The notes under the pieces are model-generated. The model ran no database searches and was not told the DNA's origin. It was given only the letters and a program-made list of their open reading frames with translations. Source: Bacteroidota bacterium (lineage in GTDB: Bacteria > Bacteroidota > Bacteroidia > Bacteroidales > WCHB1-69). From it: DNA of 34,636 nucleotides. The position numbers and the translations under genes were made by a program. The stretch is from positions 1 to 34,636 of the forward strand of contig JAKPTX010000089.1 of assembly GCA_029570835.1 (NCBI GenBank). The letters run 5' to 3'. Positions 1 to 34,636 of this stretch are shown piece after piece (within the stretch, counting starts at the first letter, position 1; every line of letters starts with the position of its first letter).

Positions 1-288
1 GCCCGAAAGCCACATGAAACTAATACGATCTTGAAGGGCTTTTTCTATTTTACGACACGAATAAATGTTATTCAAGTAGCCAAAAATGATCACTTTAAGC
101 ATCATTCGAGGATGATAAGAACTCGAACCTCCACCTTTGTACGTATTTACTATATCACTGATATCTAAATTATCAATTATTTGATTAACTAAACGAGCAG
201 GTGAATCTGCCGGAAGCTTTTCATCTAAACTTGGAGGAAAAAGAAGAACTTGTCCTTGAGGGTAATCTTTAAATACAGCTTTTGTCAT
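1..288 (-). CDS. IS1182-family transposase, N-terminal part (cut by window edge)
   Basis: This reading frame starts at an ATG at 288 and stays open to base 1, giving 96 residues that begin MTKAVFKDYPQGQVLL. The stretch from about residue 50 (YKGGGSSSYHPRMMLKVII, then YLNNIYSCRKIEKAL and ending FMWLSG) is the DUF772-type N-terminal domain seen in IS1182 and related IS5-like DDE transposases. The catalytic DDE domain would lie beyond the window, so intactness cannot be judged. The frame itself has no internal stop. The family cuts and pastes its own element. The family call is from recognition of the conserved block and is fairly sure. Confidence 0.85.
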   Translation of the reverse strand, partial: MTKAVFKDYPQGQVLLFPPSLDEKLPADSPARLVNQIIDNLDISDIVNTYKGGGSSSYHPRMMLKVIIFGYLNNIYSCRKIEKALQDRISFMWLSG

Positions 289-380
289 ATCCCTTTAATT
301 TTATGCAAAGATACTAAAAATCAATGAGATAAAGATGGAAAATAACAAAAAAATAGCAAAAAAATCAAAGAAAAATCATA

Positions 381-416
381 AAAAAAAGAGGCTGTTTTTA
401 CTTTTGAGACAGCCCC
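381..416 (-). terminator. Hairpin plus T-run at the IS terminus
   Basis: Read on the minus strand, GGCTGT (414-409) pairs with ACAGCC (395-390) and is followed by a run of seven T (387-381). This looks like an intrinsic terminator located between the element's outer end and the transposase. In this place it would stop transcription entering the element from outside, an arrangement known for several insertion sequences. The role is inferred; the hairpin is seen. Confidence 0.6.
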
Positions 417-439
417 TACAATCAATAAAAACGATGAAA

Positions 440-693
440 ATGGTCGTAAAAATGGCTGTAGAGACAGGGCATGCCCTGTCTCCGTGATGTTATTATGCGA
501 TACATTAAAATCACAACAAATAATTGATAATCATGGAATTACAAATCACAAAATTGAATTAACCGCGATTGTAGGGGCAGGGCTTGTCCCTGCCCTTTTC
601 CAGAGTGGGGTGATGGAATGACTGAAATGGGAAATTTATGCTGCCCCCCAATTTTTTTTTATTTCAAAAAGAAGAAAAAATATAAAATAAACC
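440..693 (+). repeat. Interspersed repeat, copy 1 (with two palindromes)
   Basis: Bases 440-653 recur in inverted orientation at 7133-7345 with about ten differences by eye, and 602-693 recur partly at 10466-10560. The unit carries a perfect 22-bp palindrome at 461-482 (half-site GAGACAGGGCA) and a hairpin at 575-595 (GGGCAGGG, loop CTTGT, CCCTGCCC). A roughly 90-bp AT-rich spacer between them is equally conserved. Similar GTAGGGGCAGGGC palindromes are common REP-like repeats in many bacterial genomes. No convincing gene is present; open frames across it are short and not gene-like. Confidence 0.85.
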
Positions 694-733
694 TATTTAT
701 ATCATACCACGCTGATAATCAGATTTATAAATT

Positions 734-762
734 CCGAAATCCGAAATCCGAAATCCGAAATC
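734..762. repeat. Heptamer tandem repeat CCGAAAT, four units
   Basis: Four head-to-tail copies of the 7-bp unit CCGAAAT lie just 3' of the purC stop codon. The same 7-bp word appears on the opposite strand just after the stop of the gene ending at 10418. It is one of several unrelated period-7 arrays in the window. The rest of the gap 694-733 shows only AT-rich sequence. Confidence 0.9.
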
Positions 763-766
763 ATGT

Positions 767-1717
767 TTATCTGTACTCCTTCAAAAACTCAACCACCCGA
801 GATTCTATCCTTTCCTGCAAATTGTCGGTGGGTTCGGGTTTGAAAGGTTCTCCGATGATGTTTTCGTAGAGTTCAATATATCGGTCGGAAATGGATTGCA
901 CTACTTGTGCGGTCATATCGGGAATGGTTTCGCCTTCGTTGCCGCGGAAATTGTTCTGCATCAACCAGTCTCTCACAAACTCTTTGGAAAGCTGCTTTTG
1001 GGGTTTGCCCTGGTCAAATCTTTGCTGATAACCCTCAGCATAAAAATAACGAGATGAGTCGGGGGTATGAATCTCATCAATTAAGTAAATTTTGCCATCT
1101 TTTTTTCCAAACTCATACTTTGTATCCACCAAAATCAAGCCTCTCTCTTGGGCAATCTGAGTTCCTCTCTCAAAAAGCTCCAAAGAGTATTTTTCCAGCA
1201 ATTCATAATCCTCCTTCGATACTAAATTTTGGGCGATAATCTCCTCTTTAGAGATCTCCTCATCATGAAATCCCTGTTCTGCCTTGGTTGTAGGGGTAAT
1301 AATAGGGGTCACAAACTTTTGGTTCTCCTTCATTCCTTCCGGAATGGTAACACCACTGATTGTTCTTACTCCATTTTTATAGGCACGCCAGGCACTTCCG
1401 CACAAATATCCTCTAACAATCATCTCCACAGGCAGCGGATCACATTTATGACCAATAGTAACCATCGGATCGGGTGTTGCGATTTTCCAGTTGGGACAAA
1501 TATCCTGAGTGGCATCCAAAAAGCGGGCGGCTATCTCATTCAGTATCTGACCCTTATAAGGAATTCCTTGAGGAAGAATCACATCAAAAGCGGAGATTCT
1601 ATCGGTAACGATCATGACCAAAAGTTCATCGGCAACTTCATATACATCGCGAACTTTGCCGTGATAGATTGACACCTGGTTAGGAAATGAAAATTGAGTT
1701 TCTGTTAATGCTTTCAT
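767..1717 (-). CDS. purC: Phosphoribosylaminoimidazole-succinocarboxamide synthase (SAICAR synthetase)
   Basis: PurC joins CAIR and aspartate using ATP in de novo purine synthesis, in the cytosol. The protein begins [20 protein letters not shown] and carries the family landmarks: GKVRDVYEV with [20 protein letters not shown] near the N-terminus, [15 protein letters not shown] in the middle, then [12 protein letters not shown] and [13 protein letters not shown]. At about 316 residues it is the longer type usual in Bacteroidetes. A frame extension to 1738 exists, but the start at 1717 fits the conserved N-terminus and lies about 18 bases after a consensus -7 box (1743-1736). It diverges from the Fur-like gene with a 54-bp shared promoter region. 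Confidence 0.96.
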
Positions 1718-1735
1718 AAAAATAAAATTTGAGAA

Positions 1736-1743
1736 CAAAAGTA
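1736..1743 (-). promoter_or_regulatory. purC promoter -7 element
   Basis: On the minus strand this reads TACTTTTG, an exact TAnnTTTG Bacteroidetes -7 box. A TTTG at 1768-1765 lies 21 bases upstream and could be the -33 element. The start codon at 1717 follows closely, so the leader would be only about 10-15 bases. Confidence 0.7.
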
Positions 1744-1756
1744 GTAAATTTATTCC

Positions 1757-1764
1757 TATTTTTG
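1757..1764 (+). promoter_or_regulatory. Promoter -7 element of the Fur-like gene
   Basis: TATTTTTG matches TAnnTTTG and is followed by only seven bases before the ATG at 1772. A start of transcription at the usual distance would fall at or next to the ATG, giving a leaderless or nearly leaderless mRNA. It interleaves with the purC promoter on the other strand. Confidence 0.65.
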
Positions 1765-1771
1765 CAAAAAA

Positions 1772-2188
1772 ATGACAACATTGTTAAATATTTTGTACGA
1801 AAACTTTAAGAAGTCACTTGAGGAGCGCAATTTAAAGCAAACGTCTGAAAGATTTGCTATTCTCAGAGCGATCAGTCATCTTGAAACGCCTTTTCAATTT
1901 GATGATTTGAAAGAGAGTCTGATTCAATCCAAATACCATGTCAGCAGAAGTACGATATACAATACGCTCAAACTGCTTGAAGAAATAGGGATCATCGAGA
2001 AACATTTGATTCACAACAAAGTTTACTATTCTCTGCTGGCTCCCGGTCAAAATCAATTCACTCTTGTTTCTCAAAATGGGGTGAATCCGATAGAGATTGA
2101 AGAAGAATTGATAGAGCTATTGATCTCGTATGTCAATAAAAAGTATTCCGCTTCTGTTAAGCAGATTAAAATATCCTTTATCGAATAA
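1772..2188 (+). CDS. Fur-like winged-helix transcriptional regulator lacking the usual metal ligands
   Basis: The 138-residue protein matches the DNA-binding half of Fur/PerR regulators: [15 protein letters not shown], then a helix-turn-helix with [19 protein letters not shown] at about residues 60-80. The second half (from about residue 85) is short and has none of the HHDH, CxxC or HxH metal-binding motifs of true Fur proteins. It instead ends with [16 protein letters not shown] and a beta-like strand [10 protein letters not shown], which resembles a reduced dimerisation domain. It probably does not sense iron in the classical way. Its gene is divergent from purC with interleaved promoters, so it may control purC or itself; this is inference. 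Confidence 0.8.
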
Positions 2189-2219
2189 AAAAGAACCGAT
2201 TATTCTCATTTTTTTTTAT

Positions 2220-2227
2220 TATTTTTG
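2220..2227 (+). promoter_or_regulatory. Promoter -7 element for the PepSY-like protein gene
   Basis: TATTTTTG fits TAnnTTTG, 26 bases before the ATG at 2254. It lies just after the stop of the Fur-like gene, so the downstream gene has its own promoter. Confidence 0.6.
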
Positions 2228-2253
2228 AAGTTTGAAAAAAACCTTTATTACTT

Positions 2254-3777
2254 ATGAATAGAATAGGACGTTTTGTTGTAATCATGGCATCAATAAGTGC
2301 TTTGATTTTTTTAGCTTTAACCGGTTATGCTCAAAAGCTTAAACCCGCTGATGTTCCTGAAAACATCAAACAAACCTTATGGGAAGAGCGGGGAGAAGTC
2401 AAAGTCAGACAATGGATATTTGACAATGATATGTATGTCGCCACCTTTAAATTTGACGGTTCCACTGTTCAATGCTACATCAACAGTGATGGCGAATTTG
2501 TCAGAGCTTCCACCATTATACCTAAAAATACACTTCCTACCTCCATCATGGAATACATCAAGAATAATTATCCTGAATTTGCGATTCCGGTTTCTGAAAT
2601 CAGAGAGGAACCCAATACTCCTATGTATTACCATGTTGAAGTTAAACCGGAAGTGCTCGGAGCAAAACATTCTGTTCTGACGTTTGACCTTCACGGAACT
2701 TTGATGAGTCGCGTTGATCCCGAAGGATTTACCACTCCTGAACTCACTCCACAACAGTTGGTTCAGAAAAAAGCGGATGAAAAACTTGCTGAATCTAATC
2801 GTAGTAAATCGGGAAACAAACAAAGACCTCAACCTCAGAAAAAGGAACCTGCTGCTAAAGAGCCTAAACAACAAGCTCAGCCTAAAAAACAGGCTGAACC
2901 CAAACAACAGCCTCAACCTAAAAAGCAGGCTCCTAAAAAAGAAGAAGCAGAATCTTCTCAATTTGCAGATATCCCTGCTGCCGTACAAAAATCACTGACA
3001 AAAAAAGTGATCAGACCGGAAAAATTACAATGGAATAAAGAGGGGGATTTTTATGTTGCCGAATGTGTTGTGTCTAAACAGAAAAACCAACTTTTCTTTA
3101 CACCTGAAGGAAATTGGGATAAAACCTTAGTCTATATTCCAAAAGAAGGTGTTACCGGACCGATGTTGAAACACCTCAACACCTACTTTAAAGGTTTTAA
3201 GTTCACACAGGGAATCAGAGAGCAAAGAGCTGATAAACAAGACAAAGTGTTGGTTGAATTTATTGAAAAAGACAACTCTAAGTCTCAAATTTCCACCACT
3301 GTTGTATTTGACAAGCTGGGTAGAGTAATCAAAACGTATTATCCATCAGGAGATCATCCATCAGATCCGCTGACAAAATTAGAACCTGATTATTTGTATA
3401 AACTCCCTGAAGATATTCCAACTACCGCGATAGAAGCGTTTCAGGCAAAATACCCCAAAGTTACAGGCGTTGAATGGAGCGAAGATGATGAGGGTTACTT
3501 TTTGGCGTCCTATTACGGTATGAGAGGAAAAGAGGTGGTAGTAATGGAAGGAGATGGTACTTTCATTGAGATTAGAACAGCGGCTAACATGCAGAATATC
3601 AACGGAAATATTAAAGGATATATCAAGAAAAATCATAAAGGCTATACTATCACTGAATATTATACTGTCAGAGGATTGATAGAAAAGAAGAACTCTTTTT
3701 ATGTTGTGATTCAAGACAAAAAAACGAACATTACCATTCCTTTGTCGTTTACAACTGCCGGACAGATTATGCAATAA
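2254..3777 (+). CDS. Secreted protein with three PepSY-like repeats and a Lys/Gln/Pro linker
   Basis: A signal peptide (residues 1-26, ending LTGYAQ) marks this 507-residue protein for export. Three stretches share one pattern: an opening like VPENIKQTL / IPAAVQKSL / IPTTAIEAF, a tryptophan-containing strand (RQWIFDND, LQWNKEGD, VEWSEDDE), then a strand naming aspartate or glycine (INSDGEF, FTPEGNW, MEGDGTF). They begin near residues 33, 239 and 388. This resembles the PepSY-like/BLIP-like fold common in Bacteroidetes periplasmic proteins. Residues about 178-235 are a low-complexity linker rich in K, Q and P. Exact function is unknown. prmA follows 21 bases later, so they may be cotranscribed. 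Confidence 0.75.
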   Translation: MNRIGRFVVIMASISALIFLALTGYAQKLKPADVPENIKQTLWEERGEVKVRQWIFDNDMYVATFKFDGSTVQCYINSDGEFVRASTIIPKNTLPTSIMEYIKNNYPEFAIPVSEIREEPNTPMYYHVEVKPEVLGAKHSVLTFDLHGTLMSRVDPEGFTTPELTPQQLVQKKADEKLAESNRSKSGNKQRPQPQKKEPAAKEPKQQAQPKKQAEPKQQPQPKKQAPKKEEAESSQFADIPAAVQKSLTKKVIRPEKLQWNKEGDFYVAECVVSKQKNQLFFTPEGNWDKTLVYIPKEGVTGPMLKHLNTYFKGFKFTQGIREQRADKQDKVLVEFIEKDNSKSQISTTVVFDKLGRVIKTYYPSGDHPSDPLTKLEPDYLYKLPEDIPTTAIEAFQAKYPKVTGVEWSEDDEGYFLASYYGMRGKEVVVMEGDGTFIEIRTAANMQNINGNIKGYIKKNHKGYTITEYYTVRGLIEKKNSFYVVIQDKKTNITIPLSFTTAGQIMQ

Positions 3778-3798
3778 TATTTGGCTTTTAAACTACAG

Positions 3799-4650
3799 AT
3801 GAACTATATTGAAATTAAAGTTGAATTAAGTGAGGCGGAGCCCTGGAAAGAGATTTTTATTACATTTTTATCTGAACTGGGATGCGATAGCTTCGCTGAC
3901 GGAGAAACAGATGAGGAGTTTTTAGCTTATATTCCCAAAGATCTTTTTAATAAAGAATTATTAAAAGAGACTTTATCCGAACACGATTTTGATGTTCAGG
4001 TGAAGTATCAATGGAGCGAAATTCCAACTCAGAATTGGAATCAGATCTGGGAATCCAATTACAGTCCGGTGCTGATTGCCGATCGTTGTTTCATTCGGGC
4101 ACCCTTTCATGATCCCATGGAAGGTGTTGAGTATGAGATTGTTATTGAACCCAAAATGTCGTTTGGGACGGCACATCACGAAACCACCTCACTCATGGTA
4201 CAACATATCCTGAAAGAGGAACTCGCCGGCAAAAGTGTACTCGATATGGGTGCCGGAACCGGGATTTTAGCCATATTGGCTTACCTTAAAGGAGCCAGAC
4301 CAGTCACTGCAATTGATAATGATGAGTGGGCTTATCTGAACAATATTGAAAATAATGAACGGAATCATACCGAAGAGATTACCGTGAAATGGGGTGATGC
4401 TCAAACTATTGAGGGTGACTCTTACGAAGTGATCTTCGCCAATATCAATCGCAATATTTTATTGAATGACCTACCCCAATATGTTGCGACATTACAGCCG
4501 GGAGGATCGATTTTTTTAAGCGGATTCTATGTAGGTGAGGATTTGGCAAAGATTCAGGAAAAATGTAATCAGCTGGGTCTCAGGTATGTATCTCATTTGG
4601 AATTGAATCAATGGTGCGCTGCACATTTTATTAACGATAAAAAAGAGTAA
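3799..4650 (+). CDS. prmA: Ribosomal protein L11 methyltransferase
   Basis: PrmA trimethylates ribosomal protein L11 using S-adenosylmethionine. The protein has an N-terminal substrate domain, the loop PKMSFGTAHHETTSLM, and the SAM-binding motif VLDMGAGTGILAILAYLKGA from about residue 146, followed by an acidic residue pair in AIDNDEW and the catalytic-region FANINRNILL. I chose the ATG at 3799 (MNYIEIKVEL). A frame extension to a TTG at 3781 exists, but it adds six residues unlike the family. The next gene starts two bases after its stop, so the two are very likely cotranscribed. Confidence 0.93.
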   Translation: MNYIEIKVELSEAEPWKEIFITFLSELGCDSFADGETDEEFLAYIPKDLFNKELLKETLSEHDFDVQVKYQWSEIPTQNWNQIWESNYSPVLIADRCFIRAPFHDPMEGVEYEIVIEPKMSFGTAHHETTSLMVQHILKEELAGKSVLDMGAGTGILAILAYLKGARPVTAIDNDEWAYLNNIENNERNHTEEITVKWGDAQTIEGDSYEVIFANINRNILLNDLPQYVATLQPGGSIFLSGFYVGEDLAKIQEKCNQLGLRYVSHLELNQWCAAHFINDKKE

Positions 4651-4651
4651 A

Positions 4652-5602
4652 ATGAAAAAGATTTTAGGAATTGGAAATGCCTTAGTGGATATTTTAATTG
4701 AAATAGAAAACGATCAGATACTTGAACAGTTTGGACTACAAAAGGGCGGAATGGAGATGATCGACATTGAAAAGAAAAGAGAGATTGATCAGGCGATCCA
4801 GCATCTTCCTAAAAAAATTGCATCCGGTGGTTCCACTTCCAATACCATTTACGGATTAGCCAGATTAGGCGCTCTTGCGGGTTATATCGGAAAAATTGCC
4901 AAAGATGAGATGGGAGATTTTTTCAGACAGGATATGATTAATGCCAAAATCGATGTACATACGCTCTATTCCGATATTGACACCGGTATTGCCACCACAT
5001 TCATTTCTTCCAATGGAGAAAGAACTTTTGCCACCTACTTGGGAGCCGCATCCACTTTGTCGCCCGAAGAGATCGATATTAACATTTTGAAACAGTACGA
5101 TATCATTCATGTTGAAGGATACCTTATCTTCAACCGCGAATTGGTTTTGGATATCTGCAAAAAAGCCAAACAGTGCGGAAGATTGATTTCCATGGATATG
5201 GCGAGCTACAATTTAGTAGAATCGATGCATGACCTGGTTCAGGATTTGGTTGAAAACTACGTGGATATCATTTTTGCCAATGAGGATGAAGCCAGAGCTT
5301 ACACCGGAAAAGAGGAGTTGGAAGCACTTGAAATCCTCTCCCAACATTGTGATGTTGCAGTGGTTAAGTTAGGTGCCCGCGGTTCTATCGCCAAGGTAAA
5401 CGGCGTTGTAACGCATATCGATCCCGTTCCCGGAGAGTGTATCGACACTACCGGAGCCGGAGATATTTACGCTGCCGGATTCCTTTATGGATTAATGAAC
5501 GATTATGACGTGAAGAAAAGTGGTGCGTTGGCATCTCGTTTAGGCACGGCATGTATCCAAAAAATAGGCGCCAGACTGGAAGATCACCACTTTCAATTAT
5601 AG
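4652..5602 (+). CDS. PfkB-family kinase, adenosine kinase-like
   Basis: The protein (316 residues) is a ribokinase/PfkB fold sugar or nucleoside kinase. It opens with KKILGIGNALVDILIEI, has the PfkB N-terminal glycine-rich region IASGGSTSNTIYGLARLG with a GKIAKDEMG segment, and the C-terminal signature DTTGAGDIYAAGFLYG at 265-280 with catalytic Asp271. Members of this subgroup in Bacteroidetes are commonly annotated adenosine kinase; that fits the overall sequence but substrate identity is not proven. Its start lies one base past the prmA stop, and it converges with cinA with only three bases between the two stop codons and no visible terminator. Confidence 0.88.
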   Translation: MKKILGIGNALVDILIEIENDQILEQFGLQKGGMEMIDIEKKREIDQAIQHLPKKIASGGSTSNTIYGLARLGALAGYIGKIAKDEMGDFFRQDMINAKIDVHTLYSDIDTGIATTFISSNGERTFATYLGAASTLSPEEIDINILKQYDIIHVEGYLIFNRELVLDICKKAKQCGRLISMDMASYNLVESMHDLVQDLVENYVDIIFANEDEARAYTGKEELEALEILSQHCDVAVVKLGARGSIAKVNGVVTHIDPVPGECIDTTGAGDIYAAGFLYGLMNDYDVKKSGALASRLGTACIQKIGARLEDHHFQL

Positions 5603-5605
5603 CAT

Positions 5606-6850
5606 TTACTGCAATTGTTGATACAGAAGGTACAACGCTGCTCCCGCAATGCGTTGGATAATCACTTCTCTCCCACCCTGAGTTCCGTAATTCACTTGTT
5701 GGGTTACTGTTTTGGTTGGTGACGCCACCGCAATCCAGGCTGTTCCCACCGGTTTTTCGGGTGTTCCTCCGGTCGGACCGACAATCCCCGAAATGGCAAT
5801 AGCGTAATCCACATCAAAAAGATTCATCGTATTCATCGCCATATCGATTACCACAAACTCGCTGACTGCGCCATGTTTTTTGAGATTGATCTCCCTGACA
5901 TTCAAGATTTCCCGCTTAATGGTGTTGGAGTAAGAAACAATTCCTCCTTCAAAAAACTGGGAAGCACCGGGCAGCAATGTAATCTGATGTGCCAAAAAAC
6001 CACCTGTACAGCTTTCCGCAACGGCTAATTTTTGACCCTTTTTAATTAATTTTTTACTAATTACTTCTACAATGCTTTCATTTTTTGTTGAAATAATATA
6101 TTGGGGGACCAGCTGAATCAACTGATCCAACTGATGTTCCAGTTCTTGATCCAGCAGTTCTTTTTCCGCCTTATTCCCGCGACCGGTCAGACGGAGCATC
6201 AGCTTTCCGGGTGTCGGCAAATAAGCCAATGTGATATGACCCGGCAGTGCCAGCTCCCAACTTTCAATCAAATCCGACAGAGCACTCTCTCCAATCCCGG
6301 CGGTAACGATCTCTTTATGAATGACAACCTGATTTTTATTCCGTTTTTTTTCTATCAGGGGGATCACCTCTTCAATCATGATTGCTTTCATTTCAAACGG
6401 CACTCCCGGCAGAATAACCGCAACTTTTTCACCCTCTTCAATCCAGATTCCGGGTGCTGTACCATGGTCATTGCGAAGTGCGATGCCTTTCTCCGGTATT
6501 TCAGCCTGCCGCCGGTTCACTTCAGTAATTTGCGTCCCTCTTCGTCTGTACATCTCGGTGATCCGCTCCAAAGTAGGCTGATCCATCACCAACGAACAAT
6601 CAAAATAATCGGCAATCACCTTTTTGGTGATATCATCCTTAGTAGGTCCCAATCCGCCCGTTGTAATCACCCAATTTGAAGTTTCAAACGCCTGATTCAG
6701 AGCCTTTTCGATATCCTCTTTATTGTCCCCGATGGTAATCACCTCCTCCACTTCAATCCCGATATTAAAAAGCTGTTCTGCAATAAATGACGCATTCGTA
6801 TTGACCGTTTTGCCATACAATAGCTCATTCCCGATAGATATAATAATCAT
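5606..6850 (-). CDS. cinA: CinA family protein (MoaB-like domain plus NMN amidohydrolase-like domain)
   Basis: The first half is a molybdopterin-binding-like (MoCF) domain: MIIISIGNELLYGKTVNTNASFIAEQL, then VITTGGLGPTKDDITK and APGIWIEEG..VILPGVPFEM. The second half (from about residue 260) is the CinA/PncC domain with GQKLAVAESCTGGFLAHQIT around residue 275, the catalytic serine segment, and AISGIVGPTGGTPEKPVGTAW. PncC-type domains deamidate nicotinamide mononucleotide in NAD recycling; the N-terminal domain in related proteins is an ADP-ribose pyrophosphatase. I chose the ATG at 6850 because the 19 residues upstream are not family-like. Length 414 is normal. Confidence 0.94.
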   Translation of the reverse strand: MIIISIGNELLYGKTVNTNASFIAEQLFNIGIEVEEVITIGDNKEDIEKALNQAFETSNWVITTGGLGPTKDDITKKVIADYFDCSLVMDQPTLERITEMYRRRGTQITEVNRRQAEIPEKGIALRNDHGTAPGIWIEEGEKVAVILPGVPFEMKAIMIEEVIPLIEKKRNKNQVVIHKEIVTAGIGESALSDLIESWELALPGHITLAYLPTPGKLMLRLTGRGNKAEKELLDQELEHQLDQLIQLVPQYIISTKNESIVEVISKKLIKKGQKLAVAESCTGGFLAHQITLLPGASQFFEGGIVSYSNTIKREILNVREINLKKHGAVSEFVVIDMAMNTMNLFDVDYAIAISGIVGPTGGTPEKPVGTAWIAVASPTKTVTQQVNYGTQGGREVIIQRIAGAALYLLYQQLQ

Positions 6851-6934
6851 ATAAAAAGTATTAAAATTACGTATCAAGAACCTCCCAAAATCAATCTCCC
6901 ATTCCAATTCTACCTTTCAAGTTCTTATGATGTG

Positions 6935-6942
6935 CAAAAGTA
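6935..6942 (-). promoter_or_regulatory. cinA promoter -7 element
   Basis: On the minus strand TACTTTTG, followed by C, fits the TAnnTTTG box. TTTG at 6969-6966 is a possible -33 element 23 bases upstream. The leader to the start at 6850 would be about 80 bases. Confidence 0.6.
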
Positions 6943-7012
6943 ACACAAAACAACAAAATAAGAGACAAATTGTCAAAAAAATTTAGAATTAACATGATTT
7001 CGGATTCTTTTC

Positions 7013-7118
7013 AATTACGAATTACGAATTACGATTCCTAAATTGAGAATTAATTCTCACTTCATTTCGCCTTCCGCCCTCCGCCTTCCGCCTTTATTTC
7101 TTACTTCTTACTTCTTAT
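7013..7118. repeat. Three heptamer tandem arrays in the cinA upstream gap
   Basis: Three different words repeat with a period of exactly seven bases: AATTACG three times at 7013-7033, TTCCGCC-like units four times at 7065-7092 (one TTTCGCC, one CTCCGCC), and TTCTTAC three times at 7098-7118. They are separated by short AT-rich sequence. They resemble the short tandemly repeated repetitive sequences of cyanobacteria in unit length. No gene is seen in the gap 6851-7712. Confidence 0.9.
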
Positions 7119-7132
7119 TTGGTATTTTAAAT

Positions 7133-7345
7133 AATTGGGGGGCAGCATAGATCTCCCTTTTCAGTCTTTCCATCACCCCACTCTGGAAAAGGGCAGGGAC
7201 AAGCCCTGCCCCTACAATCGCGGTAAATTCAATTTTGTGATTTGTAATTCCGTGATTATCAATTATTTGTTGTGATTTAATGTGTCGCATAATAACATCA
7301 TGGAGACAGGGCATGCCCTGTCTCTACAACCATTTTTACGACCAT
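7133..7345 (-). repeat. Interspersed repeat, copy 2 (inverted relative to copy 1)
   Basis: The reverse complement of this stretch matches 440-653 nearly base for base, with one single-base length change and about nine substitutions. The 22-bp palindrome is intact at 7303-7324 and the CCCTGCCC hairpin also persists. A minus-strand open frame of 68 codons (7108-7314) crosses it, but its translation comes from the palindromes and shows no sign of being a gene. Confidence 0.9.
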
Positions 7346-7452
7346 GTTTACGACCATGTTTATTGTTTTATTTTCCTCGGACGGTCGCGACCTGTCCCTA
7401 CAATAATTGCGATTAATTAAAATTTTCGGTCCCGTAATTCGTAATTGTTTCA

Positions 7453-7483
7453 TTCCGCCTTCCGCCCTCCGCCTTCCGCCTTC
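7453..7483. repeat. TTCCGCC heptamer array
   Basis: Four 7-bp units plus a partial fifth: TTCCGCC, TTCCGCC, then a CTCCGCC variant, then TTCCGCC. The order of variant units matches the array at 7065-7092, where the third unit is also CTCCGCC, suggesting duplication of a whole array rather than independent expansion. Nearby, 7490-7510 carries a near-palindromic ACCCTATAGGGGT that may be a remnant of another dispersed repeat. Confidence 0.88.
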
Positions 7484-7578
7484 AACATAACCCTATAGGG
7501 GTAACATGATTATTCCACATTTATGTTATTGATAATCAAACATTTGATATAATTTCAAAAAATAATCACACAAAAATA

Positions 7579-7609
7579 TTGACAAATACAAAAAAAACAA
7601 CTAACTTTG
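7579..7609 (+). promoter_or_regulatory. Promoter for the large T9SS surface protein
   Basis: ATTG at 7578-7581, close to the TTTG -33 consensus, is spaced 20 bases from TAACTTTG at 7602-7609, an exact TAnnTTTG box followed by C. The leader to the ATG at 7713 would be near 95 bases and contains the CTAAATT heptamer array. Confidence 0.65.
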
Positions 7610-7688
7610 CTGTGTCAAACCAGTTGAAAATTAGAAGATTAGAAGTTAAAAACAAGCGACAAAAAATCAAACTCTAACCACAAAACTT

Positions 7689-7709
7689 CTAAATTCTAAA
7701 TTCTAAATT
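7689..7709. repeat. CTAAATT heptamer array abutting a start codon
   Basis: Three exact copies of CTAAATT end three bases before the ATG at 7713. The array occupies the place of a ribosome-binding site, so a change in unit number would move the -7 element seven bases relative to the start codon and change the mRNA leader. Two looser TTAGAAG units lie upstream at 7631-7645. Confidence 0.85.
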
Positions 7710-7712
7710 GAA

Positions 7713-10418
7713 ATGAAACGCTATATTTTTGCAATATTATTGATCCTTTCCTTTCTGTCCTTACAAGCACAAGAACTGACCAATGCCGGGCGTGAGTTTT
7801 GGGTTACTTCTTCAGTGAATCTTTATTCCGATTTAATGCCTGATAGCGCTTTGATCTATATTATAGGAGATACCTTATGCACCGGATATATTGAAAACCC
7901 CAACACCTCTTTTTATCAAACTTTTACAGTGGTTCCGGATAGTGTGTTGGTAATTGCTGTTCCCAAAAATGAGATTATGTGCAATGTGCCTACCGCAATC
8001 AGTTATGACACATCCCGAACTATTGAACAAAAAGGAGTATATATCTATTCAACTCAAGATATTTTTGTCTATATGCAAACTAATCGTGTTGATTCAGTAC
8101 TTTATATTGATTCAGCGCTTTATGCAACTTATGGAAAGCAATCTGTAAAACTCCCTATTATACCCTTAAATCTTCATTCCTCTGAAGTGAGATTGAATGA
8201 TCCGTATAGTTTTGTTAATACGTCCTCTAATGGTACAAATTGTATAATGATAATAGCAACAGAAAATAATACAGTTCTACACGTACCGACTTTCCATAAT
8301 AGTAATGGGTCTATATATACTTTTCCATTTGATACAACCTTACAAAAAGGTGAAGTGTTATATTTTCCACTTAGTTTATCATTCCATCCTAATGATACAA
8401 ATAAAATTATTACCACAAGCAACTGTAAAAAAATTGTCACTTATTTTTGTTCATATACAACAGCTTTTACATTTGACTTTCACTACGGAAAAAGATTCAA
8501 ATCAACTACCAACAAACACCTTTATTATGGGAGAGATTTTTTATTGGTGAAATATGTACATCCAAACTTTCAAAAAGAACTATATTTAAACTTTTCTTTT
8601 CATAGCTCATCTACTGGTAATTGTTTAATATACAGATGTAATCAATTATCTTCTAATTCACTATTAAACATTTTAGCTGTTGATGGGCGATTGAATGGTT
8701 GTGAGCAAGCTTTTCCACCCTTTTTAATTGATGTTCCTTTTGCATTTTATAGGAGTGATGTAGATGGTTTTTTTTCAAATAATTGTGGTCCTCATGTTCA
8801 TGCCAATTATAAATATTATTTAACTCATACTTCTACGGGGCAATTTTGGCAAAAATACGATAATTGTGAAGTACTTCCATTCAATAATAAGAACTATTTA
8901 CACGCAGCTGATCGCATGGTAAAAAAATGGCTCTTCCCAACAACACAATGCAAAATATCTCCAATTCCTGATACCACTTATGCAGATCTCCAAATTTTCG
9001 TTAAACCGGAAGGAATTCACACCATGTATATCAATCACCAACTAATTCCTTCTACTGCTTTTGACACCTTCCCCCAAACAAACGGTGATTATTACTATCT
9101 GCAATATGGACTTTTTAACGATTCTATTCCCGACTTTTTTATCCTAGAGAATGAAAATGGTTTCAGTGCGACTATTGATGAATTTGGATATAATATGAGA
9201 CCTGATACTACCGGACACATGAACTTTCTTTACTTCCATAATAACGACTCAGGAGTTAATTATTATGAATCTCCTGTTGCTTATTCCAATTTGAGTCCTG
9301 TGGATTCTGCAACCGTTTACCGCTGTGTCGGAGATCTGCTGCATCTGGAAGTACCTCATAATCCCGATTCTGTTGCCATAGATTGGATTGTAGATGGAAC
9401 GCTATATCCGAACTCGCCTATTGTAAATCTCCCCTTAACTACAGCAGGTACGCTAACCGTTCAACTGGTTTTACACTATACTTGTCCCGATACTACTACC
9501 ACATTTGTTGTCGTGGTGCCTCCGCCTGTAATTCCATTTTCCACAGACACTATTTTGTGCCAAGGAACTGAACTCTCCGTTGAAAACCCTGATGCACTGC
9601 ATTATTTGTGGTCCACCGGAGATACAACCGCTTCCATTGTCATTGATACGGCGGGGCATTACTCGGTATCTGTCACCAATTTGGGTTGTACAGTTTCTCT
9701 CAATGATATCAACGTTCAACTCTATCCGCAATCTTCGGTGAATTTGGGTAACGACTCCATTCTATGTGCCTTGGCAACGTTGCTCCTGAACGCAGAGCAA
9801 CCCCATCCTGCCACCTATTTGTGGCAAGATTTGTCCACAAATACAACCTATTTGGCGAGTTCTGAAGGAGATTATTGGGTCATCGTTACAGATGAATGTT
9901 TACAGGTAAGCGATACGATCTATTTGGGTTATTTATATCCAATTGAAGTCGATTTAGGCAATGATACTACGCTTTGTGAAGGTCAACATTTGCTTCTTTC
10001 AGCGGAAACACCTTATTGCACCTATTTGTGGCAGGATGGATCGACAGAAGCCACCTATTTGGTGAGATATGCCGGTGTTTATCAGGTGTTAGTCTCCAAT
10101 CTCTGTTTTGATGAAACCGCAGAGATTGAAGTTTTCTATCAACGTTGTGAACAAGAGCTCTATATTCCCAGTAGTTTCACTCCCAATTCCGATGGATTAA
10201 ACGATCAGTTTAAGCCGATTTTTGCCTATCCCGATAAAATTGAAGAGTACACCATCTATATTTACAATCGCTGGGGAAATCTGCTCTTTACCTCTCAAAA
10301 TCCGGAACAAGGCTGGACAGGCGAAGGTTGCATGAACGGCGCCTACACCTACGTCATTTTTTACAAATCCGAAGGAAAAGGAGGAAAAGTGGTGAACGGA
10401 ACGGTAACGATTTATTGA
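7713..10418 (+). CDS. Large secreted protein with Ig-like repeats and T9SS type B (gliding-motility C-terminal) sorting domain
   Basis: The 901-residue protein has a signal peptide (1-20, ending LQAQ), then GREFWVTSSVN, typical of the IgGFc-binding N-terminal-like domain of Bacteroidetes surface proteins. Three similar Ig/PKD-like modules begin near residues 613, 676 and 746, each with a cysteine, a YLW strand and a closing YxVxVxxxC. The end, from PSSFTPNSDGLNDQF at about 819 through YNRWGNLLF to VNGTVTIY, is the CHU_C/type B T9SS sorting domain. It should be exported and attached to the cell surface. Ligand unknown. The DNA between about 8000 and 8900 is visibly more AT-rich than the 3' part, suggesting different histories for the domains. 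Confidence 0.9.
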   Translation: MKRYIFAILLILSFLSLQAQELTNAGREFWVTSSVNLYSDLMPDSALIYIIGDTLCTGYIENPNTSFYQTFTVVPDSVLVIAVPKNEIMCNVPTAISYDTSRTIEQKGVYIYSTQDIFVYMQTNRVDSVLYIDSALYATYGKQSVKLPIIPLNLHSSEVRLNDPYSFVNTSSNGTNCIMIIATENNTVLHVPTFHNSNGSIYTFPFDTTLQKGEVLYFPLSLSFHPNDTNKIITTSNCKKIVTYFCSYTTAFTFDFHYGKRFKSTTNKHLYYGRDFLLVKYVHPNFQKELYLNFSFHSSSTGNCLIYRCNQLSSNSLLNILAVDGRLNGCEQAFPPFLIDVPFAFYRSDVDGFFSNNCGPHVHANYKYYLTHTSTGQFWQKYDNCEVLPFNNKNYLHAADRMVKKWLFPTTQCKISPIPDTTYADLQIFVKPEGIHTMYINHQLIPSTAFDTFPQTNGDYYYLQYGLFNDSIPDFFILENENGFSATIDEFGYNMRPDTTGHMNFLYFHNNDSGVNYYESPVAYSNLSPVDSATVYRCVGDLLHLEVPHNPDSVAIDWIVDGTLYPNSPIVNLPLTTAGTLTVQLVLHYTCPDTTTTFVVVVPPPVIPFSTDTILCQGTELSVENPDALHYLWSTGDTTASIVIDTAGHYSVSVTNLGCTVSLNDINVQLYPQSSVNLGNDSILCALATLLLNAEQPHPATYLWQDLSTNTTYLASSEGDYWVIVTDECLQVSDTIYLGYLYPIEVDLGNDTTLCEGQHLLLSAETPYCTYLWQDGSTEATYLVRYAGVYQVLVSNLCFDETAEIEVFYQRCEQELYIPSSFTPNSDGLNDQFKPIFAYPDKIEEYTIYIYNRWGNLLFTSQNPEQGWTGEGCMNGAYTYVIFYKSEGKGGKVVNGTVTIY

Positions 10419-10465
10419 TTTCGGATTTCGTAATTTGTGTAGTTACCTAAAAGGTTTGATATTCT

Positions 10466-10560
10466 AGAGTGGGGTGATGAAATAACCGGAGAGCAATACC
10501 CATTCTGCCCCCCAATTTTTTTATTTCCAAAAAGAAGAAAAAATTAAAATATAAAATGAA
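10466..10560 (+). repeat. Partial third copy of the interspersed repeat
   Basis: This matches the right-hand part of copy 1 (602-693): AGAGTGGGGTGATG, then diverged sequence, then CTGCCCCCCAA, a T-run and AAAAAGAAGAAAAAA. Neither palindrome is present, so this module can occur without them. It lies 48 bases after the stop of the T9SS gene. Confidence 0.75.
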
Positions 10561-10610
10561 TCCAATTTTGAATCTAAACACCTAATAATCAAATAATTAT
10601 AAATTATAAA

Positions 10611-10710
10611 TTCTAATTTCTAATTTCTAAATTTAGGATTCCGTAATTCGTAATTCGTAATTCGTAATTCGTAATTGGATTCCGCCTTCCGCCTTCAACC
10701 TTCCGCCTTC
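10611..10710. repeat. Cluster of three heptamer arrays
   Basis: TTCTAAT-like units three times (10611-10631), CGTAATT five times (10642-10676), and TTCCGCC-like units four times (10680-10707, the third being TTCAACC). CGTAATT is the reverse complement of the AATTACG unit at 7013. The arrays end right before the terminator of the peptide transporter. The rest of the gap 10419-10766 holds the partial repeat copy and the terminator, and no gene. Confidence 0.9.
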
Positions 10711-10738
10711 AAAAAAGGCTGCCTTGTGCAGACAGCCT
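10709..10738 (-). terminator. Terminator of the POT transporter gene
   Basis: On the minus strand GGCTGT (from 10737) pairs with GCAGCC, closing with a G-U pair, with loop CTGCACAAG, and a run of six T follows. It lies about 30 bases past the stop codon. Confidence 0.8.
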
Positions 10739-10766
10739 CTTTCATAGTTATTTCTTAAAATATTTA

Positions 10767-12290
10767 TTAGCTTGCTACTTTTTCGAGCCATTTAAGCATG
10801 GATAACATGATGGTCATAGAGATCAAACAAGCTACAACAAAAATCATCCAGGTTGCCCATACAGGAATGCTATTGTAGAAAATTACACCGATGAAAAGTA
10901 GTTGGTTTCCTAAAGCAGTGGCACTGAGCCATCCACCTTGCATGATACCCTGATATTTTGGAGGTGCAACTTTTGAAACGAAAGCAATTCCCAGTGGAGA
11001 GATAAATAGTTCAGCCACAGTCAAAACAAGATAAGTAATGATCAACAAGAATGGAGAAACGCGCATAGATTCATCTAGTCCGCCCATTGCAGTTCTTTCT
11101 GCTGCATCTGGTAATCCGATAGACCCCAATGTCATAATTCCAAAAGCCAAGGCAGCAATTCCCATACCTATTGCAATTTTCTTTGGAGTAGAAACTTCCC
11201 ATCCTTTATTACGCATCCAACCGAACAGTCCGATAATTACAGGTGTAAGAAATACAACAAAAATAGGATTAAATGCCTGGAATACTTCTGCTCCTTGCAA
11301 AGTAGTAAAACCTAAGTTAATATTAATCATTTTTGTATAGTCGCTGGCAAATAGTGTAAGGGTTTGTCCATTTTGGTGGAATGAGAACCAGAAGAAAATA
11401 ACAACGCCAAAAACAGCAAATAGTGCATACATACGTTGTCTAATCTCTTTGATATCCATTTCAACTTCTTGAGTATTTTGTTTTGCCTCTACAGATTTTT
11501 GTGCAGGATCAGGTAATTTGGCTTTATTTGCCAAAAATATAGTCAATGAAATAAGCATTGCGAAAATGGCTATACCAAATGAATAGTGATATCCTTCCAT
11601 GAAGATATTCAGGTACTGATTGGCAAAGAGTGTTAAATCACCGGTAGTGTCACCCACTTGAGCAGCCAATTCTGTCAAACGTGTTTGTGCTTCAGGTGTG
11701 ATTGTGCCACCCAAATATTGGTTACAAAGAGCGGGAAGGTCTGCATCAAATTTAAAACCATTGCTTTGAACCCACCAGTTTCTTAAACCCACTGCCATGA
11801 TAGGAGCAAACATAGCACCAACGTTGATAAACATGTAGAAAATTTGGAATCCTGTTTCTCGCTTTTCGGCGTATTGCGGATTATCATAAAGCTGACCTAC
11901 AACTGCTTGTAAGTTACCTTTAAACAGACCATTACCAAAAGCTATGGCGAACAGTCCGAAACAGGTGTACCCCAAAATTAGCGGGAAATTTTCTACAGGT
12001 GTTTTTGTGGGGATGGCGATGAGGATGTATCCTATCGTCATCAATACCAAACCTGCGATGATAGTACTTTTGTACTTTTTAGATCTGTCGGCAATTAATC
12101 CACCTACTAATGCTAAAACGTAGATTAAGGCATAGAAAACTGAATAGATAATAGCGCCTTCAGACCCGGAAAATCCAAATTTATTGTTCAGAAATAAAAG
12201 CAAAATAGCCATCATCACGTAGAAACCGAAACGTTCTCCCATGTTGGCAAGTGCTGCGGGGATTAACCCCTTTGGTTGATTTTTAAACAT
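10767..12290 (-). CDS. POT-family proton-dependent oligopeptide transporter
   Basis: This 507-residue inner-membrane protein belongs to the proton-coupled POT/PTR peptide transporters of the major facilitator superfamily. It opens with PAALANMGERFGFYVMMAILLLFL, the POT ExxERF-type motif on helix 1 (here GERFGFY), followed by many hydrophobic helices. GNGLFKGNLQAVVGQLYDN with the later FQIFYMFINVGAMFAP matches the family signatures on helices 4-5. A long soluble insertion lies near residues 175-225 between helices. Cargo is likely di- or tripeptides by family. A terminator follows and a promoter box precedes, so it appears monocistronic. Confidence 0.93.
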   Translation of the reverse strand: MFKNQPKGLIPAALANMGERFGFYVMMAILLLFLNNKFGFSGSEGAIIYSVFYALIYVLALVGGLIADRSKKYKSTIIAGLVLMTIGYILIAIPTKTPVENFPLILGYTCFGLFAIAFGNGLFKGNLQAVVGQLYDNPQYAEKRETGFQIFYMFINVGAMFAPIMAVGLRNWWVQSNGFKFDADLPALCNQYLGGTITPEAQTRLTELAAQVGDTTGDLTLFANQYLNIFMEGYHYSFGIAIFAMLISLTIFLANKAKLPDPAQKSVEAKQNTQEVEMDIKEIRQRMYALFAVFGVVIFFWFSFHQNGQTLTLFASDYTKMININLGFTTLQGAEVFQAFNPIFVVFLTPVIIGLFGWMRNKGWEVSTPKKIAIGMGIAALAFGIMTLGSIGLPDAAERTAMGGLDESMRVSPFLLIITYLVLTVAELFISPLGIAFVSKVAPPKYQGIMQGGWLSATALGNQLLFIGVIFYNSIPVWATWMIFVVACLISMTIMLSMLKWLEKVAS

Positions 12291-12321
12291 AATTTCAGTA
12301 TTTAATTATTTTGATAGGGCG

Positions 12322-12329
12322 CAAATATA
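12322..12329 (-). promoter_or_regulatory. POT transporter promoter -7 element
   Basis: On the minus strand TATATTTG followed by C, an exact TAnnTTTG box 31 bases before the start codon. No clear -33 TTTG is seen at the expected distance. The remaining gap to 12556 is AT-rich with nothing else I can name. Confidence 0.6.
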
Positions 12330-12556
12330 ACACTTTTTTTACTAATGTTCGATGAAAGTTTAAAATAATTTATTTTGCAATGTATAATGCTGATTATCAA
12401 TAATAATAGTTTTCTTTTTTGATAATAATGTAAAGTAACTTCCCTTCAAGAGTGTTAAATCAATTCCAATTTTAGTCACTCTTTTTCTAATTTTTTGGAA
12501 AAGTGAACAAAAAACTAATTCAATAGATCAATCTGAATAAAATCAATAAATAGCTA

Positions 12557-14320
12557 TTAGCTATTCATTGTTGCCAAAAGTTCTTCATTGGATGAAGTTC
12601 GATTCATTTGGTCTTTAATAAACTCCATTGCTTCAATAGTGGTCATATCAGCTAAGTGATTTCTCAGGATCCATAATCTTTGAAGTACTTCAGGGGCTTG
12701 TAATAAATCATCACGACGTGTACTTGAAGCAACAATATCAACAGCGGGGAAGATCCGTTTGTTGGATAATCTTCTGTCAAGCTGCAACTCCATATTTCCT
12801 GTTCCTTTAAACTCTTCGAAAATAACTTCGTCCATTTTTGAACCGGTATCAATCAAAGCTGTAGAGATAATAGTTAGAGACCCTCCATTTTCAATATTTC
12901 GGGCAGCACCAAAAAATCGTTTAGGTTTTTGAAGAGCATTAGCTTCAACTCCTCCAGATAATACTTTTCCGGAAGCAGGTTGAACCGTGTTGTATGCTCT
13001 GGCTAAACGTGTGATAGAGTCCAGAAGAATACAAACATCATGGCCACACTCAACCATTCGTTTTGCCTTTTCAAGTACAATATTGGCAATCTTTACGTGG
13101 CGATCCGCTGATTCATCAAAAGTGGATGAGATCACTTCGGCACGAACGCTGCGTTGCATATCTGTAACCTCCTCAGGACGTTCATCAATCAACAAGATGA
13201 TGAGGTATATTTCCGGATGGTTATTGGCAATAGCATTGGCAATCTCTTTAAGAAGTACTGTTTTCCCCGTTTTAGGCTGAGCAACGATGAGTCCTCTTTG
13301 TCCTTTTCCAATAGGAGCAAAAAGATCAATAACGCGGGTACTGATATTGGACTGATGATCATCAGTTAGTTTTATTTTCTCATCGGGGAACATAGGGGTC
13401 AAAAAGTCAAAAGAGATTCTGTCTCTTACCTCTTCGGGAAGTTTTCCATTGATCTTTTCAACACTGGATAGAGGGAAATATTTTTCTCCATGTCTTGGAG
13501 GTCTGATTAGCCCTGATATGGTATCTCCATTTTTTAATCCAAATTTTTTAATCAATCCATGAGAAACATAGATATCATCGGGAGATGGTAAGTAGTTATA
13601 ATCTGAAGATCTTAAAAATCCACTATTGTCCGATGTCATTTCCAAGACACCCTCCCCCATAACAGAAGCTTGATATTCAGACTTTTCAATCAATTTCCAA
13701 AACTCATCCTCTTGGGTTGATGTCTCATCTTGATCATCAGTATCAGTGGGAGAGTCAGCTTCTTCAGAGGTAATGGGTAGTTCTTCATCGTCCCCATCTT
13801 CATCCTGATCAATTAATTTTTGATTTTCTACGGATTCAGCTTCTATCTCATCGATTCGGGATTGGTCCAATTCGTTAATACTTGAATATTCTTCCAAAAT
13901 AGGATCATCAATAAGTAATAAGTCTTTATTGACTTCATCAGATTTTTTTTGTGTAGCTGTTTTTTTTGTAGATTGAGTTGCGGAACGTTTTGCTCTGGTG
14001 GAGGGTTTCTCCTTTTCTTGAGTTTTTGCTTCAGAGTTTTCCTCTTTTATCTCTTTTTCAACTTTAGTACTTTTAGTTGTTCTGGAACTTTTTGCACTTT
14101 TAGTTGTTTTTAGTTCCTCTGGAGTTGTTTCAATTGCTTTTTCATTCAGCATTTTTTCAGAAATGATAGCAGTAGAAGATGGAGTCTCAATAGGAGGAAT
14201 CACTGTTGAAACAGTTGATGTTGAGGAAGATGTTTTTGAAGTAACTTTGTTAGAACTAGAGGCAGTTACTGGCATAGAGATTCGTTTTCTCTTACGGCCA
14301 TTCTCTTGAGAATCTGTCAT
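12557..14320 (-). CDS. rho: Transcription termination factor Rho with long charged N-terminal region
   Basis: Rho is the RNA-dependent ATPase helicase that ends transcription. Residues about 205-290 form the RNA-binding cold-shock-like domain ([30 protein letters not shown]). The Walker A motif AQPKTGKT lies near 347, followed by [26 protein letters not shown], the Q/R loops and [14 protein letters not shown]. The first 200 residues are low complexity, first Ser/Thr/Lys-rich then strongly acidic. Long insertions are usual in Bacteroidetes Rho, but here the protein starts directly in that region and the small Rho_N domain is absent. An in-frame stop lies a short way upstream of the ATG, so no longer start is available. 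Confidence 0.95.
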
Positions 14321-14405
14321 AATAATAATGATGTGAAAAATTAAAGAAAAGAAAGATATAAATTGAATAATTGGTTAATCCAATTAGCTTTGACATTTGA
14401 AAGTG

Positions 14406-14413
14406 CAAAAATA
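14406..14413 (-). promoter_or_regulatory. rho promoter -7 element
   Basis: TATTTTTG followed by C on the minus strand, about 85 bases upstream of the rho start, giving a leader of roughly 80 bases. Rho genes are often autoregulated through their leader, but no structure decides that here. Confidence 0.6.
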
Positions 14414-14430
14414 CAAAAAAAAAATGACAA

Positions 14431-15714
14431 TTAAGTTTTTTGTTTCTCTTTTTTTGCTGCCGGGAATAAAATGTTGTTTAAAATTAAACGATAACCCGGA
14501 GAATTGGGGAATAAATCTAAATCAGTGGGAGGGTCATACACAAAATGTTGATAATCCTCGGGATCATGACCTCCATAAAATGTAAATGTTCCTTTTCCAT
14601 AAGTTCCGTGGAGATACCTTACTTCATCAAAGAGTTTGGATTCACCCATAATTACAACATGGGATTTAACTTTACTTTTTCTAAATGCAGTAGTTTGTCC
14701 CATAAATCCGGGGATCACATTTTGGTGATTTTGGCATAGCATAGTAGGGACGGGGTCCCATTTTGCAGAAAACTCAAAGAGATTGAAATAATCATTTTTT
14801 TTGTTTGACATATGAAGATTAGGATCCACATTGATATCGGAAATATCGTAAGTATATGGATTTAAGACGATATTGAAGTCGGTAAATGCCAAACAATTAT
14901 CAAAATTTAATTTGCTTTGAGCGTTGGGTTCGATAGGGTCACCATCGAACGGAGTATCACAAATATCAACACCATCAGCAGCTAAAGCAACATCAAAACT
15001 ATCTGGTCCGGAACACATAGCAAACAGATATCCACCCCCTGAAACAAAATCCTTGATTCTCTTTGCAACAGCCAGTTTCATCTGAGAAACTTTGTTAAAT
15101 CCTAATTTTTTAGCCATAGCCTCGTTCGTATTGACATCTTCAATGTACCAGGCAGCATTTCTATAGCTTCCCCAGAATTTTCCGTATTGACCGGTAAAAT
15201 CTTCATGGTGCAAGTGTAACCAGTCATATTTGGGAAGTGCATTGGTCAACACCTCCTCATCATAAATAACATCGTAGGGAATTTCAGCGTAGGTTAAGGC
15301 TAAGGTAACAGCATCATCCCAGGGAAGTTTGTTTTTTGGGGAATAGACAGCTATTTTTGGGACTTTTGTAAGTCGAATTTCATCCATATTGGAGTCAGAG
15401 GCAGAGATTTCATGAAGAATTCCCTGCATCTGAACATCAGCGATAACATTGCAAGTGACTCCTCGAATTAAGCATTCATCTTCAATTTTGGAGTCATAGA
15501 TCATCATAAAACTTCCCCCCTTGTAATTTAATAACCAGCTCACATCAATTCCTCTTTCAATAGAATAAAAAGCAATACCGTATGCTTTGAGGTGATTGGC
15601 CTGAGTTAAATCCATAGGAATAAACAGGTAGCTCGCAAAGAGTGCAGAGCTACTTGAAAGGGTAAAAAGTAGGAACAAAATTCGTATTCGACGAATAAAA
15701 AATTTTTTTATCAT
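14431..15714 (-). CDS. Conserved secreted protein, commonly mislabelled asparagine synthetase B
   Basis: A 427-residue protein with an N-terminal signal peptide (hydrophobic 10-27, SSALFAS). I recognise it as a family found across Bacteroidales, with conserved blocks YLFIPMDLTQANHLKAYGI, KIAVYSPKNKLPWDDAVTLA, YDWLHLHHEDFTGQYGKFWG, GGGYLFAMCSGPDSFDVALAA, WDPVPTMLCQNH and FYGGHDPEDYQH. Database entries often call it asparagine synthetase B, but no glutaminase N-terminal Cys or PP-loop synthetase motif is visible. FAMCSGPDSFD resembles a class I amidotransferase-like nucleophile elbow, suggesting a periplasmic GATase1/ThuA-like fold; that is inference. It is last in an operon after the aminotransferase and phosphate acyltransferase genes (gap 32 bases). 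Confidence 0.75.
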   Translation of the reverse strand: MIKKFFIRRIRILFLLFTLSSSSALFASYLFIPMDLTQANHLKAYGIAFYSIERGIDVSWLLNYKGGSFMMIYDSKIEDECLIRGVTCNVIADVQMQGILHEISASDSNMDEIRLTKVPKIAVYSPKNKLPWDDAVTLALTYAEIPYDVIYDEEVLTNALPKYDWLHLHHEDFTGQYGKFWGSYRNAAWYIEDVNTNEAMAKKLGFNKVSQMKLAVAKRIKDFVSGGGYLFAMCSGPDSFDVALAADGVDICDTPFDGDPIEPNAQSKLNFDNCLAFTDFNIVLNPYTYDISDINVDPNLHMSNKKNDYFNLFEFSAKWDPVPTMLCQNHQNVIPGFMGQTTAFRKSKVKSHVVIMGESKLFDEVRYLHGTYGKGTFTFYGGHDPEDYQHFVYDPPTDLDLFPNSPGYRLILNNILFPAAKKEKQKT

Positions 15715-15746
15715 GTTTATTAGGCCGTAATCTTTTTAATTAAAAA

Positions 15747-16649
15747 TTAATTAAAAGCAGCAGAGATCGCAATAGAATACAGTTTTGTAAGCGCAGTATC
15801 ACCTCTTGAAGATAACACACATGGTACTTTGGCACCTGCTAAAAATGCGCCACATTCAGCTTTATTAAATTTGGTAGATGCTTTATAAAATACATTTCCG
15901 CTTTCGATATTAGGGAAAAGAAGTCCATCGGCATCTCCGGCAACTTCACCGGTCATTTTTTTAATTTTTGCGGCTTCTTCATCTAATGCGACATCCAAAG
16001 AGATAGGTCCATCCACCAATGCTCCTTTAATTTGCCCACGTTCTACCATTTTAGATAAAATAGCGCCATCTACACAAGCTTGCATAGCCGGAGACATCTG
16101 TTCAGTTGCTGCTATAATAGCTACTTTTGGTTTTTCTATACCGATTGCATGGGCAGTATCAATAATAGATTTCAAAATAAACTGCTTTTGCTTTAAATCA
16201 GGATTCAAAATAATAGCACAATCGCCGGCAATAATGAGTTTGTGATAAGCCGGATTTTCAAATACTGTAATGTGAGTAATAATTGCATTGGGAGGACACA
16301 ATCCACGCTCTTTATTGAGAATAGCACGCATATATTTATCCGTCGGTAAAGCGCCTTTCATTAAGATATCCCCTTTCCCTTCATTGATGATATCGCAACA
16401 AGTTAGTGCTGCTTTTGTATCAACGGGTTCGTGAATGATGGTAAAAAGGGAAGGATCAATATTCAGATTCTTACATACATTGCGTATAGTAGTTTCTTCT
16501 CCAACTAAAGTTGCACTTACAATTCCCATATTGACAGCATTATAAGCTGCCTCAATAGTATGCTCATCATTGGCATAAGCAACAACTAATCTTTTTTTGG
16601 GTTTTGATTTAACTAACTCAACTACTTGATCTAATTTTGTAATATTCAT
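15747..16649 (-). CDS. ptb: Phosphate butyryltransferase-like phosphate acyltransferase
   Basis: Pta/Ptb enzymes swap CoA and phosphate between acyl-CoA and acyl-phosphate. The 300-residue length and blocks such as GKGDILMKGALPTDKYMRAIL, HITVFENPAYHKLIIAGDCAIILNPDL, KPKVAIIAATEQMSPAMQA and VDGPISLDVALD match the phosphate butyryltransferase branch rather than acetyl Pta. A partner acyl kinase gene (buk) is usually adjacent, but none is in this window. The aminotransferase lies 43 bases upstream on the same strand, so the pair may act in amino-acid fermentation; this is inference. Confidence 0.88.
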   Translation of the reverse strand: MNITKLDQVVELVKSKPKKRLVVAYANDEHTIEAAYNAVNMGIVSATLVGEETTIRNVCKNLNIDPSLFTIIHEPVDTKAALTCCDIINEGKGDILMKGALPTDKYMRAILNKERGLCPPNAIITHITVFENPAYHKLIIAGDCAIILNPDLKQKQFILKSIIDTAHAIGIEKPKVAIIAATEQMSPAMQACVDGAILSKMVERGQIKGALVDGPISLDVALDEEAAKIKKMTGEVAGDADGLLFPNIESGNVFYKASTKFNKAECGAFLAGAKVPCVLSSRGDTALTKLYSIAISAAFN

Positions 16650-16692
16650 AAATGCTATAGTTTAATTTAATAAAATAGGTATGGTAGTATTA

Positions 16693-18003
16693 TTAATGAT
16701 TTGCTTTAAATTGTTGCAATCTCTTTTCTAACAAAGGTAATTGTTCGAGTGGAACTAAGGATACACAAGCTCTTAAACCTTCAGTTCTTTCACTTCCGGT
16801 GATAGATAATGTAATAGCACTGATACCATAATATAAGAACTCTTTAAGTAATTCTTCACCTGACATATTTGGATAAGCAATAGTGAAATAGAATCCGTCA
16901 GCCAATGGCTTATCTTCATCCTTATCATAAACAATGTAGAAATTGTTATCGATGAACATTTTCTTCATCATATTTGCTTTTTTTGCATATATTCTAACAT
17001 CATCCAGGAATCGATAGCTTCCATCGTTACATGCTTTGAGAATAGCAGCCAATGCATATTGTGCAGAGTGGGATGTTCCGGAACTCATTGCATATACTGT
17101 ACCATATATGATTGCTCTACCAAATAAAGGAGTTCCAAAATAGGGGATGAGGTCATCATACTTTCTATTATAGAGATGGTCAGATAGTACTAACATTCCT
17201 ATACGTTCACCGGCATAGCTAAATGCTTTGGAACTGGAGATGAGTAGTGCATAATTTTGAGTGTATTTGGCGACAGTAGGCTGAAATGGAGCTTTTCCGG
17301 GTTGAGAAATATCATTTCTGAAGTCCATTCCAAAATAAGCTAAATCTTCAAATACTACTACATCATACTGGTTTGCCAATTCTCCAATAATTTGAAGTTC
17401 TTTATCAGTAAAACAGATCCAGGAAGGATTATTAGGATTGGAGTATATAATGGAGTGAATATTTCCTTTTTGTAAATAACTTTCCAATTTTCCTCTTAAT
17501 GCTTCTCCACGATAATTGTAAACATCAAAAGTTTCAAATTTTAGTCCTAATACTCTGTGTTGTTGTTTTTGTACAGGGAATCCCGGGTCAATAAAAAGTG
17601 TTGTATCTTTCTTTTTATCAGCTCTTGACATGGTCATGAATGCAGCCATTCCGCCCATCATAGATCCAACAGTGGGGATACAGCCACTGGGTGATACATC
17701 AATATCCAAGAAGTTTTTGATAAATATAGACATTTCACTTTTAAGCTCCGGGATACCATCAATATCAGGGTAGATAGCAGCGCATCCATTTTGTAGAGCT
17801 TTAATTTGAGCTTCTATACCAATGGCAGCAGCCGGTAACCCGGGAATTCCCATTTCCATTCTAATAAACTCTTCACCACTGGCAACTTCAATGTCATTGA
17901 TTAAACGTTTTATTTCTCGGATAGAGGCAACTCCTAATTGACGAATACCGCTTTTGGATAATATCTCATCAACAATCTCTCTACTAATAGGTGTGTTTTT
18001 CAT
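16693..18003 (-). CDS. PLP-dependent aminotransferase, class I/II fold
   Basis: The fold type I aminotransferase has the glycine/Asn binding stretch YSNPNNPSWICFT, the aspartate region VVFEDLAYFGMD, and the PLP lysine in SSSKAFSYAGERIGML. It moves amino groups between amino and keto acids; the substrate is not clear. I start it at the ATG at 18003 (MKNTPISREIVDEIL), 436 residues. An open frame reaches 18279, but that extension reads antisense through tRNA-Ser and gives the familiar false peptide GEKGIRTLE. A consensus promoter box at 18051-18044 lies just upstream of this start. It is first in an operon with ptb and the secreted protein. Confidence 0.9.
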   Translation of the reverse strand: MKNTPISREIVDEILSKSGIRQLGVASIREIKRLINDIEVASGEEFIRMEMGIPGLPAAAIGIEAQIKALQNGCAAIYPDIDGIPELKSEMSIFIKNFLDIDVSPSGCIPTVGSMMGGMAAFMTMSRADKKKDTTLFIDPGFPVQKQQHRVLGLKFETFDVYNYRGEALRGKLESYLQKGNIHSIIYSNPNNPSWICFTDKELQIIGELANQYDVVVFEDLAYFGMDFRNDISQPGKAPFQPTVAKYTQNYALLISSSKAFSYAGERIGMLVLSDHLYNRKYDDLIPYFGTPLFGRAIIYGTVYAMSSGTSHSAQYALAAILKACNDGSYRFLDDVRIYAKKANMMKKMFIDNNFYIVYDKDEDKPLADGFYFTIAYPNMSGEELLKEFLYYGISAITLSITGSERTEGLRACVSLVPLEQLPLLEKRLQQFKANH

Positions 18004-18043
18004 AAGTAAAAATGTTAAATATTTGATACAAAATTTGACTTTG

Positions 18044-18051
18044 CAAAGATA
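18044..18051 (-). promoter_or_regulatory. Promoter -7 element of the aminotransferase operon
   Basis: TATCTTTG followed by C on the minus strand, 40 bases upstream of the chosen start at 18003. It supports that start over the longer frame. Confidence 0.65.
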
Positions 18052-18109
18052 AGTAAAATAAAAATAAAAAAAAAAAGATAAAAAAACGGAATAACTCATT
18101 ATTTTTATA

Positions 18110-18117
18110 TAATTTTG
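18110..18117 (+). promoter_or_regulatory. tRNA-Ser promoter -7 element
   Basis: TAATTTTG fits TAnnTTTG, 21 bases before the tRNA. It is divergent from the aminotransferase promoter, with about 60 bases between the two boxes. Confidence 0.55.
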
Positions 18118-18138
18118 TACGCTCAATTGTTTAACTTC

Positions 18139-18226
18139 GGAGAGATGGCCGAGTGGTTGAAGGCGCACGCCTGGAAAGTGTGTAAATGCCGAAAGCGTTT
18201 CAAGGGTTCGAATCCCTTTCTCTCCG
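18139..18226 (+). tRNA. tRNA-Ser (anticodon GGA)
   Basis: An 88-base class II tRNA. GGAGAGA pairs with TCTCTCC; the anticodon arm is CACGC, loop CTGGAAA, GTGTG, giving anticodon GGA for UCC/UCU. The variable arm AAATGC-CGAA-AGCGTT-T pairs, and the T arm is AGGG-TTCGAAT-CCCT. Discriminator G is followed by CA, so the full CCA is not encoded. exbB starts 80 bases downstream. Confidence 0.97.
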
Positions 18227-18306
18227 CAGCTATTTGATTGATAATAAAGATAATAAAATAAAATTTGTAAACAACACATTCATTAATTTAAATTTCAAAA
18301 GTAATT

Positions 18307-19140
18307 ATGAAAAAATTAATCGCTTTATTTACCGTTGTATTATTTATAGCATTCGGTATTTCAAACACTGTTTTTGCGCAAGATAGTAAACAAGAAACTG
18401 CTCCTGACAAACAAAAAACAGAAAATGTAACAGAAGCTGCAGAAGAAGCAACAGAGGAAGTTGCCGGGGCAGCAAGACTAGAAAGAGCTGAAGATCCTGA
18501 TACAGCTGCTGAAGAAAGTTTGCACTATGTTTTAAAAAACAAGTTTATTGAAGGGGGAACTGTTTGGATGGCTCCTATTTTGTTATGTTTGATTTTGGGA
18601 CTTGCTTTAGTTATCGAAAGAATTTTTTATCTTAACTTTGCTACCATTAATTCCGGAAAATTCTTGGAAAAAATAGACGAAGCAATTAAAACCGGTGGAA
18701 TCGAAAAAGCAAAAGAACTTTGTCGCGACACAAAAGGACCTATTGCCGGTGTATTCTATCAAGGATTGGATCGTTTTGACGAAGGTATGGATTCAGTGGA
18801 GAAAGCCGTTGTTTCCTATGGTGGTGTACAAATGAGTAAATTAGAAGTGAACTTAAGCTGGATCTCTCTCTTCTTAGCTTTAGGACCTATGTTGGGGTTC
18901 CTTGGAACAGTTGTAGGGATGGTGTTCGCTTTTGATGATATTGAAAAAGCCGGTGATATTTCTCCAACAATTGTTGCAGGAGGTATGAAAGTGGCGTTAT
19001 TAACAACTGTATTTGGTTTGATTACAGCTATTATTTTACAGATATTTTATAACTACATTCTTTCAAAAATTGACTCTATTGTTAGTGATATGGAAGATGC
19101 TACCATTACTTTTATGGATATTTTGATCAAAAATAAATAA
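18307..19140 (+). CDS. exbB: MotA/TolQ/ExbB proton channel family protein
   Basis: ExbB forms the inner-membrane proton channel that powers TonB-type or related energy transfer. After an N-terminal signal-like segment (residues 1-25) and an acidic, Ala/Glu-rich stretch to about 70, three membrane segments follow: VWMAPILLCLILGLALVIERIF, ISLFLALGPMLGFLGTVVGMVFAF, and MKVALLTTVFGLITAIILQIFYNYI, the last two being the conserved channel helices. A regulator-like insertion before helix 1 is common in Bacteroidetes ExbB. The next three genes follow closely in the same direction, forming one cluster. Confidence 0.92.
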   Translation: MKKLIALFTVVLFIAFGISNTVFAQDSKQETAPDKQKTENVTEAAEEATEEVAGAARLERAEDPDTAAEESLHYVLKNKFIEGGTVWMAPILLCLILGLALVIERIFYLNFATINSGKFLEKIDEAIKTGGIEKAKELCRDTKGPIAGVFYQGLDRFDEGMDSVEKAVVSYGGVQMSKLEVNLSWISLFLALGPMLGFLGTVVGMVFAFDDIEKAGDISPTIVAGGMKVALLTTVFGLITAIILQIFYNYILSKIDSIVSDMEDATITFMDILIKNK

Positions 19141-19178
19141 TTTTTAGATCACTTTAACTATTAAATTAATACTGTATT

Positions 19179-20129
19179 ATGAAAAAAATTGTTAATATAA
19201 TCATTTTCACCATTGCCGGTATAGCGTGTTTGTTTGCTTTGATATTTTCTTTTAATTTTGATGAAAAATCTATGGCAAATTACAAAGCGACCGGGCAAGT
19301 AAAAGCAGCTGCACCGGAAATGTTGGAAGAGTTATCTGCTGCAAATGTGGATAATCTTCAAGAATTTATTACTAAGTATCAATCTCAAATTGAAGAAAGA
19401 AGCAAATTAAATAAAGAGGCTCAAAACAAAAAAGAGATTCTTTACACTTTTATAACTTCTCTTAAAGAGATTGGTAAGGATCAAGAAAAATTTGATCAGT
19501 ATAAAGTCGACTTTGCTTTTTATTCAGCAAGACTTATTGCAGAAGAGCCCACAGCTCAATCTTATGTTGAGAAATTTAACAAAGTTGAAAACCTTGATAA
19601 ACTTCAAGGCTATATTTTGGAACTCGAAGATGAGTATGCTGCTGTTAAACAAGATTATCTCGTTGAAGTTGAAAACATTAAGGCTTTAAATTTTCTTCTG
19701 GAGCAAGTTTCTCATATAGATGCTAACATTTCTGTTCAGAAAAAAGAAATTGAGCTAAAAGAGTTACAAGATAATGTAAGTAGTTTTAAAGCAGGTGCTG
19801 TACAATTAAATCTTGCAATTTATGGGTTTTATATTGTATTTTTTATAACTGTTGGATTATTGGCTTTCTTTGCAATCTTCCATCTTGTGAAAAATTTTAA
19901 ATCCTCAATAGGAGTTTTATTAGGAGTAGCTCTTCTTATTGTTGTTGCAATTATTGGATATTTTGTTTCAACTGATCAATTGACTGATGTGGCGATAAAA
20001 CTTCAAACTTCACCCGGTGAGATGAAATGGGTTGGAGCAGGTATAATCCTCTTCTACGTTATATTCTTTGGAGCAATAGCAGCTGTTATTGGCTCACTTA
20101 TTATGAATTTCGTTAAAAAATACAGATAA
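19179..20129 (+). CDS. Four-helix membrane protein with coiled-coil loop, between exbB and exbD
   Basis: I do not recognise a named family. The 316-residue protein has one N-terminal membrane helix (residues about 4-25), a long charged, helix-prone region about 40-205 likely to lie on the periplasmic side, and three further hydrophobic helices (about 214-235, 243-264, 285-310). Its position inside an exbB-exbD cluster is a conserved feature in related Bacteroidetes, suggesting a structural or regulatory subunit of the motor. The exbD start lies two bases after its stop, so coupling is tight. Function is inferred only from place. Confidence 0.75.
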   Translation: MKKIVNIIIFTIAGIACLFALIFSFNFDEKSMANYKATGQVKAAAPEMLEELSAANVDNLQEFITKYQSQIEERSKLNKEAQNKKEILYTFITSLKEIGKDQEKFDQYKVDFAFYSARLIAEEPTAQSYVEKFNKVENLDKLQGYILELEDEYAAVKQDYLVEVENIKALNFLLEQVSHIDANISVQKKEIELKELQDNVSSFKAGAVQLNLAIYGFYIVFFITVGLLAFFAIFHLVKNFKSSIGVLLGVALLIVVAIIGYFVSTDQLTDVAIKLQTSPGEMKWVGAGIILFYVIFFGAIAAVIGSLIMNFVKKYR

Positions 20130-20130
20130 A

Positions 20131-20703
20131 ATGGCAAGAAAAACCCCAGGAATCAATACAGGTTCAATGGCAGACATTTCTTTTCTTCTGCTCACATTCT
20201 TTTTGTTGACTTCTTCGATTAATACAGAACAAGGGATCCCACGTAGGTTACCGCCTCATGCAACAGAAGAAGTAAAAGAACAGATAAATGAAAGAAATGT
20301 CTTAAATGTGGTTGTGAATTTCAAGAATGAAATTTCTGTTAATAGTCAGATCGTTTTTATTAATCAGCTGAAAGATAAAGCTAAAGAATTTATTGAAAAT
20401 CCGTACGATGATCCCAATTTACCCGTGAAAGAGACCAAGTCAATAGATTATATTGGGGATTATCGGGTGTCTCAAGGAGTTATCTCCCTCAAAAATGACC
20501 AAAGTACTTCGTATGATGTTTATATACAGGTTCAAAATGAGCTGGAAAAGGCTGTTAATGAGTTAAGAGATAAAGTATCACTTCAGTATTTTGGAAAAAA
20601 ATATGAACTGTTAGATACAGCTTTACAATCTGCTGTGAAAAAAGCGGTACCGATGCAGATTTCAGAAGCGAAGCCAATGGACTGGAGTAATACAGGTGAA
20701 TAA
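20131..20703 (+). CDS. exbD: ExbD/TolR family biopolymer transport protein (first copy)
   Basis: A 190-residue single-pass protein. NTGSMADISFLLLTFFLLTSS at residues 9-29 is the transmembrane helix, with the conserved ion-carrying aspartate in SMADIS. The rest is a periplasmic domain, including VNSQIVFINQLKDKAKEFI, longer than the second copy. It works with ExbB to couple proton flow to an outer-membrane-linked process. The second exbD starts 17 bases later. Confidence 0.92.
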   Translation: MARKTPGINTGSMADISFLLLTFFLLTSSINTEQGIPRRLPPHATEEVKEQINERNVLNVVVNFKNEISVNSQIVFINQLKDKAKEFIENPYDDPNLPVKETKSIDYIGDYRVSQGVISLKNDQSTSYDVYIQVQNELEKAVNELRDKVSLQYFGKKYELLDTALQSAVKKAVPMQISEAKPMDWSNTGE

Positions 20704-20720
20704 TCATAAAGATATTTATT

Positions 20721-21206
20721 ATGGCTAGATTTAAAAAAGAAAACACAAAAGAACTTCCTGAAATTAATACCGGGTCAATGTCCGATATTATCTTCATGTT
20801 TCTATTCTTCTTTATGGTAATCACAAACATGAGAGAAACAAATGTTAAAGTGAAATTTACTGAACCATCTGCAACAGAGATTCAAAAGTTGGAAAAAAAA
20901 TCATTGGTAGAAACAATCTATATTGGTGAACCATTGAATAAAAATGAAAATACAATTCCACCCGGAAAAATATCTGTTCAATTGAATGATCAGACAATTA
21001 AACAAGAAGACCTAGAAACTCAAGTTCAGGATTTTATTGCGAGAGCTAAAGAATCCCGTAGCGATGAGGATAAAAACAAATTGACATTTTCACTCAAAGT
21101 AGATAAAAATGTTGAAATGAGATATGTGAATGTTATCAAAACGGAGTTAAGGAAAAACAATGCACTTAAAATTAGTTATGCGACTAGAAAAAAAGTTGAA
21201 AATTAA
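20721..21206 (+). CDS. exbD: ExbD/TolR family biopolymer transport protein (second copy)
   Basis: A 161-residue paralogue of the preceding gene with NTGSMSDIIFMFLFFFMVITN as its helix and the aspartate retained in SMSDII. The periplasmic part ends LKVDKNVEMRYVNVIKTELRKNNALKISYAT, typical of ExbD. A strong terminator follows. Paired exbD paralogues in one cluster suggest a heteromeric ExbD in the complex. Confidence 0.92.
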   Translation: MARFKKENTKELPEINTGSMSDIIFMFLFFFMVITNMRETNVKVKFTEPSATEIQKLEKKSLVETIYIGEPLNKNENTIPPGKISVQLNDQTIKQEDLETQVQDFIARAKESRSDEDKNKLTFSLKVDKNVEMRYVNVIKTELRKNNALKISYATRKKVEN

Positions 21207-21235
21207 TTTAATTTATTGTTGTTAAAAATTTTTAA

Positions 21236-21258
21236 GGGTAGCTTCTGCTACCCTTTTT
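21236..21258 (+). terminator. Terminator of the exbB-exbD cluster
   Basis: GGGTAGC, loop TTCT, GCTACCC followed by five T. It ends 12 bases before the yicC start, so yicC needs its own promoter or read-through. Confidence 0.9.
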
Positions 21259-21269
21259 ATTAAAAGGAT

Positions 21270-22148
21270 ATGATTAAATCAATGACAGGTTTCGGAAAAA
21301 CATCAACTGTGATTTCCGGGAAAATGATTGTAATAGAAATTAGAGCCTTAAATAGTAAACAGTTGGATATTTCAACTCGAATTATTTCAACATATAGAGA
21401 AAAAGAGTTAGAAATCAGGAATTGGGTAGCCCAAACTTTAGAGAGAGGGAAAATAGAGGTGTCAATATATCAGGATAAAATTAATGGTGCTGATCAGGCA
21501 ATAGAGATTAATTTTGACCTGGCAAAAGAGTATTACCAACAACTGAAAAACTTGTCTCAATATCTTAATAATGAAGTTCAGTCTGATCTTTTTTTACAGG
21601 TTCTTAGAATGCCTGATGTGATTACAACTCAAAAAGAGGATTTGGATGAAGAATGTTGGCTCTTGTTGAAGGATAAAATTATGGAAACTTGCGACCTTGT
21701 TAATCAATTTCGTGTAGAAGAGGGATCTGTTTTACAAAAAGATTTAACTCAAAGAGTTCATTTGATTATCGAATTTTTGGATTCAATTGATCCATTTGAA
21801 AATGAAAGGATGTTGGAAATTAGAAATAAACTCAATGAATCACTACAAGCTGCAGAATTATCACGTATTGTTGACTCCAATAGGTTTGAACAGGAGATGA
21901 TTTACTATCTTGAAAAATGGGATATTACTGAAGAAAAAGTGAGATTAGAAAAGCATTGTAATTACTTTCTGGACACGATGAACGCAACTGAATCTCAAGG
22001 GAAAAAATTGGGATTTATCACACAGGAGATGGGTAGAGAAATTAACACAATAGGTGCAAAATGCAATCATTTTGAAATACAACAGTTAGTGGTTCAAATG
22101 AAAGAAGAGGTGGAAAAGATTAAAGAGCAGTTGGCCAATATTTTATAA
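21270..22148 (+). CDS. yicC: YicC/YloC family endoribonuclease
   Basis: The protein begins MIKSMTGFGKTS, the hallmark opening of YicC, then IRALNSKQLDISTRI. The C-terminal half holds the DUF1732 region with NRFEQEMIYYLEKWDITEEKVRLEKH and GKKLGFITQEMGREINTIGAKCNH, which supplies acidic and histidine residues linked to metal-dependent RNA cleavage in this family. Length 292 is normal. Usually gmk follows yicC; here der follows 32 bases later instead. Confidence 0.93.
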   Translation: MIKSMTGFGKTSTVISGKMIVIEIRALNSKQLDISTRIISTYREKELEIRNWVAQTLERGKIEVSIYQDKINGADQAIEINFDLAKEYYQQLKNLSQYLNNEVQSDLFLQVLRMPDVITTQKEDLDEECWLLLKDKIMETCDLVNQFRVEEGSVLQKDLTQRVHLIIEFLDSIDPFENERMLEIRNKLNESLQAAELSRIVDSNRFEQEMIYYLEKWDITEEKVRLEKHCNYFLDTMNATESQGKKLGFITQEMGREINTIGAKCNHFEIQQLVVQMKEEVEKIKEQLANIL

Positions 22149-22180
22149 TTTTATTAATCATTAAAAAAATTAGAGGGGAA

Positions 22181-23485
22181 ATGGGAAATATTGTTTCATT
22201 GGTAGGAAAACCTAATGTTGGAAAATCAACGTTATTCAATAGATTAACACAAACTAAAGAAGCAATTGTAGATTCGATCGCCGGTGTAACCAGAGATAGA
22301 AATTACGGTAAATCGGATTGGTGTGGTTATGAGTTTTCTGTTATCGATACCGGAGGTTATGTTGTAGGATCGGATGACATATTTGAATTAGAGATACGGA
22401 AACAGGTAAAATTAGCTATTGAAGAATCAGATGTTATTCTTTTCCTGGTAGATGGAAGAGAGGGTGTTTCCCCATTAGATCATGAGGTAGGTCTTATGCT
22501 ACGAAAATCAAAAAAACCTTTTTATTTGGTAGTTAATAAGATTGACTCGCCCTCAAATTATTTTGATTATGCAGAATTTTATGAGCTAGGGTTAGAACAA
22601 ATCTTCCCTATATCTGCTATTTCAGGAAGTGGAACAGGGGAATTGTTAGATCAAATTGTCACTCATTTCGATAAATCTCAAGTTCATGAAGAGGACGATC
22701 TGCCCAAAATAGCGGTTGTTGGGAAACCTAATGTTGGAAAATCTTCAATTATCAATACATTTCTGGGTAAAGATCAACATATTGTAACTCCATTGCCGGG
22801 TACAACAAGAGATACAGTATATACTAGGTATAATAGTTTCGGATTTGATTTCTACTTGGTTGATACTGCAGGAATGAGAAAAAAAAGTAAAGTAGGTGAG
22901 GATTTGGAATTTTATTCCGTGATGAGATCTGTTAGAGCAATTGAAAACAGTGATGTTTGTATTATAATGTGTGATGCTTCTGTCGGCTTTGATGCTCAAG
23001 ATTTGAATATTTTTAGTTTGGCGGCTAGAAATCGTAAAGGGGTTGTGATTGTTATGAATAAGTGGGATTTAGTAGAAAAAGACAGTAAAACGGTTAAAGA
23101 GTATGAAAAATTAATCAATGGAAAGACAGCTCCTTTTACAGATTTTCCTATAATTTTTACATCAGTAATCAATAAGCAAAGAATTTATAAAGTACTTGAA
23201 AAAGCAATTGAGGTTAATGAAAATCGTAAGAGAAGAATAAGCACGGCGCAACTGAATGACCAATTATTGGAGATTATTAAAGAAACTCCCCCTCCAATAG
23301 TGAAAGATAAAGTGGTAAAAATCAAATATGTAACACAACTTCCAACTTCATTTCCGGCATTTGCTTTTTTTTGCAATATGCCCCAATATGTTAAAGAAAA
23401 CTATAAACGATTTTTAGAAAATAAGATAAGAAGTTTGTGGAATTTTTCAGGTGTACCCATAGAAATTTATTTTAGAAAAAAATAA
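22181..23485 (+). CDS. der: Ribosome biogenesis GTPase Der (EngA)
   Basis: Der has two tandem GTPase domains and a KH-like C-terminal domain and acts in 50S subunit assembly. Motif GKPNVGKST at residues 8-16 and GKPNVGKSS near 180 are the two P-loops; DTAGMRKKSKVGEDLEFYSV is the second switch region; NKIDSP and MNKWDLVEK are the two guanine-specificity motifs. The KH-like end reads FAFFCNMPQYVKENYKRFLE. A purine-rich AGAGGGG lies four bases before the ATG, unusually Shine-Dalgarno-like for this group. Confidence 0.97.
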   Translation: MGNIVSLVGKPNVGKSTLFNRLTQTKEAIVDSIAGVTRDRNYGKSDWCGYEFSVIDTGGYVVGSDDIFELEIRKQVKLAIEESDVILFLVDGREGVSPLDHEVGLMLRKSKKPFYLVVNKIDSPSNYFDYAEFYELGLEQIFPISAISGSGTGELLDQIVTHFDKSQVHEEDDLPKIAVVGKPNVGKSSIINTFLGKDQHIVTPLPGTTRDTVYTRYNSFGFDFYLVDTAGMRKKSKVGEDLEFYSVMRSVRAIENSDVCIIMCDASVGFDAQDLNIFSLAARNRKGVVIVMNKWDLVEKDSKTVKEYEKLINGKTAPFTDFPIIFTSVINKQRIYKVLEKAIEVNENRKRRISTAQLNDQLLEIIKETPPPIVKDKVVKIKYVTQLPTSFPAFAFFCNMPQYVKENYKRFLENKIRSLWNFSGVPIEIYFRKK

Positions 23486-23496
23486 TTTCATAAATA

Positions 23497-23527
23497 GTTG
23501 AAAATTTGCAAAAAAAGTTTATCTTTG
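23497..23527 (+). promoter_or_regulatory. Promoter of the BNR-repeat protein gene
   Basis: GTTG at 23497-23500, near the -33 consensus, 19 bases, then TATCTTTG at 23520-23527 followed by C. The leader to the ATG is about 32 bases. Confidence 0.65.
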
Positions 23528-23565
23528 CATGATGGAATATTAATTGTTTAACCAAAATAAATCGT

Positions 23566-25494
23566 ATGAAAAAATTATTATCTTTTTTAGTTGTAATGTT
23601 TTTAGTTTCAGCAACACTTTTTGCTCAAACTAAAACGAGTCGAATGAACACATCATTTGTTGCCAAGGCTAAACAAACAGCCCTTACAGGTAACGAAATG
23701 ACTCCTGAAAATGTAGTTCCTGAAGTTATTCGTGCATTTAGTACTACCAATATTGGATCTACATATTATGATGCGGTTACTAATGCCACATCAAGAAATA
23801 CAATTACCAACTGGAATGATGGTACTGTAGCTGCAGTGTGGACAACTGGACAAGTTTCTTCACAAAGAGGGACAGGTTATAATTACTATAATGGTAACTC
23901 ATGGTTTCCGGCTCCTCCTGCTACTGAAAGAATAGAATCTGTACGTACAGGATGGGGAGTAATTGCACCGGTTGGGAATGGTGAGATTGTTGTATCTCAT
24001 AATGGAAATAATGGATTAACAATTTGTAAGAGAGCAACAAAAGGAACCGGAGATTGGACTGAATCTACGCTTATTGGTCCTCCACATGATGGAGATAATT
24101 CATCCAACACTGTATTATTGTGGCCGACTATTGCTACAGAGGGAAATACAGTTCATCTATTTGCATGTACAGATAATGTTGAAGATGTTCTTTATCAAGG
24201 ACTTCAAACACCACTACTTTATTTCAAATCAACAGATGGAGGAAGTACTTGGTCTGCACCACAGTTGATTGGCGCGATGACAGGATTAAATGAAAGTATG
24301 GCAGACAATTATATGGCGGTTGCTAAAGGTGGAAAAGTTGCTCTTTTGGTAATCGAAAGATTCTCAGAAACCTACTATATTGAATCTTCTGATGGTGGAA
24401 CAACATGGACCAAACATACTGTTTATCCTTTCGTGGGTGGAAATAATTTTGACTTTGATACCCAATATTTCCCTATGACTGCTGTTACAGATGGAACCGG
24501 ATCGATTGCTATTGGAGATGATGGTACTGTTCACGTTGCTTTTGGAACTTATATGGCTGCTAGAACAGAAGAAAATGAGCCCGGCTACTATACTTATTGG
24601 GCAGGGTATGATAACTTATTCTACTGGAATTCAACCATGACTCCACTTGTTGCATTTGATACAACAACTGCAGAAACTTATAGCGGTAGATTGGGACGTC
24701 CTAATTTGGATGGAGATGATACCATTTGGTTTATGAGTGGATATAGCTTTTCAGACTACAGAAACAATGGACCAATTACTTTTCCTAGCTTGGTAGCTGA
24801 GGGAGGTAAAGTTTATATGGTATATGCTGCAGCAATGGAGGCTCCTTATCTTTGTGGAGCAACTTCCGAGTACTATTATGGAATTTTTGCAACAGTGTCT
24901 AATGATAATGGTGCAACCTGGGATGACCAAAATAGAGTTAGTTGGTTGTCATACCATCCTGAAATGTATTTTGTGGACTGGGTAAGCAGCGAATTGTATG
25001 GGGAGTTGTTTGTAACAATGGAAGGTGAGTGTTTCTGGCCCAAAATGGCTCCTAACTCGACTGATGGTAAATTGAGTATTATGTGGTACTTTGACTATTT
25101 ACCAGGTAATGTTGCCGGATTTGGATCAGCGACAAACTATGTTTATGCAATGAATATCGATAAAGAAGATATTGGAGTTATCAAAAAAACAACTGAAGTT
25201 TATCAAGGACTTTGGAATGAAGAGGGTATCAAGGAGAACACACTTTCAGAAATGAAACTATTCCCTAATCCAACATCTAATACTGTAACTATTAATTTAT
25301 TCTCTAAAGATCAAGGAGCTGCAACATTAACTATTACTAATTTAATGGGACAAGTTGTTTATAATGAAATTGTTTCATTAGGGTATGGAACTAATCAATT
25401 GATGGTTAACTGTTCTGATTTTATTTCAGGATTCTATTTAGTTAACATTTCTACTCAGAAAGGATCTACTACACAAAAATTGATTGTTCAGTAA
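23566..25494 (+). CDS. Secreted sialidase-like (BNR repeat) protein with T9SS type A sorting domain
   Basis: A 642-residue exported protein with signal peptide ending ATLFAQ at 21. At least three Asp-box (BNR) motifs are visible: STDGGSTWS near 222, SSDGGTTWT near 274, and SNDNGATWD near 445, the repeat of beta-propeller sialidases and related exo-glycosidases. Sialidase catalytic residues cannot be placed confidently, so glycan-binding or a non-enzymatic propeller is possible. The end, LFPNPTSNTVTINLFS to GFYLVNISTQKG and TQKLIVQ, is a T9SS type A C-terminal signal, so it should be at the cell surface or secreted. It has its own promoter and a strong terminator. Confidence 0.88.
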   Translation: MKKLLSFLVVMFLVSATLFAQTKTSRMNTSFVAKAKQTALTGNEMTPENVVPEVIRAFSTTNIGSTYYDAVTNATSRNTITNWNDGTVAAVWTTGQVSSQRGTGYNYYNGNSWFPAPPATERIESVRTGWGVIAPVGNGEIVVSHNGNNGLTICKRATKGTGDWTESTLIGPPHDGDNSSNTVLLWPTIATEGNTVHLFACTDNVEDVLYQGLQTPLLYFKSTDGGSTWSAPQLIGAMTGLNESMADNYMAVAKGGKVALLVIERFSETYYIESSDGGTTWTKHTVYPFVGGNNFDFDTQYFPMTAVTDGTGSIAIGDDGTVHVAFGTYMAARTEENEPGYYTYWAGYDNLFYWNSTMTPLVAFDTTTAETYSGRLGRPNLDGDDTIWFMSGYSFSDYRNNGPITFPSLVAEGGKVYMVYAAAMEAPYLCGATSEYYYGIFATVSNDNGATWDDQNRVSWLSYHPEMYFVDWVSSELYGELFVTMEGECFWPKMAPNSTDGKLSIMWYFDYLPGNVAGFGSATNYVYAMNIDKEDIGVIKKTTEVYQGLWNEEGIKENTLSEMKLFPNPTSNTVTINLFSKDQGAATLTITNLMGQVVYNEIVSLGYGTNQLMVNCSDFISGFYLVNISTQKGSTTQKLIVQ

Positions 25495-25520
25495 TAAGAA
25501 GAGTTAATTCGTGTTTAAAA

Positions 25521-25553
25521 AGTGGAGTAGGGGTTTCTACTCCACTTTTTTTT
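25521..25553 (+). terminator. Terminator after the BNR-repeat protein gene
   Basis: AGTGGAGTAG (25521-25530), loop GGGTTT, CTACTCCACT (25537-25546), then a long T-run to 25553. It lies 26 bases past the stop codon. Confidence 0.93.
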
Positions 25554-25595
25554 ATAAAGTTATTCATTTAATATGGTTTATATTATATTTTTATA

Positions 25596-25603
25596 TATCT
25601 TTG
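25596..25603 (+). promoter_or_regulatory. Promoter -7 element of the second T9SS protein gene
   Basis: TATCTTTG followed by C, 66 bases before the ATG at 25670. It follows the upstream terminator, so the gene forms its own unit. No clear -33 TTTG is seen. Confidence 0.6.
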
Positions 25604-25669
25604 CTGCTTGAAAGCAGTATTGAAATTTAAAAAGTGAAATTATAGTTAAATTTATTAAAAAAAAGAAAA

Positions 25670-26923
25670 ATGAAAAAAATTTACTCATTATTAGTGATGG
25701 TTATGATTGTGAGTGTTGGTTATGCTCAAATCTCAACCCAAACAATTAAGAAAGAGAATCTTAATTTACAAAAACAAGAAGTTAATTATCGTCCTGACAG
25801 ATCAGGAGCCGGTTCTTGGTGGTTTTCCTACTGTGAAGATTTAATGTATTACATGGGAACAGAATTGGATTATGGATACGTGAATTTCTTACAAGATTCA
25901 GTAGGTACAATTCAATATTCTGATGGTGATGGACGTCCACAGTTCTTTAGCTTTGCTCAGGTTTTTAACTTTGAAGAGCAAATTTGGCATGATCTTTATT
26001 TTGGTTTATGCGATGAGGATGGAACACCAATTCCCGTACCTTATATTGGAGGAACCAATACTTATTCTATCGACTCAATGAGCTGTATTTATGCTTATTT
26101 GTGGGGAGAAAATGTTCCTACTACTACTGTTGATACATTGGTAATGACTATTATAGCTGATGATAACCTTGAATATATGACTCTTAATGCAGGTGGTACT
26201 CCGGCATTTATACAAGCCGAAATTGATTATGATTTTAGTAATTCATCCATTGCTCAAGCAACACATCCAAAATTTTATACCGTTAAAGTTCCTTTAACAA
26301 TTGATGATACTACGGGAGGCTATTTTGTATACAAAAATTTGCCGGTAGTAGGATTTAATAACCTAAATACTAAAACTGTTGCGGTTGCGTACTCTTTTAT
26401 CTCAGGTAAAGCTAATAGAGTTATCACTGACGTAATAGGAACAGATATTAACAGATTTGTCGCATATTACAATGAAGATCCAAGAGATGATTATAGTACT
26501 TTTGGTTCAACTGCTTTAATGACAGAAGAGAGCAACTCTATGTGTGCAATGGATTGGACTTATACTTCTTCAACTTTCTTAGGTCAGTATGTTAGTAACT
26601 CTATTTGGATTGGAAAATTAAAACGTCCAGGAATTTCAGTTCTTGCATCTTGTGATGACTGCGAATGGGTAGGTGTGGAAGAAATTGATCAAAAAAACAT
26701 CTCAGTTTATCCAAATCCGGCAACAAATAACTTTACAGTGAATTTACCCACTGCCAGCACTGCAAATGTAGAATTATTCAATATTGTTGGACAAAAAGTT
26801 TACAATGATGTTGTAAATGAACTTACTGTTCATGTTAATGTTTCTGAACTTAAACCCGGAATTTATATGTTAAAAGTAACTCAAGATAATAAAACTTATA
26901 CCACAAAAGTAGTTGTTAAATAA
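25670..26923 (+). CDS. Secreted protein of unknown function with T9SS type A sorting domain
   Basis: A 417-residue exported protein (signal peptide ending VGYAQ at 20). The middle has no domain I recognise; it is rich in aromatic and Asp residues (SWWFSYCEDLMYYMGTELDYG) and has short cysteine motifs near CDDCEW at about 324. From about residue 335, ISVYPNPATNNFTVNLP, then VELFNIVGQKVYNDV, VSELKPGIYMLKVTQD and TTKVVVK is a complete T9SS type A sorting domain. It probably sits on the cell surface. Its neighbour upstream carries the same type of signal, but the proteins are not similar in the rest of their length. Confidence 0.85.
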   Translation: MKKIYSLLVMVMIVSVGYAQISTQTIKKENLNLQKQEVNYRPDRSGAGSWWFSYCEDLMYYMGTELDYGYVNFLQDSVGTIQYSDGDGRPQFFSFAQVFNFEEQIWHDLYFGLCDEDGTPIPVPYIGGTNTYSIDSMSCIYAYLWGENVPTTTVDTLVMTIIADDNLEYMTLNAGGTPAFIQAEIDYDFSNSSIAQATHPKFYTVKVPLTIDDTTGGYFVYKNLPVVGFNNLNTKTVAVAYSFISGKANRVITDVIGTDINRFVAYYNEDPRDDYSTFGSTALMTEESNSMCAMDWTYTSSTFLGQYVSNSIWIGKLKRPGISVLASCDDCEWVGVEEIDQKNISVYPNPATNNFTVNLPTASTANVELFNIVGQKVYNDVVNELTVHVNVSELKPGIYMLKVTQDNKTYTTKVVVK

Positions 26924-26946
26924 GTTTTATTCTGAATTAAAAAAAA

Positions 26947-26977
26947 GGGAGTTTAAAATTTTAAACTCCCTTTTTTT
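26947..26977 (+). terminator. Terminator after the second T9SS gene
   Basis: GGGAGTTTAAAA directly followed by its exact complement, a 24-bp perfect palindrome (26947-26970), then seven T. With A-runs on its left it may work in both directions. Confidence 0.9.
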
Positions 26978-26997
26978 GTGTTGGAAAACGTAAATAA

Positions 26998-27029
26998 AAA
27001 AAAGAGATCTGTTCAGATCTCTTTTTTTA
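26998..27029 (-). terminator. Terminator of rpsP
   Basis: AGAGATCTG, loop TT, CAGATCTCT (27003-27022), flanked by A on the left and T on the right. In the minus direction it ends rpsP about 25 bases past its stop; it could also serve the plus strand. Confidence 0.8.
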
Positions 27030-27048
27030 GTGCAATAGAAATAGTGAA

Positions 27049-27642
27049 TTATTCAGCACTATCTTCTTTTACTTCAGGATTGTTTTCTTCTGCAATAGGC
27101 TCTTCAGTTTGAACATCATCACTGCTTTCTCCTTCAGTTGCTGCTTCAGCCTCAGCTTGAGCTGCTGCTTCAGCTTGGGCTTCAGCTTGATATTTAGCTG
27201 CTACTTTTTGAGCAATTGCTTCTCTAACTTTACTTTCACTTTCTAAACGCAGTTTAGATTCCTTGCGTTCTTGTTCTACTGCTTCTCGTTTTAAATTGTT
27301 TATTTTTGATTCTTTCTCTTGTTTCCAAGCTTCAAAACGACGTTGAGCTTCATTTTCAGTCAGGGCACCCTTGGCAATTCCGCCTCTTAAGTGTTTCATT
27401 AACATTACACCCTCACGTTTAAGAATCGAACGAACAGTTTCAGAGGGAGAAGCACCTACTTCAACCCAATACAATGCTCTTTCAAAATTTAAAGTAATAG
27501 TTGCAGGATGGGTTAATGGATTATAGGTTCCAATCTTCTCGATAAAACGCCCGTCTCGTGGTGCACGACCATCCGCAATTACAATAGAGTAAAAAGGTTG
27601 ATTCTTTTTACCAAATCTTTGTAATCTGATCCTTGTTGCCAT
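27049..27642 (-). CDS. rpsP: Small-subunit ribosomal protein S16 with long Ala/Glu-rich C-terminal tail
   Basis: S16 is a core 30S protein that helps assembly. The canonical domain is residues 1-83: ATRIRLQRFGKKNQPFYSIV, ADGRAPRDGRFIEKIGTYNP and GASPSETVRSILKREGVML. The remaining about 115 residues form a lysine/glutamate helical stretch (EAQRRFEAWKQEKESKINN) followed by an acidic, alanine-rich tail to residue 197. Extended S16 is usual in Bacteroidetes; the classic bacterial length is near 80-90. It appears monocistronic, with a consensus promoter box and its own terminator. Confidence 0.96.
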   Translation of the reverse strand: MATRIRLQRFGKKNQPFYSIVIADGRAPRDGRFIEKIGTYNPLTHPATITLNFERALYWVEVGASPSETVRSILKREGVMLMKHLRGGIAKGALTENEAQRRFEAWKQEKESKINNLKREAVEQERKESKLRLESESKVREAIAQKVAAKYQAEAQAEAAAQAEAEAATEGESSDDVQTEEPIAEENNPEVKEDSAE

Positions 27643-27680
27643 AATTGTTTAATGATTTAATTGTTATTAATTTAGGGCTG

Positions 27681-27688
27681 CAAAATTA
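27681..27688 (-). promoter_or_regulatory. rpsP promoter -7 element
   Basis: TAATTTTG followed by C on the minus strand, 38 bases upstream of the start codon. Diverges from the tRNA-Arg/tRNA-Leu pair. Confidence 0.6.
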
Positions 27689-27784
27689 ACAAAAAAAACG
27701 ATATAAAAATTATTTTTTCAAATTTTATTTGAATGAGGGTAAATGTTAAAAAAAAATTGTATTTTCGCGGTTCAAAACAATGAT

Positions 27785-27858
27785 GGTTCCGTAGCTCAAC
27801 TGAATAGAGTATCTGACTACGGATCAGAAGGTTACAGGTTTGAATCCTGTCGGAATCA
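27785..27858 (+). tRNA. tRNA-Arg (anticodon ACG)
   Basis: A 74-base tRNA with acceptor GGTTCCG/CGGAATC, D arm GCTC..GAGT, anticodon stem TCTGA/TCAGA with loop CTACGGA (anticodon ACG), and T arm ACAGG-TTTGAAT-CCTGT. The A34 is expected to be edited to inosine to read CGU/CGC/CGA. Discriminator A is followed by CA. A degenerate promoter box TATTTTCG lies 18 bases before it. Confidence 0.96.
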
Positions 27859-27865
27859 CATTATT

Positions 27866-27949
27866 GCCATGGTGGCGGAATTGGTAGACGCGCCGGTCTC
27901 AAAAACCGGTGAGGTAATACTCGTGCCGGTTCGACCCCGGCCCGTGGTA
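27866..27949 (+). tRNA. tRNA-Leu (anticodon CAA)
   Basis: An 84-base class II tRNA: acceptor GCCATGG/CCGTGGT (with a G1-U72 pair), the Leu-type D region GCGGAATTGGTAGACGC, anticodon stem CCGGT/ACCGG with loop CTCAAAA (anticodon CAA, reads UUG), short variable arm, T arm GCCGG-TTCGACC-CCGGC. Seven bases after tRNA-Arg, so the two are one transcript. Confidence 0.95.
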
Positions 27950-27950
27950 C

Positions 27951-27993
27951 AAAGAGGCTTGAAAATCAACTGTTTTTAGGCCTCTTTTTTTTG
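27951..27993 (+). terminator. Terminator of the tRNA-Arg/tRNA-Leu unit
   Basis: AAAGAGGC (27951-27958) pairs with GCCTCTTT (27980-27987); the inner AAAA/TTTT adds pairing, and a T-run follows. It starts two bases after the tRNA and overlaps the next promoter region. Confidence 0.85.
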
Positions 27994-28001
27994 TATCTTT
28001 G
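27994..28001 (+). promoter_or_regulatory. Promoter -7 element of the kinase-RapZ fusion gene
   Basis: TATCTTTG followed by C, right after the tRNA terminator and 20 bases before the ATG at 28022. Confidence 0.65.
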
Positions 28002-28021
28002 CTTTTCTAAAAATATTGAGT

Positions 28022-29467
28022 ATGGAGATAATAAAAACGATAGTAACAGACCTATTTAAAGAGACTCATTTAGAAATTACAAAATTACCTCAGTCCGGAT
28101 CACCTCGAATTTATTACAGAATATCTTTTCGTGATCATCAGCCTGTTATCGGTGTTTATAATAGTGATGTTAAAGAAAATGAAGCTTTTTTTGGTTTTAC
28201 GGAGTCATTTAGAAACAAAAAAATTGCGGTTCCGGAAATTTATTTCATTACACCAAATAGACAATATTATATTATAGAAGATCTTGGGGATATAACCCTT
28301 TTTGAATTTTTAAAGCAAGATCGAGGTCAGGAAGGCTTAGGTGAAGCAACGATCGAATGGTATAAAAGGGTACTTGAGGAGCTTCCAAAAATTCAGTTGT
28401 TAAATGAGAAAGATATCGATTTTTCCCTCTGTTATCCCAGAGCTGCGTTTGATCGACAATCGATGAATTGGGATTTGAACTATTTTAAGTACTATTATTT
28501 GAAATTAGTTCATGCTCATTTTGATGAACAAGAATTGGAGGATGATTTTAATAGATTGATTCAATTTTTATTGGAAGCAGATGCACAATATTTTATGTTT
28601 AGGGATTTTCAATCCAGAAATATAATGTTGCATCAAGGTAAACCTTACTTTATTGATTATCAAGGAGGAAGAAGAGGTCCATTGCAATATGATTTAGCAT
28701 CTCTTTTATATGACGGAAAAGCTGATATTCCGGAAAAGATTCGGGAGGAATTGTATCATTTTTATATCGATCAATTGGCACGCTATATAGAAGTGGATAA
28801 AACGAAATTTGAGACCTATTACATTGGTTTTGTATTGATTCGTATTATGCAAGCTCTTGGAGCGTATGGCTACAGGGGATATTATGAGAAAAAGAGTCAT
28901 TTCTTGCAAAGTATTCCTTATGCATTACAAAATATTCGTTATATTTTGAGGAATAAAACTCTTCCTATTTCAATCCCAACACTTTGGAATCTGCTTGATT
29001 TTATTTCTAAAGAGGGGAATCTTTCATCACCATTGGAACAATCTAAGCATTTAACAATTACGATTCAAAGTTTTTCATTTAAAGTGGGGATACCTACTTC
29101 TGAAAGTTCCCATGGTGGTGGTTTTGTGTTTGATTGTAGATTTTTACCCAATCCGGGTAGAATACCGGAATATAAAGAGTATAATGGGACAGATCTTGCT
29201 ATTCAACAATATTTTTCACAATATGAAGTAGTTGAACAATTTAAGAGAAGTGTCGAAGAGATTATTATAATGGCAGTTGATAATTATTTAGAACGGGAAT
29301 TTCAACAATTAATGATCAATTTTGGATGCACTGGAGGACAACATAGATCGATTTATTTTGCGGAATGGTTGGCAAAAAAACTTCAGGAAAGATATCCTCA
29401 AGTGCAAATAAACTTAAACCATATTCAGTTTCCGGAATTATCAAAGAGGTTTGTTCCAAATCAATAA
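28022..29467 (+). CDS. APH-family kinase domain fused to a RapZ C-terminal domain
   Basis: The 481-residue protein joins two modules. Residues about 1-330 are an aminoglycoside phosphotransferase/choline-kinase-like fold: VIGVYNSDVKENEAFFGF for the nucleotide-side lysine area region, FRDFQSRNIML near 194-204 as the catalytic loop (Asp and Asn kept), and FIDYQGGRRGPLQYDLASLL as the metal-binding Asp segment. Residues about 340-480 match the C-terminal domain of RapZ/YvcJ: FDCRFLPNPGRI and FGCTGGQHRSIYFAEWLA. In RapZ that domain senses glucosamine-6-phosphate; the kinase resembles AmgK-type amino-sugar kinases. The RapZ N-terminal P-loop domain is absent. A TTG start two codons earlier is less likely than this ATG. 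Confidence 0.88.
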   Translation: MEIIKTIVTDLFKETHLEITKLPQSGSPRIYYRISFRDHQPVIGVYNSDVKENEAFFGFTESFRNKKIAVPEIYFITPNRQYYIIEDLGDITLFEFLKQDRGQEGLGEATIEWYKRVLEELPKIQLLNEKDIDFSLCYPRAAFDRQSMNWDLNYFKYYYLKLVHAHFDEQELEDDFNRLIQFLLEADAQYFMFRDFQSRNIMLHQGKPYFIDYQGGRRGPLQYDLASLLYDGKADIPEKIREELYHFYIDQLARYIEVDKTKFETYYIGFVLIRIMQALGAYGYRGYYEKKSHFLQSIPYALQNIRYILRNKTLPISIPTLWNLLDFISKEGNLSSPLEQSKHLTITIQSFSFKVGIPTSESSHGGGFVFDCRFLPNPGRIPEYKEYNGTDLAIQQYFSQYEVVEQFKRSVEEIIIMAVDNYLEREFQQLMINFGCTGGQHRSIYFAEWLAKKLQERYPQVQINLNHIQFPELSKRFVPNQ

Positions 29468-29496
29468 AATAGGATCATTTATGATTACTTTTTTTG

Positions 29497-29504
29497 TACC
29501 TTTG
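29497..29504 (+). promoter_or_regulatory. Promoter -7 element of the lipoprotein gene
   Basis: TACCTTTG followed by CAACG, 26 bases before the ATG at 29531. The surrounding bases closely resemble the hydG promoter at 32195. Confidence 0.65.
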
Positions 29505-29530
29505 CAACGTAAGTAAAATATAAAAACAAT

Positions 29531-30511
29531 ATGAAAAGGAGAGGTATATTATTTCTTCAGTACACCCTAATAGCACTAATTTTTATTTTGGGGTTAGCCT
29601 CTTGTAATTTTTCCGGGAAACGTTCACAAGATACTGTTGAAGAAGAAGAACTTTTAATAGAATATCCGATAGCCGCTATTTCTGATTTTATTGAGACTTC
29701 CCCGACAGACACGAATGAGCTTTACCCTGTAAGTGAGGAGTTTTTAAAACAGTTTTTACTTTTTGCATCACAATATGAGGGGCAAAAATTAACGGTTAAA
29801 ACTCATTTTCCTTTGGAGTGGGGTGTTTTAGTAATAGAGCGATTACCTGAAGGGAGGGAGTTATATCTTTTACAATCCAAAAATCGGGAATGGAAATATA
29901 TTGTCATTACTTCCGGAATGGGAACCCAAAGAATTTTAGATTTGATTCCTGTTGCTGTTAATATTGCTGTTCAAAATCAGGATATTTTAGAAACAGAAAT
30001 TTGGACTACAACACGAAATGAGATGGGAGAGTTTTCTGTGGAAAAAACTTATACTTGGGTAAGATCTGTTGCAGAGGAATCTTTAGCAGAGTACAGGAAT
30101 AATCCCGAATCATTTAATAAAACGACCAAAGTAATAGATGTGTACGCAATTAATAAAATGTGTCGCTTTGATTTTCTCTTATCTGATTTAATTCCGGAGT
30201 ATAGTGCAGTCATTTTTTATTATCAAGATGGGAAAAAACCTGAAGATTGGGATGAAATTGTACCGATTCTTCAAAGTTATTGTGAAGATTATGAGATCAT
30301 TTTTGATGAAATACATCAGGATTTTGATAAAGTGGTTATTAGAGATTATAAATTAAATAATATTACAACGGTGGATCTAACCCCCTTTATTTCTGACGCT
30401 ATGGCAGGATTGGTTTTATTAAAAAAGGATGAAGAACCCAAAGTTGTTTTGTTTGGAAGTTTAGAAAGAATGCGGATAGAAATTAAAAGGTATTTTAAAA
30501 TAATTTCTTGA
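29531..30511 (+). CDS. Lipoprotein of unknown function
   Basis: A 326-residue exported protein with a lipobox: hydrophobic 6-22 then GLASC with lipidation Cys25. The mature part is mixed alpha/beta and rich in acidic residues, with no motif I recognise. It follows the kinase-RapZ fusion by 63 bases but has its own promoter. The glutamine-synthetase-like gene begins 49 bases downstream and shows no clear box of its own, so it may be cotranscribed. Confidence 0.75.
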   Translation: MKRRGILFLQYTLIALIFILGLASCNFSGKRSQDTVEEEELLIEYPIAAISDFIETSPTDTNELYPVSEEFLKQFLLFASQYEGQKLTVKTHFPLEWGVLVIERLPEGRELYLLQSKNREWKYIVITSGMGTQRILDLIPVAVNIAVQNQDILETEIWTTTRNEMGEFSVEKTYTWVRSVAEESLAEYRNNPESFNKTTKVIDVYAINKMCRFDFLLSDLIPEYSAVIFYYQDGKKPEDWDEIVPILQSYCEDYEIIFDEIHQDFDKVVIRDYKLNNITTVDLTPFISDAMAGLVLLKKDEEPKVVLFGSLERMRIEIKRYFKIIS

Positions 30512-30560
30512 AACAATCGTTTTAAGTTATCCTACTTAATCACTTTTAATTGATAAATAT

Positions 30561-32045
30561 ATGAACATTAATCCTATTTCGAAATTTTTAAAAAAGAATC
30601 CAAAAGAGTTTTCCAAAACAGATATAGTTCGTTATATCGAAGAAAAAGAGGTGAAAATGGTTCAACTTCTTTTTGTTGGGGAAGATGGTTGTTTGAGAAA
30701 AGTCAATATTAATGTTCATAGTAAGAGTTTTGTTGATCAGCTATTGACTTGGGGGGAAATGATAGATGGATCTTCAGTTTTTCCATCCTCAAGTAGAACT
30801 AAGTCCACTTCTATTATTTTATTTCCCAGATTGAGCTCTTCCTTTGTTAATCCCTTTGAACCTGTCCATACGCTTAATTTTCTCTGTTCTGTACACACTT
30901 ATAGCGGAAAAAATTTAGAATCTTCATCTGAGTATATTTTAAAAAAAGCAGATGATGCTTTTCAAATGGTAACCGGCATGGAGGTCAGGTTCAAAAGTGA
31001 GGTTGAGTTTTATCTATATAGTGAAGATGATCCCAATTTTTCAAATCAGTTGCAAAATAGAGAGTATTCAATATCCCCCTACTCTATATATGATCGTTTC
31101 ACTTATGAGTGGATGAATAAAGCGGCACAATGTGGCGTTTTAATACAAAAAGGTTATGTTAAGGGAAATTATCTTAAAAAGAATGATTATCTGTACGAAC
31201 AGCACGTTGTGGAGTTGTCTTCTCTATCTCCTATGATGGCTGCAGATCAATTAACAATTTTAAAATGGGTATTAAAAAATTGTGCTTTTCAGCATAATTT
31301 AAAACTAACTTTTGCGCCTGTTGTGGATATTAATGGTAAGGGGAATGATTTAATAATCCATTCTCAAATAGTTAAGAATGGGAAGAATCAAATGTTTACG
31401 GATTTAAAACTGAACTCAATAGGTAGGACTGCCATTGCCGGTTATCTGTTTTGTACTCCTGCTTTAACCGCATTTGGAAATAGTAATGCTTTATCTTACC
31501 TGAAAGTTAACCGTTCTCTCAATAAATATCATTACCTATTTTGGGGTGATGAGCGCCGTACTGCTCCGATTTCCATTCCTCAAAGATGTACTCAATTCGA
31601 AGAACTTTATAATGATTTAAGTTCAAGTGAGAAACCTGTACCTAAAAAGAAATATCATACTCCTTTTATTACGCACAAAACTTCAGATTTTTCTTCAGAG
31701 ATCTACTTATTGTTAGCTTCACACTTGATCTCCATGAGACATGGTTTTGAGATGGAAGAAGCACTTAAATTTGCGGAATCTCATTATATTGATGTAGATA
31801 TTGATCTTCCTGAGTATAAAGGGAAGTTTGAACATTTAGTCCCACTACCTTCCTCTTGTTTTGAGTCTGCAGATGAATTGTCAAAACAGAGAACAATTTT
31901 TGAAAAGCATGCTATTTTCCCAACGGATATGATTGATAATGTTATCAGAAAGTTGAAGAAAATTGAACAATCTGATTGGGAAAAAATGATTCAAAAGGAT
32001 CATGATTTATGTGTTGAGTTGATTGATAAAAATATGGACTGTTAA
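30561..32045 (+). CDS. Glutamine synthetase-like protein, probable pseudoenzyme
   Basis: The 494-residue protein keeps the scaffold of Bacteroidetes glutamine synthetase: VKMVQLLFVGEDGCLRKVN, GEMIDGSSVFPS, SEVEFYLYSEDD (Glu147, Glu149 kept), YEQHVVEL, MAADQLTILKWVLKN, PALTAFGNSNALSYLK, FWGDERRT, HGFEMEEALKFAE, SCFESADELSKQRTIFEKH. Yet several usual catalytic positions differ: the metal-site Glu of the QNE motif is V (QHV near 214), the GSGxHxH motif is GKGNDLIIHS (about 259), the RxP arginine is S (ISIP), and the E-x-R of the following block is THK. Two Glu at 147/149 remain. It is unlikely to make glutamine as ordinary GS does; it may bind a ligand or partner. Confidence 0.82.
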   Translation: MNINPISKFLKKNPKEFSKTDIVRYIEEKEVKMVQLLFVGEDGCLRKVNINVHSKSFVDQLLTWGEMIDGSSVFPSSSRTKSTSIILFPRLSSSFVNPFEPVHTLNFLCSVHTYSGKNLESSSEYILKKADDAFQMVTGMEVRFKSEVEFYLYSEDDPNFSNQLQNREYSISPYSIYDRFTYEWMNKAAQCGVLIQKGYVKGNYLKKNDYLYEQHVVELSSLSPMMAADQLTILKWVLKNCAFQHNLKLTFAPVVDINGKGNDLIIHSQIVKNGKNQMFTDLKLNSIGRTAIAGYLFCTPALTAFGNSNALSYLKVNRSLNKYHYLFWGDERRTAPISIPQRCTQFEELYNDLSSSEKPVPKKKYHTPFITHKTSDFSSEIYLLLASHLISMRHGFEMEEALKFAESHYIDVDIDLPEYKGKFEHLVPLPSSCFESADELSKQRTIFEKHAIFPTDMIDNVIRKLKKIEQSDWEKMIQKDHDLCVELIDKNMDC

Positions 32046-32056
32046 ATAAAAAATCG

Positions 32057-32128
32057 GGCTCTGTAGTTCAATGGATAGAACAAAAGTTTCCTAAACTTTA
32101 GATTCGGGTTCGATTCCCGGCGGAGCTA
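32057..32128 (+). tRNA. tRNA-Arg (anticodon CCT)
   Basis: A 72-base tRNA: acceptor GGCTCTG/CGGAGCT (G1-U72), D arm GTTC/GAAC, anticodon stem AAAGT/ACTTT with loop TTCCTAA giving anticodon CCT (reads AGG), and T arm TCGGG-TTCGATT-CCCGG. Discriminator A is followed by CA. It begins 11 bases after the preceding stop codon without its own visible promoter, so it may be processed from that mRNA. Confidence 0.95.
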
Positions 32129-32194
32129 CATTTTTTAGTTAAAACATTCCTCTTTTTCTGATAAAATTTTCTTTTTTGATACCTCGAATTGTTG

Positions 32195-32202
32195 TACCTT
32201 TG
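32195..32202 (+). promoter_or_regulatory. hydG promoter -7 element
   Basis: TACCTTTG followed by CAGCG, 26 bases before the ATG. TTTG at 32175-32178 lies 16 bases upstream and may be the -33 element. Confidence 0.65.
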
Positions 32203-32228
32203 CAGCGATTTTTAATAAAACTATTACC

Positions 32229-33641
32229 ATGAAAAAAAGACCTAATATTGATTACCCATTTAGTATTGACAGAGAAAAACTGTACTCTATGATTGAGGGG
32301 GAGGCACCTACTCATCAAGAGTTAGAACGGATTTTACAGAAAGCCAAAGATCTCAAAGGATTGACTCTGGAAGATGTAGCAGCTCTTTTGAGAGTGGAAG
32401 ACCATGATCAGATTTACGAAATCATGGAAGTTGCAAAATATGTGAAAGAGGAAATTTATGGCAAAAGGTTGGTTCTTTTTGCACCTCTCTATACGGGAAA
32501 TGTTTGTGTTAACAATTGTACATATTGTGCTTTTCGTCGTGCAAATAAAAATTTAACGAGAAAAATACTCAATATGAGAGAGATTGAAGAAGAGACACGT
32601 ATTTTATTAAAAGATGGACATAAAAGATTATTGTTAATTTGTGGTGAATCACCTAAAAATAATATTGAATATGTATGTGAAGCAATACGTACTGTATATG
32701 CTGTGAGAGAAGGAAACAATAATGTGAGAAGAATCAATGTTGAGTTGGCTCCAATGGATGTTGAAGATTTTGAAAAATTACATAAGGAGAATATCGGCAC
32801 CTATGTTTGCTTCCAGGAAACTTATGATCAAGAGCTATATAAGGAATATCATCCTGCAGATACTCCCAAAAGTGACTATATGTACCGTTTAAATGTAATG
32901 CATAGAGCCATGCAGGGAGGTATTTTGGACGTTGGATTGGGAGTTTTATTTGGTTTGGCAGATTATCGCTTTGAAATTTTGGCTTTAATGGAACACGCCA
33001 ATCATTTGGAAAAAATGTTTAATTGTGGTCCTCATACCATAAGTTTCCCTAGAATTGAGCCGGCTGAAGGGGCCCCACTTCCCGAACATATTCCACATAA
33101 AGTAAATGATGATGATTTTAAAAAAATTATTGCCATTATTAGAATAGCATTACCCTATACAGGTATTATATTGAGTACAAGAGAATCTGATGAGTTGAGA
33201 ACGGAGCTCTTTAATTATGGGATTAGTCAGATATCTGCGGGTTCCAGGACTAATCCGGGAGCATATAGTCATATCGCTAATAAGAATACTACCGGTAGTC
33301 AGTTTGCATTGGGAGATCATCGTTCATTGGAAGAAGTGATTTCAGGAATGATAGATAGCGGTTATATTCCCTCATTCTGTACTGGTTGCTATCGACATGG
33401 TAGAGTGGGAGCCGATTTTATGGATCTTGCAAAACCCGGATTAATTAAGCAGTATTGTTTACCTAATGCACTTTTCTCTTTCAAAGAATACTTATATGAT
33501 TTTGCAGGCGAGGAAACCAGGAATAAGGGATTGGCGCTAATCCAAAAGATGGTTGCAGATTTACCACAAAACAAAAGAACTGAAACAGTTAAATCAGAAC
33601 TGCAAGAGATAGAAAAAGGAAAAAGAGATTGCTATTTTTAG
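32229..33641 (+). CDS. hydG: [FeFe]-hydrogenase H-cluster radical SAM maturase HydG
   Basis: HydG cleaves tyrosine with a radical SAM reaction and supplies the CO and cyanide ligands of the hydrogenase active site. The radical SAM CX3CX2C motif is Cys93, Cys97, Cys100 (CVNNCTYCAF). The HydG-specific C-terminal iron-sulfur motif is present as FCTGCYRHGRVG with Cys384 and Cys387, which separates it from the related tyrosine lyase ThiH. Length 470 is typical. It implies that hydE, hydF and an [FeFe] hydrogenase exist elsewhere and that the cell handles H2 in anaerobic metabolism. Its stop overlaps the convergent transglycosylase stop. Confidence 0.95.
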   Translation: MKKRPNIDYPFSIDREKLYSMIEGEAPTHQELERILQKAKDLKGLTLEDVAALLRVEDHDQIYEIMEVAKYVKEEIYGKRLVLFAPLYTGNVCVNNCTYCAFRRANKNLTRKILNMREIEEETRILLKDGHKRLLLICGESPKNNIEYVCEAIRTVYAVREGNNNVRRINVELAPMDVEDFEKLHKENIGTYVCFQETYDQELYKEYHPADTPKSDYMYRLNVMHRAMQGGILDVGLGVLFGLADYRFEILALMEHANHLEKMFNCGPHTISFPRIEPAEGAPLPEHIPHKVNDDDFKKIIAIIRIALPYTGIILSTRESDELRTELFNYGISQISAGSRTNPGAYSHIANKNTTGSQFALGDHRSLEEVISGMIDSGYIPSFCTGCYRHGRVGADFMDLAKPGLIKQYCLPNALFSFKEYLYDFAGEETRNKGLALIQKMVADLPQNKRTETVKSELQEIEKGKRDCYF

Positions 33642-34582
33642 TATAACTCCACATATTGGAATTCAGACTTTAAAGGGATCCTTATTATATATGGGGTCCC
33701 TTTTTGTGGTAAACTCTTTCCTCTTAGCCAAGGATTGAGCTCTTTGAGTTCTCGGTATAGAATTTTTTGATCTTTGGCAAAAGTGACCAAGCTGGCTATA
33801 TTGGAATCAACTGATATCTCTTTGTATGGTACGGGTTTATAGTAATCTGTTTTTGTAAACTGAACACCGTACAGTTCCGGTTGTTCAAACATTAGTTTAT
33901 AAGAGATAATCCTACTGACATAACGTGATGTTTCGGTATTAAGAAGTAGTTTCCAATAGTTATTTTCTTCTTGTTCCGTTAACACTCTTTGAAGTCCATT
34001 TTCTCCCATATTGTATGCAGCAGCTGCCAGCGTCCAACTTCCAAATTTTTTATATAAATCTTTAAAATATTTACAAGCAGCCCTTGTAGATTTTTCTATA
34101 TGATAGCGTTCATCAACGGTTGTGTTAATTTCCAGTCCATAATTTTTTCCTGTAGATTCCATAAATTGCCAATAACCGGAAGCTTTTGCAGGTGAAACGA
34201 CATTTTCTAAATTACTTTCGGCAACACAAACATATTTTAAATCCTCAGGAACACCCTCTTCTTTTAAAATTTTTTCGATTTCAGGAAAAAAACGACCTGA
34301 TCTTTTGAAAGTTTGTATCGTTCTGGAATGTTGATAACAGTGGATAATCAATTCTTTTTCCAAACCCTCTCTTACCCAATAAGTTTGAATGGGTACATTT
34401 TCTCCACAAAATTGCACAGATTGAGGAATTGGAGGGGTCGCCAGCGTGTTGTGATAGAATGAGACATTCTCCTTTATATTTTCCCTATCATCATCTGAAA
34501 TATCACCACTTTTTACAATAAGACACAATCCAATTGTTCCCAATAACAACATAATAATAATGATAGCAATTCGATTTTTCAT
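33638..34582 (-). CDS. Lytic transglycosylase with SLT domain, membrane-anchored
   Basis: A 314-residue murein lyase. An N-terminal membrane anchor (about 5-23) precedes the SLT goose-lysozyme-like domain: VPEDLKYVCVAESNLENVVSPAKASGYWQF with catalytic Glu122, then NTTVDERYHIEKSTRAACKYFKDLY and GSWTLAAAAYNMGENGL, as in MltD. The C-terminal part (LVTFAKDQKILYRELKELNPWLR) resembles a LysM-type repeat in pattern. It cuts peptidoglycan strands between MurNAc and GlcNAc. It shares four bases with the end of hydG. A gene just upstream on the same strand ends nine bases before its start. Confidence 0.9.
   Translation of the reverse strand: MKNRIAIIIIMLLLGTIGLCLIVKSGDISDDDRENIKENVSFYHNTLATPPIPQSVQFCGENVPIQTYWVREGLEKELIIHCYQHSRTIQTFKRSGRFFPEIEKILKEEGVPEDLKYVCVAESNLENVVSPAKASGYWQFMESTGKNYGLEINTTVDERYHIEKSTRAACKYFKDLYKKFGSWTLAAAAYNMGENGLQRVLTEQEENNYWKLLLNTETSRYVSRIISYKLMFEQPELYGVQFTKTDYYKPVPYKEISVDSNIASLVTFAKDQKILYRELKELNPWLRGKSLPQKGTPYIIRIPLKSEFQYVELY
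33672..33705 (+). terminator. Probable hydG terminator inside the convergent gene
   Basis: AAAGGGA (33672-33678) pairs with TCCCTTT (33697-33703), extended inward by a T-G pair and CC/GG, and the 3' arm runs into TTTTT. It lies 30 bases past the hydG stop, within the last codons of the transglycosylase. As a DNA signal it is good; use in vivo is inferred. Confidence 0.6.
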
Positions 34583-34591
34583 AGCAATTTG

Positions 34592-34636
34592 TTATTTAAG
34601 GTAAGTTTTATGGTGCTGTTCAATCATTTTCCAAAG
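34592..34636 (-). CDS. Tail of an unidentified gene (cut by window edge)
   Basis: The minus strand is open from the right edge for 14 codons reading LWKMIEQHHKTYLK and then TAA at 34594-34592, nine bases before the transglycosylase start. The close spacing suggests an operon. The stretch is too short to identify. Confidence 0.4.
   Translation of the reverse strand, partial: LWKMIEQHHKTYLK

Follow-up and report, generated by a model that had tools for sequence, protein, structure and literature searches.

Gene and Genomic Context

The window, by which we mean the whole analyzed stretch of 34,636 nucleotides, is contig C40 of a genome from the order Bacteroidales (G000; 2.92 Mb in 277 contigs, 95% complete, with 4.75% contamination). 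It carries a gene of the glutamine synthetase (GS) superfamily that starts with ATG, has no internal stop and encodes 494 aa, together with the further features listed in Table 1. Both GS domains score above the Pfam cut-offs, if weakly: Gln-synt_C (PF00120) with 84.9 bits (E = 7.5e-24; cut-off 24) and Gln-synt_N (PF03951) with 37.8 bits (cut-off 33.4). On the NCBIfam model of type I GlnA (TIGR00653), applied to the window protein only, the score is 109.5 bits where the cut-off stands at 429.15. It is therefore a homolog of type I GS (GSI) that lies far under the equivalog level and does not score as a functional type I enzyme. It is also distinct from type III GS (GSIII), with 494 aa versus about 730 and no match to GSIII_N (PF12437) in G000. 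AlphaFold2, run on two sequences (the window protein and L033), gave a mean pLDDT of 32.9, which is too low for a usable model.

The gene recurs with the same replacements in a sister species, G001 (UBA5429; 98% complete and, like G000, a fragmented assembly), whose protein is 89% identical to that of the window, and gene order is collinear between the two over about 40 kb. An artifact, be it misassembly, a frameshift or a contaminating contig, might be suspected from the 277 contigs and the estimated contamination of G000, but it is scarcely credible when a separate assembly holds the same gene in a collinear setting.

In G002, which belongs to the same genus, a canonical GS occupies the slot of the divergent gene. 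The order shared with this locus is a RapZ-domain fusion, the 326-aa gene, GS, HydG and a transglycosylase; HydG is also the downstream neighbor in G001. Loci of g2, g11, g13 and g16 likewise gave a match to the 326-aa gene beside GS, and two g4 loci show it as a terminal piece that is cut off; it was not found in other GS loci with room for it, for example in g7, g8, g14, g17 and two further g4 loci. Its position beside GS, together with the synteny of G002, marks the locus as orthologous. Because the GS of G002 in this same slot is canonical, the loss of the active site took place at the native locus, with no duplication and along a single very fast branch.

None of the neighboring genes scanned by profile hints at nitrogen regulation. 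Two adjacent proteins have Por secretion tails, and the one at 25670..26920 is, of the 31 genes compared between G000 and G001, one of the most rapidly evolving (dN/dS 0.19-0.24).

Table 1. Features of the window, with residues of the GS-like protein given in window numbering and the E. coli GlnA position in parentheses.
Feature	Position	Strand	Basis
Two adjacent proteins with Por secretion tails	23566..25491; 25670..26920		
Fusion of AmgK-like phosphotransferase domain and RapZ C-terminal domain	28016..29467		
326-aa gene, no Pfam match; adjoins canonical GS in several family genera	29531..30511	+	
Putative pseudo-glutamine-synthetase gene, GSI-like, 494 aa, eight catalytic positions replaced	30561..32045	+	ORF, profile scores, alignment
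Kept E147 (Glu129) and E149 (Glu131); SEVEF	30999..31007	+	alignment
Y199 (H210) to K201 (E212); canonical GHSEV is GYVKG	31155..31163	+	alignment
V216 (Glu220); EQNEIEF is EQHVVEL	31206..31208	+	alignment
I265 (His269), with H271 kept; GSGLHIH is GNDLIIH	31353..31355	+	alignment
K315 (R321) to N321 (E327), substrate Arg and flap Glu replaced; RLVPHQEAP is KVNRSLNKY	31503..31523	+	alignment
R333 (R339) kept; S338 (R344)	31557..31574	+	alignment
T371 (E357) and K373 (R359); VEFR is ITHK	31671..31679	+	alignment
tRNA-Arg (anticodon CCT), between the GS-like gene and hydG	32057..32129		
hydG-like radical SAM gene	32229..33641	+	

Loss of Catalytic Residues

Residue states come from a 98-row MAFFT alignment numbered by E. 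coli K-12 GlnA (an earlier version held 40 rows). Fourteen positions were scored, D50, E129, E131, E212, E220, G265, H269, H271, R321, E327, R339, R344, E357 and R359, and their catalytic roles follow general GS biochemistry and, in part, an earlier reading of the letters. While all 82 other family GSs are canonical at every one of the 14 positions, eight are replaced in the window protein: E212K (window residue 201), E220V (216), H269I (265), R321K (315), E327N (321), R344S (338), E357T (371) and R359K (373). The six that are kept are D50, E129 (147), E131 (149), G265, H271 (267) and R339 (333). Specifically, the alignment shows the loss of four of the six metal ligands (E129, E131, E212, E220, H269 and E357), of the flap Glu (E327) and of three of the substrate Arg, with only R339 remaining out of R321, R339, R344 and R359. 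Neither the metal-binding set, with two of six kept, nor the substrate and flap set, with one of five, is that of a functional GSI. Twelve rows represent other families in the order; the nine complete ones are canonical at these positions, and the other three are fragmentary, with gaps or misaligned ends.

Glu129 and Glu131 are, we assume, one ligand of each metal site. With one Glu per metal site, no flap Glu and a single substrate Arg left of the original four, GS chemistry is very unlikely. The protein might still make glutamine, weakly and with altered metal and substrate binding, given that E129, E131, D50, H271 and R339 are kept and that the cell needs glutamine for GlnRS. Nevertheless, the eight catalytic positions are all replaced together, which makes residual synthesis highly improbable.

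The earlier, sequence-only reading described the gene as full-length, unframeshifted and built on a GS scaffold, and the open frame of 494 aa and the two Pfam domains confirm this. Its alignment by eye also stands up, as a profile of 17 relatives compared with solved GS chains places the motifs on the corresponding GS motifs. Of its residue calls, Y at position 212 was wrong, since Y199 aligns to H210 and position 212 is K; all its other calls agree with the alignment, and E327N was missing from its list. The count of conserved residues in homologs, which that reading had proposed as a check, gave canonical states at the 14 positions in 82 of 82.

The changes extend well beyond these positions. 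Family-invariant columns, defined as those conserved in at least 98% of 91 rows, number 142; the window protein keeps 70 and replaces 72, and at 65 of the latter G000 and G001 have one and the same new residue. In residues 301-350, 12 of 32 invariant columns are kept, and in residues 401-450 nine of nine are kept versus 61 of 133 elsewhere (Fisher p = 0.0013, for a segment chosen after seeing the data). Part of the scaffold is retained, and the pocket region is remodeled along with much else. Catalytic columns were not significantly preferred among the losses, with six of 18 kept versus 64 of 124 other invariant columns (Fisher p = 0.21). Since they were lost no more than others, the whole protein has been remodeled, which leaves room for a new activity.

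Such an activity, with the GS barrel rebuilt for another reaction, new residues in place and perhaps neither of the two metals, is the main rival of a ligand- or partner-binding role, which ranks as most likely. The 72 replaced invariant columns, 65 of them with a common new residue, speak for it, as does the fast stem followed by tight constraint, a course expected for any new function. However, four of six metal ligands are replaced, and to our knowledge GS-fold ligases for other substrates keep these ligands. On balance a neofunctionalized enzyme is unlikely, even though GS relatives with other substrates have been described, such as GlnA3 of Streptomyces (PMC6988585).

Distribution in the Family

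A survey of 104 genomes of the family gave a PF00120 match in 85 and none in 19. One GS was read per matching genome (in G080 a further match, a piece of 65 positions where a contig ends, was left out), and these comprise 82 canonical GSs, two of the window type (G000 and G001) and one that is partly lesioned (G007). The PF00120 scores are 83-85 bits for the G000 and G001 pair, 147 for G007 and 174.6-201.4 for the remaining GSs, including the canonical proteins of G002 (197 bits) and G014 (196 bits). After G001, the best matches of the window protein also lie within the family (G014, 422 bits; G002, 416 bits). No further member of the clade was found among the 104 family genomes or among 393 sampled genomes of the order, where the next best match scored 409 bits versus 1025; a scan of genome contigs returned only the record of G001, and viral contigs held no relatives. 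In the catalytic area, 12 of 12 replaced codons encode the same residue in G000 and G001, which on its own says little at 89% overall identity.

Restricted to good-quality family genomes, GS was undetected in eight of 53. The genomes in which it was undetected include three of g5 and two of g9 with 91-97% completeness and at most 5% contamination. This distribution suggests that members of the family have repeatedly lost the ability to make glutamine.

The GS of G007, from genus g6 (L036; contig C80 of G007, 718-2202), is placed on a long branch. It has P at position 264, G265E, R321K, a four-residue gap after 321 and E327S. Like the window protein, it is the only PF00120 match of its genome and has lesions of the glutamate site and flap; unlike it, it keeps all six metal ligands and is known from a single genome. 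It possibly represents a second loss of GS activity, and the event was probably independent.

Selection and Evolutionary Rates

Between G000 and G001, the dN/dS of the GS-like gene is 0.076 (NG86) or 0.070 (YN00), at a dS of 0.71-0.77. The NG86 value is the 15th highest among 31 syntenic genes, which range from 0.015 to 0.254; these genes come from 40 syntenic rows, nine of which were dropped because the frame was antisense, cut, overlapping or unrelated or, in two cases, because the row was short or lay at an edge. When the gene was simulated under neutrality, six of 500 runs were free of stops at 0.05 substitutions per site, and none of 500 at 0.1, 0.2, 0.355 (about half of the pairwise dS) or 0.71. 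Catalytic loss is thus combined with purifying selection, as in a conserved pseudoenzyme, and this in two species only.

These values bear on whether the gene is a pseudogene early in decay, drifting with its frame still open because GS is dispensable. The absence of a detected GS from 19 of 104 family genomes and the partial active-site loss of G007 would both fit such decay. Nonetheless it is very unlikely, because dN/dS is 0.07-0.08 at a dS above 0.7, the frame is intact in both species and simulated neutral frames do not stay open at these distances. The sequence-only reading had called the gene selected and catalytically degenerate on the strength of its open frame; the conclusion holds, but it is the second species with the same replacements and the low dN/dS that decide the matter. 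That reading had also named, as a case against itself, canonical homologs with this copy alone degraded. The 82 other GSs are indeed canonical, but the degraded state is common to G000 and G001 and is constrained.

The history before the split of the two species was very different in rate. G000 and G002 are 40.5% identical in GS versus 83.7% in GlnRS, while the corresponding values are 80.2 and 80.8% for the two canonical genomes G002 and G014, and 88.7 and 94.2% for G000 and G001. The GS stem of the pair measures 4.23 changes per column in a 51-row tree and 1.39 in a 7-row tree, its exact length being model-dependent, and in the GlnRS tree the stem is 0.135 versus the 1.39 of the 7-row GS tree. 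The GlnRS and 7-row GS trees were used for rates and kinship only, and the position of the pair beside G007 in the 51-row tree was flagged as long branches meeting and was not used. G000 and G001 group with G002 in the GlnRS tree with a support of 66; the G012 row of this tree, 20-24% identical to G000, G001, G002 and G007 and seemingly a wrong frame, was ignored. Rapid change that later gives way to constraint is typical of a shift in function.

Glutamine Supply and Candidate Partners

No second PF00120 match was found in G000 or G001, although the same search was positive in 14 of 14 control genomes and does pick up GSIII-sized frames of 730-750 aa in other families. A second canonical glnA, which had been proposed as a gene to look for, was accordingly not found in G000, and G001 has one PF00120 match only. 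With no other GS detected in either genome, the suggestion of a GS partner fails. Known pseudoenzymes are often paired with active paralogs, and a role as subunit or regulator of a coexisting canonical GS would follow that habit, but without such an enzyme among the matches, and with no GSIII_N in G000, this role is extremely improbable.

GlnRS scored above the cut-off in 11 of 12 genomes tested, G000 and G001 among them, and these cells therefore require free glutamine. Since GlnRS is kept in G000 and G001, we infer that glutamine must be taken from outside, by import of glutamine or of peptides.

A GatCAB bypass was considered and rejected, as G000 and G001 gave no GatB match and none of the 12 genomes gave one above the cut-off. 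Partial GatB matches below the cut-off (82-96 bits, in frames of 651-703 aa) occur in G006, G022, G010, G032, G014 and G060, and such frames are present in some genomes with GS and in some without. For GOGAT, PF01645 gave matches of 20-29 bits in nine of the 12 genomes, seven of them above the Pfam cut-off of 20.4 (G000, 21.8; G001, 22.0). These matches span only about 90-110 of 369 positions and lie in frames of 495-514 aa, which is shorter than any known GOGAT large subunit; by size, the frames could be IMP dehydrogenase. A GS-GOGAT route was rejected in turn, as a true GOGAT was not seen in the 12 genomes, a result that the short PF01645 frames keep from being clean.

P-II was present in G000 only among the 12 family genomes tested, being absent from G001 and ten others. 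L126 (contig C89 of G000, 3667-5182) carries the P-II frame next to a frame that was judged Amt-like by eye, and its 5.2-kb contig is possibly bin contamination. For this reason P-II was set aside as a partner of the pseudo-GS.

Comparison with Known GS-Like Proteins

The canonical GSIs of the family (G002 and G014) resemble the window protein in length (about 500 aa), in their two Pfam domains, in the invariant columns of residues 401-450 and, for G002, in locus. Identity to them is 35-41%, and they differ from it at eight of 14 catalytic positions and in the much higher PF00120 scores given above.

The nearest known precedent for a pseudo-GSI is lengsin, which is described as a dodecameric class I GS homolog of the vertebrate lens without catalytic activity (PMC2667176; PMC2605723) and is said to conserve functionally important GSI regions (PMC2667176). 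By these descriptions, lengsin and, as predicted, the window protein would both be GSI homologs kept for another job. In contrast to the vertebrate protein with its conserved GSI regions, however, the window protein belongs to a bacterial host, has lost its catalytic residues and has replaced the only GS.

GlnA3 of Streptomyces is described as a GS-like protein without GS activity that serves polyamine utilization beside true GSs in the cell (PMC6988585). It is similar to the window protein in lacking GS activity, as predicted for the latter, but it coexists with true GSs, whereas the genome of the window shows no other GS. GlnA3 is taken here to be a working ligase whose catalytic residues are intact. 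The feedback-inhibited GS of Gram-positive bacteria binds GlnR and so has a regulatory role via a partner (PMC9249791). It shows that GS can regulate through a partner, but it is an active enzyme, unlike what is predicted for the window protein. No bacterial pseudo-GS was found in literature on inactive or GS-like proteins or on Bacteroidales glutamine auxotrophy, with subscription journals mostly outside its scope.

A Possible Function for the Scaffold

The locus is orthologous, its stem is very fast, strong purifying selection follows, and no other GS is detected in G000 or G001. From these observations and the residue replacements, it is very probable that the product is a selected pseudo-GS without GS activity, and a conserved pseudoenzyme, its role left open, is the probable reading as a whole. 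A ligand- or partner-binding regulator is proposed tentatively. The fuller proposal, that the sole GS, with no duplication and no move from its locus, turned into a scaffold that is selected but non-catalytic and that senses glutamate or glutamine or binds a partner, is doubtful in that specific form. A nitrogen sensor is possible.

In the proposed course of events, a class I GS would have turned into a pseudoenzyme where it stood, with no duplication, in the ancestry of two species that belong to one Bacteroidales genus. By GS chemistry, each of the two metal sites would be left with one Glu of three ligands, and the binding of glutamate and phosphate would be broken. The lysines at positions 212, 321 and 359 could neutralize the leftover Glu129 and Glu131 in a metal-free pocket. 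The protein may then have been retained because the GS scaffold has a use apart from catalysis; it would most likely act as an oligomer to which a small ligand or a partner protein binds.

If the scaffold reading is true, the parent GS served a non-catalytic purpose that could be separated from glutamine synthesis and that outlasted the need for it. GS is among the most conserved enzymes, and pseudoenzymes usually derive from spare copies. Here, the only detected copy appears to have given up its chemistry at its original locus, after which it came under strong selection, with a canonical ortholog in the same genus. Together with the genomes of the same family in which no GS is detected, this offers a natural experiment that asks if GS does anything besides catalysis that is worth keeping. 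Moreover, the label "glutamine synthetase" is, by itself, no proof that a bacterium makes glutamine.
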